Of a stretch of DNA of 64,000 nucleotides, positions 1 to 64,000 are shown piece by piece. Under the pieces are notes generated by a model, which was not told the DNA's origin, searched no databases, and saw only the letters and a list, made by a program, of their open reading frames with translations. Where the stretch lies: positions 62,001-126,000 of the forward strand of contig CAKZYA010000057.1 of NCBI GenBank assembly GCA_937883755.1. Direction: 5' to 3'. Source of the DNA: an uncultured Flammeovirgaceae bacterium (GTDB lineage: Bacteria > Bacteroidota > Bacteroidia > Cytophagales > Cyclobacteriaceae). How positions within the stretch are numbered: the first letter of the stretch is position 1; every line of letters begins with the position of its first letter. Both the position numbers and the translations under genes were made by a program.

Positions 1-563
1 ATCCACTCTTTGGTTTTGATGATGAGCATTCGCAGACCCGGAATTTTCATCAGTGGTCCTTCATTCTGCCCCCGCGTCTTAAACAGGTTTTTGGCGGTTT
101 GCTGCGATAGCGTGCTTCCTCCCCCGTCTAAACTACTAGCTCCAAAAGTGACTACTTTCTTGATGATTCCCCAAGCGACCCGACCCATACTTTGCAAGTC
201 AATGCCGCTATGTTCGGTAAAGCGAAGATCTTCAGTTGCTACTAGGGCGTTCACCAGATTAGGCGATAACTCTTCGTAAGTAACTGGGCTGCGGTTTTCA
301 CGATAATATTTTCCCAACTGCACATTATCGGCGGAATACAGTTCCGAAGAAAGATCGCTCTTGGGATTTTCTAATGCTGACCAACTGGGTAGGCCACCGT
401 AGAGTCCCATAAAATCAATGCTTACGGTAAAAATGTAAAGGGGAAATAATACGAAGAAAGAGATGAACGAGACCCAGGCACCACGTACAATCCAACTGTA
501 CAGTTTGGTGCGGTCTTTTTGTTCAGATTGCTGTTCTTTCTTTGAGGTTTGAGTACTAGCCAT
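1..563 (-). CDS. Penicillin-binding protein 1A-type transglycosylase (partial, N-terminal part)
   Basis: The gene reads leftward from an ATG at 561-563 and runs off the window, so only about 187 N-terminal residues are seen. After a short charged cytoplasmic tail there is one membrane anchor (about residues 30-50), then the start of a family GT51 glycosyltransferase domain. The catalytic region shows EDLRFTEHSGID (active-site Glu, then HxG) and GGSTLSQQTAKNLF, both GT51 signatures. The family polymerises lipid II glycan strands in the periplasm, and class A enzymes add a transpeptidase domain, which would lie outside the window. It lies 122 bases downstream of the porW/sprE gene on the same strand and may be co-transcribed. 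Confidence 0.9.
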   Translation of the reverse strand, partial: MASTQTSKKEQQSEQKDRTKLYSWIVRGAWVSFISFFVLFPLYIFTVSIDFMGLYGGLPSWSALENPKSDLSSELYSADNVQLGKYYRENRSPVTYEELSPNLVNALVATEDLRFTEHSGIDLQSMGRVAWGIIKKVVTFGASSLDGGGSTLSQQTAKNLFKTRGQNEGPLMKIPGLRMLIIKTKEW

Positions 564-685
564 CTTTATGGTATCTACTTCTGCTAAATAAATTTAACTT
601 CTAACGGGTAAGTTCATTAAGCTATAATGCTATCTAATTGAGCTGAACAAAAATCAGACAAATTTCTTAAAATTCCTCTTGCTGG

Positions 686-3334
686 CTAGAAGGTGTAATG
701 CTTTTCGAAAAAACGCAGATAATTCTCTACATCTTTGGTACGGTACAAAATAGGAAGGTTATCCTCAGTAATAACAAAACTACTGGTAATATCACTTCGG
801 TCGTAGGCCTTGCTCGATGGAAGATTATTAAGTGGAGAAAACTCGCCGTTAAATTCTTGAAAGTACTGCTGAGCGGTGGACTGATCGGGAAATTCTTCCA
901 CAATAATCATCACTTGTCCGTCTTCCAGCATCAGATTGGCCGAAGTGAGTTTTGCTTTTTCGAAGTATTCAGTATTAAAGGTATCAATCACTCTAGGTAG
1001 TTCGCTCGATAATCGCCCTTTGTTCTTATACACTACAATGAAGGAGTGCTTTTCGTCAAACTCAGGAATAAATTTAGCTCCTTGCTGGGCGGCTATTTTA
1101 TCTTTAAATCCTTGAGCGGCTACTAGTAACTCCTGGGCGTAGGGTGTCACCTCACTTTCAGGATATTCATCAATAAAGCCCTGAAGGGCGTACTGATACT
1201 CATACTGGCTGCTGAGCTTACCCGCAATCAAAATTTGTAGCAGCTTCATATTATCTACAAAGTCGTTATCGTCGTATTCTTGCAAAGCTGTCTGTACCAG
1301 AGGTTCAGCCTGCTGATAGGCTCCTTTCTGGTAAAGTCGGTAGGCCTCTTCGTAAATTTTCTTGAGCTGGGCACTAGCCAGGTTGCTTTCTTCGCGGTAG
1401 TTTGGGTTACGAATAACCTTAGCAAAAATGCTCTCGGGATAATCGGTCAACAACTGATTTTTATAGCGCGTGGCGGCAGCTTCATCACCTTGTTCTTGAT
1501 ACAGTAAATAAAGTTGATAAAGTGTTTCTGGCGCATGTTCTGAAACTGGAAAACGAGAAAGTAGGGTCTCAAAAGTTTCAATGGCATTGGCCTTTTCTTC
1601 TAGATCGAAGTTATAGATACCGCCGAGTTTAAAGTACGCATCGTCAATTTTCTTCAGTGCTTCCTTCTTTTGCTCATCAGCAAACGGAATTTCAGCGTAG
1701 AGAGCTTGCTTGGCTCCCGTTGCACTAGGTACCCCTGCATCTGCCGAAGGATCACCCAAAACGGGGTCTTCTACCTCAATTTGTTCTTCATCGTTAGCAG
1801 CAAAATTGTTTTCAATGGTTTTGTTGGAGCGCCGCCAATTATCTTCCAAACTACGATTACCCCACTTTCGTACAAAGGCGGTTTGTCCCTGACTAATGGC
1901 AGCAGGGCTATAGAAATACCAATTCTCTCCTATGGCTGCTGAAGCGGAGGCGGTTCCATCGCCAGAGGTAGTAGCAAATGGGTTAGGGGCTGCCCCAAAC
2001 TGAGATACGGCTCGCTGACGTCGGGCTTGGCGAGCTGCTAGGCGTTCTTCCTGCTGTTGCTGCTGTTCTTGTTCAGCGATCACTTCATCCAGATACGCAC
2101 TAAGTTCCAGTGTATCCATCGCCGCCAGAGCTAACAAACTGTCTTGTACCTTAATAATCGTGAGTTGCTCTACAAAATCAGATAGTATTTGCTGACGGGC
2201 AGCAATGGCTTCGTACTCAGGTTCATCTTGTGGAAGTACGGCAATAGTGCTGTCGTAGTAGGCTTTGGCCAATTCGTACTTGGCGTACTCATCGTAATAA
2301 ATCTTACCCATCTCCCAGTAGCTGTAAGCCTTCTGCCGATTGTTGCTGATACTAGCTTGTACTGATTCATCATAGTATTCCAAGGCTAAATCCAGGTCGT
2401 TTTGTTTCTGCTCGAACTGAGCCATTTCGTAGTAAATTTTGTCGCGATATTCTACGTTTTTCTGATCCTTCAGCAGCTTCACAAAGTACTTCCGGATCTT
2501 CTTGGTATCTTTTTCTTTAGAAAGATCGTACACCTGCGCCATGTTTAGGCGGGCGTAAAAGAATAGTTCATACTCTGGGTTGCTTTTGAGTACCTCTTCG
2601 TAGTTTTGGTAGGCTTGGGCATCAAAGCCGAGTTCTTGGTAAAGTTGTCCAAGAATAAAGAAAGTTTTGGCACGGCCTTCCTTATTTTCCATGAGTGGGG
2701 CGGCAATTAGCAAATTACCCACCATGGCGTTGTAATCTTCGTTGAGTTGGGCTAAATACGCCCGGGTAAGGTGAAACTGTACTTTATTGGTGCGGTTGAG
2801 CTTTTCTTTACGGAGGTAGTCCGATACGGAAACAGCATTATTTTGCTCGCCAGCTTCAATGAATGTTCGCATCAGCTGAATCAAAGCTTGGTGGCGGGCG
2901 TCATCATCATCGCTGCTGGTATTTACAAACTTAAAGGTCTTGATGGCGTCTGCGTAGTTCTGGTTGAGTGAGCGGCTTTGCCCAACGATAATGTAGGAGT
3001 CGTCGGCCCAGCGGCTGTTGGGATGTCGCTCAATGGCAATGGAGGCTTTTTTGATACAATCGTCAATTTGTTCGCTTAATCCGTTAATCAGGGTAGTGTC
3101 TAGGGCAGGAAAGATTTTCAGGGTTTTGTTATAATTGACTTCTTCATTTTCAGCAATTGCTTGCTGAATTTCTTCCATTTGTAGACGAGCGTAGAAGTAG
3201 GCATTGTACCTTGCGGTGGTGTTATGGTACACATTGGAGATAAGCCCGCTAGTGTCAGGAGCACAACCCGAACTAGCCAAAACCGCCAGTGCCCCAATTA
3301 AAATGTAATATTTTCCAAATTCTTTTATCTTCAA
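686..3334 (-). CDS. porW: Type IX secretion system lipoprotein PorW/SprE (TPR protein)
   Basis: An 882-residue lipoprotein: a hydrophobic signal ends in LASSGC, giving a lipidated Cys24. The rest is mostly helical tetratricopeptide repeats in two blocks (about 60-400 and 590-760), separated by a Gln-rich linker near residues 415-445 and a low-complexity stretch. Length and repeat layout match SprE of Flavobacterium johnsoniae and PorW of Porphyromonas gingivalis, periplasmic-facing lipoproteins needed for T9SS secretion and gliding. The only start that keeps the signal peptide is a TTG at 3332-3334. A protein with a T9SS sorting domain is encoded at 33454-36597, consistent with a working system. 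The family is inferred from order and architecture, not from a search. Confidence 0.8.
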   Translation of the reverse strand: MKIKEFGKYYILIGALAVLASSGCAPDTSGLISNVYHNTTARYNAYFYARLQMEEIQQAIAENEEVNYNKTLKIFPALDTTLINGLSEQIDDCIKKASIAIERHPNSRWADDSYIIVGQSRSLNQNYADAIKTFKFVNTSSDDDDARHQALIQLMRTFIEAGEQNNAVSVSDYLRKEKLNRTNKVQFHLTRAYLAQLNEDYNAMVGNLLIAAPLMENKEGRAKTFFILGQLYQELGFDAQAYQNYEEVLKSNPEYELFFYARLNMAQVYDLSKEKDTKKIRKYFVKLLKDQKNVEYRDKIYYEMAQFEQKQNDLDLALEYYDESVQASISNNRQKAYSYWEMGKIYYDEYAKYELAKAYYDSTIAVLPQDEPEYEAIAARQQILSDFVEQLTIIKVQDSLLALAAMDTLELSAYLDEVIAEQEQQQQQEERLAARQARRQRAVSQFGAAPNPFATTSGDGTASASAAIGENWYFYSPAAISQGQTAFVRKWGNRSLEDNWRRSNKTIENNFAANDEEQIEVEDPVLGDPSADAGVPSATGAKQALYAEIPFADEQKKEALKKIDDAYFKLGGIYNFDLEEKANAIETFETLLSRFPVSEHAPETLYQLYLLYQEQGDEAAATRYKNQLLTDYPESIFAKVIRNPNYREESNLASAQLKKIYEEAYRLYQKGAYQQAEPLVQTALQEYDDNDFVDNMKLLQILIAGKLSSQYEYQYALQGFIDEYPESEVTPYAQELLVAAQGFKDKIAAQQGAKFIPEFDEKHSFIVVYKNKGRLSSELPRVIDTFNTEYFEKAKLTSANLMLEDGQVMIIVEEFPDQSTAQQYFQEFNGEFSPLNNLPSSKAYDRSDITSSFVITEDNLPILYRTKDVENYLRFFEKHYTF

Positions 3335-3501
3335 TGGAATAATATTTAGATTTAAAATAAAGCTAACAGCCTATGGCTCAATGCTGAAGGTACGCAATTT
3401 AGTGATTCCTCGTTAAATGGTTAGATTTGCTTAGATAGCTTCGCTAGAATTATCCGCCGAGGATATAATTTGTCGGCTCTTGTGAAAATAACTCTGATAC
3501 T

Positions 3502-4389
3502 TTGAAATCGAAAAAGACGTTTGCTAGCCGATTAACCAACCGATACCTGGTGATCGTTCGGAATGAGGAGGATTTCGCTGAGAAAACCACGCTCACCTTT
3601 ACTTACGCTAAGTTAACCATGTTCATTGTATCCATCTGCATGATAATTTTTATTATCAGCCTGTTTTTGGTGAATACATTATTGAAGCAGTGGTTCGATC
3701 CGCGCTACGCGCAGGCCGAAGCAAACCGTAAGCTTATTGAACTTTCGCTGGCAGTAGACTCTTTAGAAAATGAGATTGTGCAAAGCCATCAATTTTTTAA
3801 TTCGTTTCAGTATATTGTACGCGGAGATAGTGCATTAGAGACCGAAAATACCTACTTGGCTAGTGTGGATAGCCGATCGGTTGAGGGTGAAACAGGGAAG
3901 GACAAATCGACCGTCAACCTTAAGCCCTCAGAAATTGATGCCGAGTTTCGGGAAGAATTTGAAGAAAGTGGAGTAGAAATGCTAACTTCGGCTTCACTAG
4001 CCCCGTCTAGCCAACTAGATGAGCTATTTTTCTTTTCACCATTAGGTGGAATTATTTCGGCACCGTATAATCTCAAAATTGGGCACTACGGGGTAGATGT
4101 AGTGTCTAAGAAAAATGAGCCTATAAAAAGTGTAGCTGACGGTACAGTGATTATGGCTTCGTGGACACAAGATGCAGGCTATGTAATTGCCGTACAACAT
4201 CGGAGTAATGTGATATCTGTTTATAAGCATAACTCTAGTTTATTGAAGAAAACCGGAGATTTTGTGAGTGCAGGCGATGTAATTGCGATTATTGGAAATA
4301 CGGGAGAGTTAACTACTGGACCTCACTTACATTTTGAATTATGGTATAATGGTAACCCCATGAACCCCGAAGAATTTGTATCATTTTAA
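3502..4389 (+). CDS. M23 (LytM) family metallopeptidase, membrane anchored
   Basis: A 295-residue protein with a short basic N-terminus, one transmembrane segment (about 36-58), a linker and a C-terminal LytM domain. Zinc ligands are visible as HYGVD (H195, D199) and HLH (H275, H277), with H243 in the expected active-site position, so the enzyme should be active as a peptidoglycan endopeptidase in the periplasm. The start is TTG at 3502. The bactofilin gene follows after only 14 bases. Pairing of M23 peptidases with bactofilins is known in other bacteria (for example Csd1 and CcmA of Helicobacter), where they set cell shape, so a role in local wall remodelling is likely. Confidence 0.88.
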   Translation: MKSKKTFASRLTNRYLVIVRNEEDFAEKTTLTFTYAKLTMFIVSICMIIFIISLFLVNTLLKQWFDPRYAQAEANRKLIELSLAVDSLENEIVQSHQFFNSFQYIVRGDSALETENTYLASVDSRSVEGETGKDKSTVNLKPSEIDAEFREEFEESGVEMLTSASLAPSSQLDELFFFSPLGGIISAPYNLKIGHYGVDVVSKKNEPIKSVADGTVIMASWTQDAGYVIAVQHRSNVISVYKHNSSLLKKTGDFVSAGDVIAIIGNTGELTTGPHLHFELWYNGNPMNPEEFVSF

Positions 4390-4403
4390 ACTTTCAACCC
4401 GAT

Positions 4404-4892
4404 ATGTTTAGTAACAAAGAAGATAAAAAACCCAGAGCTGAAGATTCTGGCAGTACCAGCAGTATTGGCAAAGGCACCACTATTCAAGGAGATATTGTTA
4501 CCAGTGGTAATATTAGCGTAGAAGGCGAAGTGAAGGGAAATGTAAACTGCCAGGCTAAAGTTGCTCTAGGGTCATCCTCTTACGTAGAAGGCAAAGTAGT
4601 GGCCGATAATGCTATTATTGCCGGGGAAATTCAAGGGTCTATTGAAGTAGGTGAGCTGCTTACCCTGAAGCCTACGGCCGTTATCCACGGTGACATTACT
4701 ACCAATAAACTGATTGTGGAAGCTGGAGCTACCTTCAACGGCTCATGCCGCATGGGAGTTTCAGTAAGCGATGATCTATCCTATACTGATGAACCCGAAC
4801 CAGCCGAAGAAATCGTCGACGAATACTCAACCACCCCTGGATCCGAATCTGAATCATCCGAAGAAACCGAAACCCAGTCGCGAACACTTTAG
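4404..4892 (+). CDS. Bactofilin (polymer-forming cytoskeletal protein)
   Basis: A 162-residue protein of usual bactofilin length. A charged N-terminal tail is followed by a right-handed beta-helix core (about residues 20-125) with repeating turns such as GNISVEGEVKGNVNC and GELLTLKPTAVIHGDI, typical of the bactofilin (DUF583) fold. The C-terminal tail (about 128-162) is strongly acidic and Ser/Glu rich. Bactofilins polymerise without nucleotide and recruit wall enzymes; the M23 gene just upstream is the likely partner. The acidic tail is encoded by DNA that also encodes the start of the next gene in another frame. Confidence 0.92.
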   Translation: MFSNKEDKKPRAEDSGSTSSIGKGTTIQGDIVTSGNISVEGEVKGNVNCQAKVALGSSSYVEGKVVADNAIIAGEIQGSIEVGELLTLKPTAVIHGDITTNKLIVEAGATFNGSCRMGVSVSDDLSYTDEPEPAEEIVDEYSTTPGSESESSEETETQSRTL

Positions 4893-5079
4893 TACATATA
4901 TCAAGTACTCGGGGCTGGCTTTTCAGATGATTGCCGTGATGGGGCTAGCCGTATGGGGAGGTATGCGCTTGGATGATTCCCTGAATAATCGCTTCCCTAT
5001 TTTTGTAGTAGTCTTTGGAATGTTAGCTTTTGCTGCTTCACTTTACGGATTAATTCGCGGCCTACCGAAAAACGACTAA
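4789..5079 (+). CDS. AtpZ/AtpI family protein (ATP synthase accessory membrane protein)
   Basis: A 96-residue protein counted from the ATG at 4789; an alternative ATG at 4771 adds six residues. A Pro/Asn-rich soluble N-terminus is followed by two membrane helices around SGLAFQMIAVMGLAVWGG and FVVVFGMLAFAASLYGLI, the usual AtpZ/AtpI layout. Such proteins help assemble the c-ring or handle Mg2+/Ca2+ and lie at the head of atp operons, as here. The first ~104 bases overlap the end of the bactofilin gene in another frame, so the two proteins are probably translationally coupled. Confidence 0.8.
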   Translation: MNPNQPKKSSTNTQPPLDPNLNHPKKPKPSREHFSTYIKYSGLAFQMIAVMGLAVWGGMRLDDSLNNRFPIFVVVFGMLAFAASLYGLIRGLPKND

Positions 5080-5082
5080 CCT

Positions 5083-5496
5083 TTGATTCTCCGTTCTCAC
5101 CTCGTTCAACTGCTTGCGCTGGCTATTGTGCTGGCAGTAATCATTATCGGATTACAGCAGTTTCAGCTTTCTTATATCCATCCAACCGCTCTTTATTGGG
5201 TACCTTTCTTCCTCGTGGTAAACGGATTAGCCGCTATGGTTACTTTTCGGGCGTTGCAAAAAGACCAACAGCAGATGATTCTGACCTACCTGGCTACTAC
5301 CGTTTTTCGTCTACTCATTAGTGTGGCTATTATCTTTCTCGCTCTCATGCAAGGGGTACCTGACCGAATAACGTTTGTTATCAATTTTGCCGTAGTGTAT
5401 TTAGCCTTCCTAGGGTTTGAAATCTATGGTTTGTTAACTAACTTGCGCGCGCATTTGGAAAAGGATACCGATCAATATGGGGAAAGCCAACAATAG
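5083..5496 (+). CDS. Small membrane protein of the atp operon (AtpI-like)
   Basis: A 137-residue protein with four predicted membrane helices and almost no soluble part. It starts at a TTG three bases after the AtpZ-like stop; the next in-frame Met lies about 50 residues in and would remove two helices, so TTG is preferred. Its end overlaps the atpB start by 20 bases. A small polytopic protein in this position, between AtpZ and AtpB, is common in Bacteroidota and resembles the AtpI of other phyla in topology. Function is not established; an assembly role for the F0 sector is inferred from position only. Confidence 0.72.
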   Translation: MILRSHLVQLLALAIVLAVIIIGLQQFQLSYIHPTALYWVPFFLVVNGLAAMVTFRALQKDQQQMILTYLATTVFRLLISVAIIFLALMQGVPDRITFVINFAVVYLAFLGFEIYGLLTNLRAHLEKDTDQYGESQQ

Positions 5497-6568
5497 CACA
5501 ATCAGATCATTATTTCTAGCACTTTTTCTTAGTATACTTACCACTTCACCGATTTTAGCCGCTGATGGTGGAGGCGAATCTGAAGCAGAAGGACCAACTG
5601 ACTTTATCTTTCACCACGTGAAAGATGCTTACGAGTGGCACTTTATCACTATTGGTCATACACACGTTACTTTACCCCTTCCTATTATTCTGTATTCTGA
5701 AGATCGGGGGTTAGAGGTGTTTATGTCTTCTCAGTTTCTTGATGAAGATCATCACTACATTGAACACAATGGCTATCGGCTAACCCATGAAGGGGGTTAC
5801 TTAGAAGCAGTGGATGAGGGGCGTACGTTCTACGATCTCTCTATCACCAAGAATGTGTTCGCAATGTTTATCAGCGTGGCCGTAATGCTGATCATCTTCT
5901 TATCCATTGCTAAGCGATACAAGAACGATCCGCGTACTCCACCGAAGGGACTACAATCACTATTAGAGCCTATTATTCTGTTTGTGCGCGATGATATTGC
6001 TCGTCCGCTGATTGGCGAGAAAAAATATAAGCGGTTTATGCCCTACTTGCTGACCGTTTTCTTCTTTATTCTGATTAACAATTTGCTGGGATTACTGCCG
6101 GGTGCAGCTAACGTAACCGGGAATATCGCAGTAACCTTTGTGTTGGCATTCATTACATTCGTTATCACTCAGTTCAATGGTAACAAAGGCTACTGGATGC
6201 ACATCTTTAAGACTCCAGGTGTACCCTGGTGGTTGTTGCCGATCATGATTCCTATTGAGATTGTCGGTTTATTCACTAAGCCTTTCTCACTAATGGTTCG
6301 TTTATTTGCGAACATTACAGCGGGTCACATTATCATCCTAAGTCTGATTGGTCTTATTTTCATTTTCAAGAGTATTGCTCTAGGACCAGTCAGTGTGATT
6401 TTCGGTACGATCATGACCTTTCTGGAGTTGTTGGTAGCCTTTCTTCAAGCGTATGTGTTCACGTTGCTTTCTGCCATCTACTTTGGCGGAGCGGTAGAAG
6501 AACATGATCACGAGCACGAACATGATGAGAAGGTGCCGGAGATGCAGCAGAACTCAGCTATGGTTTAA
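5477..6568 (+). CDS. atpB: F0F1 ATP synthase subunit a
   Basis: A 363-residue subunit a, longer than the E. coli protein (271) because of an N-terminal extension with a signal-like hydrophobic segment (about 10-29) and a periplasmic domain to about residue 120, typical of Bacteroidota. The proton-channel helices follow; the essential arginine is visible in SLMVRLFANITAGH at R275. The C-terminus carries a His/Glu-rich tail (about 341-352). It forms the stator side of the proton path against the c-ring. It overlaps the gene before it by 20 bases and is followed by atpE after 21 bases. Confidence 0.96.
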   Translation: MGKANNSTIRSLFLALFLSILTTSPILAADGGGESEAEGPTDFIFHHVKDAYEWHFITIGHTHVTLPLPIILYSEDRGLEVFMSSQFLDEDHHYIEHNGYRLTHEGGYLEAVDEGRTFYDLSITKNVFAMFISVAVMLIIFLSIAKRYKNDPRTPPKGLQSLLEPIILFVRDDIARPLIGEKKYKRFMPYLLTVFFFILINNLLGLLPGAANVTGNIAVTFVLAFITFVITQFNGNKGYWMHIFKTPGVPWWLLPIMIPIEIVGLFTKPFSLMVRLFANITAGHIIILSLIGLIFIFKSIALGPVSVIFGTIMTFLELLVAFLQAYVFTLLSAIYFGGAVEEHDHEHEHDEKVPEMQQNSAMV

Positions 6569-6589
6569 ATTTTTGTTCAATTCATATAA

Positions 6590-6859
6590 ATGTTTAACAC
6601 TATGTTGTTAGCTCTTTTACTACAAGCAGCGGAAGCTGCCGCAGGTTATGGTTTGATGGGTGCGGGTATCGGTGCCGGAATCGTTGCGTTAGGCGCGGGT
6701 CTGGGTATTGGTCGCATCGGTGGTTCTGCCATGGAAGCAATTGCCCGTCAGCCTGAAGCTACCGGTCGTATCCAAACCGCTATGATTATCGCAGCTGCCC
6801 TAATTGAGGGGGTTGCCCTCTTTGGGGTAATTATCTGTCTGATCATTGCTACTGCTTAA
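6590..6859 (+). CDS. atpE: F0F1 ATP synthase subunit c
   Basis: An 89-residue hairpin of two membrane helices: a glycine-rich first helix (GAGIGAGIVALGAGLGIGRIGG), a polar loop RQPEA, and a second helix with the ion-carrying glutamate E73 in AALIEGVALFGV. The Glu is followed by Gly rather than the Ser/Thr seen in Na+-binding rings, and the first helix lacks the Na+-ligand Gln, so the ring is most likely proton-coupled. A strong hairpin lies immediately downstream and may adjust the expression of this high-copy subunit relative to atpF. Confidence 0.96.
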   Translation: MFNTMLLALLLQAAEAAAGYGLMGAGIGAGIVALGAGLGIGRIGGSAMEAIARQPEATGRIQTAMIIAAALIEGVALFGVIICLIIATA

Positions 6860-6869
6860 TTGAATGGAC

Positions 6870-6899
6870 ACCCGAAGACCGCGCTAGGCGGCTTCGGGT
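6870..6899 (+). terminator. Hairpin between atpE and atpF
   Basis: ACCCGAAG at 6870-6877 pairs with CTTCGGGT at 6892-6899 (8 base pairs), and an inner CCGC/GCGG stem extends it past a one-base bulge; the sequence TCTTTAATT follows. This resembles an intrinsic terminator with a short T-run. Since the downstream genes must be expressed, it probably acts as a partial terminator or as a 3' stabiliser of the atpE message. Confidence 0.6.
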
Positions 6900-6935
6900 T
6901 CTTTAATTGAACATTATTTTAATACACTCAACACT

Positions 6936-7430
6936 ATGGATTTAATATCACCCGCTTCAGGACTTATTATTTGGCAATTGCTCATTTTTCTGGCGGTGCT
7001 GTTTATTCTTGGAAAATTTGCCTGGAAGCCTATCTTGAACGCCCTGAATGAGCGAGAATCTTCCATTGAAGAAGCCTTGCTTTCGGCAGAAAAAGCAAAG
7101 GAAGAGATGAAGCAGCTACAGGCGAGTAATGAACAACTACTAGCCGAGGCTCGTAAGGAGCGAGAAACCATGCTGAAGGAAGCTACCGCAGCCGCTAACA
7201 AAATTAAAGAAACCGCCCGAGAAGAAGGTGAAAAAGAACGTAAGCGTATGGTAGATGATGCCAGCGTAGAGATTGAAAACCAGAAAAAAGCTGCCTTAGC
7301 TGATGTAAAGCAACAAGTAGCAGCCTTATCGGTACAAGTTGCTGAAAAGATTCTGCGGGAAAACCTCAAGGGTGAAGCGGCTCAGGAGTCTTATATTGAT
7401 AAGCTGGTGAGCGACCTGGGCGTAAATTAG
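6936..7430 (+). CDS. atpF: F0F1 ATP synthase subunit b
   Basis: A 164-residue protein with one N-terminal membrane helix (about residues 11-28, LIIWQLLIFLAVLFILGKF) followed by a long charged amphipathic helix rich in Glu, Lys and Ala through to the C-terminus, ending in a delta-binding segment. This is the usual peripheral-stalk subunit b, which dimerises and ties subunit a to the F1 head through subunit delta, encoded next. The start at 6936 places a single Met-Asp-Leu before the helix, as in homologues. Confidence 0.95.
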   Translation: MDLISPASGLIIWQLLIFLAVLFILGKFAWKPILNALNERESSIEEALLSAEKAKEEMKQLQASNEQLLAEARKERETMLKEATAAANKIKETAREEGEKERKRMVDDASVEIENQKKAALADVKQQVAALSVQVAEKILRENLKGEAAQESYIDKLVSDLGVN

Positions 7431-7465
7431 GCCAAGTAAAAGTATAGTTACTCGATTTATATCTT

Positions 7466-8023
7466 ATGACTGATTCACGGGTTGCGTCGCGCTACGCAAA
7501 ATCACTGATAGAACTGGCTATTGAAAAAGGGGCATTAGAGAAAATCTATGAGGATATGCAGCTCTTCTCCCAAATATGCGATGCTAACCGCGATTTTCGC
7601 CTGATGCTTAGAAACCCCATTGTAAGTCATGGTAAGAAGAAGGCGGTTCTTGATAAAATATTTCAAGGAAAAGTACATGAGTCAACTATGGCGATCTTTG
7701 AAATTATTACCCGCAAAAACCGGGAAGCAATATTACCATCGTTAGCCGAAGAGTTTGTGCACCAGTACAATAAATACAAGCAGATTGACGAGGTTACGGT
7801 AACTACTTCAGTGCCACTCACACCCGAATTGAGGCAGAAGCTTGTCAGCAGTATAAAAGAGCGCACTGGACATCAGGTAGATCTAACTGAGCAGGTTGAT
7901 CCGGAATTGATTGGTGGGTTTGTATTACAGATAGGCGATCGGATGATGGATAACTCAATAAAATCTAAGCTGAAAGCACTGGAATACGAATTTACCGACG
8001 AAAGTTATATGAAAGGATTTTAA
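7466..8023 (+). CDS. atpH: F0F1 ATP synthase subunit delta
   Basis: A 185-residue soluble protein with the OSCP/delta fold: an N-terminal helical domain beginning with SRVASRYAKSLIELA and a C-terminal domain with DPELIGGFVLQIGDRMMDNS, a typical delta signature. It caps the F1 alpha subunits and holds the peripheral stalk. Its position between atpF and atpA fits the family order. The 89 bases after it contain a G/C-rich dispersed repeat. Confidence 0.94.
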   Translation: MTDSRVASRYAKSLIELAIEKGALEKIYEDMQLFSQICDANRDFRLMLRNPIVSHGKKKAVLDKIFQGKVHESTMAIFEIITRKNREAILPSLAEEFVHQYNKYKQIDEVTVTTSVPLTPELRQKLVSSIKERTGHQVDLTEQVDPELIGGFVLQIGDRMMDNSIKSKLKALEYEFTDESYMKGF

Positions 8024-8056
8024 CCTCCTCCTTTAAAAAGGGGGGTAGGGGGATTT
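8024..8056. repeat. G/C-block dispersed palindrome, copy 1
   Basis: A CCTCCTCC...TTTAAAAAGGGGGG stem-loop followed by TAGGGGGATTT. The same layout (C-run, TT[T/C]AAAAA or TTTGAAAAA, G-run, then AGGGGATTT) occurs at 19508-19540 and 38224-38269. Here it sits between atpH and atpA, so it is transcribed as part of the atp operon. This copy lacks the left flank shared by the other two. Confidence 0.75.
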
Positions 8057-8112
8057 CATGAGCAAGTTGCCCTACTAGACAATAAATTATTTCTTATTAA
8101 AAATATACGTTC

Positions 8113-9693
8113 ATGGCAGAAGTAAGACCCGATGAGGTTTCCGCAATACTACGCGAACAACTATCTAACTTTAAAACCGAAGCTGAGCTAGAGGAAGTAG
8201 GCACTGTGCTTCAGATTGGTGATGGGGTAGCCCGTATCTACGGACTTACCAATGCTCAATCTGGTGAGCTTCTTGAATTTGAAAACGGACTAAATGCTCT
8301 GGTACTGAACCTAGAAGAAGATAATGTGGGTGCCGTACTCTTAGGAGATCAAGGTGACCTTAAAGAAGGCGACTCCGTGCGCCGTACAGGACGTATTGCC
8401 TCTATTAAAGTAGGTGAAGGACTAGTAGGTCGGGTAGTAAACACGCTAGGTGAACCAATTGATGGTAAAGGGCCAATTCAGGGTGATGTTATTGATTTAC
8501 CTCTAGAAAGAAGAGCCCCCGGGGTGATCTATCGTCAGCCAGTGAGCGAGCCCATGCAAACGGGTATCAAGTCTATTGATTCAATGATTCCGATTGGTCG
8601 TGGACAACGAGAGCTAGTAATTGGTGACCGCCAAACGGGAAAAACTGCGGTAGTAATTGATACAATTATTAACCAGCGAGAATTCTACGAAAAAGGTGAG
8701 CCAGTTTACTGTATTTACGTAGCCTGCGGACAAAAAGCCTCTACCGTGGCTGGAGTAGTAGCTGCTCTAGAGAAAAATGGTGCGATGGATTACACGACGG
8801 TGGTAGCTGCTACTGCTTCTGATCCAGCACCTATGCAGTTTTTTGCCCCTTTTACGGGAGCCGTAATTGGCGAGTACTTCCGTGATACTGGACGTCCGGC
8901 TTTGGTAGTATACGATGACCTTTCTAAGCAAGCAGTAGCTTATCGTGAGGTTTCACTGCTGTTACGCCGTCCTCCCGGACGTGAGGCGTATCCTGGAGAT
9001 GTATTTTACTTACACTCGCGTTTGTTAGAGCGGGCAGCTAAGCTGAACGACAATGATGCGATCGTATCGCAGATGAATGACCTACCCGATGCTATTAAAC
9101 CTATGGTAAAGGGCGGAGGTTCACTGACCGCACTGCCTATCATTGAAACCCAAGCGGGTGATGTATCGGCCTACATTCCCACCAATGTAATTTCTATTAC
9201 TGACGGACAGATATTCCTAGAAACTAACTTGTTTAACTCCGGTATTCGTCCGGCGATTAATGTGGGTATTTCAGTATCTCGGGTAGGTGGCTCGGCTCAG
9301 ATTAAGCCGATGAAGAAAGTGGCGGGAACCTTGAAGCTTGATCAGGCGCAATTCCGCGAGCTGGAAGCTTTTGCAAAGTTTGGTTCTGATCTGGATGCGG
9401 CTACTCAATTAACTATTGACCGGGGGCAGCGCAACCAAGAAATTCTAAAGCAGCCTCAGTATGCGCCCGTATCAGTAGAAGAGCAGGTAGCGATCATCTA
9501 TGCTTCCACTAGTGGGCTGATGGACAAGGTGCCAATCAACAGAGCTAAGGAGTTTGAGAAAGAGTTCTTGTCATATATGACAGCTCAACATCAGGATACG
9601 TTAAATGCTATCCGTTCGGGCAAGTGGGGTGAGGAACAGCAAGCAACGATCAAAAAAGTAGCCTCTGACTTAGCGAAGAACTACAAACAATAG
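8113..9693 (+). CDS. atpA: F0F1 ATP synthase subunit alpha
   Basis: A 526-residue alpha subunit of normal length. The N-terminal beta-barrel is followed by the nucleotide-binding domain with the P-loop GDRQTGKT at 171-178, and by the alpha signature around [17 protein letters not shown]. It binds ATP at the non-catalytic sites of the F1 head. The catalytic beta subunit and epsilon are not encoded nearby; in Bacteroidota they are usually at a separate locus. Confidence 0.97.
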
Positions 9694-9771
9694 ACAATTA
9701 GCAATGTACAGTGTGCAATTAGCAATGAACACTCGTACAATTGTTTATTGTTCATTGCACATTGTTAATTG
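9694..9771. repeat. Palindromic AT-rich intergenic element between atpA and atpG
   Basis: Perfect 10-base arms GCAATGAACA (9722-9731) and TGTTCATTGC (9749-9758) are nested inside outer arms CAATTAGCAATGT and ACATTGTTAATTG that differ at one position. The element fills almost the whole gap between atpA and atpG and should form a long hairpin in the mRNA. It looks like a small mobile-type repeat rather than a terminator, because no T-run follows. Confidence 0.7.
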
Positions 9772-9778
9772 AAAAGAA

Positions 9779-10654
9779 ATGCCAAGTTTAAAAGAAGTTA
9801 AAAACCGGATTGCAACGGTTAAGTCTACGCAGCAGATTACCAAAGCCATGAAAATGGTAGCGGCCTCTAAGTTAAGGAGAGCCCAGGATCGTTTGTTGCA
9901 AATGCGCCCTTACGCGTATAAACTAACGCAATTGCTGACCAATGTCTCTTCTAACCTAAGTGAAGATAACATAAGTGAATATGCTGAGCCGCGCGATATA
10001 AAGAACGTGTTATTGGTTGCCTTTTCATCAGATCGAGGTCTATGCGGGGCATTTAATGCTAATCTCTTCCGGAATACTCGCCAGTTTATTTCTGACGAAT
10101 ACGAGTTCTATGAGCGTAACAATCGTCTCTCAATCATGACAGTTGGGCAGAAATCGTTTGACTACTATAAGCGTCGGGGGTATAATTTACGTAATGACTA
10201 TAAAGATCTACTTGCAGCTTCTACTTTTGAAAATGCTCGCCATGCGGCTGAATACGTGATGAAACTCTACCGAGAGGGCGAAGTAGATAAGGTAATCTTG
10301 GTATATAACCAGTTTAAAAACGTAGCTACTCAGATTCCTACGTTTGAGCAGTTTTTACCGGTAGAAGATACCTCCGGAGATGATCAGCCAACGTCTATTG
10401 ACTACATTTACGAGCCTTCGGAGACATTTATTGTTGAAGAACTGATTCCGCAATCATTGAAGGTGCAATTTTACAAGGCACTTTTAGAATCTAATGCAGC
10501 TGAGCAGGGAGCCCGAATGACTGCGATGGATCAAGCCACCGAAAATGCGGGAGAGCTACTAAAAGATTTACGATTGACCTACAACCGTACCCGCCAAGCA
10601 GCTATTACTAAAGAAATTCTCGAAATTGTAGCCGGAGCGGATGCTTTAGGATAA
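9779..10654 (+). CDS. atpG: F0F1 ATP synthase subunit gamma
   Basis: A 291-residue gamma subunit. The N-terminal helix begins PSLKEVKNRIATVKSTQQIT with KAMKMVAASKLRRAQ, and the C-terminal helix carries ARMTAMDQATENAGELL, both strong gamma signatures forming the rotating coiled coil. The Rossmann-like middle domain includes FSSDRGLCGAFNANL. This is the last gene of the atp operon and is followed by a clear intrinsic terminator. Confidence 0.96.
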   Translation: MPSLKEVKNRIATVKSTQQITKAMKMVAASKLRRAQDRLLQMRPYAYKLTQLLTNVSSNLSEDNISEYAEPRDIKNVLLVAFSSDRGLCGAFNANLFRNTRQFISDEYEFYERNNRLSIMTVGQKSFDYYKRRGYNLRNDYKDLLAASTFENARHAAEYVMKLYREGEVDKVILVYNQFKNVATQIPTFEQFLPVEDTSGDDQPTSIDYIYEPSETFIVEELIPQSLKVQFYKALLESNAAEQGARMTAMDQATENAGELLKDLRLTYNRTRQAAITKEILEIVAGADALG

Positions 10655-10686
10655 GGCATATTTCTGACGACACTGCACTTTTTTTG

Positions 10687-10720
10687 CCACTCTGGTTTGT
10701 TGCCAGAGTGGTTTTTTTAT
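10687..10720 (+). terminator. Rho-independent terminator of the atp operon
   Basis: CCACTCTGG (10687-10695) pairs perfectly with CCAGAGTGG (10703-10711) across a seven-base loop, followed by seven T residues. It lies 33 bases after the atpG stop codon. Confidence 0.9.
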
Positions 10721-10804
10721 TATTTATTCATGGTACTCATTGCTTTCGCCCACCCAAACCAATTCTGTCTACGGTAGGTTACAGAGGCAGAAATTGTAAT
10801 CGTT

Positions 10805-11482
10805 ATGGACTCCCTTCGGATTATTGAAACTGGCGACGGATCGCACACTTTGTTAAATACTGCTTTAGACGAAACCTACCACTCCCGGCACGGGGCGTTG
10901 CGGGAGTCAATGCACGTATTTATCACTCATGGTTTACTTCATCGGCTAGATATATCTGCCGTTACTACTATTAATATTTTAGAAGTAGGCTTAGGAACTG
11001 GATTAAATGCTTGGCTAACTATGTTGGAAGCTGATAAACATCCTAGCGTTCAGTTTCATTATGTTGGTTTAGAACCTTACCCAGTAGAGGAGTCGGTTCT
11101 GCGGCAGCTCAACTATATTCAACCCGACGAAACTAAACATCAAACGTATTTCAATGCTATTCATCAGGCTACCTGGGAGCAGGCATCGTCGTTAACTGAT
11201 AATTTTACCCTGAAGAAACAGCAAATCAGCTTGCAGGATATTGAAGAAGAAAGCCACTATGACCTAATCTACTTCGATGCTTTTGCACCTAACAAACAGC
11301 CTGAGCTATGGGAAAAGCCAATAATTGAGAAAGTGACAAACTTACTAGCTCCTTCAGGTGTGTGGGTAACCTACTCCGCCAAAGGTCAATTGAAGCGCGA
11401 CTTAAAATCATTGGGTTTGCAGGTAGAAACCCTACCAGGCCCACCTGGTAAAGCTGAAATGGTGCGGACGCAATGCACCTAG
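10805..11482 (+). CDS. mnmD: tRNA mnm5s2U34 methyltransferase MnmD (stand-alone)
   Basis: A 225-residue SAM-dependent methyltransferase of the DUF752/MnmC N-terminal type. Motif I is seen as EVGLGTGLNAWL (about residues 60-71) and the family motif YDLIYFDAFAPNKQPELW near 155-172. It makes the last methyl transfer that converts nm5U to mnm5U at the wobble base of certain tRNAs. The FAD-dependent oxidase domain of the bifunctional E. coli MnmC is absent, as usual outside Gammaproteobacteria. The gene stands alone downstream of the atp terminator. Confidence 0.85.
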   Translation: MDSLRIIETGDGSHTLLNTALDETYHSRHGALRESMHVFITHGLLHRLDISAVTTINILEVGLGTGLNAWLTMLEADKHPSVQFHYVGLEPYPVEESVLRQLNYIQPDETKHQTYFNAIHQATWEQASSLTDNFTLKKQQISLQDIEEESHYDLIYFDAFAPNKQPELWEKPIIEKVTNLLAPSGVWVTYSAKGQLKRDLKSLGLQVETLPGPPGKAEMVRTQCT

Positions 11483-11634
11483 TTTAAGTAGTTAAGTCCC
11501 CCAGTGAAGCGGTCAATCCAACTCTACCAATCAGCAAAATAATTAAGAGAGTGGATAAGCTCATCTACTATTCGTAAATTATCCTTTAAGAAAGACCAAA
11601 GAGCCTCACAGCGACATTGGTATATTCAGGGATT

Positions 11635-14493
11635 ATGAAAAAATGTATTCTGCTTTTACTGGGTGGAATTTGCTGCTTATTACAGGGACACGCGCAACAA
11701 TTTCAATTAAGCACCTACGATATCGATAAGCGACTATCGCGAGGTTTAATAAAAGCAGTGATTACCGATGATATTGGTTTTTTGTGGAGTGCCACTGATG
11801 AGGGTGTTATTCGTTTTGATGGAAAAGAAACGGTCTTTTTCCGGGATGTAATTCCTGGCGGGTTTGCCAAAGCTTTTTGTAAACGGGTTAATGGGGATAT
11901 GCTGGTGTTACACGATTTTGGCTTAACTCAGATCATCAGTCAACCAGATACTACCTATTTTAAAACGTTACTGAGCGGGTATCTTCAGGACTTAGATACC
12001 AGTCTTTACTATCCCAAAGCTGTTTTTGAGGATCATAAGGGGACACTATGGATCGGTGAAAACCAGGCAGTTGTGCGCTACGACGGAGAATCGTTTCAAA
12101 AATTCCGATTTTCCTCTCAAGATTTTGCTGACAACTTTTTGCGGAGTTTTTCATTTGCTGAGGATAGCCAGAACCGCCTTTGGGCTATTTCTTACAACGG
12201 TAACCTCTACTACTACCAGCCAGAGGATCGGCAATTTATCCCGGTAGCACTGTCAATAGATATTCAGGAAGTGGGAAGTATGCACTATAGGGGGGAAGGA
12301 AAGCTATGGGTTGGTGCTAAAAACGGTTTTTTTGAGATTACAGTTACGAACAATGGTCAGATAGTATCGAGTCGGATAATTGGGGACATTGACAATGTAT
12401 CCACTAGCATTTTAATCAATCCGGAAGAATTTTATGTAGGTACATTTGATCAGGGACTGTTTCAGGCTGATTTATTAGGGAGTGGAGTAACATTCAAACC
12501 GCTTTCGGTACTGCCCTTTCCCAATATCATTAGCTTACATTTTGACCCTCAGAATGGGTTGTGGGTTTCCGGTAGCGAAAGTATCGGACTGCTTCATCCT
12601 ATCTTTTTTAAAACGTTAGAATTGGAGCAAGAGGAGAGAACTATCTCCGATTTTACTTTTTTAAGCGACAGCTTGTTATTGGTAAGTAATGAGCATCAAT
12701 TATATCAGTTCAGCCTACAACTAGATAATTGGATTCTGGCAGATTCTCTAATCATTCCAGCGAGTCTATCTCCCAGAAGTTTGTTAGTAGATGGTGATCG
12801 TTTGTGGATGGGCGATTTTACTGGTGAAGTTTTTTACTATGATCTGTCGCAAGACGGGCTGTACTCTGTTGATACTATTTTAGCGGGAAGTTTTATCACC
12901 CAAATCGTAAAAGACTCTCATCAGAATATTTGGATCGCTGGTAATCGCCGTCACGGCCTCATTCGCATCTCACCAGATGAGCAAATTCGTTTTTATTCTC
13001 AGCCAGAGGTGCAGTACAATCAGGTAGTGTGCGAATCGCCCACCGGAGTTATTTTTTGCGCTAACAGCGATCCCGATTATTATCTGTCAATGTATGATCC
13101 GAGCCAGGATACTTTCATTGATATTAGCGAAAACCTTAATTTTACGCTTAGTAATAATTTTGCTGTAGAAGATCTGGCATTTGATGAGGATGGGAGTCTA
13201 CTAATTGCTACCTCCGATGGTTTGCTTCGTTATCAGTTGAATCCAATAAGTCAGACCGCCAGCCGGGCACAGCGAATAGATTTAGGGGTCGTTCCTATTG
13301 ACGAGTCTATAAAATCGGTGGTTCAATCCGATGGAGTCATTTGGATAGCTACCTCACAGGGGTTGATTATGTTTCAAAACGATCAATCTTTACTGTACGA
13401 TCGGAGCAGCGGACTTCCGAGTCGGAATCTTACCGCTCGTGGATTGCAGGTAGATAACGAAGGTGAGGTATGGATTGCTACTGCCCAGGGGCTTGCTTAC
13501 CTATCTTCAAGTAATTCGAGCCAATCGGTAACGCCCACTCCCATCTTTCAGAACCTCACCTTCAACGGAGAAAGGGCGGTGTCAGATAGCGATACGCCTG
13601 TATTTCCTTACGATACCTACCTGAACGCCACATTTATTTCCTTGTCTTATCCTGCTGATCAACTCCAGTATCAAACCCAAATTATGGGCTTAGATTCTAC
13701 TTGGGTTAACCAGGGTACTGACAATCGTATATTTGTTCCTCGTTTTCCGGAAGGGGAGTATACACTACAGGTGCGTGCCCAACAGCATGGTGGGTTTCGC
13801 TGGAGTGACCCTTTATCCTACACTTTTGCTATCGCTCGCCCCTGGTACACCAAGGGCTGGGCATGGGCACTATACGCATTATTGATAGTAGGGGTGGTGA
13901 TTATCTTCAATAAGCTGTACCACTGGCATCTACTGCGAAAGAACCGCCAATTAGAAACCATCGTCCAAAAGCGTACTGAAGAGGTGCGACAACAGAGCGA
14001 TCAGATTATTGAGCAGAATGAGCGTTACCGCAAGCTTAAAGAACAGCAGCTAGAACAAGAAATTGAGTACCGGAACAAGCAGCTAACCTCTTACACGCTT
14101 AATCTGGTGCAGAAGAACCAGGTTTTGAAAGATCTACGGGCTAAGATAGTTGATGTTCGTAGGCAGAGTAGAAGAGATGTATCAATCGAAATGAAACGAC
14201 TACTTAGCTTAATTGACCAGAGCTTTCGCAGCGACCGAGGGTGGGAAGAATTTAAACTCTACTTTGAGGAAGTACACGCCGGATTTTTTGAAGAACTAAA
14301 GACGAACCATCCCGAACTTACTCCACAGGATCTCCGTCTCTGTGCCATGATTCGGCTTAACCTTACCATTACCGAGTCGGCTTCTATCTTGGGTATCTCT
14401 CCCGAGAGTATGAAAACTTCCCGCTTCCGACTTCGAAAAAAGATGGAACTTCCTTCTATCAATCGGCTGGAAGAGTACATTATGCAGGTTTAA
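11635..14493 (+). CDS. Two-component-type beta-propeller sensor/regulator with C-terminal HTH (SusR-like)
   Basis: I use the ATG at 11635, since the upstream TTG at 11617 only adds six residues before the signal peptide (ending at GHAQ). The 952-residue protein has periplasmic propeller repeats (blades marked by WIA/LWIG patterns such as GTLWIGENQAVVRYDG), a Y_Y_Y domain (about 660-725), one membrane helix (about 738-760), a cytoplasmic coiled coil (about 765-830) and a C-terminal helix-turn-helix (about 895-940, LTPQDLRLCAMIRLNLTI then ISPESMKTSRFRLRKKM). No histidine-kinase domain is present. Periplasmic sensing coupled to a cytoplasmic HTH, placed directly upstream of susC/susD/amylase, suggests control of that locus by malto-oligosaccharides. 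The function is inferred. Confidence 0.8.
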   Translation: MKKCILLLLGGICCLLQGHAQQFQLSTYDIDKRLSRGLIKAVITDDIGFLWSATDEGVIRFDGKETVFFRDVIPGGFAKAFCKRVNGDMLVLHDFGLTQIISQPDTTYFKTLLSGYLQDLDTSLYYPKAVFEDHKGTLWIGENQAVVRYDGESFQKFRFSSQDFADNFLRSFSFAEDSQNRLWAISYNGNLYYYQPEDRQFIPVALSIDIQEVGSMHYRGEGKLWVGAKNGFFEITVTNNGQIVSSRIIGDIDNVSTSILINPEEFYVGTFDQGLFQADLLGSGVTFKPLSVLPFPNIISLHFDPQNGLWVSGSESIGLLHPIFFKTLELEQEERTISDFTFLSDSLLLVSNEHQLYQFSLQLDNWILADSLIIPASLSPRSLLVDGDRLWMGDFTGEVFYYDLSQDGLYSVDTILAGSFITQIVKDSHQNIWIAGNRRHGLIRISPDEQIRFYSQPEVQYNQVVCESPTGVIFCANSDPDYYLSMYDPSQDTFIDISENLNFTLSNNFAVEDLAFDEDGSLLIATSDGLLRYQLNPISQTASRAQRIDLGVVPIDESIKSVVQSDGVIWIATSQGLIMFQNDQSLLYDRSSGLPSRNLTARGLQVDNEGEVWIATAQGLAYLSSSNSSQSVTPTPIFQNLTFNGERAVSDSDTPVFPYDTYLNATFISLSYPADQLQYQTQIMGLDSTWVNQGTDNRIFVPRFPEGEYTLQVRAQQHGGFRWSDPLSYTFAIARPWYTKGWAWALYALLIVGVVIIFNKLYHWHLLRKNRQLETIVQKRTEEVRQQSDQIIEQNERYRKLKEQQLEQEIEYRNKQLTSYTLNLVQKNQVLKDLRAKIVDVRRQSRRDVSIEMKRLLSLIDQSFRSDRGWEEFKLYFEEVHAGFFEELKTNHPELTPQDLRLCAMIRLNLTITESASILGISPESMKTSRFRLRKKMELPSINRLEEYIMQV

Positions 14494-14660
14494 AATCAGT
14501 GAATGATAGAATAAACTAGATTAGTGTCTACTCAATCATCCCTTAGTTCACTCATTAATTAGCCCACAATCAATCTGTCTTAGATTGCGAATGTTGACTT
14601 TTATATATTTGAAAATCAAATAGTTATCAGGTTTTGTTAACTATTTGTAAACCCCCATTT

Positions 14661-14693
14661 TTTGGCGGTCTCCTCTCAACTCCTCTATATTAG
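14661..14693 (+). promoter_or_regulatory. Bacteroidota-type promoter upstream of susC
   Basis: A TTTG -33 box at 14661-14664 is separated by 21 bases from TATATTAG at 14686-14693, close to the TTTG-N19-21-TAnnTTTG consensus of Bacteroidota sigma-ABfr. It would start transcription near 14700, giving a leader of about 100 bases before susC. The 308-base gap 14494-14801 holds nothing else that I recognise. Confidence 0.6.
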
Positions 14694-14801
14694 CGTCAGA
14701 TTTTGAAATGATCCTATTCCAGTCAGTACAAGTCTCAGTAGAATTGGGAGATTCTCAAAAAATCAAGTCAAATTTTCAAGTCCTTATAAATTTTTACACT
14801 T

Positions 14802-17801
14802 ATGACACAGCCTTACAAGATCATTTGGATGGTGCTGCTGCTCATCGCGAGTCATACTGCTTGGGCTCAGCAACAAACCGTCACCGGAACTGTCACCGAT
14901 TTTGACACCGAAGACCCACTACCCGGAGTAAACATCATCCGGGCAGGAACTGCGGAGGGAACGATCACGGATATTGAGGGTAAATTCAGCATTAGTGCTG
15001 CCTCAGATGATACCCTAATCTTTTCTTTCGTTAGCTACGAAAGCGAAAAATTCGTAGTGGGTAATCAGACTAATGTAAATATTCAGATGCTCCCTTCGGT
15101 AACCTCTCTCACTGAGATAGTGGTGGTAGGATATGGTGAACAGGAAGCCGGAGATGTTACCGGAGTGGTAACCGCCGTAGATGCTGAAGAATTTAATCGA
15201 GGAGCTATTGTTAGTCCCGATCAGCTGATCACGGGTAAAGTAGCTGGGGTACAGATCACCCCGAATACTGGAGCCCCCGGTGGGCAGAGTTCCATTCGTA
15301 TCCGAGGTGGTACTTCTATCAACGCCAGTAACGAACCTTTATACGTAATCGACGGAGTACCTATTGATAACGCCCCTCACGATCCAGGTGGGTTTTCCAA
15401 AGGTAAGAACCCGCTAAACTTCCTCAATCCTAATGACATTGAGAGTTTTACTGTTCTGAAAGATGCTTCGGCTGCGGCAATCTATGGTTCTCGCGGTGCT
15501 AACGGAGTTATTATCATCACGACTAAGAAGGGGAACGCTGGAGGGGAAGGATCAATATCGTATGATACCTGGTATTCTATTGCTAACCCGGTTAATCAGG
15601 TTGATGTACTTACTGCCAGCGAATTTAGGTCGGTGGTTAATGAGCAAGCTTCTGACAGATCGGACCGTCTCTTAAATGCCAATACCGACTGGCAAGACCA
15701 GATTCTTCAGAGTGCTGTTGGACAAAACCATGCGCTGAGTTTCTCCGGTGGTTCAGAAAATGTTGGTTATCGTGCTTCAATAGGCTACTTAAATCAAGAA
15801 GGTATTATCAAGACCTCCGAAACAGAGCGCGTAAGCCTCTCTTTCAACTATAATCATAGCATGTTGAATGATCAGTTGAAGGTTAATGCCAACATTAAGG
15901 GCTCTCGTACCGAAGATCGCTTTTCGCCGGATGAAGCCATTGGTAATGCGGTCAGCTTCGCTCCTACTCAACCCATTTTTGATGCATCTAGCCCTTGGGG
16001 TGGTTACTGGGAATGGCCGGAAGATTTGGGGACTAAGAACCCGGTATCGGAGCTAATGCAAACCCAAGACTTTGGACAAAACCTACGTAGCATTGGTAAT
16101 ATTGAGTTTGACTATAAGTTACCTCTACCCGGACTTAGTGCTCGGCTTAACTTGGGATACGATGTGGCTTCAGGCGAACGTCGTCGGTTCTTACCTTCTA
16201 CGCTTCGTTCTCAGTACAGCACGCAAGGGGAAATACGGACAGAAAACTTCACTCGCAGCAGTTCTCTACTAGAAGCGTATCTAAATTACTCTCGTGATTT
16301 GCAAAGTATTCTTAGCACCTTAGATGTTACAGGAGGGTACTCGTATCAGAATTTTAACAGTGCATTCCCTGGATTTTTGGCTACTGAGTTAAGTACTAAT
16401 ATTTTAGGTTCGGCCAATCCTGCTCCAGCGGGTGAAAGCCAGGTGTTTAACAGCATTCTGGAAAATCGATTAATCTCCTTCTTCGGTCGGGCTAATCTCT
16501 CAGTTCAAGACAAGTATTTGCTAACGGTGACGGTTCGTCGGGATGGTTCATCTCGCTTTGGACCAAGCAACCGCTGGGGTACTTTCCCTTCAGCGGCCAT
16601 AGGCTGGAGACTAATTGAGGAAGATTTTCTGGTCGGTTTGAACAGCATATTTACTGACCTGAAACTACGAGCTGGCTGGGGAATTACCGGAAACCAGGAA
16701 ATTGGTGACTATCTGTATCTGCAAACCTACACATTTGGCGATAGCCGAGCTCAAATCCCATTTGGTGATCGCTTTATTACTACACTACGCCCCAACGGGG
16801 CTGATCCTAACTTGAAGTGGGAGGAGACTGAATCTTTGAACATTGGTCTGGATTACGGCATGTTCAACGGTCGCCTGAGTGGATCAATAGAGTACTATCG
16901 CAAGACAACCGAAGACTTACTATTTGAGATTACTGTACCTTCGGGTGCTAACCTAACCAATCGTATCCTAACTAACATTGGATCAGTGGAAAACGAAGGG
17001 GTAGAACTGGTAATAAACGGATTCATTCTTGATAAGGAAAACTTTTCCTGGAATGTCGGATTCAATGCTGCCTTTAATCGGAATGAGATCACCTCCTTAG
17101 CCGGAGCTGAAAACCCTGACTTCCTAGGATTTCCTACCGGTGGAATTAGTGGTGGCGTAGGTAATAATATTCAGATTCTGCAAGTTGGCCAGCCTGTAAA
17201 CTCTTTCTTCATCTTTAACCATCTGATGCAAAATGGAGTACCATTAGCTGATGGGGTAGATCATAACGGTGATGGTAACGTCAACCTAACCGACATCTAC
17301 GAGAACACCAATGGCGATGAGCAGGTGAATGATACCGATAAAGTACCTTTCGAGAATCCGGCGCCGGATGTAATCTTAGGATTCACTTCCCAGATGTATA
17401 TGGGCAACTTCGATCTCAGCTTCACCCTACGAAGCAATCTGGGCAACTACGTGTACAATAACGTGGCTTCTAATTTTGGAAACTACAGTCGGGTTATCTC
17501 GGATATTGTGCCCGCCAATATGACTAGCGATGTACTAGCTACCAATTTTGTGGAACCTCAGTTATTTTCTGACTACTACGTAGAAAATGCTTCCTTCTTA
17601 CGAATGGATAATATCACACTGGGGTATTCGCTCAATCAGTTATCGGAGAAGCTTAACATTCGGCTTTACGGTACAGCGCAGAATCTGTTTTTGATAACCA
17701 ATTACTCTGGCTTAGATCCTGAGCTCGGAATTGGCGGAATAGATAATAACATCTATCCTCGCGCTCGTACATTTATTGTTGGATTGAACATCGGACTGTA
17801 G
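14802..17801 (+). CDS. susC: SusC/RagA-family TonB-linked outer membrane transporter
   Basis: A 999-residue SusC-type transporter. A signal peptide ends at AWAQ; a carboxypeptidase-D-like regulatory domain (about 25-100, TVTGTVTDFDTEDPLPGVNI) is followed by the TonB-box region EIVVVGYG (105-112), a plug domain with GASIYGS-like AAAIYGSRGANGVIII, and a 22-stranded barrel ending in a typical aromatic strand. It imports oligosaccharides delivered by the SusD lid using energy from TonB. susD starts 34 bases downstream, and a GH13 amylase follows, so the substrate is most likely a starch or maltodextrin fragment. The symbol is used in the family sense. Confidence 0.93.
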   Translation: MTQPYKIIWMVLLLIASHTAWAQQQTVTGTVTDFDTEDPLPGVNIIRAGTAEGTITDIEGKFSISAASDDTLIFSFVSYESEKFVVGNQTNVNIQMLPSVTSLTEIVVVGYGEQEAGDVTGVVTAVDAEEFNRGAIVSPDQLITGKVAGVQITPNTGAPGGQSSIRIRGGTSINASNEPLYVIDGVPIDNAPHDPGGFSKGKNPLNFLNPNDIESFTVLKDASAAAIYGSRGANGVIIITTKKGNAGGEGSISYDTWYSIANPVNQVDVLTASEFRSVVNEQASDRSDRLLNANTDWQDQILQSAVGQNHALSFSGGSENVGYRASIGYLNQEGIIKTSETERVSLSFNYNHSMLNDQLKVNANIKGSRTEDRFSPDEAIGNAVSFAPTQPIFDASSPWGGYWEWPEDLGTKNPVSELMQTQDFGQNLRSIGNIEFDYKLPLPGLSARLNLGYDVASGERRRFLPSTLRSQYSTQGEIRTENFTRSSSLLEAYLNYSRDLQSILSTLDVTGGYSYQNFNSAFPGFLATELSTNILGSANPAPAGESQVFNSILENRLISFFGRANLSVQDKYLLTVTVRRDGSSRFGPSNRWGTFPSAAIGWRLIEEDFLVGLNSIFTDLKLRAGWGITGNQEIGDYLYLQTYTFGDSRAQIPFGDRFITTLRPNGADPNLKWEETESLNIGLDYGMFNGRLSGSIEYYRKTTEDLLFEITVPSGANLTNRILTNIGSVENEGVELVINGFILDKENFSWNVGFNAAFNRNEITSLAGAENPDFLGFPTGGISGGVGNNIQILQVGQPVNSFFIFNHLMQNGVPLADGVDHNGDGNVNLTDIYENTNGDEQVNDTDKVPFENPAPDVILGFTSQMYMGNFDLSFTLRSNLGNYVYNNVASNFGNYSRVISDIVPANMTSDVLATNFVEPQLFSDYYVENASFLRMDNITLGYSLNQLSEKLNIRLYGTAQNLFLITNYSGLDPELGIGGIDNNIYPRARTFIVGLNIGL

Positions 17802-17835
17802 TCCCTCACGTTGTCAAACACTTAACATTACAACC

Positions 17836-19410
17836 ATGAATAAATTATATAATGTCATTATCGCCACCACCCTACTGTGGTTCTCAGCTGCCTGCACCGA
17901 TTTAGATATTGAACCAGAAAGTCGGTCTACGGCTAACAACGTATTTAGCGACCCGGCTTCCTACGAAGCTTTTATTGCCCGGGTATACGCTGGACTATCA
18001 GTGAGTGGGCAAATTGGCCCGTCTGGTGATGCGGACATCAAAGGTATTGACGAAGGGTTCTCCAATTATCTCCGCCAGTACTGGAAAGCTCAGGAATTGA
18101 CAACCGACGAAGCAGTAATCGCTTGGGGCGACGAAGGGCTTCCCGATTACCACGAGCACGACTGGACGTCTGCTAATCAGTTTGTGACTGCCATGTACAA
18201 TCGTATCTTTTTCCAGATATCCATCGCCAACGAATTTCTGCGGGAATCTACCGATGCCAAACTAGCTGAACGAAACATCAGCGGTGATTTGCAGGCTGAA
18301 ATTCAGCAGTACCGGGCTGAGGCTCGTTTCCTCCGAGCTTTGAGCTACTATCACGGCATTGATATGTACGGTGATATTCCTTTCTATACCGAAGAAGACG
18401 CTATTGGTAATGTGATGCCTGAGCAAGCGCCTCGAGCGGAAGTGTTCAAGTACATTGAGCAAGAGCTATTGGCTATTGCAGATGTATTACCCCCTGCGGG
18501 TGCGGCTGAATACGGTCGGGCTGACCGAGCTGCTGCCTGGGCTTTACTCGCCAAACTATATCTGAACGCTGAAGTCTACACTGGACAAGGACGGTACGCC
18601 GATTGCATCACTTACTGCAACAATATCATCTCATCTGGTGCTTTTGCCCTGAGTGAGTCTTATCAGGAGACCTTCCTAGCAGATAACCAGCAGTCGTCGG
18701 AGATTATCTTTCCAATCACTTTTGATGGAGAGCGAACTCGTACTTTTGGTGGTATGACTTTTATCACACATGCTGCGGTAGGTGGAAGTATGGATGCCAA
18801 CTCATTTGGTCTTGACGGAGGTTGGTTTGGCACTCGCACAACTAGTGCCTTAGTAAATTTATTTCCTGATGAGACAGGTGAGGTTGATGAACGAGCAATC
18901 TTCTACACCGAAGGGCAGTCACTAGAGATCAATAGCATTACCAATTTCAACGACGGTTACGCCGCACCTAAGTTCCAGAATATTACCTCTACCGGAGAGA
19001 TAGGCTCTGACTTAACTTTCCCTGATACTGATTTTCCTCTATTCCGATTGGCTGATGTGTATCTGATGTATGCGGAGGCTGTAGTGAGAGGTGGCGGTGG
19101 CGATGTTGCTACGGCAGTTGGCTACATTAATCAGCTCCGGGAGCGAGCCTATAATGATGCAAGCGGTAATATTACTCAGGCGGAGCTGACACTAGATTTT
19201 ATTCTGGATGAACGGGCTCGTGAACTGTACTGGGAAGGGCACCGACGTACCGACCTCATTCGCTTTAACGAGTTTACCGAGAACGGTGTTTGGCCCTGGA
19301 AAGGTAATGTGCCGGAAGGGACAACCACCGCGTCTTTCCGCAACTTGTTCCCAATCCCTTCATCAGAGATTATTGCGAATACAAATCTTACTCAAAACCA
19401 AGGTTACTAA
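17836..19410 (+). CDS. susD: SusD/RagB-family nutrient-binding outer membrane lipoprotein
   Basis: A 524-residue lipoprotein with a lipobox ending in Cys20 (LWFSAAC). It is helical with TPR-like SusD features: an N-terminal region LDIEPESRSTANNVFSDPASYEAF, a central YRAEARFLRALSYYHGIDMYGDIP and a C-terminal LDFILDERARELYWEGHRRTDLIRF, all strong family signatures. It forms the lid over the SusC barrel and binds the glycan at the cell surface. It is translated from the same transcript as susC and is followed by a terminator. Confidence 0.93.
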   Translation: MNKLYNVIIATTLLWFSAACTDLDIEPESRSTANNVFSDPASYEAFIARVYAGLSVSGQIGPSGDADIKGIDEGFSNYLRQYWKAQELTTDEAVIAWGDEGLPDYHEHDWTSANQFVTAMYNRIFFQISIANEFLRESTDAKLAERNISGDLQAEIQQYRAEARFLRALSYYHGIDMYGDIPFYTEEDAIGNVMPEQAPRAEVFKYIEQELLAIADVLPPAGAAEYGRADRAAAWALLAKLYLNAEVYTGQGRYADCITYCNNIISSGAFALSESYQETFLADNQQSSEIIFPITFDGERTRTFGGMTFITHAAVGGSMDANSFGLDGGWFGTRTTSALVNLFPDETGEVDERAIFYTEGQSLEINSITNFNDGYAAPKFQNITSTGEIGSDLTFPDTDFPLFRLADVYLMYAEAVVRGGGGDVATAVGYINQLRERAYNDASGNITQAELTLDFILDERARELYWEGHRRTDLIRFNEFTENGVWPWKGNVPEGTTTASFRNLFPIPSSEIIANTNLTQNQGY

Positions 19411-19421
19411 CTCTCTCTACT

Positions 19422-19456
19422 ATCCCGGACGGCCTCTGCGCTGATCCGGGATTTCT
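19422..19456 (+). terminator. Terminator after susD
   Basis: ATCCCGGA (19422-19429) pairs with TCCGGGAT (19445-19452) with a 15-base loop, followed by TTCTTATT. This suggests that the amylase gene at 19624 has its own promoter or depends on read-through. Confidence 0.65.
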
Positions 19457-19469
19457 TATTATCTCTAAA

Positions 19470-19540
19470 AGTAAATAAGCACTAAGACAAAAATACGTTA
19501 TACACTTCCCCCTTCAAAAAGGGGGCTAAGGGGATTTAAT
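19470..19540. repeat. G/C-block dispersed palindrome with left flank, copy 2
   Basis: The element begins with AGTAAATAAGCACTAAGACA and ends with a CCCCCTTCAAAAAGGGGG hairpin followed by CTAAGGGGATTTAAT. Copy 3 at 38187-38269 shares the left flank with one change over its first 20 bases and the same right end. It lies between susD and the amylase gene. Confidence 0.8.
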
Positions 19541-19623
19541 AGATCAAAACAGTCATCTGCAATTTAATTGTTATCTCATTACTTGATTCCCACCTATCTT
19601 CCTATGCTTTAATACCTGACTTT

Positions 19624-21510
19624 ATGAAACCGTTTTCTTTATCATTTTTCACGCTGCTAGTTTGTCTTCCATTGGTATTATCTGCTCAAACCAAAATAGA
19701 GCGATTAGAACCCGCTTTTTGGTGGGCGGGGATGCAAGATTCTCAACTACAATTGATGGTATACGGGGAGAATATTGCGGCTACCAATCCCCAATTAGAC
19801 TATCCTGGAGTACAGATACAACAGATCATTAAAGTCAAGAGCCCCAACTATCTGTTTCTTGATCTTATATTAGCTCCCGATGTACAACCCGGTACTTTTT
19901 CTATCGCTTTTCATCAGGACGATAAGCCAGTTGCTACCTATGATTATGAGCTGAAACAGCGAAAGTCAGGTTCAGCCGAACGAGAAGGTTTTAATCCGTC
20001 AGACGTTATTTACCTCATCACCCCTGATCGTTTCGCTAACGGAAATCGGGATAATGACAATACGCCCGATACGAAAGAGCAGACCGATCGTTCCAACAAA
20101 TTGGGTCGGCACGGTGGTGATATTCAGGGGATTGTGGATCACTTAGATTACATTAAAAACCTAGGCTTTACTGCCATTTGGCTCAATCCGGTGCTGGAAA
20201 ACAATATGCAAGAAGTTTCCTACCATGGCTACTCTACTACGGATTTTTACCGGGTAGACCCTCGTTTTGGAAGTAACGAGGAATACCAGCAACTAAACGA
20301 AGTCGCCGATGAAAAAGGCATTAAACTGGTGATGGATATGATTCTGAACCACTGTGGCTCTGAGCATTGGTGGATGAACGATTTGCCTACTAATGACTGG
20401 ATCAACTTTCCTGATGAATATAACCAAACTAACCATCGCCGAACGACTATCCAGGATCCCTACCGCTCTTCAATAGATTATAAGAAATTTTCTGATGGCT
20501 GGTTTGTACCTACTATGCCCGATCTGAATCAAAATAACCCTCTGATGGCTCGCTACCTGATTCAAAATAGCATCTGGTGGATAGAGTACGCGGGCTTGGA
20601 GGGAATCCGCATGGATACCTATTCGTATCCTGATAAAGATTTCATGAGCGACTGGACTTGTGCGGTAATGAATGAGTACCCTAATTTTAATATTGTAGGG
20701 GAAGAGTGGAGCCCCAATCCGGCAATAGTTGCTCACTGGCAGGGAGGGAAGGTGAACCCTAATGGCTATACCTCTTGTCTGCCTAGCATGATGGATTTCC
20801 CCCTACAGATTGCCCTAACCCAAGGTCTGATTGCGGAAGAAAGTTTTTCGGGCGGATTAACCCAAACTTACGAGATGTTGGCTAACGATTTCCTGTATGC
20901 TGACCCTTCTAATTTGGTTGTCTTTCCCGATAATCACGATATGGATCGCTTTTTTGCTCAGGTAAATCAGGATATTAACCTTTTCCGATTAGGGATCAGC
21001 TTCATTCTCACTACCCGAGGTATTCCTCAAATCTACTATGGCACTGAATTACTGATGACTAACCCTGGCAACGGTGATCATGGGCTTATCCGGGAAGATT
21101 TTCCGGGTGGGTGGCCTAATGATCCGGTAAATGCCATGACGGGTAAAGGGCTAACGGCTGAGCAGAAAGAAACTAAGAAATTTTTCAAGACTCTCTTGCA
21201 GTGGCGTAAAGACAATGCTGCAATTCATAATGGTAAGTTAATGCACTATGCGCCTGATAACGGCATCTACGTATATTTCCGCTACTTAGGCGATCAGAAA
21301 GTCATGGTTGTGCTCAGCAAAAACGAAGAAGAGGTAACCTTGGATCTGAGCCGCTTCCGAGAGATTTTGTCGGAAGGGGAGCCAGGCACCGAAATACTTA
21401 CTGGTAAGCAGCTTATCTTAGACGATGAGCTACAAGTACCTGCCCGCACTCCCATGATTATTAACGTAGGTAAAAGAAAGCAAAGGCTCTCTACGGCTGA
21501 AATAGAATAA
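19624..21510 (+). CDS. susA: GH13 alpha-amylase/neopullulanase (SusA-like), exported
   Basis: A 628-residue glycoside hydrolase with a signal peptide ending at LSAQ, a beta-sandwich N-terminal domain of the cyclomaltodextrinase type (about 22-110), the GH13 barrel (about 120-530) and a short C-terminal beta domain. Catalytic residues are visible: nucleophile D331 in GIRMDTY, acid/base E360 in NIVGEEW, and stabiliser D439 in FPDNHD. Length and order are close to SusA of Bacteroides thetaiotaomicron, a periplasmic neopullulanase that cuts maltodextrins imported by SusCD. Position directly after susCD supports this. Exact bond preference cannot be read from the sequence. Confidence 0.85.
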   Translation: MKPFSLSFFTLLVCLPLVLSAQTKIERLEPAFWWAGMQDSQLQLMVYGENIAATNPQLDYPGVQIQQIIKVKSPNYLFLDLILAPDVQPGTFSIAFHQDDKPVATYDYELKQRKSGSAEREGFNPSDVIYLITPDRFANGNRDNDNTPDTKEQTDRSNKLGRHGGDIQGIVDHLDYIKNLGFTAIWLNPVLENNMQEVSYHGYSTTDFYRVDPRFGSNEEYQQLNEVADEKGIKLVMDMILNHCGSEHWWMNDLPTNDWINFPDEYNQTNHRRTTIQDPYRSSIDYKKFSDGWFVPTMPDLNQNNPLMARYLIQNSIWWIEYAGLEGIRMDTYSYPDKDFMSDWTCAVMNEYPNFNIVGEEWSPNPAIVAHWQGGKVNPNGYTSCLPSMMDFPLQIALTQGLIAEESFSGGLTQTYEMLANDFLYADPSNLVVFPDNHDMDRFFAQVNQDINLFRLGISFILTTRGIPQIYYGTELLMTNPGNGDHGLIREDFPGGWPNDPVNAMTGKGLTAEQKETKKFFKTLLQWRKDNAAIHNGKLMHYAPDNGIYVYFRYLGDQKVMVVLSKNEEEVTLDLSRFREILSEGEPGTEILTGKQLILDDELQVPARTPMIINVGKRKQRLSTAEIE

Positions 21511-21523
21511 TCTCTCATCAGCT

Positions 21524-21559
21524 TGTTCGTCCTCGCACAAAAATGTTCGTATTTGGACA
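21524..21559. promoter_or_regulatory. Two tandem 16-base palindromes (putative enhancer-protein sites)
   Basis: Site 1, 21524-21539, is TGTTC-N6-GCACA; site 2, 21544-21559, is TGTTC-N6-GGACA. Their centres are exactly 20 bases apart. The pair lies about 45 bases upstream of the TTGGCA element at 21602. The same arrangement occurs before the permease cluster at 51661-51696. Confidence 0.55.
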
Positions 21560-21601
21560 GATAAAAAAAGCATAAATACCCCTACTACCTTCTGTAGAGT
21601 G

Positions 21602-21618
21602 TTGGCATAGCAATTGGG
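21602..21618 (+). promoter_or_regulatory. Putative sigma-54 promoter of the permease gene
   Basis: TTGGCATAGCAATTGGG fits the -24 half of the TGGCACG-N4-TTGCA consensus well (TTGGCA) and the -12 half partly (TTGG in place of TTGC). Transcription would begin about 20 bases before the ATG at 21647. Confidence 0.45.
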
Positions 21619-21646
21619 TGATATTTATTCAATCAACCCTTCTTCT

Positions 21647-24001
21647 ATGCTCCGTAACTACCTCCTGACTGCAATCCGTAGTTTTGCTAAGAAAAAAAGC
21701 TACACTTTCATTAATATTCTAGGCTTAGCCATTGGACTAGCTAGTAGCTTTCTAATTTTTCTGTGGATTCAGAGTGAATACCAGATAGATCGTTTTCATG
21801 CTAATGGGCAGCAGTTGTATCAGGTCTTGCGAAACGTTCATTATGCCAGTGGCCCAACTCTTACCTATCAGACAATTCCTAAGCCTCTAGCGCAAGTGCT
21901 AGAAGATGAATTTCCGGAAATTCAGGCAGCAGAATTAATTTCTTGGGAGGAAGAGTCGTTGCTAGCTTACGATGAAAATAGCTATCGTGAGCAAGGCAAC
22001 TACGTAGGAGAAGATTTCTTTGAGATATTTTCTTATCCGCTCACGGAGGGCGACCCGGCTACAGTACTTAACGAGCTGGATGCTATCGTCATATCTGAAA
22101 CGATGGCGCAGAAATATTTCGGCGATCAGAGTGCTGTGGGTAAAATTCTTCGCTTTGAGGATCGGGAAGATTTGCGAGTGAGTGGAGTATTTCGCGATAT
22201 GTCAAAGCAATCCTCTATAAATCTTGACTTCGTGCGACCGATGAAGCGGTTTATCCGCGACAATAGCTGGGTAGAAGATTGGGGTAGTAATGGTCTTCGC
22301 CTATTTGTGCTGGTTGCTCCCAACGCTGATGTTATTCAACTGAATAGTAAGGTCAGAGATATCATCGATCAGCATCAGGAGTATGATGATGCCGATGTCT
22401 TTCTCAAGCCCTACGCTGATCGCCACCTATATGGAAAATACGAAGACGGACAACTGATAGGTGGACGAATCACGTATGTGCGGATTTTCTCGGTAGTAGC
22501 AGTATTTATGCTGATAATCGCCTGTATTAATTTCATGAACCTTGCTACGGCCCGATCTGGTCAGCGGGCGAAAGAAGTTGGAGTACGCAAAGCCATTGGT
22601 GCTAATAAAAATTCATTGATCGGTCAGTTTATGGCTGAGTCAACCCTGGTGGTATTGTTTGCTCTTTCGTTAGCCGTGTTGCTGGTAGAGATATCTCTTC
22701 CTTTTTTCAATCAACTCACCAATAAAAACATCATCGTTGACTACCTTGACCCCACTATACTTAGCATAGGAGTGGGCATTGTTTTGTTCACCGGACTACT
22801 GGCTGGAAGTTATCCAGCTTTGTTTCTGTCATCTTTCCAACCTGCCCGAGTGCTGAAGGGAACTGTACAGCAGAACCCAAGAGCAGCGCTTTTTAGAAAA
22901 GGGTTAGTAGTCTTCCAATTTGCCGTATCTATTCTACTGGTAATAGGAACAATCATTGTATACGAGCAGGTCAATTACATCCTAAATAAAGACTTAGGGC
23001 TAGAGAAAGAGAATGTGATTTATACTTACCGGGAAGGTACTCTTCACGATCAGTACGAAGCCTATAAACAACAACTTTTGCAGCAACCCGGAATATTGGC
23101 AGTAACTTCCAGTAGTCAAAGTCCTCTCCGCATAGGCCGCTCTACCGGAAATGTTCAGTGGGATAAGAAGCAGCAGGATGATGATATGGAATTCATGATT
23201 GTTAACGCGGAATATGATTTCGTATCAACAATGGGTATGAGGCTCAAGGATGGAAGATATTTTTCTCGCGACTTTTCTACGGATACCACGAACTATGTTA
23301 TCAACGAAGCGGCTGCTAAGGCAATGGGTATGACCGATCCGGTAGGAGAAACTCTAACTGTGTGGGAGGAACCCGGAAAAATCATTGGCATGGTAGAAGA
23401 TTTTCACGCGGCCTCGCTACACGAACAGATTACCCCGCTAATAATGCGTTTAACTCCGGATGACACCTATCTTATATTTGTACGTGCCGAAATCGGAAAA
23501 ACAGCCGAAGCTCTAGCTAGTATGAAAAAAGTTGGTGAGTCGCTTAATCCAGCCTATCCGTTCGAGTACAAATTCTTAGATCAAACCTTTCAGGAAGATT
23601 ACCAGCGAGAAGAAACTATTGGCAAGCTCTCTACGATCTTCGCAACACTGGCTATCCTGATTTCTTGTTTGGGATTATTGGGGCTAGCTTCCTTCACCGC
23701 CGAACAGCGTACCAAAGAAATTGGCGTGCGTAAAGTGCTAGGGGCTTCAGTTAGTCATTTGGTTTGGCTTCTGTCCAGCGATTTTACCCGATTAGTTACT
23801 ATTAGTTTCGTAATTGCTAGTCCTATCGCCTATTATCTGATGAAGCAATGGCTGCAAGACTTCGAGTACCAAGTAGACTTATCAGTAGGGGTATTTGCTT
23901 TGGCAGGTATAGCCGCTTTGCTCATCGCCTGGCTAACCGTCGGCTACCAATCGGTACGAACCGCCCGGGCCAACCCAGTGGATTCCCTACGAAGTGAGTA
24001 A
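21647..24001 (+). CDS. FtsX/MacB-type ABC transporter permease
   Basis: I use the ATG at 21647 (MLRNYLLTAIRSF); the longer frame from a TTG at 21614 adds a poor hydrophilic leader. The 784-residue protein has one N-terminal membrane helix (about 20-40), a MacB-like periplasmic core (about 50-240), three FtsX helices (about 280-420), a second periplasmic domain and three C-terminal helices, ending in RTARANPVDSLRSE. The motif KEVGVRKAIGA/KEIGVRKVLGA occurs after each set, as in this permease family. No ATPase gene is adjacent. Close paralogues lie at 44027-51517. The substrate is unknown. Confidence 0.88.
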   Translation: MLRNYLLTAIRSFAKKKSYTFINILGLAIGLASSFLIFLWIQSEYQIDRFHANGQQLYQVLRNVHYASGPTLTYQTIPKPLAQVLEDEFPEIQAAELISWEEESLLAYDENSYREQGNYVGEDFFEIFSYPLTEGDPATVLNELDAIVISETMAQKYFGDQSAVGKILRFEDREDLRVSGVFRDMSKQSSINLDFVRPMKRFIRDNSWVEDWGSNGLRLFVLVAPNADVIQLNSKVRDIIDQHQEYDDADVFLKPYADRHLYGKYEDGQLIGGRITYVRIFSVVAVFMLIIACINFMNLATARSGQRAKEVGVRKAIGANKNSLIGQFMAESTLVVLFALSLAVLLVEISLPFFNQLTNKNIIVDYLDPTILSIGVGIVLFTGLLAGSYPALFLSSFQPARVLKGTVQQNPRAALFRKGLVVFQFAVSILLVIGTIIVYEQVNYILNKDLGLEKENVIYTYREGTLHDQYEAYKQQLLQQPGILAVTSSSQSPLRIGRSTGNVQWDKKQQDDDMEFMIVNAEYDFVSTMGMRLKDGRYFSRDFSTDTTNYVINEAAAKAMGMTDPVGETLTVWEEPGKIIGMVEDFHAASLHEQITPLIMRLTPDDTYLIFVRAEIGKTAEALASMKKVGESLNPAYPFEYKFLDQTFQEDYQREETIGKLSTIFATLAILISCLGLLGLASFTAEQRTKEIGVRKVLGASVSHLVWLLSSDFTRLVTISFVIASPIAYYLMKQWLQDFEYQVDLSVGVFALAGIAALLIAWLTVGYQSVRTARANPVDSLRSE

Positions 24002-24352
24002 CTATGTAAACTGATACGCCCAGTAGATTAGAACGAATTGTAGCGGAATTCGCAACCAAAGTACCCAAGCCGGAATTTTCCTAAACTTCTCAGATTGCAG
24101 CATATAAATGTGAGCCGGAAGAAAAGCCAATAGCATAAGTATAATTCCCCAGGCTGATAGCTCTCTTGTTTCCTCAAATAATAATCCTATCCCGAAAGCA
24201 ACCTCAAAGAAGCCACTGATCAGCACTAGTGCTCGAGGATTGGGTAAATAAGACGGAATAACCGCTTCATACATTTTGGGCTTTACGAAGTGAAATAGAC
24301 CTGCTACTATGTAAAGACCAGCCATTGTGTACAAGCTGATTGAATTGTCCAT
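24002..24352 (-). CDS. DoxX-like small membrane protein
   Basis: A 116-residue protein from the ATG at 24352; a TTG at 24367 would add five residues. Four membrane helices are predicted, with family-like features GLYIVAGLFHFVKP at the start and ISGFFEVAFGIGLLFEETR in helix two, resembling DoxX-like integral membrane proteins. These are often linked to redox or thiol chemistry, but the function of such short members is not known. The gene ends exactly where the upstream permease gene ends, tail to tail. Confidence 0.7.
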   Translation of the reverse strand: MDNSISLYTMAGLYIVAGLFHFVKPKMYEAVIPSYLPNPRALVLISGFFEVAFGIGLLFEETRELSAWGIILMLLAFLPAHIYMLQSEKFRKIPAWVLWLRIPLQFVLIYWAYQFT

Positions 24353-24504
24353 TCTGCCAAGATACAAAGAGTAGTTGACAGGTGATAATTGAAAATGATT
24401 AAAGGCTCTGCTGCACAGAAGTCATCACCGATCAATTGAGCTATCAGTCAGTCGAGCAATTTTCCCAGAATCCTGTATCTTAGTCGGGAATAAAAAGACA
24501 ACCT

Positions 24505-25812
24505 ATGATGAACCGACGAGACTTTATTAAATCTAGTGCTGGTGCTACTGCTGGTGCCAGCTTAATTTATTCGCCATACTCCATTGCTCGCTCTCAACAA
24601 AACAAAAAGTATACTACCGCTCTGATTGGTAGCGGTTGGTGGGGCATGAATATTCTTCGCGAAGCCATTGCAGCTGACCGAGCAAAAGTGGTTGCCCTCT
24701 GCGACGTAGATCAACGCCAGCTTGACCAGGCTATGGAAGAGACTGGAAAGCTAACTAGCGACAAGCCTAAGCGTTATGCTGACTATCGGGAGTTGCTGGC
24801 GACTGAGAAGCCGGAGGTTGTCATTGTAGCTACGCCTGATCACTGGCATCCGTTGCAAACCATTGCAGCAGTAGAAGCAGGTGCACATGTATACGTAGAA
24901 AAACCCATTGGGCATACCATTAACGAAGGCAAAGCGATGATGCGGGCGGCTCGGGCTAACAACCGTATGGTACAAGTAGGAACTCATCGCCGAGTTTCAC
25001 CTCACAACATTTCCGGAATGGAATTTCTGAAGTCGGGGCGAGCGGGAAAAATTGGGATGGTACGAGCGTTTGTACACTATCCTGGTGGCCCTGGAGAACC
25101 CACTCCAGATTCTGAACCTCCAACTGGTTTGGATTGGGATATGTGGTGTGGTCCGGCAGCTTTAGTGCCTTATAACGAGCGCATCCACCCCAAAGGGTTT
25201 CGACAGTTTTTGGAGTTTGCCAACGGACAAATTGGCGACTGGGGGATTCATTGGCTGGATCAAATTTTATGGTGGACTGAGGAAAAAGCTCCTAAGTCGG
25301 TACATTCAGTAGCCGCTCGCCACATAAGAGAAGATAATACTACGGCGCCTGATACTCAGGTAGTAAACTACGAGTTCGAGGATTTTACTGCTGTCTGGGA
25401 ACATCGTCAGTACGCTGCCAACCAAGCTGAAAAGCATAACATTGGCTGCTATTTCTACGGCACTGAAGGCACCTTTCATATGGGCTGGCTCGATGGCTGG
25501 ACGTTTTATCCTAGTAAAAAAGGCAGAGAAATTATTCACGTTGAACCACAGTTGCGCGACCCGGATAAACAAAATATCAAAGAATTATGGGCTGATTTCC
25601 TGTCGTCTATCGAGACAGGTAACCTTCCGGTTTGTGATATTGAGGTTGGTCATCGCTCTACCAATATGAGCCTACTCGGAATGCTTTCTCATAAGCTGGG
25701 TAGAAGTGTTGCTTGGGATGCTGATCAAGAAATCGTACCGAATGACACTGAAGCTAATGCCATGCTAGAACGGGAATACCGAGGTGAGTGGCAGTATCCA
25801 AAGATAGTGTAG
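24505..25812 (+). CDS. Gfo/Idh/MocA-family oxidoreductase with Tat signal
   Basis: A 435-residue NAD(P)-dependent oxidoreductase. The N-terminus MMNRRDFIKSSAGATAGASL is a twin-arginine signal, so the enzyme is folded with cofactor in the cytoplasm and exported. The Rossmann fold begins at LIGSGWWGMNILREA (about 40-54), and the family EKP motif is seen in VYVEKPIGHTI near residue 131. The C-terminal sheet domain contains WCGPAALVPYNERIHPKGF and IGDWGIHWLDQILWW, typical of the exported Bacteroidota/Planctomycete branch. The substrate is probably a sugar or inositol derivative but cannot be named. Confidence 0.88.
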   Translation: MMNRRDFIKSSAGATAGASLIYSPYSIARSQQNKKYTTALIGSGWWGMNILREAIAADRAKVVALCDVDQRQLDQAMEETGKLTSDKPKRYADYRELLATEKPEVVIVATPDHWHPLQTIAAVEAGAHVYVEKPIGHTINEGKAMMRAARANNRMVQVGTHRRVSPHNISGMEFLKSGRAGKIGMVRAFVHYPGGPGEPTPDSEPPTGLDWDMWCGPAALVPYNERIHPKGFRQFLEFANGQIGDWGIHWLDQILWWTEEKAPKSVHSVAARHIREDNTTAPDTQVVNYEFEDFTAVWEHRQYAANQAEKHNIGCYFYGTEGTFHMGWLDGWTFYPSKKGREIIHVEPQLRDPDKQNIKELWADFLSSIETGNLPVCDIEVGHRSTNMSLLGMLSHKLGRSVAWDADQEIVPNDTEANAMLEREYRGEWQYPKIV

Positions 25813-25838
25813 AAGGAGGGCGCTACGATTAAATAGTA

Positions 25839-28292
25839 TCAGTAGTGAACCACTTCACAGTCTGGATGAGATTGGCGAAACTTATCAACTTCTCGGCTAG
25901 AAATACGGGTATTATAGCAGCGAAGCATCCTTAGTTGGTTCAAGTCTCGAAGAGGCTTCAGTTTTTTTACCTGCGTGTTATAACACTCTAGATGCTGAAG
26001 ATTAATTAACGAAGATAACCGCTTGAGCTTACTCACCTGAGTACCTGAACACTTGAGAGTCTCTAGAGAAATTAGATCCTCAACAGGGCGCAGATCTTCT
26101 ACCGGGGTATTCTGAAAATCGAGATAAACGAGATCGGTAAGCTGAGATAATGGCTCCAGATCGCGAATAGGATTACGCGCACAAATCAATGCTCGTAGTG
26201 TGTACATATCGCTGAGAGGAGAAAGGTTCGATACTCGCGTACCCGTTAGGGTGAGTTCAGTAAGCCGGACAAATTCCCGTAAGGGTTCCAGAGAGGTAAC
26301 TCGGCTATTATCCTCAATCGTTAATGAGCTTAGGAAAGCCAGCTCGTGCAACTGCTCCCGGTCAGGAATATCCCCAATGACTACTTGTTCCCGTAGTTCC
26401 TTTTTCCAGGCTGGTGAAAGCTCATTCCACCACAGACTTAATTGTTCGGTTTTATAAATGACAATAGTTTCGGGGTGTTCCCGAATAAATTGCCGAATCT
26501 TTTCGGGAGCAATCGGGGTGCTTTCGCAACTCAGGCGCTGTATACCCGAAATGCTACTAAGAGGCATCAGGCTACTAATTTGCGTTTGATCGCAATTGAG
26601 AACCTTCAGGTTACGGGCATCACTTAGCGCTCCAATACTATCAACATTAGTGCCCGCCAGATTTAGGTGCTCTAAGTTAACCATGCCCTCTAAAGGCGAT
26701 AGGTCGCGAATGTTCGTGCTCTCACAGTTTAGCTTAGTTAGGTTAGTGAGATTTGCTAGTGGGGCTAAATCTTGTACAGTGGTGTTCCCACTAATATCAA
26801 TATCGGTTAGATTAGCTACTTCAGCTAGACTTTCTTTATTGACGGTATCTAGCGATACATACTTATTAAAAATCTGTTGCCATTCAGAGGGTAATGCCTG
26901 CCACCAATCCATCATCTGCTCAGTAGCGTAAATAACCAACACTTGAGGGTTAATCGCCATAAATCGGTTAGCCTCAAGCTTTTTAATCGGGGTATTATCA
27001 CAGTACACTTTTTGTAACTGAGGCAAGCCATTCAATGCTTCCAGATTCTCTACTGGAGTATTGTTTATCACCAATGTCTCCAGATTGACTAAAGATTTTA
27101 GGGGAGCTAAATCGACAACTGGAGTATTTTCTAGATTAAGCCACGTGACACTGGCGGTACTAGCTACTGGCTGTAGATCGCTAATGCTGGTTTCGGAGCA
27201 ATCTAGGTAAACAAGGTTAGTCATGGTAGCCAGAGATTCCAGACTAGTAATAGCAGTACTAGCGCAGCGTAAATCTCTCAAACTGTTAAGTTCAGGTATT
27301 TGCTGCACGTAGGTATTGCTGCAATACAGCTTTTCTAACTTGGTAAAATTGGCCAGTACATCCAGACTAGTGATATTGGTATGCTCACAATCAATTTCTC
27401 GTAGGCTAGTCGCATACTTCAGTGGGGATAGATCTGCTACCGGGGTTTGACTACAATTAAGTACCTCTAGCTTAGTTAGGTTCCGAAGAGGGTAAAGATC
27501 ATCGATGCGCGTGTCAGAAATATTTAAGTAGCGTAAGTCAATTAGCTTACCTAGCGGCTCTAAACTGTATACGGACTGATTACCCGAGAGGTTAATTTCG
27601 TCTAGGCGTACAATCTCTCGTAGCATTCGGTAATTAGCCGAATCCCAATCCTGAGCACCTACCTGCGCTTTGAAAAACTCCTGCCAGGGCTGAGATACCT
27701 CTGACCACCAATTGGCAAGCTCTTCTCGTTCGCTAAGTTTAGTAGTATAGATGCTGGCAATCTTCAGATCCTTTTCAGCTTCATTCAGGTTGATTTCTAC
27801 GTAACGAATCTGATTGGCATTCACTGTATCGCCATCTACCGTAGTGCCTTGCAGGTTGCGGCTTAGTGCAACCCGAAAGAATTTTTTGCCATTGTTTACA
27901 TAATAACTCACATCGTCTACACTCAAATCAAACGTAACTTCGTGAAAGAAAAAATCAATATCTTTTAAGTAGGCCTGTACATTTTTGTTGGTAACTACAC
28001 TGCGGTCTTCTGCCAAGTCATCTTCAATCTGTACATCCTCATCTCGAAAAGCCTTCAGATAGCTTTGAGTAATAATAGTCTCCTTTTGCTGGGTAGTTGC
28101 TTTGGGGTCACCCAGAAAATTCATCATATACTCCAGAAAAGACACTAGTTCTTTAGATTGCTCTTGGTATTCAGCAATTGCTTCGGGCGTAAGTTCATCT
28201 CCCCCAGCGTTTCTTGCCTGAGCCATGAGGCAGGGGCAAATAATTACACTGAGCCAGAATGACAGCAAGGTAGCGGTAAGTCGCTTATTCAT
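25839..28292 (-). CDS. Exported leucine-rich-repeat protein with three WW-type modules
   Basis: An 817-residue protein with a signal peptide (to about 25) and an unassigned N-terminal domain (about 30-195). The rest is three modules, each opening with a tryptophan pair followed by a helix (WWSEVSQPW near 198, WWQALPSEW near 463, WWNELSPAW near 620) and continuing into short ~22-residue repeats. The repeats follow L-x-x-L-x-C-x-x-T-x-I-x-x-L-x-P-L with Cys where Asn is usual (YLDCSETSISDL, KLNCESTNIRDL). It overlaps the previous gene by eight bases and is last in a four-gene operon. A binding or adhesion role is inferred from the fold; no catalytic motif is seen. Confidence 0.8.
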   Translation of the reverse strand: MNKRLTATLLSFWLSVIICPCLMAQARNAGGDELTPEAIAEYQEQSKELVSFLEYMMNFLGDPKATTQQKETIITQSYLKAFRDEDVQIEDDLAEDRSVVTNKNVQAYLKDIDFFFHEVTFDLSVDDVSYYVNNGKKFFRVALSRNLQGTTVDGDTVNANQIRYVEINLNEAEKDLKIASIYTTKLSEREELANWWSEVSQPWQEFFKAQVGAQDWDSANYRMLREIVRLDEINLSGNQSVYSLEPLGKLIDLRYLNISDTRIDDLYPLRNLTKLEVLNCSQTPVADLSPLKYATSLREIDCEHTNITSLDVLANFTKLEKLYCSNTYVQQIPELNSLRDLRCASTAITSLESLATMTNLVYLDCSETSISDLQPVASTASVTWLNLENTPVVDLAPLKSLVNLETLVINNTPVENLEALNGLPQLQKVYCDNTPIKKLEANRFMAINPQVLVIYATEQMMDWWQALPSEWQQIFNKYVSLDTVNKESLAEVANLTDIDISGNTTVQDLAPLANLTNLTKLNCESTNIRDLSPLEGMVNLEHLNLAGTNVDSIGALSDARNLKVLNCDQTQISSLMPLSSISGIQRLSCESTPIAPEKIRQFIREHPETIVIYKTEQLSLWWNELSPAWKKELREQVVIGDIPDREQLHELAFLSSLTIEDNSRVTSLEPLREFVRLTELTLTGTRVSNLSPLSDMYTLRALICARNPIRDLEPLSQLTDLVYLDFQNTPVEDLRPVEDLISLETLKCSGTQVSKLKRLSSLINLQHLECYNTQVKKLKPLRDLNQLRMLRCYNTRISSREVDKFRQSHPDCEVVHY

Positions 28293-29178
28293 CTTCGTAA
28301 AAAATGTACTTAGTCAATAGCTCTTTTTCCTGGGGTGTTGCTTCGGATAAATCGGCAATGAGCCAACCACGATTGTAGCCCGGCCGATTGAACTTAGCTA
28401 GTTGAAAATACCAGCCATCTACTTGAAAGAAATGAAACTTAACGTTACTAACGGTTTCGAACCGCAAGTTAGAATTTTTAATCTCGTAGAGCAAGATTGA
28501 GAGATAATCAGGTTGGTAGCCTCGGGCTAAAAACTGATCTACTTTTGCTTTATTATCCTGAAAAACCTTCCGCAGGTTCATAAAATCCAGCTCGTGGCTC
28601 ATCGGGTGTAAAAAAGGCATTCCTCCAGTGGTGTCACTATCGAATAGCTTAGCAAAAGGAGGAAAGTACGCTTTGGCAAAGATCCACTTAGAGCCGACTT
28701 TTTCTTCTTGTAATCGTAAGAAGAGTGTAGCTTCCTGCCGTCGGCCTTGGTAGTTAAACTGAGCTTTTACTTCGGCAAACCACTGCCCCCCGTGAAAATC
28801 CAGATAAGTGGGATTAGAAGAACCGTTTACCGCTTTAATAAATGATTGTTTTTCGGCTGACGATATTCCACGATTCTGGTTATCAAATAGGTTCTCCAGG
28901 TACTTCTGACGGAGCTTAGGGTTTCGGTAGCCTTTATCACCCGCGTAGTAACGTTTACCTTCAATGTCCTCTTCCCCGTTAAAGCGGCGAAAGAACTGAT
29001 TTACCTGCTTGGTTTCTGCGTAGAGCACGTCTTCGTCTCCTAGGTATTCCCCAATGCCCTGAGCAAAAAGTGCTTGATTGCTGAACAATAATAAACCTAC
29101 TGAATAGATCACAAAAAAGACTACGCTTCGGCAACTGGCCTCCGGTAGTCTTACAAAAAAACGAATAATGTTATACAT
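28285..29178 (-). CDS. Exported protein of unknown function (operon with LRR protein)
   Basis: A 297-residue protein from the ATG at 29178 (a TTG at 29181 adds one residue). It has a long N-terminal hydrophobic signal (about 20-40, ending near ALFAQ). The mature part is mixed alpha/beta with many aromatic residues (HGGQWFAEVKAQFNYQGRRQ, KFHFFQVDGWYFQLAKF), giving the look of an NTF2-like or beta-sandwich fold, but I do not recognise a family. It shares eight bases with the LRR gene, so the two are very probably translated together. Confidence 0.7.
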   Translation of the reverse strand: MYNIIRFFVRLPEASCRSVVFFVIYSVGLLLFSNQALFAQGIGEYLGDEDVLYAETKQVNQFFRRFNGEEDIEGKRYYAGDKGYRNPKLRQKYLENLFDNQNRGISSAEKQSFIKAVNGSSNPTYLDFHGGQWFAEVKAQFNYQGRRQEATLFLRLQEEKVGSKWIFAKAYFPPFAKLFDSDTTGGMPFLHPMSHELDFMNLRKVFQDNKAKVDQFLARGYQPDYLSILLYEIKNSNLRFETVSNVKFHFFQVDGWYFQLAKFNRPGYNRGWLIADLSEATPQEKELLTKYIFYEDE

Positions 29179-29186
29179 CAATGTTG

Positions 29187-29762
29187 TTATGTGGTGGTCT
29201 CGGCAACGCGAATATCCCCCAGCAGTACATCCCAGAAGTCAATAATTCGTCCGCCGATCTGGGTTTCCTTTTTCTGAACAAATACAGTGATGTCTTTCTT
29301 GGTAGTATCTTTATACTCCAGACCATCATCAGAAGTACCTTCAAATCGCTGGTAGATCGTTATTACCCCAACAAACGTGCCATCGGGTTGTTGTTCTAGG
29401 TCGCTGATGTACTGAATATCGTACCATTTGATAGTCACTTGGTCGTAATTTAGTGCCATCAGGTGTTCAAAATAGCCCCGTACACCGTAGTACGTAATCT
29501 CATTGCTTGATAAGGAAGAAACCCCAATCTCAGCCCCCGAAGCAAATAGCTCTTCAGCCCGGTCAATAACCCGATTAGCCTCTGAGAAGGGAGTATCCTT
29601 GTTACCGATAATGCTGATATACTTACTCAAGTCGCGGACTTTCTCTAATGCTAGTGAGTCAATGGCTAGTTTACGGTCCGGGCTAATGGTTTCCTGTGCA
29701 TGGGCTGAGAAGGAGGTCAATCCAATAAGAAACAGACAAAAATATATGACAGAAAATTTCAT
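29187..29762 (-). CDS. Exported protein of unknown function (second gene of the operon)
   Basis: A 191-residue protein with a signal peptide ending at SAHAQ. An N-terminal helix carries KLAIDSLALEKVRDLSKYIS; the C-terminal half is beta-rich with YDQVTIKWYDIQYISDLEQ and VGVITIYQRFEGTSDDGLEY, similar in style to SnoaL/NTF2-like folds. No motif gives a function. Its ATG shares bases with the stop codon of the preceding lipoprotein gene (TAATG), and the next gene begins after eight bases. Confidence 0.7.
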   Translation of the reverse strand: MKFSVIYFCLFLIGLTSFSAHAQETISPDRKLAIDSLALEKVRDLSKYISIIGNKDTPFSEANRVIDRAEELFASGAEIGVSSLSSNEITYYGVRGYFEHLMALNYDQVTIKWYDIQYISDLEQQPDGTFVGVITIYQRFEGTSDDGLEYKDTTKKDITVFVQKKETQIGGRIIDFWDVLLGDIRVAETTT

Positions 29763-30433
29763 TAGTTATATCGTTTAATAAGTTCTAGTTCTTTGATTTT
29801 ACCATTCGCATCAAATACCATGTTGTACACCTCATCAGGACTACTTTTGGTATCTTTTAGATAGTTAAGGTATTTACTGATGGTGGTAGGTTCGTCGTAA
29901 TCGGTTTGTCCCCCACTCTGGCTAATGATAATAAGCACTGGGGTTTCGGATGAAGCAAACATATTAATAGCATCCCGGATTTGGGAGTTAGCATCGCTTG
30001 TACTGCGGGCTAAGGCTACGTTTTGGAACATACTATTTAAGTCGGATTCGGAGGTGGGGCCACTTTTAGTGGTTACTGAACGATCTTCCCCTCGCCGGGC
30101 AGCAGCTCGTTCATCGGCAATAATTCCTTCGGCGCGCTCAATTAACGTCTGAATCTCAGCATCTTGCAAGTTCATGTCCTTGATTCGCTCCACTACATCT
30201 TCTTTCTCATCCGTAGACATACTACCCTGGTCGTTAATCACCGCCAATAAATCAGCTCGGGCTTTGGCGATACGCTCTAGTCGGGCTTTTTCAGCAGCCT
30301 TAGCCTCTTTCTTAGCTTTACAGCCGACGGGTCCCAGGGCGATAAAAGCACATAAAATCAGCATAATCCAGGAATGGTGTACCCGGTGCAACTGGATCAA
30401 ATGAGAATTGTCTCTGTGTTTTCGTAACATCAT
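29762..30433 (-). CDS. Lipoprotein of unknown function (first gene of the operon)
   Basis: A 223-residue lipoprotein: a long N-terminal leader with a hydrophobic stretch ends in LGPVGC (Cys38). Translation could also begin at the internal ATG at 30364. A highly charged coiled coil rich in Lys/Ala/Glu (about 40-115) is followed by a conserved-looking globular end (about 130-223) with ETPVLIIISQSGGQTDYD and TTISKYLNYLKDTK. I do not recognise the family. It heads the operon that ends with the LRR protein, so it may anchor the complex in a membrane. Confidence 0.68.
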   Translation of the reverse strand: MMLRKHRDNSHLIQLHRVHHSWIMLILCAFIALGPVGCKAKKEAKAAEKARLERIAKARADLLAVINDQGSMSTDEKEDVVERIKDMNLQDAEIQTLIERAEGIIADERAAARRGEDRSVTTKSGPTSESDLNSMFQNVALARSTSDANSQIRDAINMFASSETPVLIIISQSGGQTDYDEPTTISKYLNYLKDTKSSPDEVYNMVFDANGKIKELELIKRYN

Positions 30434-30935
30434 AATATCTTGTTTATAACATATTCCTGCAAAAACGCTGTAAGTTACAGGTTTACTAATTATTTAAAAA
30501 AATATGCCAATCAGGGCAAATTGCAATTTGTTATCTGAATACCAAAAAAACTTACGTGGTTTTGTTGGCAATAAGTAGGTAGCTAACTGTAAACGCAACT
30601 GCTATCCGTATAGTGTCTTGATCACAGCCGATCAAATATGGTGCGAACCTTACGCAGTTCAACCTTGGGCGCCCAAGCTTAACATTGAGGATAATTTACT
30701 CATACTGTGTAGTCAAGATAGGTAGCGGAGGTGATTTTACAAATAGGATAAGTGAACCAATAGACATTAAGGCAGATTTTACGCTTGTATTCGGAACATA
30801 GGATGGTAAGAATTTAGAAACTTTTCGGACTATTTTAATAAAATTATTTACGAGCAAACTGCTTTAAATTATCAACCATTCAAATTAAGAATTTTTCAGT
30901 ATCTTATTCGGTCAACATTTACCTAACTGCTTATT
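30434..30935. other. Divergent intergenic region, 502 bases
   Basis: This gap separates the exported-protein operon (leftward) from the SulP gene (rightward) and must contain both promoters. It is AT rich, especially near 30480-30550 and 30820-30930. I found no convincing -33/-7 pair, hairpin or small reading frame. Confidence 0.5.
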
Positions 30936-33191
30936 ATGATTCCTATTCAACCAGATCAAATTCCTCCCAGCGGATGGCAGGGTTTTAAGCGCCACTGGCG
31001 TACTGATCTGGTAGCCGCCCTCAGCGTTGCACTGGTAGCCCTACCCTTAGGGCTGGGGATTGCGGTGGCAGCAGGCTTCCCACCTATGGCTGGCCTAGTT
31101 TCGGTAATTGTAGGCGGTCTGGTGACTACATTTATCCGGGGAAGCCATGTGGCAATTAATGGTCCTGCCAATGCCTTAATTATTGTAGCATTATCAGCAT
31201 CTGAGAACATGAGCTTACCGGGCGAATCGGGTTTGCCCTACGCAATGGCGGCTTTCGTAGTAGCTGGAGGTATCCAAGTAGTACTGGGGATGCTACGATT
31301 GGGAAAATTAGGTAATTTGGTGCCCAGCTCTACCATTCACGGCATGTTAGCCGCTATTGGCTTTCTCATTATTGGCACGCAGATTCACCACGCCCTAGGG
31401 ATTGCTGGAGCCAGCTTTTTAGACCTACTCACCCAGCCAGAAATATTATTGCAAACCAATCCATTCATCCTAATTGTTACGTTGGCTTGCCTTCTCATTC
31501 TAATCTTTTACGGACAAATTGAGAATCGTGTCATCAAACTGCTCCCTGCCCCTATGTGGGTACTAGTTGCTGCTATTCCCATATTTTACGGCTTCCGATG
31601 GGTTTCTCGTGAGTTTTCTTTAGACGGATGGGAGCTGAATACGGAGCTCTTAGTACAAATTCCATCTGATATTACCCAAAGCCTGATTTTCCCTGACTTT
31701 TCTCGAATAGATGAGCCTGTATTCTGGCTAACCGTATTTGTCGTTACTGTAGTCATGTCATTAGAGTCGCTGGTCATTGCGAGAGCAGTCGATAAACTTG
31801 ATCCTTACAAGCGAAAAACCAATCTCAATAAAGATTTACTGGGTATTGGCGTAGCTACAGTGGTATCCGGGTTTTTAGGCGGACTGCCCGTTACGGCAGT
31901 GATCGCCAGAAGCTCAGTGAATATTACGAATGGAGCAGCTACCAAGTGGTCAAACTTTATGCACGGCTTAATTGTGCTGTTATTTGTCGCAGTGTTTTCA
32001 GGGCTTATCCAGATGGTGCCGTTGGCGGCATTGGCAGCCATCTTATTATTCACTGGCTATAGGCTTACGGCTCCTCGGGTGTTCGAGCGAGCCTACCAAC
32101 AGGGGTGGGAGCAACTAGTCATTCTGGTGGTTACCCTGGTAGCTATTCTGGCTACTGACCTCATGTCGGGGCTACTCATTGGCATTGGGTTTACAATAGT
32201 ATTGCATTTTATTAGAAGCGGTATGCCGTTGCCACTATTCCTCCGTTATATGCGTCGCCCATATATGAAGGTTGTGCAGGAGAAAGAACAGTCGTACCTG
32301 GTGAAAGTGAAGGGCATTATCAACTTTACTAATATCTTGCAGCTCCAGCAGAAAATCAGGAAACTGACTCCCGATGATAACGTGGTTATCGACTTTTCCC
32401 ACACCCGCTTAGTAGACTATACTGTACTAGAATATCTGCACGAGTACGCTGAAAAGTATAATCAGAATGGCGGAGAGCTTCACTTCACTGGGCTGGATGT
32501 ACATAAAACTTCTTCCCACCATCCTTACGCCCTGCACGTGCTGGAGAAGCCTAAGCCTAAGCTCATCCGCCTTACCCGTAGGCAAGTTGAACTAAAGCAA
32601 ATGGCAAATTCTAATAGCTGGGGTTATGACCCAGAGATTGATTGGGAGATTGCTTACCTGAACCGTTTTCTCTTCTTCAAATCGCGACCGGTAGAGTATA
32701 TGAGTAATCAAATTGGTGGAGAATATAAAAAGCTGGGAGTACGATGGAAAATATGTGACGTTTGCCTGAACGAAGCCTTTATCTCTTTCGAGACCTATCG
32801 TATTACGGTGGAAGTGCTATCGCTACCGTTTATGTTACCCGTGTTCTCACTAGAAGAAGAGTCGTTTCTCGACCGTATTTCGGTGATTGCTGCTCAGCAG
32901 GATATTGATTTCAACGAATACCGTAACTTTTCCCGTAAATTCCTGCTACAAGGGCCTGATGAAGAGAGCATCCGGGGATTGTTCACGGCTAAGCTAATTC
33001 ACTTTCTGGAAAAGAGTGATATTTACCATCTGGAGAGCAATGGTAAGGAGCTTTTGATCTTCCGCCACCTACGGCTGGCTAGTCCCCGCGAAATACTGAA
33101 GATGGTAGACTACAGCAAAAAGTTGATAACCAAACTACACCAAACGGTCACTCCCCCTCCGGTCGAACCTACTCCGGACGAGGTATACTAA
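30936..33191 (+). CDS. SulP-family anion transporter with STAS domain and long C-terminal extension
   Basis: A 751-residue SLC26/SulP transporter. The transport domain (about 15-440) shows family features: ALPLGLGIAVAAGFPPMAGL near the start, GPANALIIVA and LLGIGVATVVSGFLGGLPVTAVIARSS split across later helices. A STAS domain covers about 452-535 (VVIDFSHTRLVDYTVLEYL). Residues from about 545 to 751 form an extra soluble domain not present in ordinary SulP proteins, with KICDVCLNEAFISFE and SRKFLLQGPDEESIRGLF. SulP proteins move sulfate, bicarbonate or other anions; without a neighbouring carbonic anhydrase or sulfate gene the substrate cannot be chosen. Confidence 0.88.
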   Translation: MIPIQPDQIPPSGWQGFKRHWRTDLVAALSVALVALPLGLGIAVAAGFPPMAGLVSVIVGGLVTTFIRGSHVAINGPANALIIVALSASENMSLPGESGLPYAMAAFVVAGGIQVVLGMLRLGKLGNLVPSSTIHGMLAAIGFLIIGTQIHHALGIAGASFLDLLTQPEILLQTNPFILIVTLACLLILIFYGQIENRVIKLLPAPMWVLVAAIPIFYGFRWVSREFSLDGWELNTELLVQIPSDITQSLIFPDFSRIDEPVFWLTVFVVTVVMSLESLVIARAVDKLDPYKRKTNLNKDLLGIGVATVVSGFLGGLPVTAVIARSSVNITNGAATKWSNFMHGLIVLLFVAVFSGLIQMVPLAALAAILLFTGYRLTAPRVFERAYQQGWEQLVILVVTLVAILATDLMSGLLIGIGFTIVLHFIRSGMPLPLFLRYMRRPYMKVVQEKEQSYLVKVKGIINFTNILQLQQKIRKLTPDDNVVIDFSHTRLVDYTVLEYLHEYAEKYNQNGGELHFTGLDVHKTSSHHPYALHVLEKPKPKLIRLTRRQVELKQMANSNSWGYDPEIDWEIAYLNRFLFFKSRPVEYMSNQIGGEYKKLGVRWKICDVCLNEAFISFETYRITVEVLSLPFMLPVFSLEEESFLDRISVIAAQQDIDFNEYRNFSRKFLLQGPDEESIRGLFTAKLIHFLEKSDIYHLESNGKELLIFRHLRLASPREILKMVDYSKKLITKLHQTVTPPPVEPTPDEVY

Positions 33192-33391
33192 GCTCAGACA
33201 AGCTGTACCATTCGTTACAATTTTATCTACTTGATAGATGAGTTGTTCTCATTGTAGTCTTGCAACTGCGCTCTAGTAGTTTTAGAATCACTCGAGAAAA
33301 GTAGTATAACTCTAAAATCATACAAAACTTTCTTTAGGTGATTAGCATATAGCGTGGAGTATTTTGATGATATTGAGCAGATAACAAAAAA

Positions 33392-33413
33392 GGAGTAGCT
33401 GAAAAGCTACTCC
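33392..33413 (-). terminator. Terminator of the T9SS cargo gene
   Basis: GGAGTAGC (33392-33399) and GCTACTCC (33406-33413) form a perfect eight-pair stem. On the minus strand the stem is followed by TTTTTTGTT, so it terminates the leftward gene that ends at 33454. Confidence 0.85.
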
Positions 33414-33453
33414 CTTCCTTAGGTTGTTAAGACTGATAGTTCTAAGGTGGTAC

Positions 33454-36400
33454 TTACTTTTTCACCATCACTTTACGGACTACTCGCTCGGTGGGTGAGT
33501 TCATAACTACCATGTATATGCCCGGTTGTTCATTAGTAAAATTGATTTGTTCGGCTAATGATGTAGTAGCTGCCTTTTGGTACACTAACTGACCCATCGG
33601 GTTATAAATTGACAAAGTAAATGCAGTGTTATGATCTACCTCAGCTTGCAATTGGCCACGAACTGGGTTAGGATAGAGCTGTATTTCTGTGGTAAGCGTC
33701 GGTTTGGTTGAAGTATCTTCCGTGCGAGAAGCTGTACGGTAACTATCCGTATCAATTACCTCAAAAGTGAATGAACGTTGGTCGAGTAATTGACCTTCTT
33801 GACTTCGTAGCTCGTAAGAAGTAGCTTCCACAGTGTAAATACCCGGAGCTGGTTGCCAATCTCGGTAATTACCATTACTATCGCCGAAAGCAGCGTAAGG
33901 CGCAGCATTTTCTGTGCGGTTACGAAGTATCCCTAGCTTTTCTTCGCTTACTTTGATATCGACACTACCTACCACTTCAGGGCTAACGTCAACTCGTAAA
34001 TTGAAGTTAACTCCTGGATAATCAGCGTAGTCAATGACCGTTTCCTCGGAAATCTCCAAAATAGCTTCTTCCCGATTAGCATTTATCAGCGTCAAGCCGA
34101 TAATTTGACCAAACTTGGTAATTGTAAATGAAATGGATTGGCTAGTTCCGGGAGTGCCTTCAAAGTTACGTTGCGGGTAAGGAGTGGCTGTAAGTGTGTA
34201 CTGCCCGGGTTGTAGTTCACCGGGGCGATAATCTCCATCATCATCACCAAATAAGGCGTAAGGAGCAGCATTCTGACGAGACGTACGCATCATACCGCCT
34301 GAAAGCTCCAAAATAACACTACCTACTGACATAGGATTAGTAACTGCCTGGATATTGATAGACTGGCCTTCAACTGAACCAAATATTGCGTTAAGATCAA
34401 CCATATCTCCATCCTGAATTGGCTGAAGCACTTCGTCGGTAGTGGGATCAATGAGATTAAATCCGGTTACTGCAATTGGGTTAGAAGTGCTATCATCGTC
34501 GCGTTTCAGAAAGTATATTTTATCTGCCTCAGGGCCATAGGCTATTGCGGTGCTGTCGGATAAACCGATAACATAGTAGTCTCTTAAAATCTGTACCTCT
34601 TCCCATTTACCAAATTCAGGGTTGTTGTACAAGTAGGTTCCTTTACTCTGCGTTTGTACTGCTAACAAATCGCCAGATAGTATTACCTGAGTCCCAAAAT
34701 CATCATTATTTTCTGAGTCGAAGGGCTGTATCACTAAGCTTTGCTGCCAATTATCGTTTTGTTGTTCGTATATGATTACTTCACCCGGTAAAGTAAATTC
34801 AGAAGAACTAACGCCTGAGTTACCAATGGCAACATTACCTGGACTAAGAGCATATCTGGGATCAGCAGAGTCTTCTATTTGGAAGAACCCTTCTAACTGT
34901 TCTGTCTCTACCCACTCCCCTGCTTCGTTTAGTGAGAATAAGTAAGCTGAGTTATTCTGTTTACGGCTGTCTCCTAGCCCCGTTGAATTTCCTACTAGTA
35001 ACTGACCTTCTATAAGCTCTATATCTGACCCAAATAAATCAACTGCCTCTGCATCTGAAGCATATAACTTCTGCACCTCTTGCCACCCTTGGCCTATCCG
35101 CTTGAATACAATAACCAACCCGGCAAGTTGCTCCCCATTCGGTCCATCTTCAAGCCGAAAGGCAGCAAATGCATAGTCTTGACCAATAGCTACTTGAGGG
35201 ACACTATTGTCTGAAATAAGGTTATCTAGTTGTTGGGACAAATTCCACGAACCATTACTGCCTTTCTCATAGATATATACCTTTGCCGTAGCAGCAACAA
35301 TAGCTACATCCTTACTGATTGCCACACGGCTCCCAAAGGATTCACCAGAAATAGGCGCTCGCAAAGTACTGGTGCGAAGCCACTGCTTGTTAGCTTGTTG
35401 TTCAAATATGTAAGCTTCGCGTCCTCCGTTAACGATCGCTTGGTCATCTTTCAGTTGAGCAGTAGTAGCAAAGCGCATAGAGTTTTCTAAGGAAAACGAT
35501 TGACTGGGCACAAATACAGGATCTGACGGATTATCTAACCTTCTTATGAAGTACACCGAATTAGGGTCGGGGCCATAGGCGATAGCTCCTCTACTTGATA
35601 CATCAGCTATGTAGTAGTCTTGTAAGATTTGGATTTCTTCCCATTCACTAAATTTAGTGTTCTCATACAGGTAAGTTCCTTTGTTCTGCGTTTGCACTGC
35701 AAGCAGATTGCGGAACAGTACCACTTCTCTACCAAAATTATCATTATTCTCTGAGTCAGAAGGTCTAATGATGATAGTCTGTTGCCAAGCATTATTCTGC
35801 TGCTCATAAATAATTACTTCTCCGGGCAGGTTAAAACCGCTAGCAAAAGTCCCTGAGTTACCAATAGCAACATTGCCTTGATTAAAGGCATAGGCAGGGT
35901 TAGCAGAATCCTCAAATTGAAAGAACCCTTCAAGCGTCTCTGTTTCTAACCATTCGCCTCTTTCGTTTATCGAGAATAGATAGGCGCCATTCGTTGGTGC
36001 ATTGCTATCAAGGAAAGTGGAATTACCGATCACCAACTGACGCCCTTGTACTATTACAGCACTACCAAAAAACTCGTTTGTCCCTCCATTGGAAGCTCGT
36101 AGTCGTTGTACTTCTTGCCAATCTTGAATTTCTCTCGCAAAGACAATAACTACTCCTACCCGTTGCTCGCCATTAGCACCATCTTCCTGACTTAATCCAG
36201 CAAAAGCATAGTCTTCCGAAATGGCTACGGTAGGGACGGCCTCCTCTTCGCCTAAATCGTCTAATTGGCTAATCAGCGTCCATATCCCACCTCTTTTCTC
36301 ATAAATATAAGCACTGTTACCCCCGGCAATCATAGCTCGGTTAGCAGCTAAGGAAACATTGCTACCAAAAAACTCATCTTCAACAGGTGAGGATACTGTG

Positions 36401-36597
36401 TCTACGGGCACCCATTGTCTGTCGTCTTGCTGTTCAAAAAAGTAAGCTGTGCCTTCACTGGTGGCAATGGCCTGGCGTCCTTCTATTTGCAAGGCACTGA
36501 CTCTTCCATCCAAAGAAAACGCTTGATCGGGCACGTAACGCTGGGCATAGCTTTGGATAGTACAAAAAGCGAGGAAAAATACTAAAAAGAATCTCAT
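33454..36597 (-). CDS. Secreted propeller-repeat protein with T9SS C-terminal sorting domain
   Basis: A 1047-residue secreted protein: a signal peptide ends at SYAQ; then two long homologous halves (about 20-360 and 364-705) of repeated beta motifs such as GVVIVF, AYIYEK and VAIGNSG, suggesting integrin/FG-GAP-like propellers; then two Ig-like repeats (about 706-960) each containing NAAPYA-[LA]-FGD; and finally a type A sorting domain (about 964-1047) with LYPNPVRGQL, LSIYNPMGQLVYQ and a KVMVKK end. The last domain directs export by the T9SS and surface attachment. Ligand and role are unknown, but the form is that of a surface adhesin or glycan-binding protein. Confidence 0.85.
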   Translation of the reverse strand: MRFFLVFFLAFCTIQSYAQRYVPDQAFSLDGRVSALQIEGRQAIATSEGTAYFFEQQDDRQWVPVDTVSSPVEDEFFGSNVSLAANRAMIAGGNSAYIYEKRGGIWTLISQLDDLGEEEAVPTVAISEDYAFAGLSQEDGANGEQRVGVVIVFAREIQDWQEVQRLRASNGGTNEFFGSAVIVQGRQLVIGNSTFLDSNAPTNGAYLFSINERGEWLETETLEGFFQFEDSANPAYAFNQGNVAIGNSGTFASGFNLPGEVIIYEQQNNAWQQTIIIRPSDSENNDNFGREVVLFRNLLAVQTQNKGTYLYENTKFSEWEEIQILQDYYIADVSSRGAIAYGPDPNSVYFIRRLDNPSDPVFVPSQSFSLENSMRFATTAQLKDDQAIVNGGREAYIFEQQANKQWLRTSTLRAPISGESFGSRVAISKDVAIVAATAKVYIYEKGSNGSWNLSQQLDNLISDNSVPQVAIGQDYAFAAFRLEDGPNGEQLAGLVIVFKRIGQGWQEVQKLYASDAEAVDLFGSDIELIEGQLLVGNSTGLGDSRKQNNSAYLFSLNEAGEWVETEQLEGFFQIEDSADPRYALSPGNVAIGNSGVSSSEFTLPGEVIIYEQQNDNWQQSLVIQPFDSENNDDFGTQVILSGDLLAVQTQSKGTYLYNNPEFGKWEEVQILRDYYVIGLSDSTAIAYGPEADKIYFLKRDDDSTSNPIAVTGFNLIDPTTDEVLQPIQDGDMVDLNAIFGSVEGQSINIQAVTNPMSVGSVILELSGGMMRTSRQNAAPYALFGDDDGDYRPGELQPGQYTLTATPYPQRNFEGTPGTSQSISFTITKFGQIIGLTLINANREEAILEISEETVIDYADYPGVNFNLRVDVSPEVVGSVDIKVSEEKLGILRNRTENAAPYAAFGDSNGNYRDWQPAPGIYTVEATSYELRSQEGQLLDQRSFTFEVIDTDSYRTASRTEDTSTKPTLTTEIQLYPNPVRGQLQAEVDHNTAFTLSIYNPMGQLVYQKAATTSLAEQINFTNEQPGIYMVVMNSPTERVVRKVMVKK

Positions 36598-37021
36598 AGT
36601 AATAAAAATTAGTTAAGGTTTATTTAAGTATTACAGCTGTAAAAATTAATTATATTAAAATAAAAAAATAAATAATTATAAAAACAAGAGCTATATATGA
36701 ATTTATTGTTAATATTTCAATTTATTTTTATTAATAGCTTTTATTACACTATTTACATATCTATTGGCCGCAATGACTGGAGCCAAGATCTGATGGGTAA
36801 ATGTGTATTTGGTAATGAGAGCCTTTCGCTCAGAGACTGTTTTTAGTTGATTGAAATGATGCAGAGGATACGGTATTCACTACTGTATGAGTCATCAGCA
36901 TTGAGGTGATGTGACGGTAATACCCCAGTTGATAGAGAGGTTAGTTGACAAATAGCAGATTACTACTATATTCCTTAGTTGAGACAATAGGTTACATAGA
37001 GATAGAACTGTTTGTCTAGTA
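36598..37021. other. Long AT-rich intergenic region upstream of the 41-base array
   Basis: The first 130 bases are very AT rich and probably hold the promoter of the leftward T9SS cargo gene. The remainder has no open reading frame or hairpin that I can support; it leads directly into the tandem array at 37022. Confidence 0.5.
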
Positions 37022-37267
37022 AGATAAGGCAGTTCCTGTGTCGGTAAGCCATTATTTACAATAGACAGCTAGATTTCCACGTCAGCGAGCTATCGTCAAC
37101 GGTCGACGGACAAACTCTCGCGTCAACGGTTCGTCGATTGCAAGCGACAGCTAAATTCCCGTGTCAGCAGCTCGTCGTTTGCGATCGACAGCTAGGTTCC
37201 TGTGTCAGCAGCCCATCGTTTATGATCGACAAGTACACTCCCGTGTCAGCAGCTCGTCGACTAGCAA
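37022..37267. repeat. Array of six degenerate 41-base tandem units
   Basis: Units begin at 37022, 37063, 37104, 37145, 37186 and 37227, each exactly 41 bases. The best-kept pair (units 4 and 5) agrees at about 34 of 41 positions; outer units are more diverged. The conserved core is TTCCYGTGTCAGCAGC, followed by TCGTCG/CATCGT-type bases and ATCGACAGCTA at the next unit's start. At the junction of units 4 and 5, AGCTCGTCG pairs with CGACAGCT across TTTGCGAT (eight pairs, one bulge). At the 3/4 junction, GTCG/CGAC is kept and GGTT pairs with AGCT through wobble pairs. As 41 is not a multiple of three, the array is unlikely to be coding. Confidence 0.85.
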
Positions 37268-37386
37268 CGCAGATCACTCATATTAATAAGTTTCCTACGT
37301 ATGTACCGAATGCTGGTGGACTAGCTTTTATTCTGAATCAGGCTATGCCAAATTTGGAGTATATCGTAAAACTAAACCACAAAAAT

Positions 37387-38118
37387 ATGATTAAGTCCGC
37401 TACTCTTGGTAGATACCGTATTAAGGAATTTATTCAGTTTATCCGCAACTCTTTAATGATTATCGACCAACATGGCTCTGATAAGCTGAAGATTAAATTT
37501 CAGTATAAGAAGCTAAACCAACAGTTCCAGCAGCTAAAACAAACGTACAAGCAAGAAAACCAGAGTGAAATTAGTACTAAGTTATTAGAGTTAGATGCCC
37601 GGCGCGATCAGGCTATTGTTTGTTTACGCATGATCAGTGAAGGATATGCTCGACACCCTCAACCTGCCCTAGCTGCGGCTGGCGAACAAGTGTTGGAGTG
37701 CATTAATAAGTACGGTACTCGGTTATATAGCTTAAACTACAGTGCAGAAACTACCGTATTAAATAATATTGCGCGTGACCTGCAGGCTTCGCCAGACTGT
37801 ACAAAAGCTATTCAGGATATGCATTTGGAGGATGTAGTGAAAGAGATGAATAAGGCCAATCAGGAGTTTGAAAAAGTATTTATTCAGCGGTTGGAAGAAA
37901 CTAGCCGGGAAGAAACTCAAAGTACGCGTGAACTCGTCCAGATCACATCGGAAGCTTACCGTACTCTCACTAAACACATAGAGGCTCACGCTACGCTGAC
38001 CCCCTCGGTAGAATACTTACTGTTTATTGACCATCTGAATGAGAATATTGAGCACTTCAACCAAATTGTAGAACGACGAAAGGCCGACGCTGAGAACGAC
38101 GGGCCGTTGGTAGCCTAA
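37387..38118 (+). CDS. DUF6261-like protein downstream of the tandem array
   Basis: I start this gene at ATG 37387 (MIKSATLGRYRIKEFIQFI). The frame is open upstream to 37138, but that part runs through the 41-base array and reads as low-quality sequence; an ATG at 37345 is also possible. The 243-residue product is almost wholly helical, with no signal peptide or membrane helix. Features such as LLELDARRDQAIVCLRM, INKYGTRLYSLNYSAETTVL, KANQEFEKVFIQRLEE and a C-terminal YLLFIDHLNENIEHFNQIV match my memory of DUF6261, a Bacteroidota family without known function. The array directly upstream may be its leader or target. Confidence 0.72.
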   Translation: MIKSATLGRYRIKEFIQFIRNSLMIIDQHGSDKLKIKFQYKKLNQQFQQLKQTYKQENQSEISTKLLELDARRDQAIVCLRMISEGYARHPQPALAAAGEQVLECINKYGTRLYSLNYSAETTVLNNIARDLQASPDCTKAIQDMHLEDVVKEMNKANQEFEKVFIQRLEETSREETQSTRELVQITSEAYRTLTKHIEAHATLTPSVEYLLFIDHLNENIEHFNQIVERRKADAENDGPLVA

Positions 38119-38186
38119 TTGTCAGATAAAAAGACTTAGGTAAAATACTGTTCGGTAGCATTCGTATAGGATTAATAACATTTACC

Positions 38187-38269
38187 AGTAAATAAGCAAT
38201 AAGACAAAAGCAAGCTACACATGCCCCCGCGCCGCGTCGGCTTTGAAAAAGGGGGCATGGGGATTTAAT
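38187..38269. repeat. G/C-block dispersed palindrome with left flank, copy 3
   Basis: It shares the AGTAAATAAGCANTAAGACA flank and the AAAAAGGGGG...GGGGATTTAAT end with copy 2 at 19470-19540. The left C-run is separated from CTTTGAAAAA by an extra GCGCCGCGTCGG block not seen in copies 1 and 2. It lies after the DUF6261-like gene. Confidence 0.8.
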
Positions 38270-38457
38270 GATCGGACGGTAAGAGCGCATTATTAACTCG
38301 AAATCAGTCTACATCTAACAGAAAGAATATCCTGGAATAGCCACGAATATTATAGTGAGTATCAATATCTTGCTGGATCGCCCCAGGAATTTCATACTCA
38401 TAAGGCGCATATCCGAGATGCCAAAATGAGTCCGAAGATGTACTGTATAGTATTAGA

Positions 38458-39231
38458 CTAATAGATACGCACAATATCTTGTTGGGCGAATAGCTCAGGA
38501 GAGACGTTTAAGCCTAGGCTCGGCTCGGCGTATAAGGTTGGAGGCACGCTAATGTCGCCCAAGTACAGTTCGCCAATGTAAGGCCGTAAGCTACTTTCTT
38601 TTAACCCCTGTTTAGGCAGAGCTAAAGTAAGCGTAGCTTCCGCCCGAACAGTTGGCCGATAGCCTTTTCCTTCAGTCAAATCAATACCCGAAGGTGTATC
38701 CAGTGATAGAACGGCTGCTTCCGACTGGTTGGCCCACTCAATCATGGCGCGAGCACTTCCGCGAGGGTTACCTGATAGACTGTAGCCAATAATACCATCT
38801 AAGATTAGGTCAATTCCTTCTGGTAAGGTATCTTCTTCTTCCGGCCAATTCTGTACCGACACTTTCATATTTTGTAAGATATTGTACTGATGCTGAGGTA
38901 CTTCGGTAACCCGTTCAATACTAGTAATATATACTTGTACCGTAGCTCCCCAGGATGATAGGCGGCGGGCGGCTACCATTGCTCCACCACCGTTGCCTCC
39001 GGTTCCGGCTAGCACCACTACTTGCTTTCCCGCCAGATTATGCTCTAGAAAACGCTCTTTGGCTACCAATGCCAGGCATCGCCCGGCGTTCTCCATCATT
39101 TGAATGAGCTCAATCCGGTATTGCTCAATCATTAGCCGATCTACTTCTACCATCTGCTCGGTAGTTAGGTAAGGAATATCAGTGTTAATAAGTGGAAACG
39201 ACATAGTATCTATGGTATTAGTATGAAACAT
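38458..39231 (-). CDS. nnrE: NAD(P)H-hydrate epimerase (YjeF N-terminal domain, stand-alone)
   Basis: A 257-residue single-domain YjeF_N protein. It shows LTTEQMVEVDRLMI and MENAGRCLA at the N-terminus, the loop GTGGNGGGAMVAARRL (GNGGDG-type in relatives), LILDGIIGYSLSGNPRG and LDTPSGIDL. The family epimerises R to S NAD(P)HX, damaged nicotinamide cofactors, so that a dehydratase can repair them. The ADP/ATP-dependent dehydratase domain that is fused in E. coli YjeF (NnrD) is missing here, so NnrD must be separate. An ATG at 39204 would shorten the protein by nine residues and is equally possible. Confidence 0.85.
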   Translation of the reverse strand: MFHTNTIDTMSFPLINTDIPYLTTEQMVEVDRLMIEQYRIELIQMMENAGRCLALVAKERFLEHNLAGKQVVVLAGTGGNGGGAMVAARRLSSWGATVQVYITSIERVTEVPQHQYNILQNMKVSVQNWPEEEDTLPEGIDLILDGIIGYSLSGNPRGSARAMIEWANQSEAAVLSLDTPSGIDLTEGKGYRPTVRAEATLTLALPKQGLKESSLRPYIGELYLGDISVPPTLYAEPSLGLNVSPELFAQQDIVRIY

Positions 39232-39339
39232 AGTTTTGCTTAGAAACGCACTAGTGTACTAAAAGTAGGAAAAGTAAGCATTTTGAAAAGTAAGATATTT
39301 CTATCTATGCAATCCGTTGAATACACTAAAATAAGTAGC

Positions 39340-40626
39340 ATGATGACTAAATTTATCAGATGTACGACATACGTAATCCTTTTATTTAGCCTACTATTTA
39401 GCTGTACCGATACGGAAGACCCGCCTGCCCAAAAACAAGTAGGCAATCTGACCATCACCCCGGTTCAACTTGGAAAACTGGAATTTAATCAAGTTGAAGG
39501 CGAAGTTACCACTAACTTTACTATTACCAACGATGAGTTATGGATACTTAACGGTGGGCTTTCCGTTGAAGACGGAGCTACACTGACTATTGAAGCAGGT
39601 GCTACTATTTACGCTGCCTTTAACGAGGCAACTAGTTACTTGACAGTACAACGCGGGGGAAAGATTATTGCTGACGGCACTGCCGATACCCCCATCAATT
39701 TTACCACCATCCGCGAGTTGACTAGTATTCCCCAACCTGGCGACTGGGGAGGTATCATCATTAACGGGAAAGCCCCGGTGAATCTGGCAGGAGGTGAAGG
39801 CGAAGGCGAAGGAGGAACCGGTACTTACGGCGGCTCTGACCCCGAGGATAATTCAGGAGTACTGCGGTATGTGGTAGTTGCCTACGCAGGCAAGCAGCTT
39901 GGGCCGGATAACGAACTAAACGGTTTCTCACTAAATGGTGTGGGTCGGGGCACTACTGTTGAATACGTAGAAGCTATCTATGGTAAAGATGATGGAATAG
40001 AGTTTTTTGGTGGAACTGTAAATATTAAGTATGCTCTGTCGTTAGGCAATGCCGATGACTCCTTTGACTGGTCGTATGGCTGGTCGGGTCTGGGACAATT
40101 CTGGGTAGTGCAGCAAGACCCCTTTGGAGGTGATCGGGCTATTGAAGCCGATAATAATGAAGATGATTTTCTGGCAAGTCCATTTTCTCAACCCATTGTT
40201 TCTAACCTTACTTTGTTGGGAGCTGATGATGGTGACGGAGAGAATACTGGCGTTAAGCTAAGAAATGGTACCCGAGGACTTATTTACAATGCCCTGGTGA
40301 GCAATTTCCCTAAGGACGGGGTAGATGTAGACGAAAGCTCAGAGGGGTTTATATCATCTAATGAATTAGTATTTAGCCATTCCCGAGTGTTTAGCAACAA
40401 CCTCTCGGGTAATGAAGGAGTAAACTATCGCAACGCTACCTCCTTCGAGCAGGATGGCTCTAATCAGGTTACTACCCAACCTACACTAGACGGTTTTGTA
40501 GGTATTGTAGCGGGCGAAGGCTTTGACCCAATCACGCTTAATAACTGGTTCTCTTCAGTTGACTACATCGGAGCCGTTGACCCTAATGCCAACTGGACAT
40601 TGGGATGGATCAAGATTTTACGATAA
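39340..40626 (+). CDS. Right-handed beta-helix surface lipoprotein
   Basis: I use the ATG at 39340 (MMTKFIRCTTYVILLFSLLFSC); upstream in-frame starts only add a poor leader. The 428-residue product has a lipobox ending in LLFSC. The mature part has glycine- and aspartate-rich beta-helix turns: LSVEDGATLTIEAGATIYA, QRGGKIIADGTADTPINFT, GDWGGIIINGKAPV and KDDGIEFFGGTVNIKYA. Homologues of this type are common Bacteroidota outer-membrane lipoproteins of unknown function, often placed next to TonB-dependent receptors. Here the receptor gene follows after 17 bases, so the two probably form a surface binding/import pair. Confidence 0.78.
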   Translation: MMTKFIRCTTYVILLFSLLFSCTDTEDPPAQKQVGNLTITPVQLGKLEFNQVEGEVTTNFTITNDELWILNGGLSVEDGATLTIEAGATIYAAFNEATSYLTVQRGGKIIADGTADTPINFTTIRELTSIPQPGDWGGIIINGKAPVNLAGGEGEGEGGTGTYGGSDPEDNSGVLRYVVVAYAGKQLGPDNELNGFSLNGVGRGTTVEYVEAIYGKDDGIEFFGGTVNIKYALSLGNADDSFDWSYGWSGLGQFWVVQQDPFGGDRAIEADNNEDDFLASPFSQPIVSNLTLLGADDGDGENTGVKLRNGTRGLIYNALVSNFPKDGVDVDESSEGFISSNELVFSHSRVFSNNLSGNEGVNYRNATSFEQDGSNQVTTQPTLDGFVGIVAGEGFDPITLNNWFSSVDYIGAVDPNANWTLGWIKILR

Positions 40627-40643
40627 CTAAACAATAACCCAAC

Positions 40644-42710
40644 ATGAAAAAAGTATTCGGCAGTATACTACTTATATTGCTTGTCGCTAGTTATGCTCAG
40701 GCTCAGGAAGAAACTGATCTTTTTGAGATGAGCCTAGAGGAACTGATGCAGTTAGACATCTCGGTAGGCTCAAAGACGGTGAAAAATCCTGATCAGATTC
40801 CGGGTGCAATTACTGTGATTAGTCATGAACAACTGGAGCAGATACAAGCTCGCTCATTGCGCGATGTTCTGAATACCTGGGTGCCGGGTATGGATGTTGT
40901 ACCTACCTACTTTGGTTACGGTAATATGGTAAACTCAGGGATTTATTCAAGGGGTATTCTCTCTGACTTTAACCAGCAAATCTTGATTCTTTATAATGGT
41001 CAGAATAAGTTTAATGAGTCTACTTTTGGTTCGCCCTATCCGGGTATGTTTTTCACCTTAGAAAGCGTGGAGCGCATTGAGATTAACACCAGTCCAGCCC
41101 CGCTACTCGGGGGTAGCGCTCTGACTACCATTAATATTATCACTCGCGAGGGATATCTTAACGGTACGGAGGCTTTTGCCAATATTGGTTTTAATGGCGA
41201 AGATGGGTTTCAGTCAAAAAGGTTCACCGTTAACCATGGAGTACGGCTAAAAGAGTGGCACTTAGGCACCAGCTTGCAGTATTTCGACGATCTGGGACAA
41301 GCCCACCCTGACCAGCAAAACTTTGGTTTCACCAATAACGAAAGCCAGTTACGGGATGGTGTGCAAGGTTCGCTTAATTTTCTAGTAAATGTAAAGTCAC
41401 CGGGTGAGGTAGTAGAATTTGGATCATGGTACAAAAACGTAAGCCGGGATGCACTTTTTTCTAACCTAAACATATCAGCCAGCTCTGAGCTGTACAACTT
41501 TCAAGCATCTACCCTGCATAATTACCTAAATATTCAGGCGACTAATAGTGTCGAGGTATCAGCAGGAGTGTCGTTGTTTGATGTCTCTAATACCATTAAC
41601 CTGGATCAGCCTATTCCGATAGGAGTTAACCAACGGATTAATGTTCCTTCAAGAACTGAGCTATCTAACTATAATGCCTATCTAAAAGTAGATTACTTGA
41701 AGGACTATACGCTATGGGGCAACCATACTATTAATGCGGGGATAAAAATTGAGCGGGAAGGGCAAAGTAGTCACGCTATCAGTCAGTTGAATGATCAGAA
41801 TAATTTCATTGACGTAACCCAGCAGCAGTTAGAACAATTTGCGCGGGATCTCCCTAATGATAATCGGACAATTGCGGCGTTATACGCTGAGAATAACTGG
41901 AATATTGCTAATAATCTATCACTGCTCTTTGGGTTTCGGTACGATTACTATGACAATTTTGGAGATAACGAAATATCGGCACTTAACCCCCGGATAGCCG
42001 TAGCCTATTTACCTAGTAAGAAATTTATTCTTAAAGCGCAGTATTCTTCGGCCGTCAGACCACCTTCTTTGTATGAGATAGAGGGTAATAACTTCTTGCC
42101 GCAGTTATACGGGAATCAAACGCTTGATTTTGAGTCACTCAATACCTTTGAGTTAAGTGCTAAGTACCGTACCGATCGGTTTGAAATTACAGTAAACCCT
42201 TACTTTGCCCAGTTTGATAACCGTATCGCCTACGTGCCCTCTCTCATTGATACTACTAGCAGTGTGGCTTCTAACAGCGGTTCGGTTAGTGTGCTAGGAG
42301 TAGAAGTAACTACTAAGTATGAGTGGAAAAAGCAAAACTACATTTTCTTGAATGCCTCTCAGCAAGATAGTCAAGACGGGTTAACAGATGACCAGACGTA
42401 CTATATACCATCAACTTATATTAATGGTGGAGTGAATATGCACTGGGACAAAATAAACCTAAATGTTACCGGAAACTACCGGGGTGAAAGAGTTTTACCT
42501 GAGAATCTAATTGTTAACCAGGAGGTAGCTACCAGCAGCCAGTTTTTGGTTAACACGGCATTCACATATCGGTTACTCCCGAACTTGGTAGCTTACTTAC
42601 AGGTACAGAACGTACTCAATGAAACCTACTTCATCCCTCTAAGCAGCGATGGGTTGTATGTTCCCCTGCGGCAGCGCACAATTAATATAGGTATTAATCT
42701 GGAATTATAA
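40644..42710 (+). CDS. TonB-dependent outer membrane receptor
   Basis: A 688-residue receptor with a signal peptide ending at SYAQAQ, an N-terminal segment with LFEMSLEELMQLDISVGSK (TonB-box region), a plug domain with IPGAITVISHEQLEQIQA and SVERIEINTSPAPLLGGSAL, and a 22-stranded barrel ending in an aromatic strand. It lacks the carboxypeptidase-like domain of SusC proteins and so belongs to the siderophore/vitamin-type branch. Its lipoprotein partner is encoded directly upstream. A phosphatase gene converges on it with only seven bases between stops; this may hint at phosphate-linked substrates but proves nothing. Confidence 0.9.
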   Translation: MKKVFGSILLILLVASYAQAQEETDLFEMSLEELMQLDISVGSKTVKNPDQIPGAITVISHEQLEQIQARSLRDVLNTWVPGMDVVPTYFGYGNMVNSGIYSRGILSDFNQQILILYNGQNKFNESTFGSPYPGMFFTLESVERIEINTSPAPLLGGSALTTINIITREGYLNGTEAFANIGFNGEDGFQSKRFTVNHGVRLKEWHLGTSLQYFDDLGQAHPDQQNFGFTNNESQLRDGVQGSLNFLVNVKSPGEVVEFGSWYKNVSRDALFSNLNISASSELYNFQASTLHNYLNIQATNSVEVSAGVSLFDVSNTINLDQPIPIGVNQRINVPSRTELSNYNAYLKVDYLKDYTLWGNHTINAGIKIEREGQSSHAISQLNDQNNFIDVTQQQLEQFARDLPNDNRTIAALYAENNWNIANNLSLLFGFRYDYYDNFGDNEISALNPRIAVAYLPSKKFILKAQYSSAVRPPSLYEIEGNNFLPQLYGNQTLDFESLNTFELSAKYRTDRFEITVNPYFAQFDNRIAYVPSLIDTTSSVASNSGSVSVLGVEVTTKYEWKKQNYIFLNASQQDSQDGLTDDQTYYIPSTYINGGVNMHWDKINLNVTGNYRGERVLPENLIVNQEVATSSQFLVNTAFTYRLLPNLVAYLQVQNVLNETYFIPLSSDGLYVPLRQRTINIGINLEL

Positions 42711-42717
42711 GTGCCAG

Positions 42718-43839
42718 CTATTTAGCTGAAGCAACGGGTGAGCCAGAAGCCCAGTTAGTAGCCTCTACCATACGGTCGTAAATACCTGTGTTCTCGTAGA
42801 TACCTGCGAAAGATTCAGCACCTGGCCCGTAAGCAAATACCGGGATTAAGTCGGGAGTGTGTCCTCCGGTAGAGAAAGTTCCTACTAGGTCGTTGTAAGA
42901 CTCACCTGAAGATAGGGCAAAGCCACCGGTTTCGTGGTCGGCGGTTACTACCACCAATGTATTACCATCACGCTCAGCGAAGTCCAGGGTAACTCCCAAG
43001 GTTTTATCAAAATCTTTCACCTCCTCAATGATGTATTCGGCATCGTTAGCGTGGCCACCCCAGTCAATCTGTGATCCTTCCACCATCAAGAAGAAACCGT
43101 CTTCGTCCTGTGAAAGATACTCCAGTGCCATTTGCGTAGCCTGAGGGAGAAAGTCTCCCCGATCTTCTTGCATCTTAGGCATACCGTCGGAGGCTAGCAG
43201 AAAGCCGTATTTCTGTTCCATAGAGAAGCTGGCAGGTTTTTGTAGCTGAGTGGTATCTACTACAAATCCGTTGGCAGTTAAACTATCTAAATAGTTAGCG
43301 TCATCTTCTCTATCCACGAAGAACTGCGTGCCACCCCCCGCAAAGAAATCTACGGAAGAGGTAGTCAATTGAGCCGCGATTTCCTCGTATTGGCTACGAG
43401 CGGGAACATGAGCGTAAAAGGATGCTGGAGTAGCGTGCACAATAGAAGAGGTGGCTATTAACCCCGTGCTCAACTTGTCTGACACCAACTCTGCAATGGT
43501 TTCTACTGAAGCAGTATCATCTTTTACGGCAATGGCACCATTATACGATTTATGCCCAGTGGCAAAAGCGGTAGCTCCGGCCGCCGAATCGGTAATTTTC
43601 TCGCGGGAAGATGAAGTTTTAATGAGGCCAATGTAGGGAAAGCGTTGGAAGTTAGGCTCACCTTCGCCATAGTAGAACCGACTTGTTACTTGAGTAACCC
43701 CCATACCGTCGCCAATCAGCAAGATGATATTTTTCGGTCGAGTTGTCTCTTCTTCGTTAGTAGCCGTTACTTCAGGTTCTTTGGGCTGGCATTGCGCTAG
43801 TAATAATAAGGAAAAACTAAAGATGAAAATACGAATCAT
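42718..43839 (-). CDS. Alkaline phosphatase (PhoA superfamily), lipoprotein
   Basis: A 373-residue enzyme from the ATG at 43839, giving a signal with lipobox LLAQC (Cys17); the frame from TTG 43866 is less likely. Metal and active-site residues are visible: IGDGMG (D44), the nucleophile S85 in TDSAAGATAFATG, VEGSQIDWGGHAND with the Asp/His metal ligands, and TADHETGG. The enzyme hydrolyses phosphomonoesters outside the cytoplasm. It is shorter than E. coli PhoA (471) but of a size common in Bacteroidota. Confidence 0.92.
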   Translation of the reverse strand: MIRIFIFSFSLLLLAQCQPKEPEVTATNEEETTRPKNIILLIGDGMGVTQVTSRFYYGEGEPNFQRFPYIGLIKTSSSREKITDSAAGATAFATGHKSYNGAIAVKDDTASVETIAELVSDKLSTGLIATSSIVHATPASFYAHVPARSQYEEIAAQLTTSSVDFFAGGGTQFFVDREDDANYLDSLTANGFVVDTTQLQKPASFSMEQKYGFLLASDGMPKMQEDRGDFLPQATQMALEYLSQDEDGFFLMVEGSQIDWGGHANDAEYIIEEVKDFDKTLGVTLDFAERDGNTLVVVTADHETGGFALSSGESYNDLVGTFSTGGHTPDLIPVFAYGPGAESFAGIYENTGIYDRMVEATNWASGSPVASAK

Positions 43840-43921
43840 AGGATAGTAGAATAGTTTGATCGGCAAAGATAATTTCTTTCGCCAAACTTACCGTAGAAGC
43901 CATGTTTCTTTTGTGTTAAGA

Positions 43922-44020
43922 GAAGAGGGTGAAAAGGTAGAGGGCAAAGGGTAGAATGTATGAGGCACAAAAGATACTGTTTGTCTATCATCTTTACCCT
44001 ATACTGTTTACCTTCTACCG
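43922..44020. repeat. Imperfect palindromic region after the permease cluster
   Basis: The left arm contains GGTAGAGGGCAAAGGGTAGA and the right arm TTTACCCTATACTGTTTACC then TTCTACC, so the two can fold on each other with interruptions. It lies between the last permease gene and the phosphatase gene. Confidence 0.45.
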
Positions 44021-44026
44021 TCAATA

Positions 44027-46444
44027 CTATTCATCCCGTAGTGATTCTACTGGGTTTTGCGTAGCGGTGCGGAAGGTTTGAGACCCGACGGTAACACCAG
44101 CTACTAGCAAGGCAGCAACTCCAGCTAAAATAAAGCTCCAAACGCTCAACGTATCTTGGTAAGCGAAGGTATCTAACCAGTAGTTCATCACGAAATATGC
44201 TAGAGGGCAAGCAATTAAGAAGGCTACGAAAATAAGTTTGGAGAAACTTTGGGTGAGCAACAATAGTAACTGACTTACTGACGCTCCCAGTACTTTTCGA
44301 ATACCTACCTCTTTGGCTCGTTGCTCAGCAGTGTACGATGCTAGGCCAATTAGACCTAAGGCAGCAATAAAGATTGCCAGTAAAGAAAAGAATTGTACGA
44401 TTTGCCCTAAACGGTCTTCATCGTCGTACTGTCCCTGAAACCGGTCGCCGATGGTGTAGTAATCAAACGGAAAACCGGGACGGAGGTAGCTCCACTGTTC
44501 TTTCAAATAGCTGATAGTTTCGTCCATCGCACTGGCGTGTACCCGAGTAGTCAGATTGTAGACCTGGCGAGAAGTAATGTAAAAGATGATTGGCGCAATA
44601 GACTGATGCAGAGATTCAAAGTGAAAGTCTTTTGTAACGCCAATGATATAACCTTGCCGACCACCGTAGCTGATTTTCTTATCAATAGCCTCCTCAGACG
44701 AAGCGTAGCCAATAGCTCGAACAGCTGACTCATTAACAATGAAAGCTTCGGTAGAATCACTGGCACGAGTGATATCAAAATTACGACCAGCAGTCAGCTC
44801 GATGCCAAACGAGTTAACAAAATCGTGATCTACACTTACGTCAGCCAAGCGGAAATCGAGATTCTTCATCTCACCACTTACTTCTACTTGTCCTCCCTGA
44901 GAATCATTTAAACGTCCGGAAGGCACGCGGCTGGAGAGGGTTACATCTAAGATTCCCGGTTGATTCAGCAATTGTGCCTTTAGTTCTTCGTACTGATTGT
45001 AAATTTTTTCATTTACAGGTAGCACTACTAGATTCTCTTGATTAAAGCCTAGTGGCTTACTCTTTACATAATCCAGTTGCCGCTCTACCGTAATTACGCC
45101 GATCACCAGGGCAATAGAGATTACAAACTGGGTTACCACTAACCCTGATCTTAGAAGACTATTACCTAGTTGGCTACCCCGACTGCTTCGTAAAATGCGA
45201 GCGGGCTGAAAGGCCGATAAATAGAATGCCGGATAACTACCAGCGATGATTCCAACGGCTAGAATGATACCTACCAACAACAGTAATAGAAATGGATTGC
45301 CAAGTATATCAAAGGACAGTTGCTTATCCACAAAATCGGTAAAGTAAGGCAAAGCTAGTGTAACCAGTAAGACGGCTAAGGTCAGCGCAAATAAAGAAAC
45401 TAATACAGATTCAGATAAAAATTGCCCTATCAATGAAGATTTCTCGGCACCCATTACTTTACGGACTCCTACTTCCTTAGCTCGTCGAGTAGCCCGGGCG
45501 GTGGTCAGATTGATGAAATTGATGCAAGCAATCACCAGAATGAATAACGCGATGATAGTATAGATATATACGTAGGCAATATTACCGTTAGCTTCAATCT
45601 CCGTATCAAGCTGGGAGTATAGGTGAATATTAGTAAGTGGCCATAGTTGAAGTGCGGTCCATTGTGAAGCAGGTACGTCGGAGTTACCCGTCAAGTGCTT
45701 ATCAATAAAACTAGGAAATTGCGCCTGAAGCTCTTCAGAATTGTAACCTTCGGGAAGAAGAATATAGGTAGAAAAGTTGTTACTGCCCCAATTGCTGGTC
45801 ATATACTCTTGTCCAAAATAGTTCTCTAGCGTAACAAATGAGCATAGCATAGTAAAACGAAAGTGGGAGTTATTGGGAACATCTTTGACCACTCCGGTTA
45901 CTTTCATATCTATTTCATTATCGAAATTCAGAATTTTACCAATGGGGTCTTCGTTGCCAAAGTATTTTTTGGCGGTACTCTCGGTAAGCACTAATGAGTT
46001 AGGGGCATTCAGAGCAGTTATAGGGTCACCCTCGATGAAGGGGAATGTAAAAATATTAAAGAACTCAGGCTCAGCGAAGAAAAAGTCATTTTCAATAATT
46101 TGCTTATTTCCCACTTCGTAAGTTATCAATGGGTTGCCACTAAATAACCGGGCCGACTGCTGAATGATACCTGAAAAGTCTTCGGCTAACAGCGGTTCAA
46201 AAGGAGGTGCCAAGTGTCCCAGATGTAAATTGACTGCTCCGTCAGGATTAAGAAACTGGCGGGAGATGCGATAGATACGATCAGCCTTTTCGTGGTAGCG
46301 GTCGTAGCTGAGTTCATACTGGACAAATAGTAGAATCAAGATACAGGCAGTCATACCCACAGCTAGACCGAGAATATTAATCAGCGTCATCTGCTTATAA
46401 CGAGCCAGATTCCGTAAGGCGATTTTGAGATAGTTTCTTAGCAT
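44027..46444 (-). CDS. FtsX/MacB-type ABC transporter permease (third of cluster)
   Basis: An 805-residue permease starting MLRNYLKIALRNLARYKQMT. Topology is one N-terminal helix, MacB-like periplasmic core, three FtsX helices, second periplasmic domain and three C-terminal helices. After the two helix sets it shows KEVGVRKVMGAEKSSLI and KEVGIRKVLGASVSQLL, and it ends in NPVESLRDE. It is the last of three tandem leftward permeases; spacing to the one before it is 73 bases, filled by a palindromic element. No ATPase is nearby, so an ATP-binding partner must be encoded elsewhere. Confidence 0.9.
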   Translation of the reverse strand: MLRNYLKIALRNLARYKQMTLINILGLAVGMTACILILLFVQYELSYDRYHEKADRIYRISRQFLNPDGAVNLHLGHLAPPFEPLLAEDFSGIIQQSARLFSGNPLITYEVGNKQIIENDFFFAEPEFFNIFTFPFIEGDPITALNAPNSLVLTESTAKKYFGNEDPIGKILNFDNEIDMKVTGVVKDVPNNSHFRFTMLCSFVTLENYFGQEYMTSNWGSNNFSTYILLPEGYNSEELQAQFPSFIDKHLTGNSDVPASQWTALQLWPLTNIHLYSQLDTEIEANGNIAYVYIYTIIALFILVIACINFINLTTARATRRAKEVGVRKVMGAEKSSLIGQFLSESVLVSLFALTLAVLLVTLALPYFTDFVDKQLSFDILGNPFLLLLLVGIILAVGIIAGSYPAFYLSAFQPARILRSSRGSQLGNSLLRSGLVVTQFVISIALVIGVITVERQLDYVKSKPLGFNQENLVVLPVNEKIYNQYEELKAQLLNQPGILDVTLSSRVPSGRLNDSQGGQVEVSGEMKNLDFRLADVSVDHDFVNSFGIELTAGRNFDITRASDSTEAFIVNESAVRAIGYASSEEAIDKKISYGGRQGYIIGVTKDFHFESLHQSIAPIIFYITSRQVYNLTTRVHASAMDETISYLKEQWSYLRPGFPFDYYTIGDRFQGQYDDEDRLGQIVQFFSLLAIFIAALGLIGLASYTAEQRAKEVGIRKVLGASVSQLLLLLTQSFSKLIFVAFLIACPLAYFVMNYWLDTFAYQDTLSVWSFILAGVAALLVAGVTVGSQTFRTATQNPVESLRDE

Positions 46445-46514
46445 GGAGTTGGGGTTTGTGGCAGGGAGCTGGGAGTATAAAGAGCCTCAAGCCCCTCGCC
46501 CCCAACTCCCCGCC
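46445..46514. repeat. Palindromic element between permease genes 2 and 3
   Basis: GGAGTTGGGG (46445-46454) is perfectly complementary to CCCCAACTCC (46500-46509). The right arm read on the minus strand, with GGGGAGTTGGGGGCGAGGGG, resembles the right arm of the element at 48971-49042, so both belong to one family. Confidence 0.7.
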
Positions 46515-46517
46515 AAG

Positions 46518-48968
46518 TTATTCATTCCTTAATGAGTCAACCGGATTAGCTACGGCGGCGCGTACTGACCGGAAGCCGACCGTTAGCCAGGCGATTATGA
46601 TGGCAGCTAAAAAGGTGACGATAAAATATCCAAGGTGTAATTCAATTCGGTAAGCGAAGGTGTTGAGCCAAGCTCGCATAGCAAGATAACCCAGCGGGGC
46701 AGCTACGCCAAAGGCTAGTAACACGAGCGTGGTAAACTCCCGCACAAAGCGATACAGAATTTGCTGCACCGTAGCTCCCAACGTCTTGCGAATACCAATC
46801 TCTTTCTGTCGGTGCAACGCCAGGAATGATACCAGTCCGTACAATCCCAAACAGCCGATGATGAGTGCTAGCCCTGCCATAATGCGGAAGAAGCGGTAAA
46901 GTGTATCTTCTAGGGTGTACAGTATACCAATGTAATCGTCTAGAAACTCATAGTGAAAGAAGGCATTAGAGTAAGTTGCTTCCCAGGCTGTTTGTATCAT
47001 CTGTAAGGTCTGAGGAACATTCTGACCGCTTATTTTCACGTTAGCCTCCTTTACCCGATCCCCATAGTATATGTAGCTAGGATCAATCTCTTCTTTTAAT
47101 GTTTTGTTTACAAAGTCGCGCAGTACTCCTACTATCTCCATCTCAATAGGATGATTATCTCCAAATTTTATCCACTGTCCTAGTGCAGCCTCCGGATTGG
47201 TAAAACCCAAGGTTTTTACGGCGGTTTCATTTAGCAAAATGCTGCGCTGATGTACGCTATCCGGTGCATAATCGGTTTCTTGCAAATTGCGTCCGGCAAT
47301 AACCTCTAGCCCGAAGGTAGGAACGTAGTCGGGATCAACACACTTCTCATTCATTTGGTACTTTTCAGCACTCCCGAAAGCGGTGGCATATACTTCGTTA
47401 TAATTATTTCGGCGGGAGCTGGGGGCTGATGAGCAAATGGTGACTTGCTCAATAGATGCTAAGCTCATTAGTTCTTGACGGAACTGCTCGCGAGGAGCAC
47501 GATCACGTTCTGGCAGGTCGACTACAATCACTCCCTCTTTTACAAAACCCATATCCTGCTCTCGGAAGAAATCCATCTGGGTAGCTACCACGATGGTTCC
47601 CAGCAACAGAAATTGAGCAATGGTAAATTGTACTACTACCAATGCCTTCCGCAGTGAGAACTTAGACTTAAATCCCACATTCACCTCCCGAATTGATTGT
47701 TTGAGGGCTTGTACGGGCTGATAACTTGACAGTACTCGCGCAGGGTAGTATCCAGCGATGATAGTAATCGCAACAACTAAACCGGCTAGAAAATAAATGA
47801 TAGTTGTATCTAAGGCAAAGGTCATAGGTGCATAGCGGGCGAATGGAGCCATATACTGATTAGCGGCTGCCAAAAACCAATCGGCCAGCCCCACGGCTAT
47901 TAAAGCCGCAAAAGTACACAGCAGGGTCGTTTCGCCTAGAAACTGAAAGATAAGCTGTCGCTTGCGACTGCCCAGTGTTTTTCGAATACCAATTTCCTTC
48001 GCGCGGCGAATGGCTTGAGCAGTGGAAAGGTTGATGAAGTTGATTCCTCCCGCCACCAGCACAATCAGTCCCATACTAATGAGTGCTAAGAGTAACGGCT
48101 TAGGAGTAGCGAAGAACGTGCCCCCGTAGCGGGCTTCAGTGTGAATATCCGATAGGGCTTGCAAATAATAGGTTCGGCGTTCAGCCAAATCTTCGTTTAG
48201 GTAATTATGCTTAATTTGATTCAGTGCTGCTTCTAACTGCGTTGGATTATATCCTTCAGGTAAAGTAAGGAAGGCATTACCACCCCCGGGCACACTCGCC
48301 CAGTTACTCGTCCACTTAGGATTTTCTGCCATAAACACTTCCATCGGCAGAAGTAAATGAAAATATACATTGGTATTATCGGGTACGTCTTCCAAAATAC
48401 CGCTCACTGTATAGTTTCGCTGATTAATCTCCAACGTTTGCCCAATTAGTTCCTCGTAACGATTTTGGTAGTCAGAGCCAAAAATGCGATCAGCCAGTAC
48501 GCGAGTTAGTACTACCTCGTCAGGGGTTTGTAACAGTGAAGGGCGATGTCCGGCCAATAACGGATAGCTGAAGGTTTTTAGAAAGTGAGCATCAGCGTAT
48601 ACCAAATGATATGCCTGATATCGCTTTTCTTCACCTTCGTCATCCCATCGTTTTACCACCCCGTAGTTGCGGGCATATACCTGCGTAGCATTTTCTACAG
48701 TTGGAAAATTTTCCCGCAAGGCTTCCGCCATCGGAAAGCAAACCGCACCGTCGTAGTCAATACCGCTGGGTTCCTGGGTTTGGGTTACCACCCGGTAGAT
48801 ACGGTCTGCATTGGTATGGAAGTTATCGTAGGTATACTCGTGTTTCACCATCACGTATACTACCAAGCAGCAGGCAATCCCTACCGCTAAGCCAACCAAA
48901 TTAATAGCAGTAGTCACCCGGTTGCGAGTCAGCGTCCGAATAGCGATAGTTAAGTAGTTCTTTATCAT
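46518..48968 (-). CDS. FtsX/MacB-type ABC transporter permease (second of cluster)
   Basis: An 816-residue paralogue starting MIKNYLTIAIRTLTRNRVTT. It has the same plan as its neighbours: N-terminal helix, MacB-like core, three helices with KEIGIRKTLGSRKRQLI, second core, and three helices with KEIGIRKTLGATVQQIL, ending NPVDSLRNE. It is more divergent from the other two than they are from each other. It lies between two palindromic elements within the same transcription unit. Confidence 0.9.
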   Translation of the reverse strand: MIKNYLTIAIRTLTRNRVTTAINLVGLAVGIACCLVVYVMVKHEYTYDNFHTNADRIYRVVTQTQEPSGIDYDGAVCFPMAEALRENFPTVENATQVYARNYGVVKRWDDEGEEKRYQAYHLVYADAHFLKTFSYPLLAGHRPSLLQTPDEVVLTRVLADRIFGSDYQNRYEELIGQTLEINQRNYTVSGILEDVPDNTNVYFHLLLPMEVFMAENPKWTSNWASVPGGGNAFLTLPEGYNPTQLEAALNQIKHNYLNEDLAERRTYYLQALSDIHTEARYGGTFFATPKPLLLALISMGLIVLVAGGINFINLSTAQAIRRAKEIGIRKTLGSRKRQLIFQFLGETTLLCTFAALIAVGLADWFLAAANQYMAPFARYAPMTFALDTTIIYFLAGLVVAITIIAGYYPARVLSSYQPVQALKQSIREVNVGFKSKFSLRKALVVVQFTIAQFLLLGTIVVATQMDFFREQDMGFVKEGVIVVDLPERDRAPREQFRQELMSLASIEQVTICSSAPSSRRNNYNEVYATAFGSAEKYQMNEKCVDPDYVPTFGLEVIAGRNLQETDYAPDSVHQRSILLNETAVKTLGFTNPEAALGQWIKFGDNHPIEMEIVGVLRDFVNKTLKEEIDPSYIYYGDRVKEANVKISGQNVPQTLQMIQTAWEATYSNAFFHYEFLDDYIGILYTLEDTLYRFFRIMAGLALIIGCLGLYGLVSFLALHRQKEIGIRKTLGATVQQILYRFVREFTTLVLLAFGVAAPLGYLAMRAWLNTFAYRIELHLGYFIVTFLAAIIIAWLTVGFRSVRAAVANPVDSLRNE

Positions 48969-48970
48969 AT

Positions 48971-49042
48971 AGCTGGGAGGTTGGGGCTGGGAGCGAGGAG
49001 TAAGCAGTGGTGCACCTAACCACTTGCCCCTAGCTCCCCACT
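48971..49042. repeat. Palindromic element between permease genes 1 and 2
   Basis: Contains GGGGCTGGGAGC on the left and GCCCCTAGCTCCCCA on the right, with a central AGTGG...CCACT pair. Its right arm on the minus strand resembles that of the element at 46445-46514. Confidence 0.65.
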
Positions 49043-49045
49043 AAG

Positions 49046-51517
49046 TTATTCGCTTCGTAATGATTTGGCGGGATTTACGATAGCAGCTTTGAAGGATTGT
49101 AGGCTGACGGTGAGCCAGGCGACGGCTAAAGCTAAGAAACCCGAAATTAGGAAGATGCCAATGCTAAGCGGAACCCGATAGGCAAAGTCGCTGAGCCATT
49201 CGTTCATAGCGAAATAGGCAATGGGAGCGGCAATCAATAGCGCGATGAGTACGAGTCGGGTGAAGTCTTTAGAGAACATCACCACGACACTTACTACGGA
49301 AGCACCTAGTACTTTTCGGATACCAATTTCTTTAGTACGCTGCTCTGCCATGAAGGCGGCCAATCCGAATAGACCTAAACAAGCTACGAAGATGGCCAAT
49401 ACACAGAATAGCGTGAATATCTCCCCCACTTTCTGTTCTGACTGATACATATTATTGAACCGCTCATCCAGAAATGAGTACTCAAACGGCAAGTCAGGCA
49501 GAAACTGATTCCACTGATCTTCTACCTTGGCAATGGTTTGGTTAATATTTTCAGAGGCTATTCGGATAGATATAGCGGCGGTGCTACGCCCTAGTACTTG
49601 ACCTTCACCACCTAATACCATTACCATCGGACTGATACGTCTACGCAAAGTCTCGTAGTGAAAATCTTCTACTACGCCAACAATAGTGAAGTTCTGAATT
49701 TCTTGTCCGTTGCCAGTAAAAGAACTTATTACTTTACCGAGAGGGCTTTCTCCGTCTTTATCCAAATTAAACTGCTTGACCGTGGCCTGATTAACGATGA
49801 GGGCAGTTGAGTCAGTAGAAAAATCCCGAGAGAAGTTGCGTCCTTCCACGATCTTCATGCCGAGTGTGGGAATGTAATCGTAGCCCACATTCCACCAAGG
49901 CAAACTGGTGGTGTATTCGCTTTGGACGTTATTATCGGGAAAAGCGGCGTTGCTATTCATACTGAATGACTGAGCGGGCAAATATCCTGAAATAGCGGCA
50001 TTAATAATTGTGGGTTGGCGCAGTAGTTCGTTCTTGAATGCATCAATCTGCTCGTCCAGATGGAAAGTATTGTGTAGTACCAGTACGTGCTCTCGGTCGT
50101 AACCTAGTTTATGCTGCTGAATATGGTTAAGCTGCCGAAAGACTACCACGGTGCTGATAATTAGCATGATAGAAATACTAAACTGTAGCACAACTAGGGT
50201 GCTACGTAACCAGTTACTCTTAGCACCACCACTGAGCTTTCCTTTCAGCACTACTGCCGGACGGAAGGCTGATAAGAAAAAGGCAGGATAGCTGCCCGCC
50301 AGCAAACCGACTCCTAAGGCTACAAGTAAAGCTATGGGCAAATAATACCACTGACCAATATAATCCAGCTGAATCTGTTTGTCAGCTAAATCGTTAAAAT
50401 AAGGAAGAGCAAACTCGGCTAAAAGTAATGCCAGAGCCAAAGAAAGCAAACTGATAATCACCGCTTCTAGCAAGAACTGACGAACAAGCTGTTTCCGAAC
50501 GGAACCTAATGCCTTACGAATACCAACTTCCTTCGCCCGCCCAGCGGAACGAGCGGTTGCCAAGTTCATAAAATTGAAACAGGCAATTAATAAGACAAAT
50601 AAGGCAATGAATGAGAAAATATATACGTAGCGAATGTCGCCATTGGCTTTTAGTTCTACATCTAAATCGGAGTGGAGGTGAATATCGGTAAGCGGTTGCA
50701 GGTAGTAGCGAAAATAGTTACCCGCTTCAAGAAACTCTTCGTAGCTAGCATTGGCGTACTTCTCCAGTTGAGGGGCTGCATAAGATACGTAGGTTTCCTG
50801 AATCTTTTTCCCCAAGTTGTCTATATCGGTTCCTTCCCGTAGTAGGAAATACGTATGAAAGTTATTACTGAGCCACTCTTCACTACGGCTTTCCCCGCGA
50901 GTAGCCATAGACAGCATCATGGTAAACGGTATATGCGAGTTGGTAGGAAAGTCTTCATATACGCCTGTTATCTGGTACGGTGTTTTTTGGCTACCTAAGA
51001 GTAGGGTTTTCCCCAAAGGGTCGCTGTCGCGCCAATCACTACCAAAGTATTTTTCAGCTGATGTTTCACTAATAACCACCGAGCTTATCTCGGTGAGTGC
51101 TGTAGCGGTATCGCCCAATAAAAGTGGGACATCGAATACATTAAAAAGGGTAGAGTCAGCGAAAGCCACCTCCAACTCCTTATAGGGTCTGTCATCATAA
51201 AATACGGTGAACTCTCCTTGAGTGCGAAAGCGAACCGCTTCATCAATCTCGGGATATATATCTTTAAATACTCCAGCCATGGGGGCAGGGCTTACGGCAA
51301 ACATACCTTGCTGCCCACCCATTTGAAAATCCATGTAAGCACGGTAAATCCGATCAGCCTTAGAATGATAGCGATCGTAGCTTAATTCATTGAGTACGTA
51401 AGCAACAATCAGTACGCAGGTAGCTAAACCAATGGCCAGTCCTAGAATATTAATAATAGAATAGAACCGCTGCTTGACCAGGTTTCGGAAAGTGATTTTG
51501 AGGTAGTTTTTTAGCAT
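49046..51517 (-). CDS. FtsX/MacB-type ABC transporter permease (first of cluster)
   Basis: An 823-residue permease starting MLKNYLKITFRNLVKQRFYS, with the family plan of one N-terminal helix, periplasmic core, three helices with KEVGIRKALGSVRKQLV, second core, and three helices with KEIGIRKVLGASVVSVV, ending NPAKSLRSE. It is the first gene of the leftward cluster. Upstream are a palindrome in the leader, a putative sigma-54 promoter and two putative activator sites. The family is often involved in macrolide/lipoprotein-like export or cell-envelope signalling, but the substrate cannot be read here. Confidence 0.9.
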   Translation of the reverse strand: MLKNYLKITFRNLVKQRFYSIINILGLAIGLATCVLIVAYVLNELSYDRYHSKADRIYRAYMDFQMGGQQGMFAVSPAPMAGVFKDIYPEIDEAVRFRTQGEFTVFYDDRPYKELEVAFADSTLFNVFDVPLLLGDTATALTEISSVVISETSAEKYFGSDWRDSDPLGKTLLLGSQKTPYQITGVYEDFPTNSHIPFTMMLSMATRGESRSEEWLSNNFHTYFLLREGTDIDNLGKKIQETYVSYAAPQLEKYANASYEEFLEAGNYFRYYLQPLTDIHLHSDLDVELKANGDIRYVYIFSFIALFVLLIACFNFMNLATARSAGRAKEVGIRKALGSVRKQLVRQFLLEAVIISLLSLALALLLAEFALPYFNDLADKQIQLDYIGQWYYLPIALLVALGVGLLAGSYPAFFLSAFRPAVVLKGKLSGGAKSNWLRSTLVVLQFSISIMLIISTVVVFRQLNHIQQHKLGYDREHVLVLHNTFHLDEQIDAFKNELLRQPTIINAAISGYLPAQSFSMNSNAAFPDNNVQSEYTTSLPWWNVGYDYIPTLGMKIVEGRNFSRDFSTDSTALIVNQATVKQFNLDKDGESPLGKVISSFTGNGQEIQNFTIVGVVEDFHYETLRRRISPMVMVLGGEGQVLGRSTAAISIRIASENINQTIAKVEDQWNQFLPDLPFEYSFLDERFNNMYQSEQKVGEIFTLFCVLAIFVACLGLFGLAAFMAEQRTKEIGIRKVLGASVVSVVVMFSKDFTRLVLIALLIAAPIAYFAMNEWLSDFAYRVPLSIGIFLISGFLALAVAWLTVSLQSFKAAIVNPAKSLRSE

Positions 51518-51540
51518 AATGTCTAATGATTGATGGGTGA

Positions 51541-51590
51541 TGATGAATAATGCTGTCTTCTAATCATTATTCATATATCATTATTCATCA
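51541..51590. repeat. 12-base inverted repeat in the leader of the permease cluster
   Basis: TGATGAATAATG (51541-51552) and CATTATTCATCA (51579-51590) are perfectly complementary. The element lies between the putative sigma-54 promoter and the ATG at 51517, so it would be transcribed as a hairpin in the 5' leader. Confidence 0.75.
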
Positions 51591-51591
51591 T

Positions 51592-51609
51592 ATTGAAATA
51601 CTGTGCCAA
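51592..51609 (-). promoter_or_regulatory. Putative sigma-54 promoter of the permease cluster
   Basis: On the minus strand the sequence is TTGGCACAGTATTTCAAT. The -24 element TTGGCAC matches the consensus exactly; the -12 element TTTCA matches poorly. It lies about 75 bases before the ATG at 51517. Confidence 0.5.
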
Positions 51610-51660
51610 GTGAAAATCAGGCGTTTTTACAGCGTATTGACGATTTGATCACTGATACAA

Positions 51661-51696
51661 TGTCCGTAATCGGACGCATTTGTTCGGAGTTGAACA
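51661..51696. promoter_or_regulatory. Two tandem 16-base palindromes (putative enhancer-protein sites)
   Basis: Site 1, 51661-51676, is TGTCC-N6-GGACG; site 2, 51681-51696, is TGTTC-N6-GAACA. The centres are exactly 20 bases apart and about 55-75 bases upstream of the -24 box at 51603-51609. Spacing and arms match the pair at 21524-21559. Confidence 0.6.
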
Positions 51697-51725
51697 TCCT
51701 CCTACAAATGGTGGGGCACAAAAAA

Positions 51726-51749
51726 GCCCGATCAGCAGGCTGATCGGGC
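51726..51749 (-). terminator. Terminator of the small secreted protein gene
   Basis: GCCCGATCAG (51726-51735) and CTGATCGGGC (51740-51749) form a perfect ten-pair stem with loop CAGG. T-runs follow on both strands (six on the minus strand, four on the plus strand); the leftward gene ending at 51779 is the one it serves. Confidence 0.9.
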
Positions 51750-51778
51750 TTTTCAAAAGCAATTATAATTTCTGGAAA

Positions 51779-52420
51779 CTAGTAGTTGTTCACGTTTTTG
51801 TAGTAAGAGTAATCGGCGTTATACAGAGCAATGGTATAACTACCGGGTTTTAACTCTTTCAGATTAATCTTTTTGTTATAATCTTGCTGGCCAGACACTT
51901 CTTCTGAATAAAGCTCTTTACCTTTAACATTTAAGACTGCCAATTTTAGTGGTGCATTAGCCACATTCTTAAAAGTAACTTGTACAGAAGTGCGCTCTGC
52001 CCTTGGTTGCACAACGATTGGTGCAAAATTTTGGTATACTTCACTTTTATCCTCGCGAACCGAACCATCTAGCCCAACAATAAAAGGCTTACGTACCTCA
52101 CCATTTTTGCTTCCTAATACCAAGGTATACTTTCCTGGCTTCATTTGAGAGAAATTGTAACGCTTGGCGTACTGCTCTTCGCTGCTAACGGTCTCTTTGT
52201 ACACAGTCTTATTTGATTTATCAAGTACTTTAATACTAGCTAGGTCACTCGTGGTTAGATTCCAATCCCGAACCACCACAATAGCGTGCTGACCATTCAG
52301 TGAGATAGAAACATCAGCATCGCTAATATTTGGGTTGTTACTGGCTACTGCACCTAAGCTTATGCATCCGGCTATAAACGACAGTGCTAACTTCTTCATT
52401 CTTATCATGTTTTTGTTCAT
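51779..52420 (-). CDS. Small secreted protein with two Ig-like/sorting-like domains
   Basis: A 213-residue protein from the ATG at 52420; ATGs at 52408 and 52399 are also possible and the last gives the neatest signal peptide (MKKLALSFIAGCISLGAVAS). The mature part has two similar beta domains: one with NFSQMKPGKYTLVLGSKNGE (about 85-105) and one with NLKELKPGSYTIALYNAD near the end. Both resemble T9SS-type or DUF3244-like domains, with the L-x-P-G-x-Y-x-[IL] turn. It ends YYKNVNNY, without the Lys-rich end of the usual sorting domain. It is followed by a strong terminator and is monocistronic. Confidence 0.7.
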   Translation of the reverse strand: MNKNMIRMKKLALSFIAGCISLGAVASNNPNISDADVSISLNGQHAIVVVRDWNLTTSDLASIKVLDKSNKTVYKETVSSEEQYAKRYNFSQMKPGKYTLVLGSKNGEVRKPFIVGLDGSVREDKSEVYQNFAPIVVQPRAERTSVQVTFKNVANAPLKLAVLNVKGKELYSEEVSGQQDYNKKINLKELKPGSYTIALYNADYSYYKNVNNY

Positions 52421-52933
52421 CTTTTTGAGAATGTTCAATTCAAAATTTGAAGGTGCAAAAATATTACTATTTTAATTAATTATATAATAAATATAACCCA
52501 AACTCTCTCTTATTATTACGTGTTTTAGCGTGATTTCCACCTCATTTTTTGTGTGTTATCCGCTAAATTTTACATGAAAGATTTGAGCAGCTACGCGACG
52601 GAAATGAACGAGATAGAGTTATATTCAAAAGAACGCTTACAAACCTTGTTGGAAAACTGAGAAATGGGTCAAAAACCTTGCGTAGTACTATGGCATAGAA
52701 TGGTACATTGCCCGTCCAATATTTCTTTGATATTACTTTTTTGACAGAAATCTCATCAGCCACTTAACGAGTATTTGGAAAAACGATAGAAATACCTGAT
52801 TTAGGTGTGGTTTTATCCACATTCACGTCACAAAATTTTTCTATTTTTTCAAAAGGCAGAAAATAGTTTGTGTCAATAAAAATTTGCTGATCAATCTGTA
52901 GCATGTAAATTTAGCGATCTAACTTACTAACCT
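52421..52933. other. Divergent intergenic region, about 510 bases
   Basis: The part next to 52440-52500 is extremely AT rich and probably carries the promoter of the leftward secreted-protein gene. The middle (52570-52700) has a short open stretch on the plus strand with gene-like composition but no full gene. I see no other structure. Confidence 0.4.
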
Positions 52934-54649
52934 ATGCTACGAACCTTATCTTACCTGCTCTCATTTATTCTTCTTTTCAACTTAAGTTGCCAAACCCAAG
53001 AACCGGCGGATCTGGTGATACGAAATGGCACGATCTATACCGTAAACGATGCTCAACCCCAGGCTGAGGCCATAGCAGTAGTAGGCGATAAAATTGCCTT
53101 TGTGGGTAGCGAAGCCGACATAGAAAAATGGATTGGCGATGAAACGGAAGTGTTAGACTTAGCCGGAAAAACTATGACACCGGGTTTCATTGAAGGACAT
53201 GCTCACTTTCTAGGTGTAGGCGAGAATAAGATGAACCTGGACTTACTAGCTGTCCGTAGCTTTGAAGAAATAGCCACTATGGTAGCCGAAGCAGCTGCTG
53301 AGGCTCGCCCGGGGGTGTGGATTACCGGACGGGGATGGCATCAAGACAAATGGGACTCTTTGCCTGGAGAGATGATCCAAGGCTTTCCCACTCATGATCT
53401 ATTGAGTGAGGCTGCGCCGGATAACCCGGTGTATTTGCGTCACGCCAGCGGTCATGCGGCTATTGCCAACCAAAAGGCGATGGAACTGGCGGGTGTAGCA
53501 AATATTAAGCAAGAAGGAGCCCAGATTGGGGAAGTAGCCGGGGGCGAAGTATTTCGCGATGAACTGGGAAATCCTACCGGAATATTCAATGAAAACGCAA
53601 TGGGCTTAGTCACCCAGCATATTCCAACCCGTACCTTAGAAGGTTATCTGCGGGCTGCCGAGCTGGCGATGGAAGAATGTTTGACGCATGGTATTACCAG
53701 CTTTCAAGATGCGGGTGTTACCCAAGATGTAGTTCAGCTCTATAAGCAATTAGCTGAGCAAGGCAAGCTAAAGGTGCGCCTGTACGCTATGCTCAGTGGG
53801 CGTGATAGTACGCTGTTGAAAGAGTATTTTGAGAAGGGCCCCGAGATTGGATTAGGAAATAATTTTCTAACGTTTCGTAGCATTAAGTTATATACCGATG
53901 GAGCATTAGGTTCACGTGGTGCCTGGCTACTAGAAGAATACTCCGATATGCCGGGGCAGTACGGTCATGAAACCACTCCGGTTCCGGTTATTCACGATAT
54001 TTCCCTCAAAGGATTACAGCACGGCTTTCAGGTCTGCTCCCATGCTATTGGCGACCGGGCTAATCGCGAGGTACTTGACCAGTACGAAGCGGCTTTTGAG
54101 CAACTGCCCGAAATGGCAGGTAACCACCGTTACCGAATTGAGCACGCCCAACACATAAGTGCTGCCGACATTCCCCGCTTTGGTAAACTAGGCGTAATCC
54201 CAGCTATGCAAGCCGTCCATATGGCTTCTGATCGCCCCTGGGCAATTGAACGGCTAGGGAAAGAACGCATTGAGGAAGGTGCTTACGTCTGGCGTAAGCT
54301 GATTGACTCGGGGGCTATTATCGTTAACGGTACCGACGCCCCAGTAGAACCGATTGCTCCGTTAGCTAGCTTCTACGCTTCAGTAGCGCGTAAAACCCTG
54401 AAGGGTGAACCTGAAGGTGGCTACGAACCCGATCAGCGCATGAGTCGGGAAGAAGCTCTAAAAACTTATACTTGGAATGCAGCTTACGGAGCCTTTGAGG
54501 AAGAAATTAAGGGCTCTATTGAAGTGGGCAAATTGGCAGATTTTACGGTTTTCTCTCAAGACATTATGCAGGTACCCGAAGATGAAATTCTTACTACTGA
54601 AGTAGATTATACCATTGTCGGGGGTGAGATTCTATTTACCAGAGAGTAG
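52934..54649 (+). CDS. Amidohydrolase family 3 lipoprotein
   Basis: A 571-residue amidohydrolase with a lipobox ending in NLSC (Cys19), so it is an anchored extracytoplasmic enzyme. The composite domain begins with DLVIRNGTIYTVNDAQPQAEA, the metal-binding GHAHF lies near residue 89, later metal ligands appear in CSHAIGDRANREV and IEHAQH, and the last Asp in VNGTDAPVEP. The C-terminus GSIEVGKLADFTVFSQDI is typical of the YtcJ-like branch. Members hydrolyse amide or ester bonds; the substrate is unknown. Confidence 0.9.
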   Translation: MLRTLSYLLSFILLFNLSCQTQEPADLVIRNGTIYTVNDAQPQAEAIAVVGDKIAFVGSEADIEKWIGDETEVLDLAGKTMTPGFIEGHAHFLGVGENKMNLDLLAVRSFEEIATMVAEAAAEARPGVWITGRGWHQDKWDSLPGEMIQGFPTHDLLSEAAPDNPVYLRHASGHAAIANQKAMELAGVANIKQEGAQIGEVAGGEVFRDELGNPTGIFNENAMGLVTQHIPTRTLEGYLRAAELAMEECLTHGITSFQDAGVTQDVVQLYKQLAEQGKLKVRLYAMLSGRDSTLLKEYFEKGPEIGLGNNFLTFRSIKLYTDGALGSRGAWLLEEYSDMPGQYGHETTPVPVIHDISLKGLQHGFQVCSHAIGDRANREVLDQYEAAFEQLPEMAGNHRYRIEHAQHISAADIPRFGKLGVIPAMQAVHMASDRPWAIERLGKERIEEGAYVWRKLIDSGAIIVNGTDAPVEPIAPLASFYASVARKTLKGEPEGGYEPDQRMSREEALKTYTWNAAYGAFEEEIKGSIEVGKLADFTVFSQDIMQVPEDEILTTEVDYTIVGGEILFTRE

Positions 54650-54678
54650 AAGTGGACGCTAGTTTAACAGTAGCGTAC

Positions 54679-54695
54679 TTGTCCAAAACGGACAA
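54679..54695. promoter_or_regulatory. 17-base palindrome upstream of the AraC gene (site 1)
   Basis: TTGTCCAAAACGGACAA has six-base perfect arms around AAAAC. An almost identical copy (one change) lies at 56732-56748. It is 46 bases before the AraC start, a place suited to autoregulation or to a second regulator. Confidence 0.6.
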
Positions 54696-54740
54696 TACAC
54701 TTAGAGAATATCTCCCTTGTTTTGTAACAAACAAATTACT

Positions 54741-55610
54741 ATGGGTAATGAAACGCAACTGCAACGTTACAAAAAGCTGCTACAGTTTATTGATGAACGA
54801 TTTAAAGAAGATATTAATATTCCCGAGATAGAAGAGGCCTGTCACTATTCTTACCGAAATATTAATCGGATTTTTGAGGCGTTAAATCATGAGACCATTG
54901 GTAAGTACATCAAACGGGTACGATTAGAGAGGGCCGCTCAGTACTTGAGATATTCTGAGGCGAGTATTTCCGAAATTGCCCACGATGTTGGGTTTGGCGA
55001 TGTCGCAGCTTTTAGCAAAGCGTTTAAGAATAAATTCAATTGTTCGCCCTCAGCTTACCGTAGTGGAACTCAGCTAGTTCAGCATATCAACCGCCAAGTA
55101 GCTTCTCACTCACAGGAAACCCGGTCGGATGTGCTGACCTTTGAGATAGAAACACTACCCGATTTCCAGTTGCTAGGCCTGGAGTACCGAGGTGCCTACG
55201 AAGACGTTACTGCTATTAAAAAGACTTGGCATCAGTTGGTGGAGTATGCCCATAAAAAGAAATTATTAACCGAAGAGACTATATACCTAGCTGAGATTCT
55301 AGACGATGATGAAATTAGCGAGCACATCAAATGCCGCTATACCGCTGCCATCATTTTGGAGGACTCTCTCACAATAGACTCCGAAGGTTTCTTTTTTACT
55401 AGAACCGTAGGGAGCAGGAAATATGCGAAATTTTTGCACCAAGGTTCGCACGAATCCTGCCCCGATACCTACCACCTAATTTACAGTCACTGGATGACTG
55501 ATGTTGCGCTGGAAATGGCTGATGCCCCCGTTCTTGAGTTCTACCTCAATGATGAAGCCGACACGGCCACTCCCGATTTACGTACCGAGATATACATTCC
55601 TATTGAATAG
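54741..55610 (+). CDS. AraC-family regulator with GyrI-like effector domain
   Basis: I use the ATG at 54741; a TTG at 54717 adds eight residues. The 289-residue protein has the two AraC helix-turn-helices at the N-terminus (about 15-105, CHYSYRNINRIFEAL and SISEIAHDVGFGDVAAFSKA, then FNCSPSAYR), followed by a GyrI-like ligand domain (about 125-289, ETLPDFQLLGLEYRGAYE). The family senses small amphipathic or toxic compounds and often activates efflux or detoxification genes. The palindrome at 54679-54695 lies just upstream and recurs at 56732-56748, before a downstream gene group, so that group is a likely target. Confidence 0.88.
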   Translation: MGNETQLQRYKKLLQFIDERFKEDINIPEIEEACHYSYRNINRIFEALNHETIGKYIKRVRLERAAQYLRYSEASISEIAHDVGFGDVAAFSKAFKNKFNCSPSAYRSGTQLVQHINRQVASHSQETRSDVLTFEIETLPDFQLLGLEYRGAYEDVTAIKKTWHQLVEYAHKKKLLTEETIYLAEILDDDEISEHIKCRYTAAIILEDSLTIDSEGFFFTRTVGSRKYAKFLHQGSHESCPDTYHLIYSHWMTDVALEMADAPVLEFYLNDEADTATPDLRTEIYIPIE

Positions 55611-55652
55611 CGCCGTCAGTAGCCGGTGCTGTACTACCATTTTCTAGCAATC

Positions 55653-56696
55653 ATGACTAAACCAATATATTTTATCGCAATCATACTGGTGTGTGCTCCC
55701 ATCCTTCTGCCTTCGTGTGTGGCAAAAAATTACACTTCTGAAGTCTTTCATTTCAATGATAATGGGGATGACGTACAGGCGGTGATCAATATTCCTAAAG
55801 ACATTGACCAGAAAAGCTCTATTCCTCTCGTCGTGTTTGTTCACGGTGATAGTGAGATGAGTGCCGACAACTTTGGCTACTATATTCCTATATGGGATCA
55901 TTTAGCTGAACACGGAATTGCCTCGCTGGCTTGGGATAAAAAAGGAGTTGGAGGTAGTACTGGAAATTGGCTCGACCAATCTATGCTTGACCGCGCCCAA
56001 GAAGTGGTATCAGCTATTGAGGCGGTTAGAATACATAGCAACCACTCGTTTTCATCTATTGGCCTTATTGGCTTTAGTCAGGCGGGTTGGGTACTGCCCC
56101 AGGTGCCTTCCATTTCAGATTATCCCGATTATATGATTTCTGTTTCTGGGGCTATCAATTGGAAACGCCAAAGTAATTACTTAACCAGAAAACGACTAGA
56201 AGGACTAGGAAAAAGCGATACCGACGTAGCCCAAGGTCTTGCTGAAAATGAAAAGACTTTAATATTATTTGAGAAGTCTTACACTGAGTATCTGGCTTAC
56301 ATAGAAGCAAAATGTAAAGAATCAGATGAATCAGACTGCTCTCCCATGAGTCGCGACCGCTTTCGTTTCGTGCAGAAAAATACGAATGCTGATGCTACCG
56401 AAGACCTAAAAAAGGTTAGATGTCCGGTGTTTGGTATGTTTGGCGAGCACGACCTAAATGTGGATTTTCAAGAATCCTTTGATACGTATCAGACAATACT
56501 ATCGGAAACCATGCCGGAAGACTATCAGGTAAAAATCTACCCAAATGCAACCCACGGGTTACTCCAGAGCGACAAATTCAACGCCATTACGCCCGGATTA
56601 TGGATCTGGCTAAAGATGCGATTGTACGGAAAGCGGGCGTTTGTAGACGGGGTGCTCGACGACATCACGGCCTTTATCCTAGCCAACAATCAATAA
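55653..56696 (+). CDS. Alpha/beta-hydrolase lipoprotein
   Basis: A 347-residue protein from the ATG at 55653 (a GTG at 55626 adds nine residues). Lipobox LLPSC places it outside the cytoplasm. The alpha/beta-hydrolase triad is visible: nucleophile in GLIGFSQAGW (G-x-S-x-A/G), acid in FGEHDLNVD and His in NATHGLLQ, with the oxyanion region VVFVHGDSEMS. It is probably a serine esterase or dienelactone-hydrolase-like enzyme. It follows the AraC gene after 42 bases and may be co-transcribed. Confidence 0.82.
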   Translation: MTKPIYFIAIILVCAPILLPSCVAKNYTSEVFHFNDNGDDVQAVINIPKDIDQKSSIPLVVFVHGDSEMSADNFGYYIPIWDHLAEHGIASLAWDKKGVGGSTGNWLDQSMLDRAQEVVSAIEAVRIHSNHSFSSIGLIGFSQAGWVLPQVPSISDYPDYMISVSGAINWKRQSNYLTRKRLEGLGKSDTDVAQGLAENEKTLILFEKSYTEYLAYIEAKCKESDESDCSPMSRDRFRFVQKNTNADATEDLKKVRCPVFGMFGEHDLNVDFQESFDTYQTILSETMPEDYQVKIYPNATHGLLQSDKFNAITPGLWIWLKMRLYGKRAFVDGVLDDITAFILANNQ

Positions 56697-56731
56697 TTCT
56701 GTTCCAAAAATTATATCTTCTTTAAGCAGTA

Positions 56732-56748
56732 TTGTCTAAAACGGACAA
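56732..56748. promoter_or_regulatory. 17-base palindrome upstream of the lipocalin-like gene (site 2)
   Basis: TTGTCTAAAACGGACAA differs from site 1 at 54679-54695 by one base. It lies about 120 bases before the ATG at 56869 and suggests that genes 56869-59127 share a regulator with the AraC gene. Confidence 0.6.
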
Positions 56749-56868
56749 CTCTATTTCTGTCACGCTCCCGACCTTTGTTTCGTGCAGATCAGAACCGAAA
56801 GGAGCTCTATCTGATCCAACGGTTCTACCACTATTTCTACGTCTTTCTTATCCAAAAACAAATATAGA

Positions 56869-57276
56869 ATGATGTTCAAGACCGGACTAATTAACACGCT
56901 AGCGTTTCTAATGCTAATTACTGAGTTGCCAACCGATATTGGCTCGACTCCAGTATCTGTTGAAGCCCTTTCTAAAAAATGGAAGCTAGAAAAGTATGCT
57001 TATCTCGTCTTTTCCGAGGCCCCCGAAGCAGTAGAAAAGAATGACTATCTCCTACTAAAATCAAACCTGTTTTTTGAGTCTGTTTCGGAGGGTAAGTACG
57101 AAGAAGGTAGTTGGCGGCTTGACACTGAAAGTAAACGAATCTACTTAACACAAGAAGGTGCAGAAGACGAGCTAGTATTTATCATAGACGAGTTACGCGA
57201 TGACGAACTGGTTCTCATCATAGATAATCCGGCTGATGAGGATGCTCAGTATTTAAAGATTCATTTCAAAAGCTAA
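56869..57276 (+). CDS. Small exported lipocalin-like protein
   Basis: A 135-residue protein with a hydrophobic N-terminus (about 5-20). The mature region has the simple repeating-strand style of small Bacteroidota lipocalin-like proteins, with KKWKLEKYAYLVF, EGSWRLDTESKRIYLTQE and ELVLIIDNPAD. No family can be named with certainty. The sterol-desaturase-like gene starts four bases after its stop, so the two are translationally linked. Confidence 0.65.
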   Translation: MMFKTGLINTLAFLMLITELPTDIGSTPVSVEALSKKWKLEKYAYLVFSEAPEAVEKNDYLLLKSNLFFESVSEGKYEEGSWRLDTESKRIYLTQEGAEDELVFIIDELRDDELVLIIDNPADEDAQYLKIHFKS

Positions 57277-57280
57277 CACC

Positions 57281-58156
57281 ATGAGCCTTACCCAATTTAC
57301 CGCGCTAATTGAAGGTGCCCCCGTAATGAAGTATGTAGGTTACTTCTTCGTTTTCAACTTGGCACTGATCTTCTTTGAGATTTTGTTAGATGTATTCACC
57401 TCAAAAGAGAGAAGATGGAGAGACTCCGGGGCCAACATTGCCATCTTTGTAATGGGGCAGTTGTTAGAGAAAACAGCTTTTGGAGCTATTGGTATTGTGT
57501 GTCTAATGCCCTTTCACTGGCTAACCCCGCTAGAAATTCCGATCAATGAATGGACTTGGGTTCTAGCATTACTTGCTGCCGACTTTACCTACTACTGGAT
57601 GCACCGACTCGAGCACGAACACCGAATACTTTGGGCTAACCACAGTGTGCATCACTCTTCAGAAGACTACAATTTAACGGTCTCTATACGCCTCAGTATT
57701 GTTGAAAGTGCCATTGAGTGGGTATTCTTTATTCCTATGATCTTGGTTGGCTTTACGCCCTTTCAAGCAATAGTGGCACTGATTTTTGTGGTACAGTATC
57801 AGACCTGGATTCATACCGAGCGTATTGTGAAACTCGGGTGGCTAGATGAGCTATTTAATACACCCTCGGTGCATCGGGTTCACCACGGGTCCAACCCTAA
57901 ATATTTGGACAAAAACTACGGAGGGGTTTTGATGATCTGGGACAAACTATTCGGAACATTTCAGCGGGAAGAGGAAAAAGTGGTGTACGGACTAACTAAA
58001 AATATTAACTCCAATAATCCCATAACGATCAACTTTATTGAGTATGCTAATATCTGGAAAGATGTTAAGCAGTGCCGGAGTTGGAAAGACCGTTTCAAGG
58101 TTATCTTCGGTGGGTTAACCTGGCAACCCAAATATTTTAATAAAGGAGAGCATTAG
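57281..58156 (+). CDS. Fatty acid hydroxylase / sterol desaturase family membrane enzyme
   Basis: A 291-residue membrane protein with four or five helices. The di-iron histidine boxes are present: HRLEHEH and HSVHHSSEDYN at about 107-130 and HRVHHGSNPKYLDKNYGG at about 197-214. The superfamily hydroxylates or desaturates lipids in the membrane, such as fatty acids, sterols or carotenoids. It sits between a lipocalin-like protein and an outer-membrane-like protein, behind the site 2 palindrome, so a role in envelope lipid change is plausible but not proven. Confidence 0.88.
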   Translation: MSLTQFTALIEGAPVMKYVGYFFVFNLALIFFEILLDVFTSKERRWRDSGANIAIFVMGQLLEKTAFGAIGIVCLMPFHWLTPLEIPINEWTWVLALLAADFTYYWMHRLEHEHRILWANHSVHHSSEDYNLTVSIRLSIVESAIEWVFFIPMILVGFTPFQAIVALIFVVQYQTWIHTERIVKLGWLDELFNTPSVHRVHHGSNPKYLDKNYGGVLMIWDKLFGTFQREEEKVVYGLTKNINSNNPITINFIEYANIWKDVKQCRSWKDRFKVIFGGLTWQPKYFNKGEH

Positions 58157-58200
58157 CAGCTAGCAGAAACTACCCTCAGTCTCCCACTTTCCTTCTTCAT

Positions 58201-59127
58201 ATGAGAACACCTATAAAAACCAACAGCCTGTTACTAGGTTTACTTGGCATCTTATTGCCCAATTTCATATTGGCACAAGATGAAATCGAGATTATTCGAC
58301 TGACCTATCAGCACGATGGCGGCGCATTACTCACCACCAATGATCTTCCAACGCTTAACCAGGCAAAAATAACCACTAGCGTAGTTGAGTTAATGCTTCA
58401 GTACGGCCATGCTATCGGAAATAAAGGGGTTGAGTTTTCTTATGCGGTGGGGTATCAGCATTTTTCTCAAACGCTGGATGCTTCAGAAGTTACGAATGAC
58501 TCTACCTTTTATACAATCCCCAAATATTATTACCGAACCCCTCAGTTTTCTCAAATAAGTTTTATTACCGGAATATCAGTACCCTTTGGCAACAACTGGG
58601 GTGGCTTTACGGGAGTTTCTCTTAATTATACTGACGACTTAGCAGGAACCGATCTGCCAGGTAATCTCACTTGGGTAAGCACTACGTATATCGAGAAGAT
58701 AAAAAGTGAGCGCTTCTCCTACGGCGTAGGGGCCTTTATCAATAAACTAGAAAACAGGTTTTTACTATCACCTATCGTAAACGTAAAAATCAAGAATAGA
58801 AAACGAGGGGTAGAGTTGATTTTTCCAGAAAAACTGAGGGTATGGCAAGTAATAGGCCGTAGCAGCTATTTGGAGGGAATAGCTAGCTTCAATTCACTTT
58901 CGCTAGAGTATAATCCGGCTCGCGAGGTAGCATCTACTGATGTTTTTCTAGCCCGAGCTGGGGTTACCTATCATTACATTTGGGAAGAATTTCTCAAACT
59001 GTCCTTAGGCGTAAACGTACCGTTGGGCTTTTACTCCGTTACTACCCCCGAAAGTTCATTTGATTATACCCTCGGAGATAATCTAGGATTTAGCCTTTCG
59101 GTGAGCTTTGTTATTCAGAATGAGTAG
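58201..59127 (+). CDS. Outer membrane beta-barrel protein (DUF6268-like)
   Basis: A 308-residue protein with a signal peptide ending near ILAQ. The mature part has alternating polar/aromatic strands (VEFSYAVGYQHFSQ, GGFTGVSLNYTDDL, FSYGVGAFINKLENR) and a final aromatic strand FSLSVSFVIQNE, as in outer-membrane barrels. It resembles the DUF6268 group of Bacteroidota, but I am not certain of the family. It is the last gene of the group behind site 2. Confidence 0.65.
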   Translation: MRTPIKTNSLLLGLLGILLPNFILAQDEIEIIRLTYQHDGGALLTTNDLPTLNQAKITTSVVELMLQYGHAIGNKGVEFSYAVGYQHFSQTLDASEVTNDSTFYTIPKYYYRTPQFSQISFITGISVPFGNNWGGFTGVSLNYTDDLAGTDLPGNLTWVSTTYIEKIKSERFSYGVGAFINKLENRFLLSPIVNVKIKNRKRGVELIFPEKLRVWQVIGRSSYLEGIASFNSLSLEYNPAREVASTDVFLARAGVTYHYIWEEFLKLSLGVNVPLGFYSVTTPESSFDYTLGDNLGFSLSVSFVIQNE

Positions 59128-59306
59128 TAGCGCAGATCATAGATGCAGGCTTACTATTGCGCGTTAACATAGAGACGTATTATCTAGAAAAAATTGGCCT
59201 AAAGAAGTCTCAACACATTGCCTACTTGATTGAGAAATTGCTATATTTAAATAGCTACCCATTGTAGTTTATGGGTGGTAATATTTTTGTTCTAAAACGT
59301 TCAACT

Positions 59307-60659
59307 ATGCTATGCCACCTAAAATTACACCATAGGTATTATGGTTATTATTTGTGCTTGCTTACAGTATTATTATTCTCTTGCCAATCGGACGATGAGG
59401 TTCAACTAGATCCGGAAGTAGCTTCTTTATTGTCCTCGCTCGAGCAAGAATTAGTGCCTTTGGATAATAATCCATTGGTTTGGGCCGATGATGATTTAAC
59501 TTTTCTTGATCCGGTTGCCGAAAAACCCATTATTGGCTTAGGCGAGTCTACCCACGGAACAGCTGAGTTCTTTAATGCCAAACGTCGCATATTTCGGTAT
59601 TTGGTTGAAAATCATAACTATAAAGTATTTGCTTTTGAAGCTGATTTTGGTGAATCATTGTTTTTGGAGAAAGCTGTTCAACAAGGATCAAAGAGTCAGA
59701 TTCGCTCTCTAATGTCTGAAAAAATGCATTTCTGGACGTGGCGCACCGAGGAAGTTCGTAACCTGCTGGAGTGGATGAGTGAATACAATGCCGGAAAATC
59801 AGAAGAAGATAAAGTACACTACATGGGAGTAGATTGTCAGTTTAATACCTACCACCCTCAGCTACTCAATCAGTATTTACATGCTGCCAATGCTTCCTTT
59901 TTGGAGCTTTCGGATGAAGTACTTTCAAAAGTAAAAACTGATTCTGAAGATAGGTTCCAAGGATATTCGCCCGAGGAATTTACCACCTATCTTGGCCAGA
60001 TCGACGCGCTGCAAGATTCAATGATTACTCATCAAGACGCTCTTACTGTGGCAACTTCCGAAAAAGCATTTGAGCTTAATTTGAGGCTACTAAGATTGGC
60101 TCGACAAGTCTCAGAGGTAAGATACTACGGAAGCATTGAGGATTATTCAGTGAATTATCGCGATAAGTACATGGCTGAGAATACCGCCTGGATGCTGGAC
60201 TACTTCGGAGGAGATAAAGTGGTGCTGTGGGCACATAATGCTCATATTGCGAATGATCCAAACTACGGATCGGGGTCCATTGGGCACTACTTGTTACAGG
60301 AGCTACCTAATGATTACTCAACCGTAAGTTTCATGTTCTCACAGGGCGATTTTATGGCAAGGGGGTTTGAAAACGATCAAATTGCCGAGCTAGATCAGCA
60401 TACGATTACTGAAAAGCCTCAAGAAGAATCATTAACGGAAGTCTTCCACAACGCTAGTAGCTCGACTTTCACTATTGGTGTAGGCGATTTACAGAAGCAT
60501 ACCGAGTGGAGTGATTTTTTCAAAGAGGGCACGCGGTACTTGTCAATAGGTGCGGTGTTTAACAATCAACCGCAAGATTACTATCGCAGCTTTCACCCTA
60601 ATCTGTACGATCGTATTATCTACTTCGATAATACCAATGCCTCGCAGCCATTTCGATAG
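59307..60659 (+). CDS. Erythromycin-esterase-family lipoprotein
   Basis: A 450-residue protein from the ATG at 59307; an ATG at 59271 would add 12 residues before the signal. Lipobox LLFSC. The EreA/EreB-like fold is seen in GLGESTHGTAEFFNAK (about 78-93), FAFEADFGESLFLE, YMGVDCQ and VLWAHNAHIAND, which carry the Glu/His residues used by the family. Relatives hydrolyse the lactone of macrolides, but many environmental members, including exported ones like this, have other substrates. It should not be read as a proven resistance gene. Confidence 0.85.
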   Translation: MLCHLKLHHRYYGYYLCLLTVLLFSCQSDDEVQLDPEVASLLSSLEQELVPLDNNPLVWADDDLTFLDPVAEKPIIGLGESTHGTAEFFNAKRRIFRYLVENHNYKVFAFEADFGESLFLEKAVQQGSKSQIRSLMSEKMHFWTWRTEEVRNLLEWMSEYNAGKSEEDKVHYMGVDCQFNTYHPQLLNQYLHAANASFLELSDEVLSKVKTDSEDRFQGYSPEEFTTYLGQIDALQDSMITHQDALTVATSEKAFELNLRLLRLARQVSEVRYYGSIEDYSVNYRDKYMAENTAWMLDYFGGDKVVLWAHNAHIANDPNYGSGSIGHYLLQELPNDYSTVSFMFSQGDFMARGFENDQIAELDQHTITEKPQEESLTEVFHNASSSTFTIGVGDLQKHTEWSDFFKEGTRYLSIGAVFNNQPQDYYRSFHPNLYDRIIYFDNTNASQPFR

Positions 60660-60903
60660 CAGACACCATCTATTTAACCTAAACTAGTATCTCAGGCAGA
60701 TCTTCTTGCACAAACGGGCGGAGGGTTAATGGTTCACTCTGTAGTGTAGGTAACATAGCCTCTTTTTCTAAGAATAATTGCTATTGTTACGTGGTAGACA
60801 GCCCCCAAGTTGTTGGCATAATAGAAATATGTTATAATATAGATATAATAGTATTATTATAATATAATGTTAGCATCTACTATAAGGAAGAAATACGTAG
60901 ATT

Positions 60904-61239
60904 TTAGACTAAATCAAAGGCTTGGGCGAGGCGTACCAGTTGGTATGAGTACTTTATCTTGAGCTTCCGATTGATATTTTTGCGATGGGTTTCCACAGTA
61001 GAGCGAGCAATAAAGAGCTGCTCAGCAATCTGAGCACTAGTATAGCCATACACAATGAGTGGAATAACTTCTCTTTCTCGGTCGGTAAGTCGCATAAAGG
61101 TAGAATGGTAGTCTTTTATCAACTTTTTGTCTTCTAGAATACGGTCAATAGTGCGGTCACTTAACTCTAAGTAATGGTCATCAATGTGTGAGAGAAATTT
61201 GTATTTGGCATAGATTAGGTTTGCGTAATAAGCGATCAT
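60904..61239 (-). CDS. LuxR-type HTH transcriptional regulator (no receiver domain)
   Basis: A 111-residue protein from the ATG at 61239; a TTG at 61281 would add 14 residues. The C-terminal LuxR/GerE helix-turn-helix is clear: LTDREREVIPLIVYGYTSA then ARSTVETHRKNINRKL. The short N-terminal part is helical and has no phospho-acceptor domain, so this is a solo DNA-binding protein of the kind found in Cytophagales. It is encoded alone, between two plus-strand genes. Confidence 0.82.
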   Translation of the reverse strand: MIAYYANLIYAKYKFLSHIDDHYLELSDRTIDRILEDKKLIKDYHSTFMRLTDREREVIPLIVYGYTSAQIAEQLFIARSTVETHRKNINRKLKIKYSYQLVRLAQAFDLV

Positions 61240-61276
61240 TTTAAGGGATAGTTTTATTGGTTTAGTGGTGGTGCAT

Positions 61277-61726
61277 AACAATAGCGTTTAAGAGATAATA
61301 ATCTTCCATCTCTTTAGTAGATAAATGGACACTTTGACTTTCTTTCTTAAATAGTAAGAAGGTTTTTAACTCATATTATGTGAGTTTTTTTACTTACCAA
61401 ATTGTCTTTTACAATGATTTTTTGACTTTTGATAAGAAGTTATACTTTCCAGCTGACTTAATATTCAGGTGTTATTTTGGGTAATATACCGAATAATTTA
61501 TCTTTTACAAGCATACTTATCTAATCTTTATATAGATAATCTTATTTATCACAAAATTGATTTATGCTGCATGAGTCAATAAAATTGTAATAACCAATGG
61601 AAGCTGTTATGTCAATTTTCTCCTTTAGCTTAGTTATACGATTAATATCCTCTACACCTAAAGGTAATTCACTCTAATTATTACTACACTTGCCTATTAG
61701 AGCATCATTCCTGTAAATAGTCACCC
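61277..61726. other. AT-rich intergenic region, about 450 bases
   Basis: It holds the promoters of the leftward LuxR-type gene and the rightward deacetylase gene. A weak hairpin, AACTCA (61368-61373) with TGAGTT (61381-61386) followed by T residues, could be a terminator on the plus strand. No open reading frame is supported. Confidence 0.4.
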
Positions 61727-62677
61727 ATGAAGCCTCTGAAAATTTTTATCCTGCTGTTAATTCATCATGTTGCTATTGCCCAATCATCTGAGTATAACCA
61801 GCGAGAAGTAGCTGTTACGATTGATGATTTGCCCGTAGTAACCCGGCGACCAACTCCCGAAGTAAGGCAGAATATTACCCAACGGCTGGTGAAAGCCTTG
61901 GTAGAAAATGAAGTACCTGCCATTGGCTTTGTTAATGAGAGTAAACTTTACAAGTTCAACCGACTAAACTCCGCCCGAGTTGACTTGCTACGGCAATGGC
62001 TGGAAGCTGGTTTAGAGTTGGGAAACCATACTTACTCCCACCCCAGTTTGCATAAAATTAGCCTCGCTGAATATCAGCAGGAGATTTTACGGGGGGAAAA
62101 AATTACTCGGGAAATCTGTGAACCCTACGGTAAATCTCCAGTGTATTTTCGTCACCCGTTTTTGCATACTGGACGCAGCGTTGAGATTCGCGATTCGCTG
62201 CTTCACTTCCTAGATGAACACGATTATCAGGTAGCCCCAGTTAGTGTTGATAATGCCGACTACTGGTTTGCCGCGGCTTACGAGCGAACCATTATAGATG
62301 AAGATACTGCAATGCAACAGCAGGTGCGGGAGGCTTATTTAAAGTATATGGAAGATTACTTTGCTTACTATGAGCGACAATCGGAGATGCTACTCGGGCG
62401 GGAGATTGCCCAGATTCTACTGCTACACGCCAATGCCCTGAATGCTGATACATTTGATGACCTGGCTAACATGATTCGGGAACGAGGTTATACTTTCGTC
62501 TCATTAGCCGAAGCCTTAGAGGATACAGCTTACCGTACCCAAGAAGATACTTTTACCGGAAAAGGTGGTATTTCTTGGATTCATCGCTGGGCACTCACGC
62601 AGGGTAAGCAAGGCGACTTTTTTAAAGGTGAGCCTACGGTGCCAGCGTTTATTGATGATTTGGCGAATAGCTTCTAA
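61727..62677 (+). CDS. Polysaccharide deacetylase (NodB domain), exported
   Basis: A 316-residue protein with a signal peptide ending near AIAQ. NodB motifs are visible: VTIDDLP (about 29-35; catalytic and metal Asp), HTYSHP (about 101-106; metal His), and YFRHPFLHTGR (about 143-153). The C-terminal LLLHANALNADTF is also typical. Such carbohydrate esterases (CE4) remove acetyl groups from chitin, peptidoglycan or surface sugars. No sugar-locus neighbours indicate which. A palindromic repeat lies directly after the stop. Confidence 0.88.
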   Translation: MKPLKIFILLLIHHVAIAQSSEYNQREVAVTIDDLPVVTRRPTPEVRQNITQRLVKALVENEVPAIGFVNESKLYKFNRLNSARVDLLRQWLEAGLELGNHTYSHPSLHKISLAEYQQEILRGEKITREICEPYGKSPVYFRHPFLHTGRSVEIRDSLLHFLDEHDYQVAPVSVDNADYWFAAAYERTIIDEDTAMQQQVREAYLKYMEDYFAYYERQSEMLLGREIAQILLLHANALNADTFDDLANMIRERGYTFVSLAEALEDTAYRTQEDTFTGKGGISWIHRWALTQGKQGDFFKGEPTVPAFIDDLANSF

Positions 62678-62687
62678 AAAAAACAAC

Positions 62688-62714
62688 ACTGCTACGCGTT
62701 TGAAACGCGCAGTA
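62688..62714. repeat. CGCGTTTGAAACGCG palindromic repeat, copy 1
   Basis: CGCGTTT-G-AAACGCG forms seven-base arms, flanked by ACTGCTA and CAGTAG. It lies between the convergent deacetylase and SMP-30 genes. A related copy in the opposite orientation lies at 63843-63869. Confidence 0.65.
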
Positions 62715-62732
62715 GTATCTGTGATACTTGGT

Positions 62733-63782
62733 CTAAGAAGAAAGTGCTATCCGCATCAGGTACATATCAGCGGTGATGTAGAGGAAGGATTCATCATCAG
62801 TCAATGTGCAATTGGCAGTAGCCTGTCCGGTTTTCAGAGTTCCTAAATGTGTGCCTTCGGCATTGAAGATCCACACTCCGCCCGGGCCAGTAGCGAAAAT
62901 GTAGCCCTGACTATGAATCGCCATTCCGTCGGGAGCACCTTTCTCTTGCCCCATCCGCTCGGTAGCATCGTAAAGAACCCGACCGTTGTCTACATTGCCA
63001 TCATCTAGCACATCAAACGCCATCCACACCGCTCGTTCCGAATCAGAGTTAGCCACGTAGAGCGTTTTTTCGTCGGGTGATAGCCCAATACCATTTGGGC
63101 GGCTCATTTCTTGGCTAAGTAGAGTCAGGCTACTATCCGAAGCTGAAAAACGATATACTCCCTGAAAATCCAGTTCTTTAGCATCGCTATCGGCACCACC
63201 GGGCAAGCCGTAGGGCGGGTCGGTAAAGTACAAATCGCCATTGCTATGAAATACTGCATCGTTCGGGCTATTAAGCCGCTTCCCTTCGTACTGCCCCACA
63301 ATAGTAGTGTACTCAGGTTGAGGATTACTAAGCGGGGCATTCATCCGACCCATTTGCCGATTACCGTGCTGGCAAAGTACCAAATTACCTTCATCATCAA
63401 TCAGTAAGCCATTAGAACCCGGTTCTCTTCCCGTAAAATCTTCTCCAGAGAAGCCCGAAGGCTCTAGGTACAACGAGATACTATCACCCTCCTTCCACTT
63501 ATAAATTCGATTGGGGGGAATATCTGAGAATAATAGATAACCACCTTCTTCAGTGACCCACACTGGACCTTCTGACCAATCAAACCCTTCAGCTAGTAAT
63601 TCAAGTTGGGCATCAGTTGAGATGATCTGATCCAATTCAGCATCGAGGCGATCAACTGAGCCAACCGTTGGATAAGAAGGTGTCGTTTCTTCGGTTGTTT
63701 CAGATGATGACTCTTGAGTGGAAGGAGAACAGGCAAGTAGCGTGGCAAAGCCTAAAAAAAGATAATTGAGTGGTCGTAGCAT
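62733..63782 (-). CDS. SMP-30/gluconolactonase-family lipoprotein
   Basis: A 349-residue protein from the ATG at 63782; the TTG at 63830 gives a poor leader. Lipobox LLACS, then an acidic Ser/Glu/Thr linker. The six-bladed SMP-30 propeller has the family features FDWSEGPVW, LLFSDIPPNRIYKW, LNSPNDAVFHSNGDLYFTD and MSRPNGIGLSPDEKTLYVAN, including the Glu, Asn and Asp metal ligands. Such enzymes open sugar lactones in a Ca2+/Zn2+-dependent way in the periplasm. Flanked by inverted copies of a palindromic repeat. Confidence 0.88.
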   Translation of the reverse strand: MLRPLNYLFLGFATLLACSPSTQESSSETTEETTPSYPTVGSVDRLDAELDQIISTDAQLELLAEGFDWSEGPVWVTEEGGYLLFSDIPPNRIYKWKEGDSISLYLEPSGFSGEDFTGREPGSNGLLIDDEGNLVLCQHGNRQMGRMNAPLSNPQPEYTTIVGQYEGKRLNSPNDAVFHSNGDLYFTDPPYGLPGGADSDAKELDFQGVYRFSASDSSLTLLSQEMSRPNGIGLSPDEKTLYVANSDSERAVWMAFDVLDDGNVDNGRVLYDATERMGQEKGAPDGMAIHSQGYIFATGPGGVWIFNAEGTHLGTLKTGQATANCTLTDDESFLYITADMYLMRIALSS

Positions 63783-63842
63783 AGGTGTAAAATTTGACGT
63801 GCATAATACGTATTTTTTCAGAAAAGGCAATCTAGCACGATT

Positions 63843-63869
63843 CCGTTACGCGTTTCAAACGTGCAGCAG
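63843..63869. repeat. CGCGTTTCAAACG palindromic repeat, copy 2
   Basis: TACGCGTTTCAAACGTGCAG followed by CAG; the reverse complement aligns with copy 1 at 62688-62714 around CTGCT...CGTTTGAAACGCG. It lies upstream of the SMP-30 gene start. Confidence 0.6.
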
Positions 63870-63957
63870 AGATATAGTTCGAGCGCGCTGAAGAGGTAAT
63901 AACTAACACAATTGAGGCTAGCTAGTTGTATAGGCAACAGAAAAACTTGAGGGGATT

Positions 63958-64000
63958 ATGAAAATACTGTTAACTGGAGCCAACGGCTACATTGGAGTGA
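63958..64000 (+). CDS. NAD(P)-binding SDR/epimerase-like protein (partial, first 14 residues)
   Basis: The gene starts at ATG 63958 and leaves the window. The visible residues MKILLTGANGYIGV contain the GxxGxxG Rossmann motif of extended short-chain dehydrogenases, such as sugar-nucleotide epimerases. The substrate cannot be judged from so short a piece. Confidence 0.75.
   Translation, partial: MKILLTGANGYIGV

Follow-up and report, generated by a model that had tools for sequence, protein, structure and literature searches.

Our data show that, in the loci read here, DUF6261 genes usually have a tandem array of palindromic 41- or 42-bp units upstream, and that the pitch of these arrays is conserved while their letters change. 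We infer that the array acts as DNA and is bound by the DUF6261 protein, a reading to which we give a probability of roughly 55%. The window, that is the whole 64-kb stretch of DNA analysed, holds one such locus, with the following features:

37032–37277, no strand assigned: tandem array of six palindromic 41-bp units with both ends degenerate (TRF and comparison with the unit consensus)
37169–37193, no strand assigned: clearest palindrome of the array, with arms AGCTCGTCG (37169–37177) and CGACAGCT (37186–37193) and one unpaired base
37349–37356, + strand: candidate –7 promoter box CAAATTTG, near TAnnTTTG, between array and gene
37387–38118, + strand: DUF6261 (PF19775) gene, 243 aa (Pfam; start by alignment with relatives)
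33153–38455, no strand assigned: presence/absence segment with the array, the DUF6261 gene and a 1047-aa ORF (comparison with congener G002)

The six head-to-tail units of exactly 41 bases described in the initial annotation are present by both unit consensus and TRF, with borders at 37032–37072, 37073–37113, 37114–37154, 37155–37195, 37196–37236 and 37237–37277; the first unit had been placed about 10 bases too early, at 37022. Identity to the array consensus is 0.76, 0.66, 0.68, 0.93, 0.85 and 0.63 for units 1 to 6, and only 0.29 and 0.20 for the 41 bases flanking the array on its two sides. TRF calls period 41 at 37131–37259 and lists no second array of period 41 or 42 within the window. 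The hairpin formed by the two listed arms had been noticed before and is there, unpaired base included, as are the G.T wobbles in the outer stem pairs of a neighbouring unit. The entire 41-bp unit repeats and CRISPR-type unique spacers are absent, as had been stated.

The gene that follows, previously called DUF6261-type, matches PF19775 with 116 bits (gathering cut-off 27, E 1.9e–33). Its ATG, placed at 37387 by alignment with relatives, lies 109 bp from the array end, shorter than the 'about 120 bases' given earlier, which was a fair estimate; a mechanical ORF at 37138–38118 that reaches back into the array is taken not to be the DUF6261 gene. The candidate promoter box is compared with TAnnTTTG, which we take to be the –7 promoter consensus, and a stretch similar to CAAATTTG is also found 5' of DUF6261 in the relatives L024 and L025. 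Congener G002 is without the segment 33153–38455, the same two neighbours adjoining each other; the 1047-aa ORF of the segment lies at 33454–36597 on the – strand. Another congener, G001, retains array, DUF6261 and epimerase. The second DUF6261 copy of the window genome (L002, G000:C6:56621-60325) has no clear array, just traces of GTCAGGA words that by eye resemble the congener arrays L021 and L022. An endonuclease-like ORF, presumably DUF559-like, follows the DUF6261 gene of this copy at 2471–2836. A sequence starting with GTCATTGCGA and having a CGAAG-rich arm was seen by eye upstream of DUF6261 at about 1280–1372 of L002, with further occurrences in L022 and L028, and resembles an intergenic repeat common in these genomes.

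A search for PF19775 gave positive genomes among 5 of 59 relatives and 12 of 395 genomes drawn from the phylum (11 over the cut-off), and when three of the positive genomes were followed up by family, 45 of 148, 6 of 79 and 88 of 123 were positive. From the far larger number of matches, 93 loci (L020–L112) were examined; 17 were left out for short flanks, L039 and L079 among them being also weak matches, which leaves 76. The phylum of the sampled loci is Bacteroidota, as judged from the named records L009, L010 and Prevotella nigrescens. An array was called when the best period between 15 and 69 was 41 or 42, with identity of at least 0.55, within 1500 bases 5' of the domain. Such arrays were found at 60 of the 76 full-flank loci upstream of DUF6261 and at none of the 76 downstream, and one locus has an upstream array of another period. 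After removal of similar proteins the count is 43 of 56. Even at a laxer threshold, 41/42-bp arrays occur in just 4 of 715 background 1.5-kb windows (all other periods: 28 of 715), so the array of the window is not a chance occurrence; one of the four is the C32 array of the window genome, a relative of the window array with 81% identity over 53 bp. The proposed tie between array and gene is thus real, and the suggested look upstream of other DUF6261 genes bears it out. Sixteen of the 76 loci, including the second copy of the window genome, have no array at the threshold, and in seven of these the best period is still 41 or 42, with identity 0.47–0.54. Genomes with many copies give the same picture: in G722 17 of 20 DUF6261 copies have a 41/42-bp array and another has one of period 40, and in G690 and G701 the figure is 18 of 20, the remaining two having periods 40 and 43. 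The 40 loci of these genomes overlap with the 76 in two cases. Named examples are a Flammeovirgaceae MAG (L009, period 41), a Cyclobacteriaceae MAG (L010, period 42) and P. nigrescens (L133, NZ_CP082843.1), where a period-41 array (0.95) lies directly 5' of the homologous part of an annotated DUF6261 gene; a GxxExxY gene is located two genes upstream of the latter. Typically 81 bp separate the array from the ATG (median, n = 61; values of 300 or more were excluded).

Association with DUF6261 genes is not the only setting of these arrays. Genome G722 (3.0 Mb) has 61 DUF6261 candidates, 28 of them scored and matched. Twenty evenly spaced stretches of it, 400 kb together, contain 68 merged 41/42-bp arrays, six of them inside an ORF, compared with 14 arrays of all other periods from 20 to 69, where a long array may count twice. 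Only 11 of the 68 lie within 1.5 kb of a DUF6261 gene, while 57 are farther away. With a stricter threshold and merging, 69 arrays were counted in 768 kb of five genomes with 40–61 DUF6261 candidates (DUF6261-adjacent arrays included, 50 of the 69 from G722), and a single one in 1.1 Mb of eight genomes with 0–6 DUF6261 genes. It should be noted that the stretches of G690, G702, G711 and partly G656 come from DUF6261-bearing contigs, which favours finding arrays, while those of G722 do not. The contrast in density holds inside one genus (G676, G703, G686 and G678, which are poor in arrays, versus G690, G702 and G711), the genomes being few and related. Among the sampled genomes, only those with many DUF6261 genes are rich in arrays. 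The arrays of G722 have no clear preference of orientation or kind of neighbour; the neighbours are mixed, mainly housekeeping genes, with no DUF6261 among the 20 scanned of 33 listed. Related units connect the two settings: of 18 G722 arrays next to DUF6261, 14 are related to some orphan array within the 400-kb sample, and a relative exists for 29 of the 45 orphan arrays (the G722 set after five near DUF6261 genes were dropped), compared with 3 of 1953 shuffled pairs passing the same score. One orphan array, upstream of enolase, appears by eye to be flanked by a terminator-like hairpin and a promoter-like site, and is absent at that place in 29 other congener loci, three of which had 337–529 bases of upstream sequence.

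What is kept in these arrays is not their sequence. Among 73 arrays, the consensus units bear no evident resemblance except where the proteins are closely related, and by eye no word is common to them. Likeness of units (score above 13.5) is found for 83% of pairs with protein identity over 70%, for 31% at 50–70%, for 6% at 35–50% and for 1–3% at 15–35%; judging from these comparisons, array and protein diverge together. Palindromic structure, on the other hand, is evident throughout: the best centre in the 73 arrays, that of the window (L027) included, has a mean score of 1.88 versus 1.16 ± 0.03 for column-shuffled arrays (>20 s.d.), with arms limited to 19 bases so that mirror pairs of periodic sequence are uncounted. 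The centre exactly half a period off scores 0.71 versus 0.31 ± 0.03 in shuffled arrays and ranks first among the secondary centres in 18 of the 73, where shuffling gives 0.8 ± 0.9 and at most 4 in 60 shuffles; in the other 55 it is not the top secondary, and the clade of the window has the palindromes and not the half-period layout. In helical terms, this spacing of 20.5 or 21 bp makes two turns of the DNA duplex and the full period of 41/42 bp makes four. The 45 orphan arrays of G722 behave alike, with a best-centre score of 1.98 versus 1.28 ± 0.03 shuffled and the half-period centre as top secondary in 8 versus 0.6 (at most 3 in 30 shuffles). The covariation analysis proposed in the initial annotation was made on 63 same-strand pairs of related gene-oriented units from 49 arrays, the pairs not being independent: 38 of 51 double-changed stem pairs stay Watson–Crick versus 29 of 206 (14%) in the control, and 146 stem pairs are changed on one side. 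For units at least 70% identical the figures are 6 of 7 and, in the control, 3 of 42. A mixed-strand set including orphan arrays gives 67 of 97 (control 18%); its 53 G.T and 63 A.C pairs are no strand test, because it combines strands and orphan arrays. The multi-locus comparison therefore agrees with the earlier suggestion that selection acts on spacing and palindromic structure and not on sequence or coding.

Compensated stems are also what one would expect if the array were transcribed as a structured leader RNA, its hairpins regulating DUF6261 expression or being bound by the protein as RNA, and this reading, too, had been put forward. The short distance to the ATG (median 81 bp) agrees with it, as does the scarcity of promoter room at some loci, such as L029 with 24 bp from array to ATG. 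Stems working as gene-strand RNA would tolerate G.U, so wobble counts provide a test. On the gene's strand there are 51 G.T and 76 A.C pairs within arrays (binomial p 0.03, in the direction opposite to RNA), and 38 and 39, respectively, between related arrays in the gene-oriented same-strand set. That G.T is no commoner than A.C speaks for DNA and against sense RNA; the slight A.C excess within arrays would fit either antisense RNA or chance. The half-period spacing of centres follows duplex geometry, and the orphan array at enolase seems, by eye, to be upstream of a promoter-like site. Folded as a single RNA, the window array is slightly better than shuffled sequences (z –1.78, 12 of 200 shuffles equally good), and it has no match in Rfam. 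A TTG/TAnnTTTG promoter scores at least 8 (of 9) before the ATG at 20 of 65 loci and before the array at 10 of 65, which weakly supports a putative promoter between array and gene, a promoter-like site being seen there at a minority of loci. With such fold, Rfam and wobble results the RNA reading was rejected, and we regard a leader RNA as very unlikely. Even less probable, in our opinion, is that 41/42-bp tandem duplications arise at palindromes through host repair or replication, with DUF6261 as no more than a frequent neighbour: one period despite unrelated array sequences and the many kinds of adjoining genes could be accounted for in this way, but not the 60 of 76 loci with an array upstream against none downstream, nor the density of 0–1 array per 100 kb where samples came from genomes having few DUF6261 genes or none, in part of the same genus.

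The main rival, which is compatible with binding, sees array and DUF6261 together as a BIME-like mobile element. The pair would be a selfish unit and orphan arrays its non-autonomous offspring; DUF6261 would help to copy or insert array DNA, binding then being a mobility step and not regulation. Three G722 copies (L121, L122 and L123) argue for such behaviour, as they have a common 1.44-kb unit, 95–97% identical in unrelated flanks, which starts at a palindrome some 50 bp ahead of the called array and ends within 1–2 bases of the DUF6261 stop codon; array and gene can thus duplicate as one unit. The 57 arrays of G722 more than 1.5 kb from a DUF6261 gene, the enolase array missing from congeners and the high density restricted to DUF6261-rich genomes, also within one genus, point the same way. 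A similar correlation is described in PMC2817692, according to which RAYT presence goes with REP abundance and REPs carry compensated changes. Against mobility, no nuclease, transposase or recombinase domain reached a convincing score in the DUF6261 proteins scanned, neither target-site duplication nor terminal inverted repeats were seen by eye at the three copies, and L122 lacks a clean empty site, its right flank being conserved and its left neighbour different. Viral contigs scanned with four queries contained no DUF6261 relatives, and the window protein had no match either, so an origin from phage or plasmid was rejected; a search with L084 returned one plasmid record (P. nigrescens) and two unannotated 'Bacteriophage sp.' scaffolds, one of which gave 0.54 at period 41 in the array test. 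A Y1 transposase as the maker of the arrays was likewise discarded, since Y1_Tnp does not follow array density: there is none in the array-bearing G702, G711, G701 and G656, one each in G722 and G690, seven in the array-poor G000 and five in G363. We consider the mobile-element reading less likely than the preferred one, in which the array is a DNA element bound by DUF6261.

The anatomy recalls REP/BIME–RAYT systems, in which, according to PMC2817692, dispersed, species-specific intergenic palindromes are regularly spaced and adjoin a cognate gene. Like them, the 41/42-bp arrays are dispersed and intergenic, and their abundance goes with the gene in samples of related genomes, uncorrected for phylogeny. 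The protein is different, a Y1 (IS200/IS605-like) transposase in one case and DUF6261 in the other; the DUF6261 arrays, moreover, lie 5' of the gene, have one narrow pitch phylum-wide, and do not share a palindrome sequence or head tag. REP sequences reportedly have a GTAG or CGTC tag, and no conserved word or tag of this type was seen by eye among the unit consensus of the 73 arrays. By protein and tags, therefore, DUF6261 arrays are not members of REP/BIME–RAYT, though their anatomy works like it. BrickBuilt of Porphyromonas gingivalis, said to be a MITE with a 23-bp unit, resembles the arrays in being a minisatellite inside a dispersed element of a Bacteroidota species; we know of no link between it and DUF6261. 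Helix-phased tandem sites bound by the product of an adjacent gene are also familiar from iterons and ParR/ParB site arrays, from which the 41/42-bp arrays differ by their many chromosomal copies in some genomes; among the genes adjoining the window array, moreover, none is recognisable by name as serving replication or partition.

A parallel was found with HU-HIG (PF18291). A 22-bp palindromic array is present within 600 bases upstream in 8 of 28 HU-HIG loci (two of 30 were dropped as short), versus 15 of 1815 background windows, which come from genomes themselves holding HU-HIG genes. The loci are L299, L300, L302, L304, L310, L313, L318 and L328; by eye, the units mostly have a central palindrome of locus-specific sequence, and in some cases (e.g. 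L302, L304) a TAnnTTTG promoter seems to precede the array, which would then separate it from the gene. By its name HU-HIG presumably belongs to the HU superfamily; the tails of these proteins are DUF4469/IG-like or Gly-rich, and DUF4469 (IG-like) is a usual partner of HU-HIG DNA-binding domains. HU-HIG was also considered as the owner of the 41/42-bp arrays and rejected: its copy number does not follow them, which makes it a parallel and not the owner, and just 2 of its 28 loci carry such an array in the 1.5 kb upstream. The two families are alike in their fixed-pitch, sequence-variable palindromic array upstream and in expansions of paralogues, with a DUF4469 tail on one or two DUF6261 proteins as a possible further link; they differ in core protein, in pitch, 22 versus 41/42, and, at some HU-HIG loci, apparently in the place of the array relative to the promoter. 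By analogy, this parallel suggests that pitch-locked palindromic arrays may be a wider design in the phylum. The 22-bp arrays may have been described earlier.

It is more difficult to derive a function from the DUF6261 proteins themselves. Their pI has a median of 5.5, with 18 of 74 above 8 and 6.2 for the window protein; such mostly acidic proteins are unusual for DNA binding, which counts against our reading. The window protein is predicted to be helical by a low-confidence model (pLDDT 41 from a single sequence, 58.5 with three sequences), and a Foldseek search with the DUF6261 model gave no match at E ≤ 0.001, leaving the fold unrecognised. This, too, counts against binding, as do the 16 of 76 loci that have no array at the threshold, the 55 of 73 arrays in which the half-period centre is not the top secondary one, the promoter between array and gene recognisable at just 20 of 65 loci, and the mixed neighbours of the G722 arrays. 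There is no convincing relative among solved structures, matches in NCBIfam, PADLOC and PHROGs are weak or absent, and six DUF6261 proteins scanned against Pfam matched neither Y1_Tnp nor PF18291. DUF6261 is reportedly mentioned in a paper titled on daptomycin resistance in Streptococcus oralis.

The C-terminal part of the protein has a history of its own. In 12 paralogues of G690 the cores have a median identity of 0.28 and the last 110 residues 0.85 (0.35–0.97), the contrast being weaker in seven paralogues of G701 (core 0.27 versus tail 0.47, 0.31–0.96). Tails in this set (L275–L294) are similar despite differing cores, as if homogenised by gene conversion. Between the two species, L282 of G690 and L291 of G701 have array and core 96.8% identical over 1252 bp with tails at 41%, while L282 and L290 have both core (0.91) and tail (0.87) in common, so tails are not strictly species-specific. 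Of the G701 tails, that of L289 matches DUF4469 (PF14734) with 25.7 bits against a cut-off of 22.6, and that of L288 falls just below it, with 22.2; the domain is not listed for L277, L113, L117 or the window protein. Many paralogues of G722 (L113–L132) end in a Pro/Lys/Gly-rich linker and a short end like NPDITLPEE before the stop, possibly a docking peptide.

If the array is indeed the binding site, as the annotation of a 'protein-binding array or repeat element handled by that protein' anticipated (both are supported as candidates, binding being inferred), the following mechanism can be imagined. DUF6261 oligomers would occupy palindromes that recur on the same face of the helix, forming with the array a regular nucleoprotein structure, and each paralogue would be matched to its own palindrome. 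Bound beside the promoter, the protein might control the DUF6261 gene itself. Orphan arrays would be dispersed sites or copies occupied by the same protein, which could there affect nearby promoters or chromosome packing. Protein and array would together behave as fast-evolving satellite DNA with its own binding protein. In its broadest form this would amount to a satellite-DNA system in some Bacteroidota, with dozens of DUF6261 paralogues per genome, each recognising, by structure and pitch and not by a fixed sequence, a palindrome family of its own. Hundreds of orphan arrays would serve as trans sites, and HU-HIG with its 22-bp arrays would be a second, independent instance; we offer this as a tentative proposal, somewhat less probable than binding as such.

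No description of 41/42-bp arrays with DUF6261 was found in the open-access literature; what is kept in this pairing is pitch and symmetry, not sequence. Length conserved without sequence is the reverse of the usual signal of regulatory DNA and therefore escapes motif and homology searches. The link to the array gives DUF6261 its first directly testable function. If true, the proposed system would be a counterpart in bacteria of fast-changing satellite DNAs and the proteins that bind them, and the array–DUF6261 pair may serve as a bacterial model for the co-evolution of the two.
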